This document shows, one piece after another, positions 1 to 39,430 of a DNA stretch of 39,430 bases. How positions within the stretch are numbered: position 1 is the stretch's first letter; each line of letters begins with the position of its first letter. The stretch is from a virus. Position numbers and translations under genes: made by a program. The stretch spans positions 1-39,430 of the IMG/VR virus record IMGVR_UViG_3300010430_000189; one strand, 5' to 3'. The notes beneath the pieces are model-generated. The model saw only the letters and a program-made list of their open reading frames with translations, did no database searches and was not told the origin of the DNA.

Positions 1-731
1 GTGCTCAAGGACAACAAGGAGCTCAAGGTGCTCAAGGACAACAAGGAGCTCAAGGTGCCGAAGGACAACAAGGAAATACTGGTGCTCAAGGACAACAAGG
101 AGCTCAAGGTACTGAAGGACAGCAAGGCTCTACAGGTACAGGAGCACAGGGTGCACAAGGACTACAAGGTGCACAAGGATTACAAGGTGCACAAGGATCT
201 GGTTCATCTATGAATATAGGTGATGCTAGTATATTACAACAACAAGTTGGTACTGTTCTTGTAATTCCTGGAGCCGGAGGTGGTACTCCAACAGTAACAG
301 CGGTGGCATTCGACCTTTATATTGATACCACTACATTAGCAGTGCCAAATGGAATTACACAAACTAATCCCTATGCAGCATCGTTAGGTCTTGCTACTGG
401 ATTAGAAGTATCAGATGATAAGTGGTATGAAATTATATTTACATTAAACATAAAGGCGCCAAGTGGTGGAGCAGGTTGGCAAGCAAGTGGCCAACTAGGT
501 GCTATAGATAGTGTATCTACAGTTACCGCGTTGCTTCAGTTTGATATTGAACCATACCCACCTGGGGTATTTCACCAAGAGCCAATAACTATTAGGCATT
601 ATGCACAGCTTAAGAATACTGACCAAGTCTTTATACGAATAACAAATGGTGTAGGTTCGCCTGCATGGGAGGTTGTTGATTCTAACCTATCAGTAGCTAA
701 GTCAAATGTACTATTCGCGCAGGTTCCATAA
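1..731 (+). CDS. Collagen-like repeat fibre protein, 5'-truncated
   Basis: The open frame (frame 3) is already open at the left edge of the window and runs to the stop at 729-731, so only the last 242 residues are visible. From position 3 to about 197 it reads as Gly-X-Y triplets rich in Gln, Ala and Glu (AQGQQGAQG-type units), with one break near 138-143, followed by a Ser/Gly linker. The remaining 174 or so residues form a non-repetitive, beta-rich C-terminal domain. This is the usual plan of a trimeric phage fibre: a collagen-like shaft with a globular tip that could bind the host surface. An ATG at 210 lies inside the frame but is most likely not the start, because the repeats upstream are in the same frame. 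The true N-terminus and attachment domain lie outside the window. Role as a fibre is inferred from architecture. Confidence 0.75.
   Translation, partial: AQGQQGAQGAQGQQGAQGAEGQQGNTGAQGQQGAQGTEGQQGSTGTGAQGAQGLQGAQGLQGAQGSGSSMNIGDASILQQQVGTVLVIPGAGGGTPTVTAVAFDLYIDTTTLAVPNGITQTNPYAASLGLATGLEVSDDKWYEIIFTLNIKAPSGGAGWQASGQLGAIDSVSTVTALLQFDIEPYPPGVFHQEPITIRHYAQLKNTDQVFIRITNGVGSPAWEVVDSNLSVAKSNVLFAQVP
3..197 (+). repeat. Tandem coding repeat (27-nt then 18-nt units) encoding collagen triplets
   Basis: Five consecutive 27-base units start at 3, 30, 57, 84 and 111. Each encodes nine residues with Gly at every third position. After a six-base interruption (138-143), three 18-base units follow at 144, 162 and 180. 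The first, second and fourth 27-base units encode identical peptides, so the array probably expands and contracts by slippage or recombination. Confidence 0.85.
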
Positions 732-739
732 ATAAGTAT

Positions 740-775
740 CTTAAACAATTATTATATTTAAAGTATAATAATAAA
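740..775 (+). promoter_or_regulatory. Intergenic AT hairpin element, copy 1
   Basis: A perfect 9-base-pair AT stem (748-756 with 764-772, seven-base loop) lies just after the collagen-like gene and 13 bases before the next ATG. The stretch 740-775 closely resembles 9641-9677, which also sits just after a structural gene. It may be a weak terminator, an RNA processing site or part of a promoter; the sequence does not decide which. Confidence 0.35.
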
Positions 776-785
776 CAGACATAAT

Positions 786-1298
786 ATGCAAAAAGAAAAT
801 AACGAAAGTTTAACTGAGGAGGTTACTACCGTTACGCATTACCAATGGATTAAGGGTGATAATAGTGGTGGCATAGTTACCATTAAAGATACTGATGATC
901 AGTGGATTAATTTTAACGAAGGAGGTAAATTAGCAAAAGATTTAAAAGATGAATTTCTTCAAGTCTTAGATGCTGATATTGCTAATGAGTTTATAAAACC
1001 ACAGCCTATAGCAATTATACCACCAACTATTGAAAAAGTTAAACCATCTATTGATTCACCTATCCGAGTTTTATTTAATAAACAAAAGAAAAATAATAAA
1101 GTAAAACTTCTTTTAGAATTTCCTATAAACATTCCAACAAAAGGCGTTTATGAATTAATGAGTACATCATTTGATAAAGAAGAAGTTGATGAAAAGTTAC
1201 ATGACTTTATTGTAGATCAATTAGATGGAGATGAAATTACTGATTGTTTATTTAATAGTATTAAATCATTAATCGAGAGCAAGTACAAAGGCGAATAG
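786..1298 (+). CDS. Hypothetical phage protein (170 aa)
   Basis: I do not recognise this protein. It starts with a charged, Glu-rich segment. A short beta-type segment around residues 18-50 contains the motifs YQWIKGDNSGG and DDQWINFNEGG, and a proline-rich linker follows at about 70-90. The C-terminal half is mixed helix and strand, ending in a Lys-rich tail. There is no signal peptide or membrane segment. The ATG is preceded by A/T-rich sequence without a Shine-Dalgarno site, as for most genes here. It is the first of five small genes between the collagen-like fibre gene and the large tail genes. The paired WI(K/N)xxxxGG motifs could be a small internal duplication. Confidence 0.7.
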   Translation: MQKENNESLTEEVTTVTHYQWIKGDNSGGIVTIKDTDDQWINFNEGGKLAKDLKDEFLQVLDADIANEFIKPQPIAIIPPTIEKVKPSIDSPIRVLFNKQKKNNKVKLLLEFPINIPTKGVYELMSTSFDKEEVDEKLHDFIVDQLDGDEITDCLFNSIKSLIESKYKGE

Positions 1299-1315
1299 CA
1301 CACTTTATAAGTAGT

Positions 1316-1324
1316 AATATATAA
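1316..1324 (+). promoter_or_regulatory. Candidate phage promoter motif AATATATAA
   Basis: The motif AATATATAA is followed by a TAAAATT-like stretch and sits 13 bases before the ATG at 1338. It is one of eight identical intergenic copies and resembles the T4 late promoter box TATAAATA. Confidence 0.35.
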
Positions 1325-1337
1325 TAAAATTAATCAT

Positions 1338-1724
1338 ATGAACGAGACTACAACACAAACAATACCTAATCGTCGCCAAAGAAGAATGGCAATGAAGCAT
1401 CAAGGAATTCTAAAAATGAAAAGTAAATTATCATTAAAAGATTGGATTAAAGTATGCAAACAAACTAGAGAAAAAGGGCATGAGATCCATACTGCTAATA
1501 CTGAAGCTGCTGAAAAAACAATTTATGCTGGATTAGAAGCTGCCGAAAACATTCATATTAGTAGATGGAAAGAAGAAGGGTATACTGATAAAGAAATAGA
1601 AAAATTAAGAGAAGCATATTCTCTTCTAATGATTAAAGATAAATCTACTTGGCATACTGATAAAAAAGTTGCCAGAAAAACAATTAAGGAATTAGCATCT
1701 ACATTACACAAAAGAAAATCATAA
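1338..1724 (+). CDS. Hypothetical basic helical protein (128 aa)
   Basis: The protein is not recognised. It is Lys/Arg-rich and predicted almost wholly helical. It begins with a strongly basic patch (NRRQRRMAMKHQ, residues 11-22) that could bind nucleic acid, followed by helices with alternating charges such as TDKEIEKLREAY. There is no membrane segment. Its ATG lies 13 bases downstream of an AATATATAA motif, so it may open a transcript. The next gene starts directly after its stop codon, so the two are probably cotranscribed and translationally coupled. Confidence 0.7.
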   Translation: MNETTTQTIPNRRQRRMAMKHQGILKMKSKLSLKDWIKVCKQTREKGHEIHTANTEAAEKTIYAGLEAAENIHISRWKEEGYTDKEIEKLREAYSLLMIKDKSTWHTDKKVARKTIKELASTLHKRKS

Positions 1725-2057
1725 ATGATTAAGATAGTTTTAGAGCCTGCTAGAAATGGCGTAATTAAAAAGGTCATTGATGACAATCACGGTGGAGGTA
1801 GAGAACACTTTACTTCAACTGATGTTTATGAAGAAGGTGCAGAAGATAAAAATGAATATACTTATATAAAAAGATTCTTTTTTGACTTGTGCGATGATAT
1901 AGGGCTAAATCTTGGTAATAAATTTGATAAAAATGTATTAGACATTAATACACAGTGGGGATCTCATTATGAACCTACTGCTAAAGATATTGAGTTTAAA
2001 ATAAAAAGACTTAAGAGTGAGCTTAAGGAATTAGAAGAATGGAAGAAGAACATATAG
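1725..2057 (+). CDS. Hypothetical protein (110 aa)
   Basis: The protein is not recognised. It is acidic, with a Gly/His-rich patch (NHGGGREHF) near residues 21-29. A C-terminal helix of about 25 residues (KDIEFKIKRLKSELKELEE) has heptad-like Ile/Leu spacing and probably forms a coiled coil, suggesting oligomerisation. The start abuts the preceding stop codon with no gap. The end overlaps the next gene by 19 bases in a different frame, a compact arrangement typical of phage operons. Confidence 0.7.
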   Translation: MIKIVLEPARNGVIKKVIDDNHGGGREHFTSTDVYEEGAEDKNEYTYIKRFFFDLCDDIGLNLGNKFDKNVLDINTQWGSHYEPTAKDIEFKIKRLKSELKELEEWKKNI

Positions 2058-2431
2058 AATTTAACTTCATATACTCTAGTGATGCATTGCGCGTTAAGAC
2101 ATTTTTAGGGAACGTTCCTAGAAGTATGGAGTGTATAAATTACATGGATATATTTAACAAGCTTACTAAAAATGACTTTTATCAATTTGAACCATCTGAC
2201 GCCGTGGTCTCATCTTATTTAATGAGGCAATTACAAAACGCGATATCTCGTAACTTATCTACTACAATATTTTATGTATTAGGAAATCTTAATAAAGAAA
2301 CCGTTGGTGGAATCAAACAATACGTAGAATCATTATCCACTAAACCTATTACTTATAAAATTTATCATTCACCTGATATTACTGTCAACGGTACTGCTGA
2401 GCTATTCGATGACATAATAGAATTTGAATGA
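2039..2431 (+). CDS. Hypothetical protein (130 aa)
   Basis: The protein is not recognised. It has mixed alpha/beta composition, no membrane segment and no obvious catalytic motif. The start at 2039 overlaps the previous gene by 19 bases; an AAGGAA about ten bases upstream, inside that gene, could serve as its ribosome site. The end overlaps the next start as ATGA, so the pair is likely coupled in translation. An alternative start further in (Met at residue 30) is possible, but the conserved-looking N-terminal strand EFNFIYSSDAL favours the longer form. Confidence 0.65.
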   Translation: MEEEHIEFNFIYSSDALRVKTFLGNVPRSMECINYMDIFNKLTKNDFYQFEPSDAVVSSYLMRQLQNAISRNLSTTIFYVLGNLNKETVGGIKQYVESLSTKPITYKIYHSPDITVNGTAELFDDIIEFE

Positions 2432-2991
2432 AAACCCACAGAATATTTAATAAAGGACAATTTGTATATTGCTTATTAGCATCTCATACAAATCCTAATA
2501 TACTTTTGCCAGTCAAAGGTGTTATCTTAGATTCTAAATGGGATCCTGTAAATCCTCTTTATCAAATTCGTATTATTAAACTTTATGATAATATGAAATT
2601 TTTAAAACAACATTTCTTTGGAATGAATTTTAGACATGAATTTGAAAACAGAGCAAGAAAAATGATTCTTAAATCAGAGGACTTTAAAACTACTAAAGCA
2701 TTAGAGGATCGATTAAATGATAAAGACCGAGAGAGGTTTTATGTTGTGATAGAGTCTGTTATGTGCACAAAAACAAAAATTGGTCTTTCAGGATTATTTG
2801 AAAAGGTTCAGTTTTACATGATTTCTAAAAACCTAAAAGAAATTAGAGATATCTCTACTAGGTCATTTTTTAAAGGACCTCTTTCATTAGATAGTGTAAA
2901 AGAATTTGATGCCAAGTATAAAAAAGGGTGGGCTGACAAATTTGAAAGAAGTGGCTTAGACATAGATAAGTATCTTAACAGCTTAAGTTAA
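2428..2991 (+). CDS. Hypothetical protein (187 aa)
   Basis: The protein is not recognised. The N-terminal third (KGQFVYCLLASHTNP through YQIRIIKLYDN) looks like a small beta barrel or SH3-like fold. The middle is helical and highly charged (KDRERFYVVIESVM). The C-terminus is basic and helical (YKKGWADKFERS). It overlaps the previous gene by four bases (ATGA). It is the last of the five-gene block before the large tail genes, and an AATATATAA motif directly after its stop separates it from the next gene. Confidence 0.7.
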   Translation: MKTHRIFNKGQFVYCLLASHTNPNILLPVKGVILDSKWDPVNPLYQIRIIKLYDNMKFLKQHFFGMNFRHEFENRARKMILKSEDFKTTKALEDRLNDKDRERFYVVIESVMCTKTKIGLSGLFEKVQFYMISKNLKEIRDISTRSFFKGPLSLDSVKEFDAKYKKGWADKFERSGLDIDKYLNSLS

Positions 2992-2999
2992 ATATATAA
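2991..2999 (+). promoter_or_regulatory. Candidate phage promoter motif AATATATAA
   Basis: The motif AATATATAA directly follows the stop of the preceding gene and ends 15 bases before the ATG at 3015. It is well placed to start the long tail/baseplate transcript. A small AT hairpin (2998-3003 with 3007-3012) lies between the motif and the start codon. Confidence 0.4.
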
Positions 3000-3014
3000 A
3001 TAAAAATTATTTTT

Positions 3015-4904
3015 ATGTTTGGAGCACGTATGCAAAATAACCCTATTTCTAATGAGGAAGCCTGGGAAATACTTAATGCCAATGCAACCCCTGAAAACAA
3101 AGCTCAGCTGAATGCTGCAGTACCACCGAACCCAAGCAGCGAAACCCCAACAAGAAATGCAGTATTTGGTGGACAGAGCTCAGGCTTTGCGGCAGGTGTT
3201 GCTGATCGATTAAGTAGATCATTTTATTCAGAAGGGGCGGCGGCATCAGCAGAAACCGTAGCAAAAGGTATGGGAGATAATGAAATACCAAGATCTATTG
3301 CAAATAAGTATGCACTATTTAACTTCCAAGGATTTAATGGAAACTTAAGTACAAACCAAAAGGACAATTACAGAGACGTTCCTAATAATCCTTTAATGGG
3401 TGGAGATCGTGCTCATAATGTAACTATACCAAAAGTGTTGGAATATTTTGCAACTACCTATCCTAAAATATCTTATCAGGCTTCAGATTTTTTATATTCT
3501 AAATACTATAAAAAAATTCCTGTGAATCATCTTGTTACTCTAAGAAGATTTCCTACACCAATACAAGACAACATTTATAATCTAGGTGTTAGGATTGCAC
3601 CCTCTACTAAAGAAGAAAATGGAACTGATAATAACATAGAAGCTGAAGAAAGAGTTGATGCAACGCAAGTAGCCGGTGTAACTGCTGTAACCTATATGGG
3701 TGAAACTGCTGGTAATAAATTAGATGATCTTCTTAAGATGTCTTTTGGATTAAAATATAAACAACTTACTGGTGAAATGGAATCTATTGATACTGGTGAT
3801 CAAGGTGGTGGTTATACTAAGCAGCCTTTTTATAATAAGATAGGTAGTGTAGGTAGAGCAATAACAGATGTTAGTAAAGGTCAAACTGCTGGGTCTAAAT
3901 TTAGAGCACAGAATGGTACAGGTAGTTCTACTGCCGATAGATTAAATACTACTTATCCTAATTTTGTATTAGGTCCTGTTAATGTTGTAAATGAAACTCA
4001 AATACGAGATATGGGTTTAAAGTTTACTAATGATATTAAATTATCATTTGAATATGAACTTAGGTCATTAAGCTTTGTCAATCCTAAAGTAGCAATGATT
4101 GATGTTATTAGTAATATGTTAACTATGACAACAAATAACGCACAGTTCTTTGGCGGTGGTCATAGATATTATGGTAGTGCTGGATTTGTTGCTTCTGCGT
4201 TCGGTAATCCTTCTCTACTAAAGGCCGGTGATTTTTCAGGTTATATGGGTAGTATTGCTAAAGATGTTAATAAAGGTGTAAGTAATGTATTTGGAGACGC
4301 GGATGGCGGATTCTCAGCAGAGAGCATTGTTAAAGGTGGACTTAAGGCAGGGAAGCAAATGCTAGGTAATGCATTAGGGAAGATGCTAAAAGATATGATG
4401 GGTAGTACTGGTGGAACACAAGCAACTAAAGCTTTTATTAGCGGTGAACCTACTGGTGATTGGCATTTAACAATTGGTAATCCTCTTAACCCTATAGCAA
4501 TGATGGGTAATATGATTTGTGATAATTCAACTATGACTCTTGGTAAAGGTTTAGGCTATGATGATTTTCCAATGGAAGTTAAATTTGAAATAGATTTAAA
4601 GCATGGAAAGCCAAGAGATAAAGGTGATATAGAAAATATGTTTAATGCAGGGCAAGGTAGAATTTATGCATCTGCTCGTGGTGAAGAAGATATACTAAAT
4701 TTAGCAGGTGTAGAAGTAGAGACTTATGGATCAATACAAACTGGAACTACCAGTACATCACCATCACAAAGTGCAGCTACTAATGGTGCTCCTGCTTCTT
4801 CTGTTGGTAATGCAAATGTAAATACATCCCCATCGAATGGAAGTGATGGTGGGATAGATCCGCAATTAATAAGTAACGTAACATCTATGATGATTAACGG
4901 ATAA
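3015..4904 (+). CDS. Large tail/baseplate structural protein (629 aa), possibly tube-related
   Basis: This is the first gene of the tail block. The N-terminal 60 residues are Ala/Pro/Asn-rich and probably disordered. A central beta-rich region contains KIPVNHLVTLRRFPTPIQDN (about 171-190) and LSFEYELRSLSFVNPKVAMI. A Gly/Ala/Lys-rich linker (about 410-475) leads to a second compact domain with GEPTGDWHLTIGNPLNP and a following DDFPMEVKFEIDL strand, which looks like a tail-tube-type beta sandwich. The last 60 residues are a low-complexity Ser/Thr/Asn tail. I infer a tail-tube-adjacent or inner baseplate component because the LysM and hub genes follow directly, but I cannot name the T4 counterpart with confidence. 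There is no transmembrane helix. The start is preceded by A/T only. Confidence 0.6.
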   Translation: MFGARMQNNPISNEEAWEILNANATPENKAQLNAAVPPNPSSETPTRNAVFGGQSSGFAAGVADRLSRSFYSEGAAASAETVAKGMGDNEIPRSIANKYALFNFQGFNGNLSTNQKDNYRDVPNNPLMGGDRAHNVTIPKVLEYFATTYPKISYQASDFLYSKYYKKIPVNHLVTLRRFPTPIQDNIYNLGVRIAPSTKEENGTDNNIEAEERVDATQVAGVTAVTYMGETAGNKLDDLLKMSFGLKYKQLTGEMESIDTGDQGGGYTKQPFYNKIGSVGRAITDVSKGQTAGSKFRAQNGTGSSTADRLNTTYPNFVLGPVNVVNETQIRDMGLKFTNDIKLSFEYELRSLSFVNPKVAMIDVISNMLTMTTNNAQFFGGGHRYYGSAGFVASAFGNPSLLKAGDFSGYMGSIAKDVNKGVSNVFGDADGGFSAESIVKGGLKAGKQMLGNALGKMLKDMMGSTGGTQATKAFISGEPTGDWHLTIGNPLNPIAMMGNMICDNSTMTLGKGLGYDDFPMEVKFEIDLKHGKPRDKGDIENMFNAGQGRIYASARGEEDILNLAGVEVETYGSIQTGTTSTSPSQSAATNGAPASSVGNANVNTSPSNGSDGGIDPQLISNVTSMMING

Positions 4905-4918
4905 AATAAAAATATGAT

Positions 4919-5464
4919 ATGAATATTAAATCTCTTACATTAAAAAATACTTTATCTATTGAAAAGACTGGTGAATTATATTATGATTTAACTGCACCAT
5001 CATTTACGTATAAAAGAGAATTAGGTCTTAGGGGTATACATTATGTTACACAAGACCAAGCAGGGCGTATTGATAAAATAGCAATGCAGTACTTTGGCTC
5101 AAGCCAATTTGTTGATGCTATATGTATAGTCAATAATATTTTTAATCCATTTAGTGTAGCAGAAGGTGATGTGTTAGTAATACCAAATTTAAGAGAGCCT
5201 GATTTGGTTTATAGAAGACCTAATCCTGCATCTAGACCAAGTGTACAGCTGGCACAGTATACCAACACTGATAGGCAAAGCGTAAAAGATCAATCACGAG
5301 TTCAGAGATTAGCACAAAAAGCTAAAACAAAAAAGACAGGTGTTAAGGCACCAATACCACCAAACATGCTACAACAAGGACAAGATGCTAAAGTGTTTGA
5401 AGCTGGTAAAATCTTATTAGGTGCAAATTTACCAACAAGAAATAAAACCAAGACAAACAACTAA
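4919..5464 (+). CDS. LysM-domain baseplate protein (gp53-like or tail protein X-like)
   Basis: The protein has 181 residues. Residues about 42-89 form a LysM-like module: the opening strand YVTQDQAG, a helix DKIAMQYFGSSQ, a second helix around DAICIVNN, and the closing strand GDVLVIPN. In contractile tails, LysM modules occur in T4 gp53, a wedge protein that bridges neighbouring wedges, and in small tail X proteins next to the hub. The tail after residue 100 is basic and low in structure (QRLAQKAKTKKTG). The gene sits directly before the hub gene (three bases between stop and ATG), matching the LysM-hub-spike order common in tail clusters. LysM identification is fairly firm; equating it with gp53 is inference. 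Confidence 0.65.
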   Translation: MNIKSLTLKNTLSIEKTGELYYDLTAPSFTYKRELGLRGIHYVTQDQAGRIDKIAMQYFGSSQFVDAICIVNNIFNPFSVAEGDVLVIPNLREPDLVYRRPNPASRPSVQLAQYTNTDRQSVKDQSRVQRLAQKAKTKKTGVKAPIPPNMLQQGQDAKVFEAGKILLGANLPTRNKTKTNN

Positions 5465-5467
5465 ATT

Positions 5468-6982
5468 ATGTCAGGAGAAACTATAATTGACAGGAATATA
5501 TTAACGATCATAGAACCTACAATGGAATTAGATCCGTTAACAATACCTGATGTAGAAAGTGGTACAGAAAATTCAGATGGTGAAACTTCAAAAGAACCAT
5601 TATCAAAATCTTCTACTGCTGTACCTACTATTATAATTAATGGCTATAATGTACAAGTTGACCGCTTAAGTTTATTTGTATTAAATAATAAAGATTTTTA
5701 TCCTACATGTAAAATAATTTTTGCTGACAACGATGGTTTATTTACAGCAAGACATTATCCTAAAGATGGAGATCTTATACAAGTTAATATTAGGTCACAG
5801 GGTGATGAAACTACATATAAGCCAATAAGAATAGATTTTTCAGTGGTTGACTGTCAGCCTGCCGGTGGAGGTGGCGGAGAATCAGCTAGCAAATATTTAA
5901 TTACAGGTAGAATGTTTGTTCCAAAATTATTTACAGAATCTGTTCAATACGAAGAAGAAGTTACAAGCTTTGATGCCTTATTAAATATTGCTGAATCAAT
6001 GCAATTAGGTTATGCATCAAATGTTGAACAAACAGCAGATGTAATGAATTGGACAAATCCGAATGACACGACAGAAACATGGATACAAGATATTGTTGCA
6101 AATAGCTATTTAAGTGATGAAGCATTTTTTACAAGTTATATTGATCCTTATTATTATTTGACAATGGTTGATGTTAATAAATTATTTAGCCAAGAAGGTG
6201 CAATAGAGGCTAGTGAAACTTTTGCGCAAAATGCATTGGACACTGTTGGGGAAAGCGGTGCTGAAACAGGTGAAGCAACACCAATGCCATATATGTTAAG
6301 TAATATGACTCAATTCCAAGGTGGGTCTGGGTATATTTCTAAATATGAAATGGTTAATAAGAGTGGTGAAATTAGTAGAGAAAATGGTTATAAGAGATAT
6401 ACGCAGTATTGGGATTTGGAGGCTAAGGAATGGATTAGCGAATTTGTAGATCCTATAACCAATGATACTGAAGGAATGGTTCCAGCAACTAAAGGTAGGC
6501 TTGTGAACGGTGAAGTAGAAGGCCCAAGAAACGACCAAGTTAAATATAAATACTTAGGTACACAAGGAGATAATGTTCATCCTGAATTTCAATATAGCAA
6601 TGTATTAAATTATCAGAATATGACTGAGATTAAAAAGATGGGGATGATTATAGAATTAGATACTGTAAATCCTGCAATTACAAGATATAGTAGAATATAT
6701 TGCCAGATAATGGAATATGCAGCAGGTGTACAGGAAACTATATTAAAACCTGCCGCTGATTTAGATGGTGTTGAACAAGAAGAAGGTGCAGGGGCATTAC
6801 AGGAAAGAACCGGTGAAGATGGTGAAAATGATGCGTCAACATCTGGAAATCAAAATGGAGTTAAAAATGAATTCTTAACAGGATTTTATGTTGTGGATGG
6901 CGTAGAGTATTTATATTCAGCTCCAGGTCCTTTAAGAATGAAATTACATCTGTTAAGACGCGAGTATGTTCCAACGACCTAA
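5468..6982 (+). CDS. Baseplate hub protein (gp27/gpD-like)
   Basis: The 504-residue protein has, after a 50-residue acidic N-terminal extension, a beta-barrel region (about 53-130) with INGYNVQVDRLSLFVLNN and PKDGDLIQVNIRS. A Gly run (PAGGGGGESA) is followed by YLITGRMFVPKLF and FDALLNIAESMQLGYASN plus MNWTNPNDTTETWIQDI. That succession (strand, helix with early helix-breaking Gly, then an Asn/Trp segment) is characteristic of tail hub proteins that form the trimeric ring above the spike. A long insertion (about 240-340) and an acidic linker (about 425-470) precede the C-terminal strand FYVVDGVEYLYSAPG. The neighbouring LysM and spike genes support the call. No peptidase motif is visible. Confidence 0.6.
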   Translation: MSGETIIDRNILTIIEPTMELDPLTIPDVESGTENSDGETSKEPLSKSSTAVPTIIINGYNVQVDRLSLFVLNNKDFYPTCKIIFADNDGLFTARHYPKDGDLIQVNIRSQGDETTYKPIRIDFSVVDCQPAGGGGGESASKYLITGRMFVPKLFTESVQYEEEVTSFDALLNIAESMQLGYASNVEQTADVMNWTNPNDTTETWIQDIVANSYLSDEAFFTSYIDPYYYLTMVDVNKLFSQEGAIEASETFAQNALDTVGESGAETGEATPMPYMLSNMTQFQGGSGYISKYEMVNKSGEISRENGYKRYTQYWDLEAKEWISEFVDPITNDTEGMVPATKGRLVNGEVEGPRNDQVKYKYLGTQGDNVHPEFQYSNVLNYQNMTEIKKMGMIIELDTVNPAITRYSRIYCQIMEYAAGVQETILKPAADLDGVEQEEGAGALQERTGEDGENDASTSGNQNGVKNEFLTGFYVVDGVEYLYSAPGPLRMKLHLLRREYVPTT

Positions 6983-7009
6983 TAAATATAAAAACAATAC
7001 AAAAGTATC

Positions 7010-8416
7010 ATGAATGGAAATAATAATAATGCCAATGAGCTAGGAAATCCTTTTACAGCAGCAGGTGTTAGTGGATCTTCTTTAAATAGTGGATCATTTC
7101 CAACCGCGTATGATTTTGCAAAGAAATTTGTAAATCCTAAGAGTGCTAACGGGAGTGGTAATAATGGAGTTACTTCATTAGATGATCCTACATATTTAGG
7201 GTATAGTTTAATGTTTGATATTACATCACCGTTATTTAATGGTGCTATTGCAGGTAATCCTGCTATTGAGACAGGTGGCTCTGGTGGTAATTACCCACAA
7301 GATTCTGAATCTGCTATTTCATATCTTCTGCAGATAGGTGAAGCAAACCGAGTAGAATATTTAAAGGCATTTATACAGGGGTTATTAGAAATACAAAACA
7401 CAAGACCGTATTACTTTCAAACTATAGCTGGTTTATTAGAGGCTTGGGAAAAATCTACTAAGTTTGAAGAAGATCCTTTTACAGGAAGTGAAGGAGAAGA
7501 AGGTATTACTATAGGATGCCTAGAGGCCATAGATTTAAAAATAACTGCATTGTTTAATTTATATAGAATGGCCGTGTATGATGTACGATATAAAAGATTT
7601 GTTTTACCTAAAAATCTAATGAGGTTTGATGTTTATGTAAGTGTACATGAAATAAGAAAATTCAAAACAACAGTAAGAGGAGTTGAGGCAGCTGCTAACA
7701 CAGCAGAAACTAATTCTGCTACAGTTGTAAATGAAAATACTTCTCAGCTTAGATTTAAATTTACTCAATGTATATTTAATGCTGGTGCAAGTGGTAAAGT
7801 TTTTGAAGGTGTTACTAATACTGGTGGTACTGTAGCAACAACTGAAATGAAATGGGCTTATGGCCAGCTTGAAATGCTATCTCAATATTCTGGCTTTAAT
7901 ACATCACTTGAAGAAGATAAGAAGCAAACTGTAAGCTCACCAGATATGATAGGTAAACAGAAAAACTTCTTTAAAGATAAACTTGATGGCGTCGTGGACC
8001 AAGCCAAAGGGATTGGTGAGTCTGCATTAGCTAATCTTAAAGCAGCACCAGGTAATTTATTAGCAGCAGCACAGGCAAGAATAGGTGGTATAATTGATGG
8101 AGCAGTTTTAGGAAATGTATTTGGTTTACAAAATCAAATATTAGGTGCATTAACAAATCCAGGTATACTTAATGCTGCAGTAGGTGCAGCCTTACAGGGA
8201 AGCGGTTTAGGTGGAGCTAATGCTGGAAGTATAGCAGCTAGCTTAGGCGATGGTGCATTTGATCCAGCCGTAGCAATCGGGAGTTCATTAAATGGTTCTA
8301 CATCGGTCTTTGATCCATCAACAAATACTGCAGGTGGTTTAAATTCTGCTAATGCATTTGGACCATCAGGACCACCAGCAAATAACACTTTACAATCTTC
8401 AAATATATTTAACTAA
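7010..8416 (+). CDS. Tail/baseplate structural protein with Gly/Ala-rich C-terminus (468 aa)
   Basis: The first 70 residues are Asn/Gly/Ser-rich and probably flexible. The core (about 90-300) has helices (YLKAFIQGLLEIQN, GLLEAWEKS) and strands typical of tube or tube-initiator proteins (RFVLPKNLMRFDVYVSVHEI). From about 320 to 410 the chain becomes Ala/Gly/Leu-rich and weakly amphipathic (NLLAAAQARIGGIIDGAV, GILNAAVGAALQGSG) before a Ser/Asn-rich tail. That hydrophobic, small-residue stretch is unusual for a baseplate protein; it might line a channel, interact with a tape measure protein, or touch membrane. Its stop overlaps the next start as TAATG, so it is coupled to the spike gene. The exact role is unknown. 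Confidence 0.55.
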   Translation: MNGNNNNANELGNPFTAAGVSGSSLNSGSFPTAYDFAKKFVNPKSANGSGNNGVTSLDDPTYLGYSLMFDITSPLFNGAIAGNPAIETGGSGGNYPQDSESAISYLLQIGEANRVEYLKAFIQGLLEIQNTRPYYFQTIAGLLEAWEKSTKFEEDPFTGSEGEEGITIGCLEAIDLKITALFNLYRMAVYDVRYKRFVLPKNLMRFDVYVSVHEIRKFKTTVRGVEAAANTAETNSATVVNENTSQLRFKFTQCIFNAGASGKVFEGVTNTGGTVATTEMKWAYGQLEMLSQYSGFNTSLEEDKKQTVSSPDMIGKQKNFFKDKLDGVVDQAKGIGESALANLKAAPGNLLAAAQARIGGIIDGAVLGNVFGLQNQILGALTNPGILNAAVGAALQGSGLGGANAGSIAASLGDGAFDPAVAIGSSLNGSTSVFDPSTNTAGGLNSANAFGPSGPPANNTLQSSNIFN

Positions 8417-9330
8417 TGGGAAAAGTAAATCCAGACAATTTTAATGCAGATGATTTAAGAACTACTCAGTGGGTAGGTATAGTAGAAGATACTGCAGATG
8501 ATATCTTTGAAGGAAGATGTAAGATAAGAGTATATGGAAAGATGGATGACAGGGTTGATCCTGAAGATCCTGCAAGTGCATACAAGATTCCTACTGCAAC
8601 TTTACCGTGGTCTAGGCCTCATCAATTAATGTATGGGGGGAGCGCAACAGGTAGTGGTAAATTTGAAATTCCAAAATTAGGATCTATTGTTAGAGTTACA
8701 TTTGATAATGGAAACTTTTATCAGCCAGTTTATCATGAAAACATTTATCCTTCAGATGAAACAAAAGGAGAGATAGAAGCAGCGTACCAAAATTCGCATG
8801 TATTAATATATGATACAGCATTTGGTTTAACTGGTGAGTTGCAGGATGGCGTTTCTGAGGTTACAAATGAAAGGGAAGGTGAGCATGTTAAAATTTTCTT
8901 TACTGAAGAAAAAGGAATAATGATGGACTATACAACAACTGAAGGACCAACTACAATTAATGTAAAGCCTGATAACTCGGTTCATATAATTAATGCTAAT
9001 GGAGATTCTATGGTAATGCTTAACGATGGAAATATAACATTTACCCATTCTGCTCAGTTTACAATTAATAGTGGAGCTGATACAGTAATTAATGCTACAA
9101 CAGATACACTTATTAATTGTGTTAATGCGGTAGTAACTGCAACAGGTGAAACTCATATTAATTCACCAAGAATTAAATTAGGTGAAGCGGCTGCTGAGGC
9201 TGTTATTAAAGGTGATACATTTGCAGGTATATTTGATTCACATTATCATATTGGTAATTTAGGTGCTCCTACTAGCCCTCCTAACAAAGTTACCGCACCT
9301 GCACTAAGTGCCAAGAATACAACTGACTAA
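8416..9330 (+). CDS. Baseplate central spike (gp5/gpV-like), no lysozyme domain
   Basis: In this 304-residue protein, residues about 16-112 form an OB-fold-like domain (QWVGIVEDTADDIFEGRCKI, then a PKLGSIVRVTFDNGNFYQP strand pair), the collar that docks on the hub trimer. After a linker, residues about 155-260 are short, regularly spaced strands (INVKPDNSVHIINANGDSMV, then FTINSGADTVINATTDTLIN), as in the intertwined beta-helix of a membrane-piercing spike. The C-terminus has DSHYHIG (274-280), an HxH motif matching the metal-binding apex of P2 gpV-type spikes. T4 gp5 carries a lysozyme domain between collar and helix; none is present here. It is translationally coupled (TAATG) to the preceding gene. 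Confidence 0.8.
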   Translation: MGKVNPDNFNADDLRTTQWVGIVEDTADDIFEGRCKIRVYGKMDDRVDPEDPASAYKIPTATLPWSRPHQLMYGGSATGSGKFEIPKLGSIVRVTFDNGNFYQPVYHENIYPSDETKGEIEAAYQNSHVLIYDTAFGLTGELQDGVSEVTNEREGEHVKIFFTEEKGIMMDYTTTEGPTTINVKPDNSVHIINANGDSMVMLNDGNITFTHSAQFTINSGADTVINATTDTLINCVNAVVTATGETHINSPRIKLGEAAAEAVIKGDTFAGIFDSHYHIGNLGAPTSPPNKVTAPALSAKNTTD

Positions 9331-9337
9331 TATATAA
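9329..9337 (+). promoter_or_regulatory. Candidate phage promoter motif AATATATAA
   Basis: The motif overlaps the stop codon of the spike gene and ends 23 bases before the ATG at 9361. It is one of eight identical intergenic copies. Confidence 0.35.
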
Positions 9338-9360
9338 ACTATAAATTAAAATAATAAACG

Positions 9361-9639
9361 ATGCCTTTAATACAACCCGTAATTACCGCCGCTATGGATG
9401 CTGCCTTTGTCGCAGGAATGGAAGCAATGGCTTCATATTCAACTGGTGCGGAGGGAACTCAACAAAATGATAAAGGTACTGTGATTGCCGCAGGTGCAGC
9501 CGCGTTTGCCGCTATTGCTGGGCCGGCAATTACTACATATATTCAATCAGCAACAGTAGTTCCTGGAATTCCAGTTGCAACTGCAGGTTCACCTTCAGCT
9601 CAAGTCGGTGCAACTACTGGACCAGGAGTTATTCTATAA
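9361..9639 (+). CDS. Small spike-associated protein (92 aa)
   Basis: The protein has an N-terminal helix rich in Ala and Met (VITAAMDAAFVAGMEAMASY), a Gln/Asn/Asp patch, then a helix of small hydrophobic residues (VIAAGAAAFAAIAGPAITTY). The C-terminal third is Val/Pro/Gly/Thr-rich and strand-like (VVPGIPVATAGSPSAQVGA). The PAAR motif of spike-tip proteins is not evident. The position directly after the spike gene suggests a small baseplate or spike partner. A holin-like membrane role is a weaker alternative, since the Ala-rich segment is only mildly hydrophobic and lacks flanking positive charge. Confidence 0.55.
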   Translation: MPLIQPVITAAMDAAFVAGMEAMASYSTGAEGTQQNDKGTVIAAGAAAFAAIAGPAITTYIQSATVVPGIPVATAGSPSAQVGATTGPGVIL

Positions 9640-9640
9640 T

Positions 9641-9677
9641 CTTAAACTATTACATTTTTAAAAGTATAATAATTAAA
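9641..9677 (+). promoter_or_regulatory. Intergenic AT hairpin element, copy 2
   Basis: The stretch closely resembles 740-775 and likewise follows directly after a stop codon. The stem is imperfect here (one mismatch in the inner seven pairs). Shared blocks are the leading CTTAAAC and the trailing AAAGTATAATAAT. Confidence 0.35.
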
Positions 9678-9689
9678 TCTAAACCGAGT

Positions 9690-9698
9690 AATATATAA
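9690..9698 (+). promoter_or_regulatory. Candidate phage promoter motif AATATATAA
   Basis: The motif lies 28 bases before the ATG of the S1-like gene, in the 87-base gap after the small spike-associated gene. This suggests the S1-like gene has its own promoter. Confidence 0.4.
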
Positions 9699-9726
9699 TC
9701 TATAATAACACTCTTAATAAAAAATA

Positions 9727-10869
9727 ATGAAAGAACAAGAAATCACAATCCAATTAAGTGATGATCCATTTGACACTAAAGTAGTAAAAGTACAAGTTCC
9801 GCATGGTACAAAATTAATGAGCAATGAATCATATGCAGCTGATGCATTATCTATGTATGGTCTTACTGATGCTACTCTTACAAAAACCCAATTAACAGAA
9901 GATCGCATTGCATATACTACAAGAGGTCAGATTACTTTTATATCAGATGATAAATCAAGAGCTCTTATTGATATTGGATCTAAGCATACTGCGTACTGCG
10001 CATTAGCCAAAGAACCTGATTATATTGTTGAGCAATTAGAAGTAGGTATTGAGATTGATGTAAAAATTAAAACCAATACTAAAACCAATGATGTGATTGC
10101 TTCAATTAGTGATGCAATTATGGAGGTTAAGTTAAAAGAAATGAAAGATGCGATTGGAAACAAAACAATTGGATTTAATGCAATAGTGAAGGAGTTAATA
10201 CATGGTGGGTATTGGGTAGACGTTGCAGGAATTAAATGCTTTATGCCAGGATCTTTAGGTGGCTTAAATAAATTACATGATTTTAATTCATTAGTCGGTA
10301 AAGAAATAATTGTAATGCCAATTATATTTTCAAAAGAAAAAGACACGATTGTAGTATCACACAGAGAATATTTAAGAACTATGATTCCTACTACTATTGA
10401 CAATTTAGAAAATACTATAAAAGAATCTAGAACCGGGTTTGTTACAGGAACTACTAAGTTTGGTATATTTGCACAATTTGATGAATGTTTAACTGGTTTA
10501 ATACCTAAGGTTGAATTAACCGAGGATACTCAAAGAGAATTGGAAAAAGGTAGTATAAAGCCAGGGGATCCTATTCAATTTTGGACCAAGGAAATTATAT
10601 CAGATAAGAAAATCATATTAAGCCAATTAGGACCTAAGATTGATCTATGGGATGGTATAGATGAAAAATATAAACCTATGATGATTACTGAAGGTAAAGT
10701 TACAAAAGTTACTTCATACGGTGCCTTTGTCGAATTAGAAAAAGGAATCAGTGGCCTAATCCATAAATCTAAACTTAAAGAAGCAAATCTAACCAAGGGT
10801 GATATTATTAATATTAAGATCGGTAGTGTAAATGTTAGTGATAGAAAGATTACTATGAACATGGCATAA
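9727..10869 (+). CDS. Ribosomal protein S1-like protein with four S1 domains
   Basis: The 380-residue protein has a roughly 55-residue N-terminal extension and then four S1/OB RNA-binding repeats at about 62-129, 146-215, 233-301 and 319-380. The last is the most canonical (EGKVTKVTSYGAFVELEKGI, then GLIHKSKL). The third has RTGFVTGTTKFGIFAQF with TGLIPKVEL. The second (GFNAIVKELIHGGYWVDVAG, with CFMPGSLGG) resembles the early repeats of bacterial S1, which contact the ribosome. E. coli S1 has six repeats. S1 delivers mRNA to the 30S subunit and matters most for messages lacking a Shine-Dalgarno site, which nearly all genes here lack. I infer a phage factor that redirects host ribosomes to phage mRNA; other RNA-binding roles are possible. 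Its place inside a baseplate cluster is odd. Confidence 0.85.
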   Translation: MKEQEITIQLSDDPFDTKVVKVQVPHGTKLMSNESYAADALSMYGLTDATLTKTQLTEDRIAYTTRGQITFISDDKSRALIDIGSKHTAYCALAKEPDYIVEQLEVGIEIDVKIKTNTKTNDVIASISDAIMEVKLKEMKDAIGNKTIGFNAIVKELIHGGYWVDVAGIKCFMPGSLGGLNKLHDFNSLVGKEIIVMPIIFSKEKDTIVVSHREYLRTMIPTTIDNLENTIKESRTGFVTGTTKFGIFAQFDECLTGLIPKVELTEDTQRELEKGSIKPGDPIQFWTKEIISDKKIILSQLGPKIDLWDGIDEKYKPMMITEGKVTKVTSYGAFVELEKGISGLIHKSKLKEANLTKGDIINIKIGSVNVSDRKITMNMA

Positions 10870-10875
10870 CAGCAA

Positions 10876-10905
10876 TCCTGGTTTGAATATATAAACAAAT
10901 CAGGA
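10876..10905 (+). promoter_or_regulatory. Hairpin with promoter motif in loop, masking an AGGA ribosome site
   Basis: TCCTGGTTTG (10876-10885) pairs with CAAATCAGGA (10896-10905) over ten base pairs, one of them G-U. The ten-base loop contains AATATATAA (10886-10894). The AGGA at 10902-10905, five bases before the ATG at 10911, is one of very few Shine-Dalgarno-like sites in the window and lies in the right arm. Read-through RNA from the S1-like gene would bury it, while RNA started from the loop promoter would lack the left arm and leave it free. The layout recalls T4 genes such as e and soc, whose early transcripts hide the ribosome site. The structure is seen in sequence; the switch is inference. 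The hairpin could also act as a weak terminator. Confidence 0.5.
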
Positions 10906-10910
10906 ACTAC

Positions 10911-12203
10911 ATGTACACTAACGAACAGCTAAATGCAATATATGGATCCAAGATTGGAATTGAATTTGAATTCTTTGCCAATGAAGGAATGGATGAGGTT
11001 AAACGAAGCCTATCACAAGCTCTTAATAAACAAATAAGAGTAGAAGAAAAGGCCCATAGTGAATTCACGCCTAGTGATGAAATATTTAAATTAGAACCAG
11101 ATAATTCTGGAGGCTCCGGTATGATCGAATTGGTAACTGGGCCAATGCCGTTTGTTGAATCAAAACTTATTATAGCAAAAACTCTAAAGTGGATCCGTGA
11201 AAATGGATCCACTAATGAGAGATGTAGTATTCATATTAATGTTGCTTTTGATGGCAAGAAATTAGGACCAGGTACTAACGTATCATCTTTAGACATTGGT
11301 AAATTTGTACTTAACTTTAATGAAGAAGCGGTATATGAAGCATTTCCAAACAGGAGAGATTCGGTTTATGCTAAATCTATAAAGTTTATTGTACCTCTTA
11401 GTGGTATGACTCAGCCATCACCTGAAAAAAGGCTATGGAAAAACTATATGTTTGTTACTGAAAAATATTATGGTGTAAACTTTTCTAAATTACCAAAGAA
11501 TTATATTGAGTTTAGATACTTAGGTGGTAAGGATTATGAAAAGAAGTACAACACTATATTAAACATGACAGAACATTTTGTCTTATCTCTTTATGAAAGT
11601 TTAGTTAATCCTGTATATAATGAACATGATTTAAAAATATTAGATTCATTATTAGAAAAACACAAGAGTGTAATTGAATCATACAAGACTTATTCTGCAT
11701 TTAAAGCAAAGTATCCTAAGATTAAGCTAATGGTTGATTTAAATACTTATGACCAGATAATAGAAACATTTTATCCTAAAATGAGAGAAAAGATATTTGA
11801 GTTATTAACAAAGGCAGGTTTAAGTGAAGGTTTAATTAATTACGATGCTGACACTGGTAAAATGCAACTTAAAAATGCTGAACTAATGAAATGTTTTGAG
11901 ATAAGTGGAATTGATATTGTTGATTGTAAAATACAAGGTAATATTATAGACTGTGATATATTTAGTACTGAATTGATTAACTCATCAATGTTTGAATGTA
12001 ATCTATTTGGTGCTACTGATGCTATCGATTCTAAGATAGAGGATTCCTATGTAAGCAGACATGTAGCTGTCAAAGATTCATATGTCTTTGGTCCACGTGG
12101 TGTATTCAGTGGAGATATGGAAGGTGGCATATTTAGAAAAGGTAGAGCTACTGAATTTGCAAAATTTGAAAATACCGAAATTATAGAAATAGAAAAAATA
12201 TAA
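10911..12203 (+). CDS. Amidoligase-like (glutamine-synthetase-fold COOH-NH2 ligase) with beta-solenoid C-terminus
   Basis: The 430-residue protein shows the sequence signature of the putative amidoligase family: GIEFEFF (16-22, metal/ATP-binding acidic strand), SGMIELVTGPMPF (69-81, conserved E-x-x-T), CSIHINV (105-111, the conserved His) and NYIEFRYLGG (197-206, acidic/Arg strand). Such enzymes use ATP to join a carboxylate to an amine, making peptide-like bonds on small molecules or proteins. Residues about 330-395 are short repeats (GIDIVDCKIQGNIIDCDIF, then INSSMFECNLFG) resembling a pentapeptide-repeat-like beta-solenoid, perhaps a docking module. It lies between the S1-like gene and baseplate genes, behind a hairpin with an AGGA site. 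The substrate is unknown; modification of a virion or host protein is a guess. The family call is fairly firm. Confidence 0.7.
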   Translation: MYTNEQLNAIYGSKIGIEFEFFANEGMDEVKRSLSQALNKQIRVEEKAHSEFTPSDEIFKLEPDNSGGSGMIELVTGPMPFVESKLIIAKTLKWIRENGSTNERCSIHINVAFDGKKLGPGTNVSSLDIGKFVLNFNEEAVYEAFPNRRDSVYAKSIKFIVPLSGMTQPSPEKRLWKNYMFVTEKYYGVNFSKLPKNYIEFRYLGGKDYEKKYNTILNMTEHFVLSLYESLVNPVYNEHDLKILDSLLEKHKSVIESYKTYSAFKAKYPKIKLMVDLNTYDQIIETFYPKMREKIFELLTKAGLSEGLINYDADTGKMQLKNAELMKCFEISGIDIVDCKIQGNIIDCDIFSTELINSSMFECNLFGATDAIDSKIEDSYVSRHVAVKDSYVFGPRGVFSGDMEGGIFRKGRATEFAKFENTEIIEIEKI

Positions 12204-12209
12204 ATTAAG

Positions 12210-13073
12210 ATGGCTAATCCAAATACTTATTGTAATGATCCAGAAGAAGCTGCATGTTTAGATGCGCTAATAAAAGAAATTAATGACGACTTAACTATCG
12301 CATGCCAATTACCTTTTACCGTTCCTAAAAAAGAATTAGCTCATATTATACAAAGAGCAAAAGGTTACTTTTACAAAATATATGAAGATAGTGTAGAGCA
12401 GATGTATATTGCTTTACCAGCAGGTGCTCTTTCTAAACCCGAGTTTAAACAAGGTGTACCTTATGGTAGTGGTGCCAATCGTGAAGTTATAACTAATAAA
12501 GATAACATTAATAATCCAAGAGGTGTTGTAAAAATGCCATCAAGAGTATATTCAGTTAATGCAGTATTTGAGATAGGTGGCTTTAGTGGTGAAGATGGTG
12601 GTTTTGGTAGTAACAGTTTTAATGCAGATGATGTTGATTTTTCAATTGATAAGTTTATCTATGATGATGTCTATGGTGCAGGATTAGGAAGCGAAAATTT
12701 AATGTATTATGTTGTTAACTCATTATTTATGGATAATGCAAGACAAGTTCTTTTACCACAAATATCATATACTTATAATAGATTAACTAAGAAATTTAGA
12801 TTTCAAGGTGAATTACCAAAGCAAGCTGTTATATTTGAAATATTTTCAACAATTCCTGATTGTGCATTATTCCAAGATGAAGCTTTTATTAGATACTGTA
12901 TTGGTCAAGCTAAAATACAATTGGCTAGAATCCTAGGAACATTTTCTTTTAACCTTCCAGGTAACATTACAATTAATTATGATCTAATTTCAAGTGAAGG
13001 TAGGGAAGAAGTAGATAGAGTAGTTGAGGAGATTAAGAATGATGAAGGTGTTGATTATTTTTTCACTGGGTAA
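12210..13073 (+). CDS. Virion structural protein upstream of gp25 (287 aa)
   Basis: The N-terminal 60 residues are helical (EEAACLDALIKEINDDL, then ELAHIIQRAKGYFYKIYED), followed by a beta-rich middle with a Gly-rich loop (GGFSGEDGGFGSNS). The C-terminal segment is helical (FIRYCIGQAKIQLARILGTF) and leads to NITINYDLISSEGREEVDRV. I recognise the layout as that of conserved structural proteins in T4-like tail clusters, but I cannot assign a T4 gene number. It starts six bases after the amidoligase stop, so the two are probably cotranscribed. It has no membrane segment or catalytic motif. Confidence 0.55.
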   Translation: MANPNTYCNDPEEAACLDALIKEINDDLTIACQLPFTVPKKELAHIIQRAKGYFYKIYEDSVEQMYIALPAGALSKPEFKQGVPYGSGANREVITNKDNINNPRGVVKMPSRVYSVNAVFEIGGFSGEDGGFGSNSFNADDVDFSIDKFIYDDVYGAGLGSENLMYYVVNSLFMDNARQVLLPQISYTYNRLTKKFRFQGELPKQAVIFEIFSTIPDCALFQDEAFIRYCIGQAKIQLARILGTFSFNLPGNITINYDLISSEGREEVDRVVEEIKNDEGVDYFFTG

Positions 13074-13104
13074 TTATAATATAAAAGCTATTAAATAAAA
13101 AGAG

Positions 13105-13113
13105 AATATATAA
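13105..13113 (+). promoter_or_regulatory. Candidate phage promoter motif AATATATAA
   Basis: The motif is in the 59-base gap before the gp25-like gene and ends 19 bases before its ATG (13133). It could drive the baseplate wedge operon. Confidence 0.4.
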
Positions 13114-13132
13114 TAAAAATTAGTGTTTTATA

Positions 13133-13495
13133 ATGATAAGAGATATTTATAGCCGAAGTATAGATGCGCCTAAATATAATGATCAAACATTGGAAGTAAG
13201 CGATACATTATCTCAGTTAATTATAAAGATAGAGAATTGTTTATTTACTAGGAAAGGTGATGTTCTAGGTTCACCGGGTATTGGTGCCAATTTAAATGAT
13301 TTAATATTTTCATTAGTATTAAATGAAAACACGATACAAAACAATATTAATGGACAAATCGCTGCATACTGTTTACCTAACACAGGAGGTTTTACCGTAG
13401 ATTGTAAAGTAAGTTTTTTTTCGACAGATGAAAGAGACGGCGCGTTTATTGATATATTTGTAAATGAACAAAGAGTTATAGGAGCTCTTTTTTAA
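13133..13495 (+). CDS. 25: Baseplate wedge protein gp25-like (GPW/gp25 family)
   Basis: The 120-residue length is usual for this family (T4 gp25 is 132). The helix LSQLIIKIENCLFTRKGD is followed by the loop LGSPGIGANLNDLIF (45-59), which matches the family's diagnostic I-x-x-x-L-x-T-x-x-G-E/D ... P-x-x-G-x-x-L-x-x-L-x-F pattern; Asp replaces the usual Glu. A terminal beta-hairpin (GAFIDIFVNEQRVI) follows. In contractile tails gp25 joins the wedge to the first sheath ring and helps nucleate the sheath. The gp6-like gene follows after 13 bases, the classic gp25-gp6 pairing, which strengthens both calls. Confidence 0.88.
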   Translation: MIRDIYSRSIDAPKYNDQTLEVSDTLSQLIIKIENCLFTRKGDVLGSPGIGANLNDLIFSLVLNENTIQNNINGQIAAYCLPNTGGFTVDCKVSFFSTDERDGAFIDIFVNEQRVIGALF

Positions 13496-13508
13496 AAAAG
13501 AAAATTGA

Positions 13509-15365
13509 ATGTCATTTTTTAGTAAAACAAGAATAAAAGCAACTGAGCTATTTGAAGATTCCTTTGAATATCTCCAGCGTACTTATGACCAAGCAATAGA
13601 AACATTTACACCTGCATCACCGTTTGGTCAAGTGTTAACTGTGGTTGCCAACTTAGGAGAATTAATATTCTTTTATATAGAATCTATAGCAACAGAGTCT
13701 AATATTGCACGAGCTAGAAATATAGAGTCAATATATGGATTATCTAGATTAACAGGTCATGACCCTACACGAGGTATATCATCAAGAGGTATTATTGGAT
13801 TACGTTTAAATACAAGTGCGTCTACTCTCCTCAATGGAGATTATGTACAAATTATGAATGGTTCCAGTTTAGAAATTAGCCAGAATAATTTAACTTACTT
13901 CTTAAAATTTAACAGTGACTTTATAAGACTAGATAAAACGACAAAAGATTTTGTCAATGTTGAAATAATACAAGGGGAAAAAGATGAGCAAAGTTTTACA
14001 GGTTCAGGTTTGCCATTACAAAGTTATAACTTAATTACAAAAGATCCTACCGATCAATTTTTAGTTGATGTTTTTGTAGATGGTGAATTATGGAAATTGG
14101 TAGATTCTATATATGATATGAACCCAGGTGAAAAAGCTGCAATGGTTAAAACTAGTGTAACAGGTGGTTTAAGTATATTCTTTGGAACTACCCAGTTTGG
14201 TATTTCTCCTGCATTAGGATCTCGTATAAGAGTTACTTATATAAAAACAAGAGGAGCGTCTGGTAACATTGGAGGAAAACAAATAGATATGAAATTTTCA
14301 GAACCAGGTACAGACCCATCCGGAGAAGAGGTAGATTTAAATGAAATTCTTTCTATGAATATTACAAGGAATCCAATGTTTGGTTCTGATTCTGAAGATC
14401 CTGCGTTTACGCGATTAATTGCACCTTATGCAAGTAATTCATTTGTATTAGCAAACCCAAATAATTATATTTACTATTTAAGTAAGTATGACTTCTGGTC
14501 TTTTATAGATGCTTACAATACAAAGAATGATGAATACTTAGATGATGACAATATTATTTACTTATTTTTAATTCCTGATGTAAGAAAGAAACTTACTAGT
14601 GATATTGATTATTTCAGTATTCCTGAAGTTGAATTTTCAATGACCGATGCTGAAAAGGAAATGACATATGAAATACTTAACAAGAGTGGACGACAGGTTG
14701 TTACAGCAGAAACTAGAATAGTAGATCCTATTATTAAAAAGTATGCATTAAATGTTGTAATCAGATGGTTTGAAAATTATGATAAAGATGCTATAAGAAT
14801 TGAAATAAGAAAAAATCTAGATGAATATTTCTTAAATGTAAATAGAAGAGATAGGATACCTCGCTCTGATATTATTTCAATAATTGAAAATGTAGAAGGT
14901 ATTGATTCAGTAAATGTTTTCTTTATTTCAGAAGAAAATGAAAATGCTATTAGAAATGGTTTTTATGAAATTCCTGTTTATGGAACAGATCCTATCACAG
15001 ACCAAAAAGTATTAATTGAGAATAAAAAAATTGTATTAAAGAAAGGTGAAGATCCGCAATTAGGATTGGACAGTTTTGGAGATGTTGTAATAGAAAATAA
15101 TGACTTAGCAATAATCAGAGGTGGTTGGACTGATAGAAATGGAACTTTTTATGAACCAATACCAGAGGCTAATAAAATAAGTTCTCTTAATGTATTCTAT
15201 AAAGAAGAGATTCAAAATAATCTTTACAATAAAATACAACAAGAAAAGTACAATTCTGTAAAAAGAAATAGAGGTACTACAATTGCAACAGGAGTTAATG
15301 CTGCTGGTTTAAATACTGGTAGATTACAAAACACACCAATAATTAAAACCTTAAAAGACAAATAA
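13509..15365 (+). CDS. 6: Baseplate wedge protein gp6-like (baseplate J-like)
   Basis: The 618-residue protein is close to T4 gp6 (660). The N-terminal helices (TKATELFEDSFEYL-like start, then FGQVLTVVANLGELIFFYIE) and the segment ARARNIESIYGLSRLTGHDP are typical of gp6/J-type wedge proteins. Next come beta-rich middle domains with RGIIGLRLNTS and IRVTYIKTRGASGNIGG. The C-terminal part has ALNVVIRWFENYDKDAIRIE and RRDRIPRSDIISIIENVEGI, the ferredoxin-like segment known from this family. gp6 forms the iris-like ring that holds the wedges together. The gene lies between gp25 and the gp7-like gene, as in T4-type clusters. The last 60 residues are probably flexible. Confidence 0.8.
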   Translation: MSFFSKTRIKATELFEDSFEYLQRTYDQAIETFTPASPFGQVLTVVANLGELIFFYIESIATESNIARARNIESIYGLSRLTGHDPTRGISSRGIIGLRLNTSASTLLNGDYVQIMNGSSLEISQNNLTYFLKFNSDFIRLDKTTKDFVNVEIIQGEKDEQSFTGSGLPLQSYNLITKDPTDQFLVDVFVDGELWKLVDSIYDMNPGEKAAMVKTSVTGGLSIFFGTTQFGISPALGSRIRVTYIKTRGASGNIGGKQIDMKFSEPGTDPSGEEVDLNEILSMNITRNPMFGSDSEDPAFTRLIAPYASNSFVLANPNNYIYYLSKYDFWSFIDAYNTKNDEYLDDDNIIYLFLIPDVRKKLTSDIDYFSIPEVEFSMTDAEKEMTYEILNKSGRQVVTAETRIVDPIIKKYALNVVIRWFENYDKDAIRIEIRKNLDEYFLNVNRRDRIPRSDIISIIENVEGIDSVNVFFISEENENAIRNGFYEIPVYGTDPITDQKVLIENKKIVLKKGEDPQLGLDSFGDVVIENNDLAIIRGGWTDRNGTFYEPIPEANKISSLNVFYKEEIQNNLYNKIQQEKYNSVKRNRGTTIATGVNAAGLNTGRLQNTPIIKTLKDK

Positions 15366-15366
15366 T

Positions 15367-15636
15367 ATGGCAACAGTTAAAGATAATAATACAGGGTACC
15401 CTAGTTTATATAGAGCAACCCGCGAAGAAGGTTGGGTTTTAAAAAACACAGGGTTTGATTATGCTGATAATTTATTAAGAAATACAATGTCTTCATATAT
15501 GTTCCAAAATCCTAACCTAAGAGAATTCTTAGAAAGATATTTAAATCCTATAATGGTATTTTATATTAATAGAGTTAAATATTTAAGAATTTATTTTAAT
15601 TATGCAGTTCCTAAATGGTATCAAAAAATAAATTAA
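15367..15636 (+). CDS. Small baseplate-associated protein (89 aa)
   Basis: This aromatic-rich protein (many Tyr, Phe and Asn) has NTGYPSLYRATREEGW near the start and two helices (NLREFLERYLNPIMVFYINR). There is no signal peptide, and the helical parts are too polar for a clear membrane span. It starts one base after the gp6-like stop codon and ends six bases before the gp7-like start, so it is almost certainly translated with them and belongs to the wedge. The exact role is unknown. It might be a separated N-terminal piece of a gp7-type protein. Confidence 0.6.
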   Translation: MATVKDNNTGYPSLYRATREEGWVLKNTGFDYADNLLRNTMSSYMFQNPNLREFLERYLNPIMVFYINRVKYLRIYFNYAVPKWYQKIN

Positions 15637-15642
15637 GAGATT

Positions 15643-18600
15643 GTGAATAAGTGGAAACATTTAATTTTCTTTGATAAAGAAGGAAAGAATTACAATATGG
15701 ACTATGACAGTACTACTGACATGTGGTCCGGTGATATATTCTTGCCTCAGGTTTCTATTGATTTGTTTGAAGTAGGGCAATTATTCATTTTAGAAAAAAT
15801 GATTAATGCAACAACCAATACTTTTGAATATGGCTACCCACATGAATCTACAGGTGCTACTGGTGGCTGTGAGTGGGAAGTTGAGTGGGACACTGAGCAG
15901 CCTAATGAAATATTTCTTTTTCAATTTAATAAAGATTTTAATACAGGTACCCAATCTGCATTAGTCCAAGAACCTGATGGTCCACCTTTAGTTAGATATG
16001 ATAACATAAAAATTCCATTAGAGTTTGATCCTAATCAAACTATAAGCCCAGAAGGATTTATTATTAGTGATAACATAAAATCAGAATCATTACAACTTAA
16101 TATTGCTTTTTCATCAGGTAGTGAAAATACTTATAAGAGAAAGCTTTTAATTGTTGACACATGTACAAATACTAAAATTGCAGAGTTTACTGTTTGGGCT
16201 GAGAGTATTGAGGAAGATGAAAGATTGAGAGTCATGACGCAAAACATGGGCTATAATGTTATTGCATCGGATAGTACAATTTTTAGAGATACTAATTTAA
16301 AAGAAGCATTACCTGACTTTGTAGAAATAAATTTAAAGCGTAAAGAAATTATGCTAGAGGGTAGTAATATTTACCCATTCATAGGCTCATATAAAGGATT
16401 AATAAATGCAATTAAGTTTTTTGGTTATAGCAATTTAAAGGTTAAGGAATTTTGGAAAAATGTAAATGCAAATTCTCCACAGTTTGGAAAGTATATTCAA
16501 AGTAATAGTGTTGATTTATTTTCGCCTACTGCGCAGTTTGATGATCTTAAGATAACCTTACCAAACAAAAACTTTAGAAAGACTAGTATGTTTAGTCTTA
16601 TCTATAGAATTAATAAAATTAATCCTAATAAATTCACAGATGAGGATTTACCGGTTACCGAAGAAGTACAAGACTTTACTATAGAGGAAGTTTTAATTAA
16701 GTTATTTGGTCTAAAGAGAAAATTAGAAAACGAATATTTACCACTAAATGCTCATATTAAAGATATAACAGCAGAGGCTGATTTCTTTGGTTTATTGGAA
16801 GTAACTAATACAATTAGTAGGAATGCAAAAAATACAATTAAAGTAGGAATTAGTACAGACTTTAAAGTATCCCCTAGTTCATGTATTTATTTAGAAGATC
16901 TTAGAACCTTTGATAACTTTTGCTTAAAGGAAGCCGCTTATGTTGGAGTTACACCTGTTCATTCTGGTGCTATCATAAATTTTTGTAATGCTTATATTGC
17001 ACCTCTTACTGCAGGAACTGCGGCGGTTGGCGCTAATATGATAGCAGGACCATATACACCAGGCCAAGTTTTACCTCCACCACCAATTGGGCCAGATGTT
17101 AACAGCATATTAGGAACACTACAGGATGGTGGTAATGTTTCAATCCAATCTGTAGCTGGAGTATACAACGCTTATTTTGCAAGATATGCACCAAACCTAA
17201 ATAGAACATTAGCTGAATATGTACCAGGTGAATCCTCAAGAAGTTTACCTGACCAACCTGGAGTTAAATCAGGAGCGTTAATAACTTTAACTAATGATAG
17301 TTTTAATAATGTAACATGGAATAACATAGATAGTACATGGGATCAAATAACTAATGCAAATGATTTCTTTACTTTTGATTTTAATGTGCAAGGAGCAAAC
17401 GTAGGAGATATTTATAAATTAACAGATCCCGCAACTTCAACTGGTGCTACACATACAGTGATACCCGGTGATACTATACAGTCAATCACAACTTCACTAT
17501 ACAACCAAGTAGCATTATTAAAAACTACACAGACTGATCCGTGGTTATGGTTTGATTGGTCTCAAGTAACAAATGACATTGGTCCATGTATTAGGTCTTA
17601 TGGTAATGATGTTAATAGATTTGTACCATCTGTTGAATTAATTAACAGTGCAAGTGGTGGAGCTTATACAGAAACACAATTACCTGGTGAAACTTTATTT
17701 ACCTGGGATGCTGTTGGTGCAGGTAACTTTACAGAAATTGAATGGACTATTTACAAAGATGCATCTGATATTTCCCCAGCATATTATTTTAGTATAAGAG
17801 GAGAAATTGGAACTTATGGAACCTTGCCTATTACATTACCTTATGTTGGTGATTATAGTGTAGAGATGAAATTGTTTGATTTATATAATAATATTTCATC
17901 ATCAGTTAAACATTCTGCAATATGTGTAGATGAAAGAGAAGTAGAATATTCAGGATGGTATCAAAGTAGAAAAAGAAAATATACTTGGAATGTTGAAGGT
18001 AAGTATGTTTGGAACGATTATGGATCTTTATGGGATTTACCAATTGAACCTTCCATTACCTGGGATGAGGAAACTCCGAGTTTATATGATTCTTTAGACA
18101 GAGTTAATGCAATATTAAATTCTTTTGGTATAGGTACCCCTACTGATTTTCAATTAATGAACTATCAGAATAATGGTAAAGCTAGTTTTAGTGGACCTTA
18201 TCAATGGAAAAATTTAAATGCGCCAACTTCTACGTGGAATAATACATACCACTTGTGGTGGGATATGACTGCAACAACTGGAGACACTCCTGCATTTTTC
18301 GAGTTTAGCCAAATACAACCTAATAGTTATTTAAAAATTGTAGATGCTGACGGGGTTACTGGAACTGAATATTTTGATTTTACTATTGATACTTTAAGTA
18401 AGGTAGTTAATCAACTTAACATAAGCACTAATAATATAATTAATAAGTATGTTTATAATCTTGTTATGAATGCAAGTGGTAGCCAAATTTATGTTCAAGC
18501 CGTATCTAGATATTATGGAAAGTTTGGTAATTTTAAATCAGTAGACATGGTTGATGTTAATGGAGATAGAATTTGTGAAAGTGGAACTGGTCTTACTGAT

Positions 18601-18957
18601 TCCGGTAGCAGTTGTTTGAGCAGAATATATAAGTCAAGACAAAGTATATCAAGTAATCCAACCTGGAATACTGCTAAATTTATTAATGATGGAAGGACAC
18701 TACCACCAATGACATGGGCAATGTTTGTCTATGATAAATGTAGAATTGTTGGTAAGGCTGATCCTAAATGGACTATCTCTAATACTACTAACTCATCCGT
18801 GGCTGATATATATTTTGAAAGCAAGTATTTAACATATCTTTTTAAAGACCCAGGAAAGTATATGATAACATTAGAACTTACTGATACAAATGGGAATAAA
18901 TATAAAAAGGGTAGAAATATCGTAAATATAAAACAAATAAAACAAAATGGCAATTAG
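15643..18957 (+). CDS. Very large baseplate wedge protein, gp7-like, with PKD-like and Trp-repeat regions
   Basis: At 1104 residues it is similar in size to T4 gp7 (1032), and it directly follows the gp6-like gene as gp7 does. I chose the GTG at 15643 because it sits six bases after the previous stop and the N-terminal sequence (KWKHLIFFDKEGKNYNMDY) looks like a real beta strand start; the next ATG would lose about 18 residues. Domains: an N-terminal beta region; a helical region around 290-370 (PFIGSYKGLINAIKFFGYSN upstream of it); a Pro/Gly-rich linker near 475-490; PKD/Ig-like segments at about 666-760 and 1046-1101; and between them recurring TWN/TWD motifs about 10-20 residues before another Trp-Asp. 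It overlaps the next gene by 11 bases. Wedge membership is inferred from context. Confidence 0.6.
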   Translation: MNKWKHLIFFDKEGKNYNMDYDSTTDMWSGDIFLPQVSIDLFEVGQLFILEKMINATTNTFEYGYPHESTGATGGCEWEVEWDTEQPNEIFLFQFNKDFNTGTQSALVQEPDGPPLVRYDNIKIPLEFDPNQTISPEGFIISDNIKSESLQLNIAFSSGSENTYKRKLLIVDTCTNTKIAEFTVWAESIEEDERLRVMTQNMGYNVIASDSTIFRDTNLKEALPDFVEINLKRKEIMLEGSNIYPFIGSYKGLINAIKFFGYSNLKVKEFWKNVNANSPQFGKYIQSNSVDLFSPTAQFDDLKITLPNKNFRKTSMFSLIYRINKINPNKFTDEDLPVTEEVQDFTIEEVLIKLFGLKRKLENEYLPLNAHIKDITAEADFFGLLEVTNTISRNAKNTIKVGISTDFKVSPSSCIYLEDLRTFDNFCLKEAAYVGVTPVHSGAIINFCNAYIAPLTAGTAAVGANMIAGPYTPGQVLPPPPIGPDVNSILGTLQDGGNVSIQSVAGVYNAYFARYAPNLNRTLAEYVPGESSRSLPDQPGVKSGALITLTNDSFNNVTWNNIDSTWDQITNANDFFTFDFNVQGANVGDIYKLTDPATSTGATHTVIPGDTIQSITTSLYNQVALLKTTQTDPWLWFDWSQVTNDIGPCIRSYGNDVNRFVPSVELINSASGGAYTETQLPGETLFTWDAVGAGNFTEIEWTIYKDASDISPAYYFSIRGEIGTYGTLPITLPYVGDYSVEMKLFDLYNNISSSVKHSAICVDEREVEYSGWYQSRKRKYTWNVEGKYVWNDYGSLWDLPIEPSITWDEETPSLYDSLDRVNAILNSFGIGTPTDFQLMNYQNNGKASFSGPYQWKNLNAPTSTWNNTYHLWWDMTATTGDTPAFFEFSQIQPNSYLKIVDADGVTGTEYFDFTIDTLSKVVNQLNISTNNIINKYVYNLVMNASGSQIYVQAVSRYYGKFGNFKSVDMVDVNGDRICESGTGLTDSGSSCLSRIYKSRQSISSNPTWNTAKFINDGRTLPPMTWAMFVYDKCRIVGKADPKWTISNTTNSSVADIYFESKYLTYLFKDPGKYMITLELTDTNGNKYKKGRNIVNIKQIKQNGN

Positions 18958-19594
18958 CGTAACAGAAATATTAGGAACAGATTCCTTATCCGGCTCAAGG
19001 CTGGTAATCAATGACAACTTTAATGTTCTTGCAAGTGAGATTAATTCAATGGAGGTGTATTTTTCACCATCTGCTGGAACTATCACTAATTTAAATAATC
19101 TTTCATCAGAAGCATTAAGAGTAGGTTTAAGTACAATACTACTAGATATTAATTCTAGTACATTTGATATTTTAACAAATGTTAAAATGACTGGTAATTT
19201 AAATATGACAGGTGCTGGTATATTTAGAAATGATACAAACATTCAAACACTTAATGATGTATTGGCAGGTGGAAGCCCAATCCCAGTAGGGACAAGCACA
19301 GCAATACCAGCTTATACTATGAATAGGGTTGGTAATTCAACCGCTTCACCGATAGCAATTACTTTAAATAGTGGAAGTATAGGACAAGAAATTTTCTTTA
19401 TTTATACTGAAGGTAGTGGTGATGTTGTTATTTCAGGGGTAGCAAGTAACCTAGTATTACCTGGTGCTACAACAAGCCCAAACAAATTAACATTAAACGC
19501 AATAGGACAAAGTGTACATTTGCTAGCTATTGATAATGACCAAGGGCAGGCGGTCTGGTTCCTAGTAGGTGGACAAGGATACGTAATAGCATAA
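18947..19594 (+). CDS. Short fibre-type virion protein (215 aa)
   Basis: The N-terminus (SVTEILGTDSLS, then INDNFNVL) closely matches the pattern at the start of the collagen-like fibre at 30490 (TIQEIIASDTIS, then TNFNFDQL), suggesting a common virion-attachment segment. The middle has regularly spaced small residues (NVKMTGNLNMTGAGIF), as in beta-prism shafts. The C-terminal 90 residues form a Gly/Ser/Val-rich beta domain (IGQEIFFIYTEGSGDVVI) like the ends of trimeric fibres. The ATG overlaps the end of the gp7-like gene by 11 bases, so production may be coupled to the wedge. Its partner in the particle is unknown. Confidence 0.6.
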   Translation: MAISVTEILGTDSLSGSRLVINDNFNVLASEINSMEVYFSPSAGTITNLNNLSSEALRVGLSTILLDINSSTFDILTNVKMTGNLNMTGAGIFRNDTNIQTLNDVLAGGSPIPVGTSTAIPAYTMNRVGNSTASPIAITLNSGSIGQEIFFIYTEGSGDVVISGVASNLVLPGATTSPNKLTLNAIGQSVHLLAIDNDQGQAVWFLVGGQGYVIA

Positions 19595-19617
19595 TAATTA
19601 AAAGATAAAAACTATAC

Positions 19618-21747
19618 ATGGCAACAACGCCCTTAATCAGAACACCACAGGCAGACGGAGGAACTTTTTATACATTTTCTTCTGCCGCTAAAGACTTATC
19701 TAGGACTCTCAATAATGATGGTCTTAAATTAGTCTTTTCTAAATTTGTGCTTTTAAATTTACCAGACTTTGATAAGTTAGAAAGCAATCCAAATAATCCA
19801 TTTGGTAACAAGGAAAACTATATGCAGTTTGATACTATTGATGGTGCAATATGGAACGGTGGCTTAAAAGGTGATCCTAATGTTAACTTTACTGAAAGTC
19901 TTCAAAATTACGCGCTAAATATAGAAGAACTTATTATTAGTGATCCAACTTATGATAATACTACAAACTTATCTGTAACCGAAAGAGTATTCTTTAAATG
20001 GTTAAAAGAATGTGGTGCATTAAGATTTAGAGCAGCTAGTGAATTAGAAAAATCAGGTACTGCAGAAGGTTTAAGATTTGTTGAAGAAGATGAGGCAACA
20101 ACAGGAACTAGGCAATATAGAAGAGTAGTAAAATATATTGGGGAAATTGATATTGTAAATAATGTAGACAGGGCCGGAGAGGCGTATACTGAATTGTATA
20201 TTAATGTACCAACAGAAGTAGGTGGAACTCCCACTATCCTCTTTGATTCAGTTTCTGATGCAAATTACCAACCATCTTTAACTATACAAGGATCAAGTGA
20301 ATTCATCTTAGGTAGAAATTCTGCAACTATACATCCACAAGGATTAAGCATAAGTGCATTTTATGATTATGATAACCAATTACAAGGATTAGGACCTGCA
20401 GGTTATACTGATCCTGATGCAGATTGGATGGGTCTAGGGCCAGGTGTTACTAGTGCAATTACTAATGCATACTTTACAGAGCCTTCATCATTCGAAAGCG
20501 TGCTTAATGCTGAAATTATAAAATATAAAGGAGATTACAATAACCCAACAGGTTATATTGGATCTGCTTACCTAAGAAGTGAGTTAGATGGAATTAGTGT
20601 AGATTTTAATCCTAATGATTATGAACAGATAGTAGCTGATAATACAGTAAGCACAATACCACAATTCAACGGAACTGGGCTGTCTCAATCATTTGAATTT
20701 AATGCAGTATTAGTTTATTATGATATGGTAGATCTTAGTGACTCTACTAAAACAACTACTAACTTATATGGATTATTATTATTAGATAATGTAACACCAA
20801 CAACAGATGGTGGTTATATACAAAGATATCCTAAATATAAACCTAACCTAGTTACTGGACAAAACGGTAATAGTTATGGTTTTAAAATTAATTTAAGATT
20901 TGATGCGTCCCCAGGTAGTGCAGGTATTGATACAATTATTAATGATTACAATACCTTTTCAATGGGACTCTTTTCAGATGCATCTGCACAATTGCAAACA
21001 TCTGCACAAATATTCCAAAGACAGCAATTAGAGATTGCTGATATTGAGGTTAGGTTAGCTGCAGTAGAAAATACTTTAAATGCTGTTAGTACTTCTGCAT
21101 TCTTACAATCACAAATTGATAGTTTGCAATCTCAAATTGATAATGCATCCTTAGCTTTTGCAAGTAGCACTACACTTTTAGATTTAATTGCTAAGAATTC
21201 AGATGAAATTCAAATGTTAGCAAATGGCCAAGTTTCAACTACGCTACAATATAATACTGCCGTGGTAAGACAAGGTTCTGGTATTACTGTTGATACTAAT
21301 ACACCTAATCAAATACACGTATCTAATAATGTACAAGCTTATAATTTTATGTTACCATTTGATAATTCAGATGTTCAAATAACAACAGCTGCACCATTAA
21401 ATATAAATGTTGTAGCTCCACAAGTGTTTACTACATTAGGTACATATTCAAACATGCTAAGATTAGATACTATTAATCAAGCAGGTGGAGATTTAGATAT
21501 TTTTATTGATGATACTACAATTACATGGAAGACTGGCCAAACAGTAAGATTAACATTTAATAATATACTTCAAATAGGATCTAGAGATATAAGAATATTT
21601 ACAGATGCACCAAGTAGATTAAATAGTGGAGCATTTGGAAAAATAGCAGCAACTATACCAAATGCAAGTTTGAGTGATATTCCAATCATTGATTTGATTT
21701 GTACAGAACAAGGAGTGTTAACATTCGTATATGATATAGTTAAATAA
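19618..21747 (+). CDS. Structural protein with coiled coil (709 aa), peripheral baseplate or fibre
   Basis: The N-terminal 440 residues are mixed and beta-rich (TPQADGGTFYTFSSAAKDLS at the start, AIWNGGLKGDPNVNF, RRVVKYIGEIDIV). Residues about 466-510 form a heptad-patterned helix (QLEIADIEVRLAAVENTL and SQIDSLQSQIDN), indicating a trimeric coiled coil. The C-terminal 190 residues are again beta-rich (TWKTGQTVRLTFNNILQIG), resembling a fibre tip. T4 gp9, gp10 and gp12 also combine coiled coil and beta domains, but I cannot choose between them. It lies in a row of large peripheral genes, 23 bases after the short fibre gene and 23 bases before the next. Confidence 0.6.
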   Translation: MATTPLIRTPQADGGTFYTFSSAAKDLSRTLNNDGLKLVFSKFVLLNLPDFDKLESNPNNPFGNKENYMQFDTIDGAIWNGGLKGDPNVNFTESLQNYALNIEELIISDPTYDNTTNLSVTERVFFKWLKECGALRFRAASELEKSGTAEGLRFVEEDEATTGTRQYRRVVKYIGEIDIVNNVDRAGEAYTELYINVPTEVGGTPTILFDSVSDANYQPSLTIQGSSEFILGRNSATIHPQGLSISAFYDYDNQLQGLGPAGYTDPDADWMGLGPGVTSAITNAYFTEPSSFESVLNAEIIKYKGDYNNPTGYIGSAYLRSELDGISVDFNPNDYEQIVADNTVSTIPQFNGTGLSQSFEFNAVLVYYDMVDLSDSTKTTTNLYGLLLLDNVTPTTDGGYIQRYPKYKPNLVTGQNGNSYGFKINLRFDASPGSAGIDTIINDYNTFSMGLFSDASAQLQTSAQIFQRQQLEIADIEVRLAAVENTLNAVSTSAFLQSQIDSLQSQIDNASLAFASSTTLLDLIAKNSDEIQMLANGQVSTTLQYNTAVVRQGSGITVDTNTPNQIHVSNNVQAYNFMLPFDNSDVQITTAAPLNINVVAPQVFTTLGTYSNMLRLDTINQAGGDLDIFIDDTTITWKTGQTVRLTFNNILQIGSRDIRIFTDAPSRLNSGAFGKIAATIPNASLSDIPIIDLICTEQGVLTFVYDIVK

Positions 21748-21770
21748 ATAATAAAATTGAAACCTAGATA

Positions 21771-24700
21771 ATGGCTGAAAATAATTCAATACAAACTTTG
21801 CTTCCAGAATTGTTAAGACTCTTTAACAATTCACTGGAGAGCTTTGAGAAAGTTAATCAAGCGATTACTTCAAGCAGAGATTCTGTAACTGTTAACATAC
21901 AAAATAATGATGGGACTAATTCTAGGCTTACTATACCAAGTTTTGGATATCTTAAAAATTCAGTTGATAGGTTAAATACAAATATTAATACTATAACTAA
22001 TTTTAATGATGCTAATAGCTCAATAAGATTACCAGATGGTACGTTTAGAAAATTAGTATTAGCTCAGTTGCCAACTGAGGCCGCTGACTTAACTACAATT
22101 AATTCAGTTAATGAATTCAATATAAAGCCTAACTGGTTCTTTGAAGAGTTGATTAATCCATTACTGTATATCTCATTTGATATTACCGGACAGGCTCCTA
22201 TTGATACCGAGAGGGCTATCGTACAGCGCTATATTTTAAATACTAATAGTCAAAGTAAAATTAATTATTTTGAAAATGAATATAATGGAAGCTCGGAAAT
22301 TAATTATAATAAGTTTTTACAACAGATAGTTGAAAAGAACATATCTTATGTATTAGATGAAGCAGTAGTTGATCTACCGCCAAGAGACAAGAGATTTTCA
22401 GGTAACTTTAGTGTAATAAGAATTGGTGAAGAAAGTATAACAGAAACAGTTAATGGTGTTGAGCAAACAACTATCCAAAAACTTTATAAGCTTAATAAAA
22501 TATTTTATACTGATTCAGAGGCTGATTTTGCAGATACAGTCCAACTAAAAGTAGGTGATAGCTTAGAAGTTGTATCTACACCAGTTGATACAAGATATAC
22601 TGTAACACAAATTGATTCAAGTACTAATTCTGTAACAGTGAGATTACAAGAAGGGTCTAGAACTATAAGTATTGGTGCTGATGTATTAAAAGTTGGGTCT
22701 TCATTAAATGACTTATTAGAAGTTGATGTTACTGTAGGATTTAATGAAAGGTGTGTAACCTTTGTAAAGCCTATTGATCCTAATTCAAAAATACCTGCAG
22801 TTAATTGGTCGCCGGGTAGTGGTTTTTATACTAATGATTTAAACACAATTGATTCAAGCGGTAACCTACAAAACTTAGCTGATTATTATCAAAGAAATGC
22901 TGTTGATTTTGGAAGGTACTTATTATCATTTGCACAAGATAAGATGCCTACTAGTAGAGAAGGATTAATACCAAATGCACCAGTGTTATCATCAGATGAT
23001 TTTACTGTATCTTTAATTAATGCACAAGTTAGTAAGTCAGATGCTATAGTACAACTCGTAGATTTAAATAATCAGAAAAATACTGTTCAGGCTACTTTAA
23101 GTGAATTGGATGTTTCAATAGCTCAAAGTAGAGAAAGAATACAAACAACTAATTATTCAACTGAGGTTGAGCGAGATGCAGATAAGAATGCATTACAAGG
23201 TCTTGTTACCGAGAAAGGGTCTGCGGCAAAACTTTATTCATCAGTAGTTACTGAGATAAGTGCATCTGCAAAGGATAACTCCGTTAAGAGTATATCACCT
23301 AAATATAGAGTAAGAGGATTTTGGGCAATGCCACAAGAAAAGTCATTCCCTGCAACTGGTGTTCAGGATATTATAAAATTTCAATATCGTTATAGATATC
23401 TTTCTGCAGACGGTGCTGCTAACCCTGTGAGTCAATTTTCATTTACAGATGGCAGTGGTACAAGCCAAGGTGCATTTTCAAATTACATTGTTGTTGATAG
23501 TGTAGTAAGACCTAGAATAAAAAATTCAGTAACAGGAGTATATGAATGGGCCCCTATTAATGATGATAATGCTGACTCAGTTAATATTAATCAATTAGAC
23601 ATTCCTATTAGAAAAGGTGAACAGGTAGAAATACAAGTAAAATCCATATCAGAAGCAGGTTGGCCATCTAATCCATTAACAAGTGAATGGAGTGATGCAA
23701 TAAGAGTTGAGTTCCCAGTTGATTTAAGTTCTGATAATGCAACCGAAGCAGTGTTAGCACAGAACCAAGCAGATTTAGCATTAGTTTTATTGGAAGAAAA
23801 TTTAGAAGCTATGGGATTACCTACCCATTTAAGTAGTTCATTTACTGCTAATGAAACATACTTTGCGCATTCAACTCCAGTAATAGCTTCAGGATTTTTA
23901 TCAGAAAATCAAACCCCTATTGATTTATTTACTAAGTTAACAGAAATGCAAAATCAATTAGATTTATTTGCTGAAATTTTAAATAATGCTGTTGGTGAAT
24001 TAAATACTACATTAGTAGATGATGCAGGAAATACTTTTAGTTTAAGAAGGAATGCAATTACTAATATTTTTGCTGGATTTTATTCACAAGAAGTAGATGG
24101 TTTAGATGATCCTAGAGGAGCGATTATAACTAAAACATATTTTATTAATATTGCAAATACTGCACAATCAACATTACAATTAATATCCAGAGTTACTGGA
24201 GGTAGAGCAAGGATGGTAAATCAATCTGAAAACCCTTCATATACTCTAAACGATGTATCAAGCGGTAGTACAATTTTACCAGCAACATATTCATGGTTAG
24301 ATAACAGTGCAGTTAATCAAAAAAATGGTAGAGCTACATACAGGTCTGATGATGTTGATTATAATGTTGTTAGAAAATATGATCTCACACCTATTTTATT
24401 AACTAATCCAAATGTAACAGCAGCCACAGCATATGGGCAAACTGTTTCATTGCCACCGTTTCAATCAACACAAAATAAAAATCAGTTTATTTATAGTAGA
24501 TTTAGCGACGTATCAAATGATGATACTTTTTACAGTTATATAAACCCAAGTGCAACAGCGTACACTCTTAATTTAGATACTATAGAAAATTTCTATAATG
24601 TAACAGCTGCTTCTAATGTAGGTAACCCAACTGCTGAATTTATTTGGGGTGGTGGTTTCCTACCATCAGGTTTACCAACAACAAGAGCTTCATATTTTGC

Positions 24701-25688
24701 AGGGGACAATGTAGTTTCGGTTTCAATTGCTCACCCATGGTTAACAAATTATACTACATATAGAAATGCATACATAGCATTGACTGGTGATACTCAAACC
24801 TTACCGGCTAATATACCTGCAGGTGGAATTAACTGTACAACAGGAAACGCTGTGCCAGCAAATCCAGGTGTTCCTGATATTAATAGTGGAATAGGAACTG
24901 CTGCTGTGTTATTTAGACAGTCTAAGTTTGCACCATTACCATCAAGTAATACTTTTGGTCGCCAACAAGGAATGTATTTAAATGAAAATGTTACTGACTT
25001 GGCTAATCTTACAGTAAGTCTTGGGACAATTAACTTTGATCCACCGTTTAATACTCAGATATTGCAACCTAGCCCATCGCTAACAGTTGCAAATTTAGAA
25101 AATCTTTGGGATCCAACTAGTGGTAATTACATTACAGGTGGTTATGATAGAAATTCAAAGTCATCATTTGAAAATTTTGACCAATATACTTTAGGTAAGC
25201 AATCATGCGGATCTTATTTATTCATATCTGCTGATAATCATGAAAATATACAAGTAGATGGTGACTCTATTCAATCGTTTGAGAATATTCAATTTGGACA
25301 ACAGAATTCGATTAGTGTTCCTTTAGTTTTTCAATATAGAATGACTGATTATTTTGGTGTTACAACCGGGAGCGGTTTAGGTAATATTGGAGGTGATTCA
25401 ACTGGATCTACTGTTAATCTTACATATGCAAAAAGAATAGGTTTTGATTTATTTCCAAATAATTCTGATGTTGTACAATTTGATATTGAAGTTTCAGCTA
25501 AGTATAGATCTGATAGATTAAGTATTGATAATTTCCCTAAAGCAACTGTTACAAAAGGACTTAATGATTTAGAAAAGGTAGTGGCAACACTGCAGCCTTC
25601 GATAACTCAAACTACCGTAACTCGTGGTGGTGGTGCAACGGGCGGAGGCGGTCGCAAAAACTTCAGTGGTATTGTAGCACCTAACTAA
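21771..25688 (+). CDS. Giant structural protein with coiled coil and FN3-like domain (1305 aa)
   Basis: The N-terminal 65 residues are helical (LLPELLRLFNNSLESFEKVN) and may trimerise. Beta-rich domains follow. A predicted coiled coil spans about 420-458 (SKSDAIVQLVDLNNQKNTVQ). Next is a fibronectin-III-like domain at about 505-648 (KYRVRGFWAMPQ, IIKFQYRYRYLS, then VEIQVKSISEAGWPSNP with the SEWS-type ending). A helical stretch at about 655-690 and a long beta-rich C-terminal half follow, ending in a Gly/Arg-rich tail (RGGGATGGGGRKN). FN3-like modules are common in tail proteins that contact the cell surface. I infer a peripheral baseplate or receptor-facing role. No enzymatic motif is evident. 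Confidence 0.6.
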   Translation: MAENNSIQTLLPELLRLFNNSLESFEKVNQAITSSRDSVTVNIQNNDGTNSRLTIPSFGYLKNSVDRLNTNINTITNFNDANSSIRLPDGTFRKLVLAQLPTEAADLTTINSVNEFNIKPNWFFEELINPLLYISFDITGQAPIDTERAIVQRYILNTNSQSKINYFENEYNGSSEINYNKFLQQIVEKNISYVLDEAVVDLPPRDKRFSGNFSVIRIGEESITETVNGVEQTTIQKLYKLNKIFYTDSEADFADTVQLKVGDSLEVVSTPVDTRYTVTQIDSSTNSVTVRLQEGSRTISIGADVLKVGSSLNDLLEVDVTVGFNERCVTFVKPIDPNSKIPAVNWSPGSGFYTNDLNTIDSSGNLQNLADYYQRNAVDFGRYLLSFAQDKMPTSREGLIPNAPVLSSDDFTVSLINAQVSKSDAIVQLVDLNNQKNTVQATLSELDVSIAQSRERIQTTNYSTEVERDADKNALQGLVTEKGSAAKLYSSVVTEISASAKDNSVKSISPKYRVRGFWAMPQEKSFPATGVQDIIKFQYRYRYLSADGAANPVSQFSFTDGSGTSQGAFSNYIVVDSVVRPRIKNSVTGVYEWAPINDDNADSVNINQLDIPIRKGEQVEIQVKSISEAGWPSNPLTSEWSDAIRVEFPVDLSSDNATEAVLAQNQADLALVLLEENLEAMGLPTHLSSSFTANETYFAHSTPVIASGFLSENQTPIDLFTKLTEMQNQLDLFAEILNNAVGELNTTLVDDAGNTFSLRRNAITNIFAGFYSQEVDGLDDPRGAIITKTYFINIANTAQSTLQLISRVTGGRARMVNQSENPSYTLNDVSSGSTILPATYSWLDNSAVNQKNGRATYRSDDVDYNVVRKYDLTPILLTNPNVTAATAYGQTVSLPPFQSTQNKNQFIYSRFSDVSNDDTFYSYINPSATAYTLNLDTIENFYNVTAASNVGNPTAEFIWGGGFLPSGLPTTRASYFAGDNVVSVSIAHPWLTNYTTYRNAYIALTGDTQTLPANIPAGGINCTTGNAVPANPGVPDINSGIGTAAVLFRQSKFAPLPSSNTFGRQQGMYLNENVTDLANLTVSLGTINFDPPFNTQILQPSPSLTVANLENLWDPTSGNYITGGYDRNSKSSFENFDQYTLGKQSCGSYLFISADNHENIQVDGDSIQSFENIQFGQQNSISVPLVFQYRMTDYFGVTTGSGLGNIGGDSTGSTVNLTYAKRIGFDLFPNNSDVVQFDIEVSAKYRSDRLSIDNFPKATVTKGLNDLEKVVATLQPSITQTTVTRGGGATGGGGRKNFSGIVAPN

Positions 25689-25689
25689 T

Positions 25690-25710
25690 AATCTGTAATT
25701 ACTTCAGATT
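25690..25710 (+). terminator. Possible intrinsic terminator after the 1305-residue gene
   Basis: AATCTG (25690-25695) pairs with CAGATT (25705-25710) around a nine-base loop, and a T-rich run (TATTTTAACTTTAT) follows. It begins two bases after the stop codon. The stem is short, so termination would be partial at best. Confidence 0.4.
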
Positions 25711-25720
25711 TATTTTAACT

Positions 25721-25757
25721 TTATCTTTGGTGAATAAATAAAAAAAGTGAAAGATAA
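25721..25757 (+). promoter_or_regulatory. Inverted repeat abutting the start codon of the 1573-residue gene
   Basis: TTATCTTT (25721-25728) and AAAGATAA (25750-25757) are perfect reverse complements. The right arm touches the ATG at 25758; one further T-A pair would include the A of the start codon. The loop is 21 bases and A-rich. Folding would place the initiation region in a stem and could reduce translation. Confidence 0.35.
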
Positions 25758-28700
25758 ATGGCTGAACAACTGCTTGATAAAGCATCATATAGTATTATAA
25801 GGACAAATCCTAAATTAACAGGGAATGTTAAAGTAGTATCTGATGGAACAGATATTTACTTAGAATCATTTAGTGCCAACACTAGATTGTCTTCTCAGAA
25901 ATTTAAAGCCTTTAAGGTTGATGGTACTAGTACCTATGACCAAGATGTCTTTAGGTTTTTTGACAGTGGTAAATTCCCAATAGAGGCGGCGTATGAAATA
26001 TTTCAAGAATTTGAGGATACTGCTGTACTTTCAAATTATAGAAATCAATATGAAATGTTTTATGCAGCAGGTACTAGATCTATTGCATCCGAATCATATT
26101 CACAAAGTTTAGGAACACTTGCACCGCTATGGTTAAATGATCAAATGCCTAGTGCCTTTGTAATATTTAGATTAGATGGCCCAGCTGCTGTGAATAATGT
26201 AAAAGCCTCTACTGAAAATGAAAATGCTACTAATGCACAAACATCTGCTAATTTTTCAAAACAAGTTTTAGAAAATTGTACTGCAATTAAAACTTTTGAT
26301 TTAACTGAAGGTACTGCGTTAGGATCTTATATTAGAAATTACAGAAATCAAGAAACTTTTCCAGAGGTACCACTTAATATGACATGGAGAAAAGATGAGC
26401 CAATTCTTTGGAATGGTATATCTTATAAATATGGAGGCTTTACTAGCAGTGGTAATTTTGCATATAAAGACTTAATAGTAAAAGATTCTACTATTATGCA
26501 AGATGATTATTTATTTACACAAGGATTTCAAAATAATGGAATACTTTTAGCTAATCTTTTAAATTTAGAATTTTTATTTGATGATCCAACTGCTGACGAA
26601 TATTCTATTAACAGATATTTTGGTATGTATGTTAATGAAGTGGAGGAAGGTCAGTTTGATTTATCTGGAGAAGCGTTCTTTAAAAATACAGAAAAAAGCC
26701 AACTGCCAAAAATAAAAACTATTACTGAGGTTTCACAATATTTAAATACACCATTTGAAATTACAAATGAAAATGGTGTATTATTATTTTTGGATCCAAG
26801 TAAGACAACTACTATTACTGGCCTACCGACACCAACTCGTGTTAATGATGTTGAATCTGTTTTTTATGTTAAGGATAAAGATGATGATTTTCATACAATT
26901 AAAAAAGGCTCTACTTGGGGAGAAAATCAAATTAGATTATTTGATACAAAGGTAGACGTATCTTTATTTACAGGTTATAAATCACCTGATACTTTTGCAA
27001 ACGCAAGTATTATTAGTCATCTTGGATTTGCCCAGGCATATTTAAAAATATTAGATAATGTAGTTGAAGGTTCTCGTATATCTTTATATGATGGAATTAA
27101 TTTAACAGGAACTATAACTGCTGATAGTACGCTAGCTACAATACCGGGTAAATCATTTGAAAAGTTCTTTAATCCAAACGGAACTATACAAGAAGTTGCA
27201 CAATCTTTAACATCTGCTATTAATAAAGGTATAAATGAAAATGATAGATTTTTTAATGCTACTTACAATGATAGTACTGTTTACATTAAGTCAAGACTTA
27301 GTGGTAGTAGATTTAATCAATTAAAATTTGAAATGGATAGCGCATATCCTGAGCAGTTTGAACAAATAGAATCATACCCACAAACAACCGTTGCAACACC
27401 TATGCAAAACTTTGTAGGTGGAAATAATGTAACTGATAGTTTAATAAAAGTTGAACTAGGAGACCAAGATAGATTTGTAAAAGGTAACTTTGTACAAACT
27501 ACTGGTAATTATGCGGTTATTGGTGATTGGGTACCATACACTGAAGAACCTATATTTGATGGCTTTAATAGAATTATAGGTTATACTGATATTGATAAGT
27601 ATGCAGTAATAACATGTAATGATAATCAGATAATGATTACACGATCTAATCAAGTTGCGCTATATTCAGATTATAAACCATCATTTGGTAGATTCTCATT
27701 TTTTGAAGTAAGAGATTTTGATTTTGATTTTTATAGTACAATGTACAGCCAAGAAGGTGAATTAGATTATGAGTATGCTGAATACAATCAAACCACACCA
27801 GGAACTACAACATTAGTAGGAATAAGCACTAATCCGCAAATTAAAGATTTTTATTCTAACGGTGGTTTTTATAATCTTATTGGGTTGCTAAATGACAATG
27901 AAAAACAAAACCCTAATGATGAATACATTGCTAGTGAATATATCAGATTAGAAGAAAACTTTTTAACTTCTTTAGCTAGTGTATCAAGAATTGCTCCTTA
28001 TATTAATAAATGGGCATGGTTTAATGATGGTAAAGATGTGAGAAATCACCCATATAGATTAGATGTTAATTTAGCATTTGGTTTAAATAACTTTGCACCA
28101 TCAAAATGGGATATAGTACAAGAAGCTAGTGGATTTAGCCATGAATGGTATTATCTTTCTGAATTTCCACAATACTTTACACAAGATGCAATTAAGAGTT
28201 CATGGAGTTATATTGACACTGCACCAACTGATAGTATAAATCCAAATCCTATCACAGGACAAGTTTTTGTACCAGGAACTTTTCAAGATATTACAAAGAA
28301 TTATTTTGATGATTATTTTATTGTAGAAAAATTTACAACTGGTGGAATTACTGAAATTGATAGGCAGTTAAGATACGGTAGATTTAATGGAGGAAATGAA
28401 AAGAATTTTGCAGAATCATTTTTGCGAGGTGTTAGAATTATTGCAAAAGATAAAGCTATAGGTTCACAGAAACCTGATTTTGACGCAAGATCATTATCAT
28501 ATGTTAGAAACGGTAATTTTAATGATTATCGCTTTTCAGCTATGCTAGTACCTAACTTACCTAATAAACCTGAGAGTCAAATTAAGTTTATTAAAAATGA
28601 AAAATGGAAAACTGTTGTTATGTTAATTTCAGTAGACTATGCAGATGAATGCTTAAATAATTCTGGCGATTCTATAATAGATAGAACAACTTTATATTCT

Positions 28701-30479
28701 TTAAATAGTTCTTTTGTAACAGATGCGACTTGTGCACCAATAACAACTGGAAATCCACCTGAATATGATTATACTGATAACCCGCTGAATGGTGCAATAA
28801 GCTTTAATGGATCTAGCTTTGACAATTCAACTGGGCTATTTACAATAAATGGTATTCCAAATAATAATGGCCAAGAAACTGAATTTATTAATGACTTAAG
28901 AGTATTAGCAGACGGTTCTTATGGTGATATAAAATTTTCAGTAGGCCTAGATGATTATGTAATTGCTGGTATTCAAAAAGTAATATCATCTAGTCAATTT
29001 ATATGTACTAAAGTTAGTAAGAACGGTATTCCATACACTTTGCCTAATCCTCTACCAACACAGTTCCAATTAAGAAACGCATCTTATACAGTTGCAGATA
29101 ATGGATATCTTCAGTTTGCAAATAGATTAAACGCAGTTAGTTTTGGTCAGATTTTTAATGCAGTTAATCAAGGTAACCCTAATGTAATATATGAAACTAT
29201 TGCTAAGGACGGTTCACAGGTTAGAAATACTGATGGTACACTGGCTCAAACATTTGGAATAGAACTTAGAGCTCAAACTGATATTCTTAAATCTATTTAT
29301 GTTGGCGTATTACCAACTCCGGCTAAACCAACTGAATTTAATTTAACTGATGTAGTAGGTTATGATTTATCTTTACAGAAGACTCCTAACATTACACCAA
29401 TTGCAAGACATGCTGGTTATTATGCACCTTACGCGTTGCCATTACTTTCTTTCAGAGATCCTTATATGAATATAGATTTTGATATTACTGGTAGCAGAGA
29501 CGATGAGGCATATGAGTTAAAGGTGTTAGAGCTATGTAAATTTAAAAATACACAGTTTAATAGTGCGGATCCTACCTTTGGACAAATACCAAATTTCTTT
29601 TATCATAAAATAAATGAGCAAGATCCATCAACAGTATTAGAGCTGTCTAAAGAAAGCGCATTCCCTAGTTTATATCCTCTGATTAATGAGATAGGTATTG
29701 ACTATAAAGAGTTTTATACATTTTCATCTAACTGGGAACCTTCTTACTTTACAAAAAGTATTGATAAGTCTCAAATAGAAGATGTTATCGGTACAAGATC
29801 AATGTTTGAAAGAAAATCATTTTTTGGTTCTAAATATTTGAAAGTTCCAGAGGTTATTATTTTAGAAACATTTGAGCCAGATCCCTTTGTGAAAGCAGCA
29901 ATAAGACAACCTGATTTAATAGATGGTACATTTATGTATAAAGATACGCCAACAGTTACGTTAAATAAAAAAGTAATAAATTCAAGATCTGCGTTGAAAA
30001 CAAGAGCTGTGCAAAATGAAAAACCATTTCTACCAGCTAAAAAATTTACTCGGGAAATTAAGAAGGTTCCATCAACACCTACTATTGAATTTTACTTATT
30101 TAATCAAAAAAGATTAATGGAATATTTGTTTACTCCAATTAAAGCTCAATTTGAAAAATATGTTAATAAGTTATATGGGTGGGGCGATTTAGAAACTTTA
30201 GATGATGATGTAAATCAATATATTAGAGAAAATATTCTAAAGCTTTACAAAATAGATAAGGTAGAATTTTATACATTAGCAAGTAGAAAAAGAGGAGCAT
30301 CTACATTTACTACTGCTGAACTAACAGACGCAGAGAAAATTGAAAATGGCTTAACTATTAATAATAGTGTATCATCAAAAACCATAAATACAAACCCATT
30401 TGATTTAAGGCTAATATATAATAAAAGAACAGGTTTCTCTGAATCATTTGGTTTTAGTGTTACTATAGTTAAAAAATAA
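25758..30479 (+). CDS. Giant structural protein (1573 aa)
   Basis: This is the longest gene in the window. The first 200 residues are rich in Tyr, Phe and Ser (SYSIIRTNPKLTGNVKVVSD, SANTRLSSQKFKAFKVDG) and look like a folded beta domain. The rest is a long series of mixed domains with many aromatic residues and no low-complexity linker, so the protein is probably compact rather than a thin fibre. Near the C-terminus a basic segment (RSALKTRAVQNEKPFLPAKK) is followed by a helical region (YLFTPIKAQFEKYVNKLYGW). I see no catalytic motif. The position among large peripheral tail genes suggests a major part of the outer baseplate, but no homologue is recognised. It ends ten bases before the collagen-like fibre gene. 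Confidence 0.6.
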   Translation: MAEQLLDKASYSIIRTNPKLTGNVKVVSDGTDIYLESFSANTRLSSQKFKAFKVDGTSTYDQDVFRFFDSGKFPIEAAYEIFQEFEDTAVLSNYRNQYEMFYAAGTRSIASESYSQSLGTLAPLWLNDQMPSAFVIFRLDGPAAVNNVKASTENENATNAQTSANFSKQVLENCTAIKTFDLTEGTALGSYIRNYRNQETFPEVPLNMTWRKDEPILWNGISYKYGGFTSSGNFAYKDLIVKDSTIMQDDYLFTQGFQNNGILLANLLNLEFLFDDPTADEYSINRYFGMYVNEVEEGQFDLSGEAFFKNTEKSQLPKIKTITEVSQYLNTPFEITNENGVLLFLDPSKTTTITGLPTPTRVNDVESVFYVKDKDDDFHTIKKGSTWGENQIRLFDTKVDVSLFTGYKSPDTFANASIISHLGFAQAYLKILDNVVEGSRISLYDGINLTGTITADSTLATIPGKSFEKFFNPNGTIQEVAQSLTSAINKGINENDRFFNATYNDSTVYIKSRLSGSRFNQLKFEMDSAYPEQFEQIESYPQTTVATPMQNFVGGNNVTDSLIKVELGDQDRFVKGNFVQTTGNYAVIGDWVPYTEEPIFDGFNRIIGYTDIDKYAVITCNDNQIMITRSNQVALYSDYKPSFGRFSFFEVRDFDFDFYSTMYSQEGELDYEYAEYNQTTPGTTTLVGISTNPQIKDFYSNGGFYNLIGLLNDNEKQNPNDEYIASEYIRLEENFLTSLASVSRIAPYINKWAWFNDGKDVRNHPYRLDVNLAFGLNNFAPSKWDIVQEASGFSHEWYYLSEFPQYFTQDAIKSSWSYIDTAPTDSINPNPITGQVFVPGTFQDITKNYFDDYFIVEKFTTGGITEIDRQLRYGRFNGGNEKNFAESFLRGVRIIAKDKAIGSQKPDFDARSLSYVRNGNFNDYRFSAMLVPNLPNKPESQIKFIKNEKWKTVVMLISVDYADECLNNSGDSIIDRTTLYSLNSSFVTDATCAPITTGNPPEYDYTDNPLNGAISFNGSSFDNSTGLFTINGIPNNNGQETEFINDLRVLADGSYGDIKFSVGLDDYVIAGIQKVISSSQFICTKVSKNGIPYTLPNPLPTQFQLRNASYTVADNGYLQFANRLNAVSFGQIFNAVNQGNPNVIYETIAKDGSQVRNTDGTLAQTFGIELRAQTDILKSIYVGVLPTPAKPTEFNLTDVVGYDLSLQKTPNITPIARHAGYYAPYALPLLSFRDPYMNIDFDITGSRDDEAYELKVLELCKFKNTQFNSADPTFGQIPNFFYHKINEQDPSTVLELSKESAFPSLYPLINEIGIDYKEFYTFSSNWEPSYFTKSIDKSQIEDVIGTRSMFERKSFFGSKYLKVPEVIILETFEPDPFVKAAIRQPDLIDGTFMYKDTPTVTLNKKVINSRSALKTRAVQNEKPFLPAKKFTREIKKVPSTPTIEFYLFNQKRLMEYLFTPIKAQFEKYVNKLYGWGDLETLDDDVNQYIRENILKLYKIDKVEFYTLASRKRGASTFTTAELTDAEKIENGLTINNSVSSKTINTNPFDLRLIYNKRTGFSESFGFSVTIVKK
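30413..30421 (+). promoter_or_regulatory. AATATATAA motif inside the end of the 1573-residue gene
   Basis: A copy of the candidate promoter motif lies 68 bases before the ATG of the fibre gene at 30490. It is inside coding sequence, so it may be chance, but it would allow separate transcription of that fibre gene. Confidence 0.2.
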
Positions 30480-30489
30480 ACAAAAAGAA

Positions 30490-33405
30490 ATGCCAATTAC
30501 TATACAAGAAATAATAGCATCAGATACTATTTCACAGTTTGTTGATAAGACCAACTTTAACTTTGATCAATTACTGCTTAATGGTGGTGGGCCCGGTGGT
30601 CCTATTGGCCCTATAGGTCCTACGGGTCCTGGTGGAGGGAGAGGACCTAAGGGTAGTACTTGGTATGAAGATGAATCAACGGTATCACCAGGTTTAACAC
30701 CTAATGCTGCACCACCTACATCTACGCCGTTTGATAAAGATTATTATTTACAATTTAATGGACAGGTTTGGGAATATAATGGAACTTTAGCAGTTTGGGA
30801 TATTACCACGATAGATTTACAAGGGCCTGCTGGTGCTGCAGGTGGAGGTGGAGGATTTGGTTTAACTGTAGGTTCACCTATTATAAATCAATCAAACATA
30901 AGGTATAATGGACCGATAGGTCTTAATGATGGTGCAAATGCTACGAATGAAGGTGTTCCTTCTGTATTAATAGGCGGTGTTACTTCACAAACAGCTGCGT
31001 TGGCCGGCCTTCCTTTTACTGGTGCTTATATTGTACCTGATGATATTATTGTTGCCAGCAGTTCTCCTGAAACTTCGCTATTAATTCATCAAAAAAATTC
31101 TCAAACTAAAGGTATTGTGTTTCATGGCGGTGCTGACATTGGAAGTGGTGATAATTTTGAACAAGTTGACCCTACTCAACTAAGTAATATTGGAATATCT
31201 GTTGATGATGCTTTAGTGCTAAATGTTCCAAAGGTTCCACCAACTAGTCCTACTACACAAAGTGAATTTATAGGTTTTCAAGCATTAACTCCAAACAGAT
31301 CTCAACAATTTTTTGCAGGTTCTGATATATCAATACAAAGTGGAACAGGTTCTCAGAGTATTGGTTTTGCTGGGCAACATTCAAACATTGAAATTAATGT
31401 TGGAACAGGTGGAACCCAAGGTGTTGGAAGTTTATTCAGAACATTAACACAAGGTAGTATAAGTACTACATTATTAGAGGCCGGTAATAGTAGCCAAATT
31501 TCATTAGTCACAAATCAAACATTACAAACTGGTAGTTGGCAAGTACAGGCAGGGGAAATTAGAATGGTTAGTTCAAGTACGAAGAATCTTGGATTATATT
31601 CAGGTGGTAATCTTAGATTAAATACTTTAGATAGCGGTGGTAGTTCTACAGGTACTGGTAGCATTATCGCATCAGCTGGATCCGGTGGTATTAATTTAAA
31701 TTCTACAAATTTAGGTAACCTTAATGGTAGCGCCTGGGACATTGGCTTTACTGCGACTAATACAATTGTTAGTTCTGCTACTGATAATCATGATTTAAGA
31801 ACTGTAGTTGGTAATTTAAACATAACACAACTTGATACAAATACTTCTGGTGGTGCAACTACGAGTGGTAAGAATATTGAAATTACTGCAAACGCAAGCA
31901 GTAAAGTTGGTACATCACCTGCCACACAAACAGTAGGCCAGATTAGAATAGCAAATAAAACTAATATAATATTAGGAAGGGAAGGGACTACTAATTACCA
32001 ACAATATCCAAGTATCATAATAGATCAAGATTATTATGACACCCAACCGGCCAAGGTGCAACCTCACACTAGGTTTACTGGAAAGCAAACATGGCAATAC
32101 GCAAAATCTGGTAATTCCACGATAGTGTATTCCTCAACGAGTGCCGCACAACAATACAATCACCTTGATGGTTTGGTTGGATCGGAAGTTTTCAGACAAA
32201 CCGGATCAAATCAATATACATCAATTGGGACAGGTGCAAGTATGGAAATGTGGCGAGCAGGAATTGTAAACACTGGTGGGGTTAATAATGGCATTATGTC
32301 TGGTGTAATACAAATACGACAAGGTAGTGAATTAAACCAATATGCTTCGCAAGTTCAAGGCACTGCATGGGATTATGGAAATGCCACAAAATTAGCCTAT
32401 GATAGTACACTTAGTTTAACTATAAGAGATGATTTCTACACAGACCCACAATCAAATGATAAGCAGTACTTTTCTGTTAACACAAATAAAACTGCAATAG
32501 GAAATCCACTTGTATTAAATAGAACACAAGAACAATCCACTTATGGTAACATCGCGCCACTAGCAGAATCTGATTTTACATATACAGCAGGCTCGTCTGC
32601 TGAAATGCAGCAAAACAGTCCGCTATGGGGCTTTGATTTTAGGAATAATCCACAACCTGTTAGTAATCAAACAACGTTTGCAGGTATGCCAACAACTGCA
32701 GATTTAACATCACCACTGATAAAACTACAATTTGGACTCGGTGTAGGTAAGTTAATTGGAGTAACTAGTGGGCAAATGAATCTTGAAACTGGCACACCTG
32801 GGTTTAATGCAGCTGGTGTAGATGCAAGTTTCGGGTTTCCACCAGGAATGTACCCAGGTCAGCGTATAACTTTAATAATTGAAAATTATGCAGTAAGAGG
32901 AACAATAGCAGGCACAGGTGTCCCTGGACAACTTGCTATATTTTATGGAGATATAAGAATAAATATACCAACAAATAGGATTGCAACTACAGAGGCTGGT
33001 TTAGCTTCAGAAAGTTGGTATTATGACGGCGGCGTTAATACAGATGAATCGTATGCCATTACCAATGAGTGGCCAGGAACTAATCTTAGAAGAAATTACG
33101 TACAAGTTGTAAATTCTACGAGTAATGGAGCGACGGGGCTGGCTAATGATGATACTGCAAATTGTGTAACTAAGACAATAGTATTAGACATGATATGGGA
33201 TGGTACTGTTACTAGTTCATGGGGATCAACATTTAATGTAAATCCTGCCACACCGGTTGCAGGTTCGCCTTATCAACCACTCAATACCCTTGGAAGCGCT
33301 GGAGTTTGGACACAAGCTGGTTGGCGTATTATTTCAGAAACAGAGGGGTTATTCAAAGACCCTACCGCAAGGTATGGTAGAAATGTATGGACTCCGTTTC
33401 CATAA
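30490..33405 (+). CDS. Tail fibre with collagen-like segments (971 aa)
   Basis: The N-terminal 30 residues match the start of the short fibre at 18947 and probably attach the protein to the virion. Residues 32-56 are Gly-X-Y-like (GGPIGPIGPTGPGGG), as are 111-124 (QGPAGAAGGGGG). Between them a compact module (DYYLQFNGQVWEYNGTLAVW) matches the linker found between collagen stretches in many phage fibres. The remaining 840 residues are Ser/Thr/Gly/Asn-rich with short periodic strands (IVASSSPETSLLIHQ, GNLRLNTLDSGGS), as expected for a beta-helical shaft. A distinct C-terminal domain with many Trp and Tyr (WPGTNLRRNYVQVV, VWTQAGWRIISE) follows and is a good candidate for receptor binding. No chaperone or autocleavage motif is seen. 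Confidence 0.75.
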   Translation: MPITIQEIIASDTISQFVDKTNFNFDQLLLNGGGPGGPIGPIGPTGPGGGRGPKGSTWYEDESTVSPGLTPNAAPPTSTPFDKDYYLQFNGQVWEYNGTLAVWDITTIDLQGPAGAAGGGGGFGLTVGSPIINQSNIRYNGPIGLNDGANATNEGVPSVLIGGVTSQTAALAGLPFTGAYIVPDDIIVASSSPETSLLIHQKNSQTKGIVFHGGADIGSGDNFEQVDPTQLSNIGISVDDALVLNVPKVPPTSPTTQSEFIGFQALTPNRSQQFFAGSDISIQSGTGSQSIGFAGQHSNIEINVGTGGTQGVGSLFRTLTQGSISTTLLEAGNSSQISLVTNQTLQTGSWQVQAGEIRMVSSSTKNLGLYSGGNLRLNTLDSGGSSTGTGSIIASAGSGGINLNSTNLGNLNGSAWDIGFTATNTIVSSATDNHDLRTVVGNLNITQLDTNTSGGATTSGKNIEITANASSKVGTSPATQTVGQIRIANKTNIILGREGTTNYQQYPSIIIDQDYYDTQPAKVQPHTRFTGKQTWQYAKSGNSTIVYSSTSAAQQYNHLDGLVGSEVFRQTGSNQYTSIGTGASMEMWRAGIVNTGGVNNGIMSGVIQIRQGSELNQYASQVQGTAWDYGNATKLAYDSTLSLTIRDDFYTDPQSNDKQYFSVNTNKTAIGNPLVLNRTQEQSTYGNIAPLAESDFTYTAGSSAEMQQNSPLWGFDFRNNPQPVSNQTTFAGMPTTADLTSPLIKLQFGLGVGKLIGVTSGQMNLETGTPGFNAAGVDASFGFPPGMYPGQRITLIIENYAVRGTIAGTGVPGQLAIFYGDIRINIPTNRIATTEAGLASESWYYDGGVNTDESYAITNEWPGTNLRRNYVQVVNSTSNGATGLANDDTANCVTKTIVLDMIWDGTVTSSWGSTFNVNPATPVAGSPYQPLNTLGSAGVWTQAGWRIISETEGLFKDPTARYGRNVWTPFP

Positions 33406-33436
33406 TTAATAAAATATTAATATTAAATTTAATAAA

Positions 33437-33670
33437 ATGACAAAGAAAGAAATAAAAGATTTAAATGGTTTTATAAGTAGATATAGGGAAATTCAACTTT
33501 CATTAGATCTAATGCAAAAGAGCATTCAAAGTTTAGCAAAAAAACGAGACGACCTCTTCCTAGAAGTAGATGCCATGAAAGTTAAAGAAACTAAGTTTAT
33601 TAAAAAAATTGCAAAAAAATATGGAGCTGCAGAGGTAACACCTAATAAGCTACTTAAGTATATAGAATAA
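33437..33670 (+). CDS. Small coiled-coil protein (77 aa)
   Basis: This short, highly charged protein is helical along nearly its whole length (RYREIQLSLDLMQKSIQSLA, then KKRDDLFLEVDAMK) with heptad-like spacing and a basic C-terminal part (FIKKIAKKYGA). It has no membrane segment. The stop overlaps the next ATG as TAATG, so it is coupled to the membrane-anchored protein that follows. It could be an assembly helper or a partner of that protein. Function unknown. Confidence 0.6.
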   Translation: MTKKEIKDLNGFISRYREIQLSLDLMQKSIQSLAKKRDDLFLEVDAMKVKETKFIKKIAKKYGAAEVTPNKLLKYIE

Positions 33671-34455
33671 TGATATTAATTATTAAAAATATTCTTGGTA
33701 TTCTGACAGACCCAAAGAACACGAGAATGTTTTTACTGGGTGGTATTGTAGTGTTGTTATTTTTATTAGTTAGACAATGCAATGAAACCGAATATGCAAA
33801 GGGAGAAGTAACTAGGTTTCAGAATAATTTAGTTGCAGCTAATGATACTATACAAAATTATGTAAATGAGAAAGGTGAAGCTGTTGGCGAAATCAAGGGA
33901 TTAAGTTTATCTTTAGAGGAGTTAAGAGATAGTCTAGATTATGAACAAGGAAGGCCGCCTATTACTATTGTTAAATATAAAACTATAATAGAAGAAAAGA
34001 TTATTGAAGTACCAGTTAAAACTAAAGATACTTTAATAAAGCAAGGCAAAGAAAGTTTTAATTCCATGCTAAGCTTTACTTCATTAAATAATTGGCAAAA
34101 AAGCTCAAGATCTATAGATGTAGATTTACCTTATAGTTTTACAGATAGTTTAACTTTTGGATCTGCAACAATTGGACTTAAGCAAAATATATGGTTAGAT
34201 GCTACGCTGTCACAAGACATGCAGTCAAAAGAAATTTTTATTAAATTAACTTCTGATTACCCAGGAACTACATTTAATAATACACAAGGAATAATGATTG
34301 ATCAAAAAAGCTCTGAATTTAAAAGCCTTCAGTTGCAAAATAGAAAGCCATTTGGTTTAGGAGTTAATATAGGAATGGGAATAACTGGTGATGGTACATT
34401 TGGCCCGTATATAGGACTGGGTATTTCCTGGAATCCAAAGCTTTTACAATGGTAA
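33670..34455 (+). CDS. Membrane-anchored coiled-coil protein, candidate spanin
   Basis: In this 261-residue protein, residues about 19-35 (RMFLLGGIVVLLFLLVRQ) form one transmembrane helix near the N-terminus. A predicted periplasmic coiled coil follows (about 42-92, with TRFQNNLVAANDTIQNYV and LSLSLEELRDSL), then a beta-rich C-terminal domain ending FGPYIGLGISWNPKLL, which resembles an outer-membrane-like beta hairpin. A single anchor with coiled coil and beta end is the plan expected of an i-spanin-type or one-component spanin spanning the periplasm to fuse membranes at lysis. No lipobox or partner gene is evident. The location in a fibre cluster is unusual for lysis genes, so another envelope role is possible. 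Confidence 0.5.
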   Translation: MILIIKNILGILTDPKNTRMFLLGGIVVLLFLLVRQCNETEYAKGEVTRFQNNLVAANDTIQNYVNEKGEAVGEIKGLSLSLEELRDSLDYEQGRPPITIVKYKTIIEEKIIEVPVKTKDTLIKQGKESFNSMLSFTSLNNWQKSSRSIDVDLPYSFTDSLTFGSATIGLKQNIWLDATLSQDMQSKEIFIKLTSDYPGTTFNNTQGIMIDQKSSEFKSLQLQNRKPFGLGVNIGMGITGDGTFGPYIGLGISWNPKLLQW

Positions 34456-34469
34456 ATAAATAGAATAGA

Positions 34470-35939
34470 ATGGAATCATCAAGGTTTATACAAATATCGG
34501 AAAACATACTTATAGAATATATCTATACTAGTCAGACTGCGCCAACAACTTTTAACACTGGAACTTATCCAATAGAGTTAATGAGAGACAGTCAAACAAA
34601 AGGTACTTATTTATTTAATACGAATGTAGACGATTCACCAGCAGTACCACAGTTGTGGACTGAACAAGGAAATTATCGAGATAGATCAGCAGTCAGTAAT
34701 AATATTAATAAGACACAGTATGTTTCTTTAAATACTAGCATAGGAGTTCCTTACAATGATTCAGTAAATTTTTTAACTGATACAGTAAACCTTCAGCAAA
34801 CATTTAATCCTGAGCTTGATGTTGTATATGATACCGTAAGAGTTCATTTTGTAGCAGGATTTAATTTTGCAGGATATGATGGTTTAGTTGCTGAAGTGTT
34901 AGCACCTAGGAGAGATGGTGTAATGCTTAACTTTGCATCAGTAAATTTTAATAAGTTAGATACACCAACATTTAATGCAGACCCTTTACTATTAGCTGAT
35001 AAATTATATGCAACCTATATTGAATGGAAAATACCATCTTTATTTTATGCTAATAATTTATTTGATGTGGCTGACCCAAATGGTTTAGCATATAAGATAA
35101 CAGAAGGGCAAGGTTTTTTACCGTCACCACCAATCACTTTAAGAATTAGTGGAATTTATGAAACTATTATACAAAATGCATATTCTTTTTATCAGATGCA
35201 GGAAATTAATTCCGTATCAATATTAAGTAGAGATATCTATGATAATTTATATGCACAGGTAATTCAATCAACAGCTGGAGATTACTTTGAATTATCAGGA
35301 GAAGTTACAGGTTCTACTTTTGCTGATTTTATTGCAAGATTAAATGCCACAGGTGGGCAGTATGTAGTATTTCATGAAATAAGTGTAACAGAACAAATAG
35401 GAACAGTGTTTACACAAACAAGTTTTCAGGTAATTTCACAGACTCAAGATTTTGATGAACCTATATTATTTAGACCAATTATTAAAAATGCAAACTCTGC
35501 AATTTCTTTTTCAATTAATTATGTATTACGACTATATAATAAATTTGATGCTACACAGATAATTAAAAATGCTAAGTTAACTTCATTCCAACCTCAGCAG
35601 TATGGAAGACAAATGATACAACTTAATTTAGGTGTTGTGCCTACTGTTGCTAATGTATACAATCAAATTAGTAATGATAATGGCAAACAAATTGTAGTTG
35701 GTACAGAAACTCCTGCTGATAATAAAGCAAACACATCTGAACAAATAGCAGAGAAGCTAGTTGTAAAAACAAAATATGTAACTTCATTTAGAGATAGGTT
35801 AAATATTAAAGCTGCTATATCACCAGTTAAAGTTCAAACAATAACAGATGAAACTATACCTAGACCTAGTTTCGGTACAGTTGATAACAGTGCTAAAAAA
35901 GCTAGATTTGAATTTAAGTCTAAACCAAAAACAAAATAA
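34470..35939 (+). CDS. Virion structural protein (489 aa)
   Basis: The protein is beta-rich throughout (SENILIEYIYTSQTAP at the start, VYDTVRVHFVAGFNFAGYDG, LYATYIEWKIPSLF). Residues up to about 390 look folded. The C-terminal 80 residues are polar and basic with low structure (KKARFEFKSKPKTK), possibly a flexible tether. No membrane segment or catalytic motif is seen. It starts 14 bases after the candidate spanin and ends three bases before the next gene, which is probably cotranscribed. I infer a minor tail or fibre-connector protein from context only. Confidence 0.55.
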   Translation: MESSRFIQISENILIEYIYTSQTAPTTFNTGTYPIELMRDSQTKGTYLFNTNVDDSPAVPQLWTEQGNYRDRSAVSNNINKTQYVSLNTSIGVPYNDSVNFLTDTVNLQQTFNPELDVVYDTVRVHFVAGFNFAGYDGLVAEVLAPRRDGVMLNFASVNFNKLDTPTFNADPLLLADKLYATYIEWKIPSLFYANNLFDVADPNGLAYKITEGQGFLPSPPITLRISGIYETIIQNAYSFYQMQEINSVSILSRDIYDNLYAQVIQSTAGDYFELSGEVTGSTFADFIARLNATGGQYVVFHEISVTEQIGTVFTQTSFQVISQTQDFDEPILFRPIIKNANSAISFSINYVLRLYNKFDATQIIKNAKLTSFQPQQYGRQMIQLNLGVVPTVANVYNQISNDNGKQIVVGTETPADNKANTSEQIAEKLVVKTKYVTSFRDRLNIKAAISPVKVQTITDETIPRPSFGTVDNSAKKARFEFKSKPKTK

Positions 35940-35942
35940 TTC

Positions 35943-36875
35943 ATGAGAATTAATACTAATATAGCTGTAACTAAAACTCAAAAGGAATATTTCCAAAAGT
36001 TTGTTAACTTATCAGTTAAGGAAGAGCCATTACCACAAGGTGACGGTATAATTAGAATATCGCCTTTTGATGATTATTTTCTTTTTACTTTATTTGATGA
36101 AGTAGAGGGAGAAGACACACCTATTGATCTGAGTAATGTAGGTGACATTTATATTAACTTTATTGGCACAACTGATGAGATAGATGTTAAAAATCATACG
36201 CAAGTTGCCGAGGTTGATTTATCACAAGGCCAGGTTTTATTTAAAATAACTAAATCAGATAGCAAGAAAATCATAGCATTAGATAATAACAATTTTTATA
36301 TTTCAACAAAAATGATTAGTGCATTAGACGATTCTATTTCTGATGAGTCTATTCTATACCAAGGACTATGGTTAGCTTTTAATGATGCAAGTAGATTGTC
36401 ATTAACTTCTAAAATAGAAGAACAGAGAATAGCATATAGCGAAGAATTGGCTAGATTAAAAGAAGAAATAAATGCATGTAATAGAGACAATAAAGAATTA
36501 GTAAATTCTGCAAGTGAAGATAGTCTAACAATACAGTCATTACAGAATAGCAATGATGAGTTGACAAATGAACTTGCACGACTAAGCGCAGACTTATCAT
36601 CTACACAAATTGAATTAGTTAACAGAAATGCAAAAGAAGCACAAAGGTTAGCAGAATTAAATAAAACAAAAAAACAGCAAATAAGAGCAATAAATGAAAA
36701 TGCAGTAGTTGCTCAGACTGGTGCAATTAAGCCAGAGTTTTATATACAGGCCGCTAAGAATCTACAGAATTTTACTACTGATGCTAATCCTGTGTCAACA
36801 CCAATATCTACAAATAATGGTAGAGGCAGAGACAATTTCCAAAAAGAAATAGATGATGGTTTTGATCAATTTTAA
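35943..36875 (+). CDS. Beta-sandwich plus coiled-coil structural protein (310 aa)
   Basis: The N-terminal 150 residues form a beta domain (GIIRISPFDDYFLFTLFDEV, then LSQGQVLFKITKSDSKKI) whose pattern resembles N-terminal domains of baseplate upper or fibre-adaptor proteins. A long predicted coiled coil occupies about 158-245 (YSEELARLKEEINACNRDN, SNDELTNELARLSADLSS). The last 60 residues are polar with an Asn/Arg/Gly patch (STNNGRGRDNF) and an acidic end. This suggests an adaptor that holds a fibre or whisker through an alpha-helical stalk. The assignment is by architecture only. Confidence 0.55.
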   Translation: MRINTNIAVTKTQKEYFQKFVNLSVKEEPLPQGDGIIRISPFDDYFLFTLFDEVEGEDTPIDLSNVGDIYINFIGTTDEIDVKNHTQVAEVDLSQGQVLFKITKSDSKKIIALDNNNFYISTKMISALDDSISDESILYQGLWLAFNDASRLSLTSKIEEQRIAYSEELARLKEEINACNRDNKELVNSASEDSLTIQSLQNSNDELTNELARLSADLSSTQIELVNRNAKEAQRLAELNKTKKQQIRAINENAVVAQTGAIKPEFYIQAAKNLQNFTTDANPVSTPISTNNGRGRDNFQKEIDDGFDQF

Positions 36876-36894
36876 AAACACATATTAATATATT

Positions 36895-37449
36895 ATGATA
36901 TTAAGCGCTAGAAATAACCAATTTAAGTTTGATTTTCCTAGGAATTTTATACCTAAACCAATTGCAGAAAAATATAAACCTTTTCTTACAAGAATTCCAG
37001 GAGGGCTAATTAAAGAGCCTATTGATTATTGGAACTATGGAATTCAGTCTATTAATTTACCTGGGCCATCTTTTGATCCAGTAACACAGACTGATTATCC
37101 TGGTAATACTAGAGCATTTAGATCAAGTTTACCAAAGCAACAGCTATTTGATAAATCTATGACTGTTACTATGCAAGCATTTGATGGTTATGTAAATTAT
37201 TGGATGGCTGTTGAAATGTTTGATTATTACTATAAGCTAAGTGGTAAACATCCATATTTACCAGAAGGAGTTGGAGTACAAATGTTAGATGCAGAAGGAA
37301 CTGTTTTTGTAACTGTGCAATTAAAAGATATGTTTATTTCAAATATAGGTGCGTTAGATTTAAACTTTTCAAGTAACACTGTTGAATTCCAGACATTTGA
37401 TATGGAGTTTAGTTATAATGTCTTAGATGTTGTAGTTAATGTAACCTAA
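36895..37449 (+). CDS. Tail tube-like protein (gp19 superfamily)
   Basis: The 184-residue length is near T4 gp19 (163). The N-terminus (FKFDFPRNFIPKPIAEKY) precedes a beta core: NYGIQSINLPGPSFDPV, then KSMTVTMQAFDGYVNYWMAV with the N-Y-W/helix step, and a C-terminal strand pair ending VEFQTFDMEFSYNVLDVV. That order (inner-surface strand, helix with Tyr/Trp, terminal F-x-Y strand) is typical of tube proteins of contractile tails. It may be the major tube subunit, or a tube initiator or terminator of gp54/gp3 type, since it is not next to a sheath gene in this window. Confidence 0.6.
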   Translation: MILSARNNQFKFDFPRNFIPKPIAEKYKPFLTRIPGGLIKEPIDYWNYGIQSINLPGPSFDPVTQTDYPGNTRAFRSSLPKQQLFDKSMTVTMQAFDGYVNYWMAVEMFDYYYKLSGKHPYLPEGVGVQMLDAEGTVFVTVQLKDMFISNIGALDLNFSSNTVEFQTFDMEFSYNVLDVVVNVT

Positions 37450-37456
37450 TATATAA
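37448..37456 (+). promoter_or_regulatory. Candidate phage promoter motif AATATATAA
   Basis: The motif begins inside the stop codon of the tube-like gene and ends 17 bases before the ATG at 37474. It would separate the tail transcript from the downstream head-internal, resolvase and folding genes. Confidence 0.4.
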
Positions 37457-37473
37457 ACAAATAAAGAACCTAA

Positions 37474-37830
37474 ATGAAAACCTTTAAAGATTATTTAACT
37501 GAAAATGAAACTTCGCTAATTGATATACAAAGTATATTAAATGAATCTCATGAACTAACTGAAGAACAAGATGCTGCAATAGATTTTGCAGTAGAAAGAA
37601 TTCTTGAAGCTCAGAAGGAAGGTAAGAATTTAGAAGACTGCGTTGAAGAAATAATTAATGAAGGTATCCTAGGAAGTATATTTGGTGGTTTAACTGGTTT
37701 TGCATTAGGAAAGACTATAGGTAAAGCAGTAGCTAAAGTATTAGGTGTTACTAAAGGTGCTCTTTATGATTTATTAACCTCACGTCTTGTAGGTGCTGCG
37801 CTTGGTGCAGTTATCGGCAAGAGAATATAA
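37474..37830 (+). CDS. Candidate head-internal precursor with glycine-zipper C-terminus (118 aa)
   Basis: The N-terminal part (1-63) is acidic and helical and opens MKTFKDYLTE, a start seen in several T4-like phage proteins. The C-terminal part (64-118) is hydrophobic with spaced glycines (ILGSIFGGLTGFALGKTIG and LVGAALGAVIGKRI), that is, two glycine-zipper helices that could insert in or pack against membrane. Several sites match the T4 prohead protease pattern (L/I-x-E before A, G or S): after Glu24, Glu45 and Glu63. Cleavage after Glu63 would release just the zipper region. I infer an internal head protein or core component matured by the prohead protease, possibly ejected with DNA. A holin-like role is an alternative. 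Confidence 0.5.
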   Translation: MKTFKDYLTENETSLIDIQSILNESHELTEEQDAAIDFAVERILEAQKEGKNLEDCVEEIINEGILGSIFGGLTGFALGKTIGKAVAKVLGVTKGALYDLLTSRLVGAALGAVIGKRI

Positions 37831-37835
37831 ACATA

Positions 37836-38495
37836 ATGATTAATATAGGAATTGACTTTTCACTAAATAGTCCAGGAGTCTGTGTAGAAACAGAAGATGG
37901 CAAATATCACTTTATAACTTTTTTTAATTACGGAAATCGTATATGGGATGAAGAAGGTAAAAAAATACCAAAAGCATTCAGTGTACATAAAGAATTAATG
38001 GATGATTCTGCAATGTTAGGATTTCCTTATAATAGAGATGTAACAAGTAAAGAGTTTTTACCTAGAGAACGCCAAAAACTACAAGACGCTGGAAATATAA
38101 GTTCTTTAATGGTAAATATTTTCTCAACACTATTTGAAGGTGATAAAGTATCAGTTGCATTAGAAGGATTTTCATATGGTTCAAAGGGAAATTCATTCAT
38201 AGACATTATTCAGTATAATACATTTTTAAGAAAGGAACTAATAGATAAGTACTCTATAGAAAATTTATCTGTCTTTCAACCTTCTCATGTAAAGAAATTA
38301 GCTGGCAAAGGAAATGCAAACAAACATTATATGGCTAAAGCATTCCAAGATGATGTCCTTAATGATAAGAACTTAAGATCTACTAAATTATGGAAATGGA
38401 CACAAGGAAAGGACTTCAGCATTAAAATTCCTAAACCTATCGACGATATCATTGATGCCTACTTTATACTTAAAGCAATAAAGGCTAACAACTAG
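37836..38495 (+). CDS. RuvC-like Holliday junction resolvase
   Basis: The 219-residue protein has an RNase H-like fold with acidic residues in the expected places: Asp7 in IGIDFSLNSPG, Glu110 in VALEGFSYGSKGN, and Asp203/Asp204/Asp207 in PIDDIIDAYFILKA. The segment FQPSHVKKLAGKGNANKHYM matches the pre-helix Lys/Gly stretch common in RuvC-type enzymes (x-P-x-x-V-K-x-x-x-x-G-x-G-x-A-x-K). Resolvases of this group cut four-way junctions and branched DNA, which T4 does with gp49 before packaging. A RuvC-like enzyme here would be a non-homologous replacement for gp49. It lies just ahead of the GroES-like and SSB genes, marking the change from virion to DNA-metabolism genes. Confidence 0.75.
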   Translation: MINIGIDFSLNSPGVCVETEDGKYHFITFFNYGNRIWDEEGKKIPKAFSVHKELMDDSAMLGFPYNRDVTSKEFLPRERQKLQDAGNISSLMVNIFSTLFEGDKVSVALEGFSYGSKGNSFIDIIQYNTFLRKELIDKYSIENLSVFQPSHVKKLAGKGNANKHYMAKAFQDDVLNDKNLRSTKLWKWTQGKDFSIKIPKPIDDIIDAYFILKAIKANN

Positions 38496-38541
38496 ATACT
38501 TTTCTAACTAAATACAGATAAAAATTATATTGCAACATGTG

Positions 38542-38557
38542 GAGTTTGTTTCAGCTT
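38542..38557 (+). repeat. Left arm of a 16-base inverted repeat around the GroES-like gene
   Basis: GAGTTTGTTTCAGCTT lies 24 bases before the ATG. Its exact reverse complement occurs at 38863-38878, overlapping the gene's stop codon. The arm contains TTTG, and a TAAATTTA lies 18 bases further on; together they resemble the Bacteroidota -33/-7 promoter (TTTG, then TAnnTTTG). Confidence 0.7.
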
Positions 38558-38574
38558 TACACTAATTAAATTTA
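38545..38574 (+). promoter_or_regulatory. Possible Bacteroidota-type promoter for the GroES-like gene
   Basis: TTTG at 38545-38548 and TAAATTTA at 38567-38574, with 18 bases between, fit the TTTG/TAnnTTTG pattern except for the final G. The start codon is only seven bases downstream, so the transcript would be almost leaderless. Such AT-rich matches can arise by chance. Confidence 0.25.
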
Positions 38575-38581
38575 AAATAAT

Positions 38582-38869
38582 ATGATAAAACCATTAGGAG
38601 ATAGAATATTCTTAAAAAAAGATAAGCCAATTGAGAAGATTGGAAACATAATTATACCAAAAGAAGAGGGCATGCATGCACCTCCATACTCAGGTACAAT
38701 CACAGCAGTAGGTATAGACGTAGAAGACAAAGAATATCAAATAGGCAAAAGAGTTATATTTCATGACTTTGCTGGCACGGAACTAATGTTTGATGGTGAA
38801 ACTGTATTTAGTTTACGTGAAGAAGATATAACTGCAATAATAATAGATAATAATATTCAAATAAGCTGA
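38582..38869 (+). CDS. GroES-type co-chaperonin (gp31 counterpart)
   Basis: The 95-residue protein has the GroES length. It opens IKPLGDRIFLKKDKP, close to the GroES P-L-x-D-R-x-x-x-K start. Residues about 16-34 are the mobile loop with a hydrophobic NIIIP segment that would bind GroEL. GTITAVG (38-44) and GKRVIFHDFAGTELMFDG follow, and the end EEDITAIII matches the GroES E-x-D-I-x-A-I strand. T4-like phages encode gp31, which replaces GroES so that GroEL can fold the large capsid protein; the same job is likely here. It is much closer in sequence to GroES than T4 gp31 is, which suggests capture of a bacterial gene. A 16-base inverted repeat brackets the gene. Confidence 0.88.
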   Translation: MIKPLGDRIFLKKDKPIEKIGNIIIPKEEGMHAPPYSGTITAVGIDVEDKEYQIGKRVIFHDFAGTELMFDGETVFSLREEDITAIIIDNNIQIS

Positions 38870-38878
38870 AACAAACTC
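38863..38878 (+). repeat. Right arm of the 16-base inverted repeat
   Basis: AAGCTGAAACAAACTC is the exact reverse complement of 38542-38557. It includes the stop codon TGA (38867-38869) of the GroES-like gene and ends eight bases before the AATATATAA motif ahead of the gp32-like gene. Confidence 0.7.
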
Positions 38879-38886
38879 ACCTAATG

Positions 38887-38895
38887 AATATATAA
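38887..38895 (+). promoter_or_regulatory. Candidate phage promoter motif AATATATAA for the gp32-like gene
   Basis: The motif ends 146 bases before the ATG at 39042, far further than the other copies (13-28 bases). A transcript from here would carry a long leader containing the structure at 38939-39007. Confidence 0.35.
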
Positions 38896-38938
38896 TAAAC
38901 AAAGGAATCAATAATTTATTGGTAACTTTTAAACTGGC

Positions 38939-39007
38939 GATAACAAGGCAAAATAAATAGGCAATTAAAAAAGTAGTTTAGGCATCGAGCTTTGTTATCA
39001 TTTTTAA
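38939..39007 (+). promoter_or_regulatory. Structured leader (possible pseudoknot) of the gp32-like gene
   Basis: GATAACAAGGC (38939-38949) pairs with GCTTTGTTATC (38989-38999) over 11 base pairs, one of them G-U, around a 39-base loop. TTAAAAA in the loop (38965-38971) can pair with TTTTTAA (39001-39007), one base past the stem, giving an H-type pseudoknot. An unstructured A/U-rich stretch continues to the start codon, and AGGCAATTAA occurs both in the loop (38959-38968) and at 39031-39040, where it includes the last bases of an AAAGG site. T4 gene 32 is autoregulated through a leader pseudoknot followed by unstructured A/U-rich RNA. The pairing is seen; the function is inference. An ordinary terminator is the main alternative. 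Confidence 0.45.
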
Positions 39008-39041
39008 ACAATTAAATAATAACAAAAAAAAGGCAATTAAC

Positions 39042-39430
39042 ATGGCAAATGAATTCGACATTTTTAACGTAAGTGTAAAAGATTTAGACACTGGTGAAAG
39101 ACCATCTACTGCAGGTAGTGATCTTTATTCACCTAAACCAGATCAAGGACAGGACGGAACTTACCGTTCTTTAATTAGGTTTCTACCTAATGCTAAAAAC
39201 CCAAGAAAACCATTCGAACGCAAGTATGTATACTGGCTAGAAGACAGAGAAGGAAACGGCTTTTATGCTGACTCCCCATCAACAGTTGGAGAAAAAGATC
39301 CTATCCAGGATATGTTCTTTAAACTAAGAAACTCTGAATCTGCAGTAGACAAAAAGATGTCAGAAGGTTTAAAGCGTAGAGAAGTATTTTACGCATTGGT
39401 ACAAATCGTAAAGGATCCACAAAACAGAGA
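39042..39430 (+). CDS. 32: gp32-like single-stranded DNA-binding protein, 3'-truncated
   Basis: The frame is open from the ATG at 39042 to the window edge (129 complete codons). The protein reads MANEFDIFNVSVKDLDTG, then TYRSLIRFLPNAKNP (matching the I-R-F-L-P strand of T4 gp32) and KRREVFYALVQIVKDPQN (matching the K-R-x-x-x-x-A-x-x-x-V-K-D-P strand). Between them, where T4 gp32 has its zinc-binding His/Cys cluster, this protein has YADSPSTVGEKDPIQDMF with no Cys or His, so the zinc site is absent. The helix FKLRNSESAVDKKMSEGLK corresponds to the segment after the zinc region. The protein would coat single-stranded DNA during replication and recombination. The start is supported by AAAGG eight bases upstream, rare in this window. 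Confidence 0.85.
   Translation, partial: MANEFDIFNVSVKDLDTGERPSTAGSDLYSPKPDQGQDGTYRSLIRFLPNAKNPRKPFERKYVYWLEDREGNGFYADSPSTVGEKDPIQDMFFKLRNSESAVDKKMSEGLKRREVFYALVQIVKDPQNR

Follow-up and report, generated by a model that had tools for sequence, protein, structure and literature searches.

Huge phages with a gene for ribosomal protein S1 (rpS1), in which Shine-Dalgarno (SD) sites are rare, were described by Al-Shayeb et al. in 2020, who suggested that the protein takes part in initiation, whether on the ribosome or off it; they noted as many as six S1 domains and could not confirm a 'true' rpS1 (PMC7162821). A parallel model was put forward for bS21 in Bacteroidota phages by Chen et al. in 2022, in a main text that does not include bS1 (PMC9723584). 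A phage-encoded bS1 is also known from the Microcystis phage PhiMa05, where it belongs to a set of six ribosomal proteins and was acquired from a Vampirovibrio-like host (PMC13157829).

The protein described here is encoded, with an ATG start, at positions 9727..10869 of the + strand of a viral DNA of 39,430 nucleotides (IMG/VR record IMGVR_UViG_3300010430_000189), referred to as a whole as the window. It is a 380-residue, shortened paralogue of bS1, the protein that brings mRNA to the ribosome, and shares with the huge-phage rpS1 (PMC7162821) the protein clade, an SD-poor genome and the proposed role in initiation. Beyond that study, the OB1-OB4 order, a single origin and the anchor residues are shown here, and the SD correlation was found to be confounded by the host. 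The bS21 of the freshwater Bacteroidota phages (PMC9723584) is likewise a 30S initiation protein, has a conserved aromatic residue 54 and is linked to structural genes; the present case differs in that bS21 and bS1 co-occur in the same genomes. The OB1-OB4 colinearity, the single origin, the conservation of the anchor, the co-occurrence with bS21/IF3 and the SD negative control are new, and no earlier papers on these five points were found among the open-licence literature.

The S1 gene and its surroundings

All long non-overlapping ORFs of the window are on the + strand. An earlier interpretation, made from the sequence without database searches (the sequence-only reading), had placed the S1 gene inside the baseplate cluster, and this was confirmed: its upstream neighbour encodes a gp5-like baseplate hub/lysozyme-type protein (8416..9330, +; phrog_430, E 1.2e-11; phrog_37871, E 7.3e-13), and a gp6-like baseplate wedge is encoded on the other side (13509..15365, +; phrog_219, E 3.8e-23). 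The downstream neighbour (10911..12203, +), which has a AATATATAA box of its own, codes for a 430-residue protein whose relatives (30-42% identity) are mainly found in the 462-735 kb phages that also have relatives of the S1 protein; a weak one occurs in Agrobacterium phage Atu_ph07. Farther downstream lie giant tail genes (21771-30479) and the gene of a tail-tube-like protein (36895-37449), near which a RuvC-like Holliday junction resolvase is encoded at 37836-38495 (phrog_159, E 3.6e-12). No tRNAs or Rfam RNAs were found within the window.

The same reading had noticed a motif belonging to the S1 gene itself. A AATATATAA box is indeed located at 9690..9698 (+), starting 37 nt 5' of the ATG, and it is kept at about the same position in 14 relatives; the leader is A-rich. 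The window contains ten copies of AATATATAA on the + strand and none on the - strand. Seven of the ten are at most 60 nt upstream of an ATG (0.5 expected), about 26 nt from the starts; these boxes, ~22-37 nt before start codons (1316, 2991, 9329, 9690, 10886, 13105 and 37448, all +), precede the S1 gene and six others. In a 181-kb relative 20 of the 29 + strand copies were followed by an ATG within 60 nt, against 1.9 expected, the median distance being 27.5 nt, and the strand-specific, promoter-like AATATATAA is common to the window and its 181-kb and 429-kb relatives. AATATATAA is probably a phage promoter element, which would yield short leaders.

Domain architecture and origin

The Pfam S1 HMM matched the 380-residue protein with E = 1.4e-19, two stretches being above threshold individually. 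The NCBIfam rpsA models aligned colinearly over residues 64-378 (E = 1.4e-36 to 2.3e-40), with scores that missed the curated cut-offs (126 bits versus 577 for TIGR00717, and 138 versus 624). As these scores are far under the cut-offs for full-length rpsA, the protein must be regarded as a divergent, shortened paralogue and not as an orthologous rpsA; a shorter S1 model of 391 positions (NF005208) exists in NCBIfam. In a phmmer search of the PDB, residues 63-363 corresponded to residues 19-324 of E. coli bS1, that is, to OB1 to OB4. The gene is under purifying selection, with a median dN/dS of about 0.11 (66 pairs).

The AlphaFold2 model (mean pLDDT 78), for which 32 sequences from the window family and the 429-kb relative were used, contains four OB folds at residues ~63-126, 150-211, 234-299 and 320-379; the single OB folds are credible, their relative placement is not (pTM 0.50). 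The closest PDB folds were the bS1 chains of E. coli 30S mRNA-delivery complexes (9gut, E = 9.8e-23). OB1 (9913..10104, +) was delimited by the model together with the phmmer/PDB alignment, OB2 (10174..10359, +), the best conserved domain, by the model and the comparison of the phage sequences, and OB3 (10426..10623, +), which in E. coli bS1 binds mRNA (PMC3858243), by the model and Pfam. OB4 (10684..10863, +) was the top Pfam S1 match. Thus four OB domains are present, in comparison with six in the usual bS1, OB5-OB6 being missing. Of the earlier claim that four S1 domains fill the protein, the four folds were borne out by the model, but only two stretches pass Pfam alone, and the first ~60 residues, modelled as a beta hairpin plus two short helices, are not S1. 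The hairpin (residues 1-24; 9727..9798, +; model strands 2-9 and 17-24) is phage-specific and had no counterpart in the comparison with E. coli bS1; the helical segment ahead of OB1 (residues 36-58; 9832..9900, +) carries Tyr36 and Tyr44.

Orthology to a nuclease subunit, which the sequence-only reading had named as a finding that would speak against it, was looked for. S1-domain nucleases and regulators (PNPase, RNase R, GSP13) gave lower scores, mainly in the OB4 region, and a catalytic domain is lacking. The colinearity of OB1-OB4 with bS1 across 300 residues sets the protein apart from nuclease subunits and from proteins with a single S1 domain.

IMG/VR contains 49 related loci, almost all with 63-100% identity, and in addition a 429-kb contig (46%), which is a near-copy of a 462-kb phage. 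The phage relatives in GenBank are this 462-kb phage (LR756500, 46%), four distinct genomes of 634-735 kb and Prevotella Lak phages; LR756500 and the 634-735 kb genomes we take to be those of the Al-Shayeb et al. study. The nearest named relative (82% identity) is the S1 motif protein of Virus NIOZ-UU157 (UniProt A0A7S9STL2), also 380 residues long, which is annotated by motif only and for which no functional report was found. Around S1 the 181-kb contig has the gene order of the window; the 462-kb genome has it too, interrupted by insertions. Homologues of the giant tail genes of the window adjoin S1 in the phages of 634 and 642 kb, and a homologue of the tail-tube-like gene does so in those of 636 and 735 kb.

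In a maximum-likelihood tree (326 columns), which has few outgroups and a long phage branch, all 16 phage sequences formed one clade (100/100, one change of label) that is well separated from cellular bS1; the sequence-only reading had proposed a phylogeny against Bacteroidota S1. The clade, united by Asn181, Thr240, Gly241, Thr256 and Gly280, is on a long branch far from bacterial bS1, and PhiMa05 bS1, in keeping with its different origin, fell on the cellular side. When 198 Bacteroidota genomes were searched with a profile, 196 gave matches, the best of them in frames of bS1 length, and none was close to phage S1. Taking into account that there is one long-branch phage clade and that the matches in this 198-genome sample are only distant, recent capture from a host can be rejected, and the phage S1 is an old phage possession of single origin. 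It has in common with the bS1 of E. coli and Flavobacterium johnsoniae the OB1-OB4 order, the uS2-anchor Lys and the aromatic pocket of OB2, and differs from bacterial bS1 by the missing OB5-OB6, the N-terminal hairpin and the long separate branch.

Other "phage" records that gave S1 hits, namely Acinetobacter MD-2021a and unannotated scaffolds (Listeria, Enterococcus, faecal), were set aside because they look like bacterial rpsA; in one of them the neighbouring genes, cmk and one for an integration host factor, show this. Further S1-domain frames of 601-646 residues in three megaphages (LR745206, 195391-195630; LR756502, 71423-71671; LR756504, 449287-449496) are possibly RNase-type proteins.

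Shine-Dalgarno sites and the host

SD sites were counted by the same ORF rule in all genomes, as 4-nt matches in leaders compared with shuffled leaders. In the window such a match was present in 10% of the genes (3/30; shuffled 4.5%) and none was strong. The corresponding values were 2.2% (shuffled 4.3%) in the 181-kb relative, 2.7% (shuffled 2.6%) in the 429-kb relative and 55% in the T4 control. The observation that the genome mostly lacks SD sites was therefore correct; its use as a pointer to the role of S1 was not. Five Bacteroidota phages in which no S1 domain was found, Tenacibaculum PTm1, Chryseobacterium MA9V-1, Flavobacterium MaF61 and Cellulophaga phi14:2 and phi38:1, lack SD sites equally (1.8%, 0%, 8%, 3.8% and 11.7%, respectively, about the shuffled level), thus SD absence alone cannot support a role of the phage S1, and as evidence of S1 function it is ruled out. 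Members of the Bacteroidota are naturally devoid of SD sites (PMC6847099; PMC9976891). The missing SD sites are mostly a trait of the host phylum, and the S1-SD correlation is confounded by the host; the S1-less control weakens the published correlation between S1 presence and SD absence as functional evidence. Of the hypothesis that the phage supplies its own S1, the part concerning a bS1-type protein is well supported, whereas the SD argument fails, and both the idea and the correlation had been published in 2020 (PMC7162821).

The relatives of the gp6-like wedge are mostly from Bacteroidota phages (Prevotella, Tenacibaculum, Chryseobacterium, Flavobacterium, Bacteroides), and the phage bS21 (see below) is of the Bacteroidia type. 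Together with the SD-less leaders these observations suggest that the host of this large marine virus is likely a member of the Bacteroidota.

Predicted ribosome contacts, co-encoded partners and proposed function

In the E. coli 70S ribosome Phe5/Phe9 and Lys43, the latter in the zinc pocket of uS2, fasten bS1 to uS2, and in OB2 mRNA is held by Phe120/Phe130 (PMC10123108). The Lys43 column is Lys in 14 of the 16 phage sequences, Lak alone deviating; in the window protein it is Lys86 (codon 9982-9984, +), located in the model in a loop joining strands 78-82 and 88-92. The uS2-stacking Phe9 is replaced by Tyr in 15/16 (Tyr44 in the window protein), and at the Phe5 column, where the phage sequences have Ala, Leu or Val, Phe is lost. 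Both OB2 positions are aromatic in all 16: Phe at the Phe130 column (Phe172) and Tyr or Phe at the Phe120 column (Tyr162). Many other positions of the phage lineage depart from cellular bS1, e.g. Lys117 to His/Pro and Asp137 to Gly. In flavobacterial bS1, compared here through genomic loci, the Tyr44 column is mostly Val, thus the contact between Tyr44 and uS2 may be different in a flavobacterial host. No phage uS2 was found in a search of these S1 phages, so the anchor would be the uS2 of the host.

Deletion studies in E. coli have shown that OB1-OB3 retain all 30S activities, OB4 is stimulatory and OB5-OB6 are dispensable (PMC3858243). Since OB1-OB3 are enough there, the four-domain phage protein is plausibly a working bS1 and not a broken one. 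Different behaviour is conceivable for the Lak phages (L106 and L107; TAG read as Gln), whose S1 lacks OB4 and the uS2-anchor Lys, and in which neither bS21 nor IF3 was found; the family need not act uniformly.

Pfam Ribosomal_S21 was detected in three contigs of the window family (the longest three of the eight searched), ~23-27 kb upstream of S1, a position that the window is too short to reach, and in all four 634-735 kb phages, giving seven genomes in the S1 clade. None of the five S1-less Bacteroidota phages (0/5) had bS21. The bS21 of the 181-kb contig aligned without gaps to its best PDB match, F. johnsoniae bS21, with Tyr54 opposite Tyr54, and an equivalent residue occurs in 7/7 phage bS21 proteins (at position 53 in one, owing to a one-residue deletion). 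In F. johnsoniae Tyr54 helps to hide the anti-Shine-Dalgarno tail (PMC9976891). IF3 was found in four records: the 462-kb phage, its 429-kb near-copy, and the 636-kb and 735-kb phages. Outside Lak, bS21 or IF3 is present in all S1 phages of which a sufficient length could be read, a count that covers few lineages and ignores shared ancestry.

The claim that the S1-like protein can join the ribosome is well supported at the level of sequence by the OB1-OB4 colinearity, the mostly kept uS2 anchors and the bS21/IF3 of the relatives. We consider it fairly probable that the protein is a ribosome-docking bS1 paralogue, which recruits SD-less, A-rich phage mRNAs on the host 30S subunit, probably together with phage bS21. 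The shortened bS1 would be expressed from the AATATATAA-box promoter in front of its gene, probably along with the virion genes, and would dock on the host 30S subunit by placing its N-terminal segment and OB1 (Tyr44, Lys86) onto host uS2, where it may compete with or replace host bS1. OB2-OB4 would bind the short, A-rich, SD-less phage leaders, perhaps in preference to other messages, and deliver the mRNAs to the decoding channel. For an SD-less mRNA in F. johnsoniae the reaction amplitude became twice as large on addition of bS1 (PMC9976891). Where co-encoded, phage bS21 would mask the anti-Shine-Dalgarno tail by its Tyr54 equivalent and form part of the seat of bS1, which makes bS1 and bS21 a likely co-adapted pair.

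A protein that keeps the docking module and lacks OB5-OB6 could also be a decoy that, instead of recruiting phage mRNA, stops host translation by sitting on uS2 or on host mRNA, and truncated, ribosome-binding forms of bS1 are known to perturb the growth of E. coli (PMC3858243). This is unlikely: conservation is highest in OB2 and OB3, and OB4 is missing from Lak alone, although mere docking would require none of these domains, and the phage mRNAs are SD-less like those of the host, so that blocking bS1 would hurt the phage too. Action off the ribosome, as an RNA chaperone or as a cofactor in RNA decay, transcription or recombination, would be in line with the roles of host bS1 with T4 RegB, Q-beta replicase and lambda Beta (PMC13157829), with the retained RNA-binding surfaces of the OB folds and with the loss of the anchor Lys and OB4 in Lak phages; outside Lak, however, the anchor residues are conserved, and S1 is accompanied by the 30S-acting bS21 or IF3, which makes such a role quite unlikely. 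That S1 is a baseplate virion protein, or is packaged in the particle for early delivery, is very improbable. Baseplate genes do flank S1 in the window family and in the 462-kb relative, and the phages of 634 and 642 kb have it next to giant tail genes, but PTm1, MA9V-1 and MaF61 share the baseplate wedge and have no S1 domain, the position of the S1 gene shifts among huge phages, and the RNA- and uS2-binding positions are kept.

A wider form of the recruitment model is tentative: bS1 with bS21 and/or IF3 might constitute an ancient 30S initiation kit of the phages' own, passed down among the huge phages of Bacteroidota, that converts host ribosomes by keeping the anti-Shine-Dalgarno tail masked and loading phage mRNAs via phage bS1. 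Phages that encode both bS1 and bS21 would lend themselves to probing how Bacteroidota ribosomes select mRNA without SD pairing. Among the phage bS21 genes, that of the 735-kb phage LR756501 (L189:1462-1689) is, unlike those of its relatives, preceded by AAAGGAGGA, a strong Shine-Dalgarno sequence, and in this it resembles the autoregulated rpsU of Flavobacteriales.
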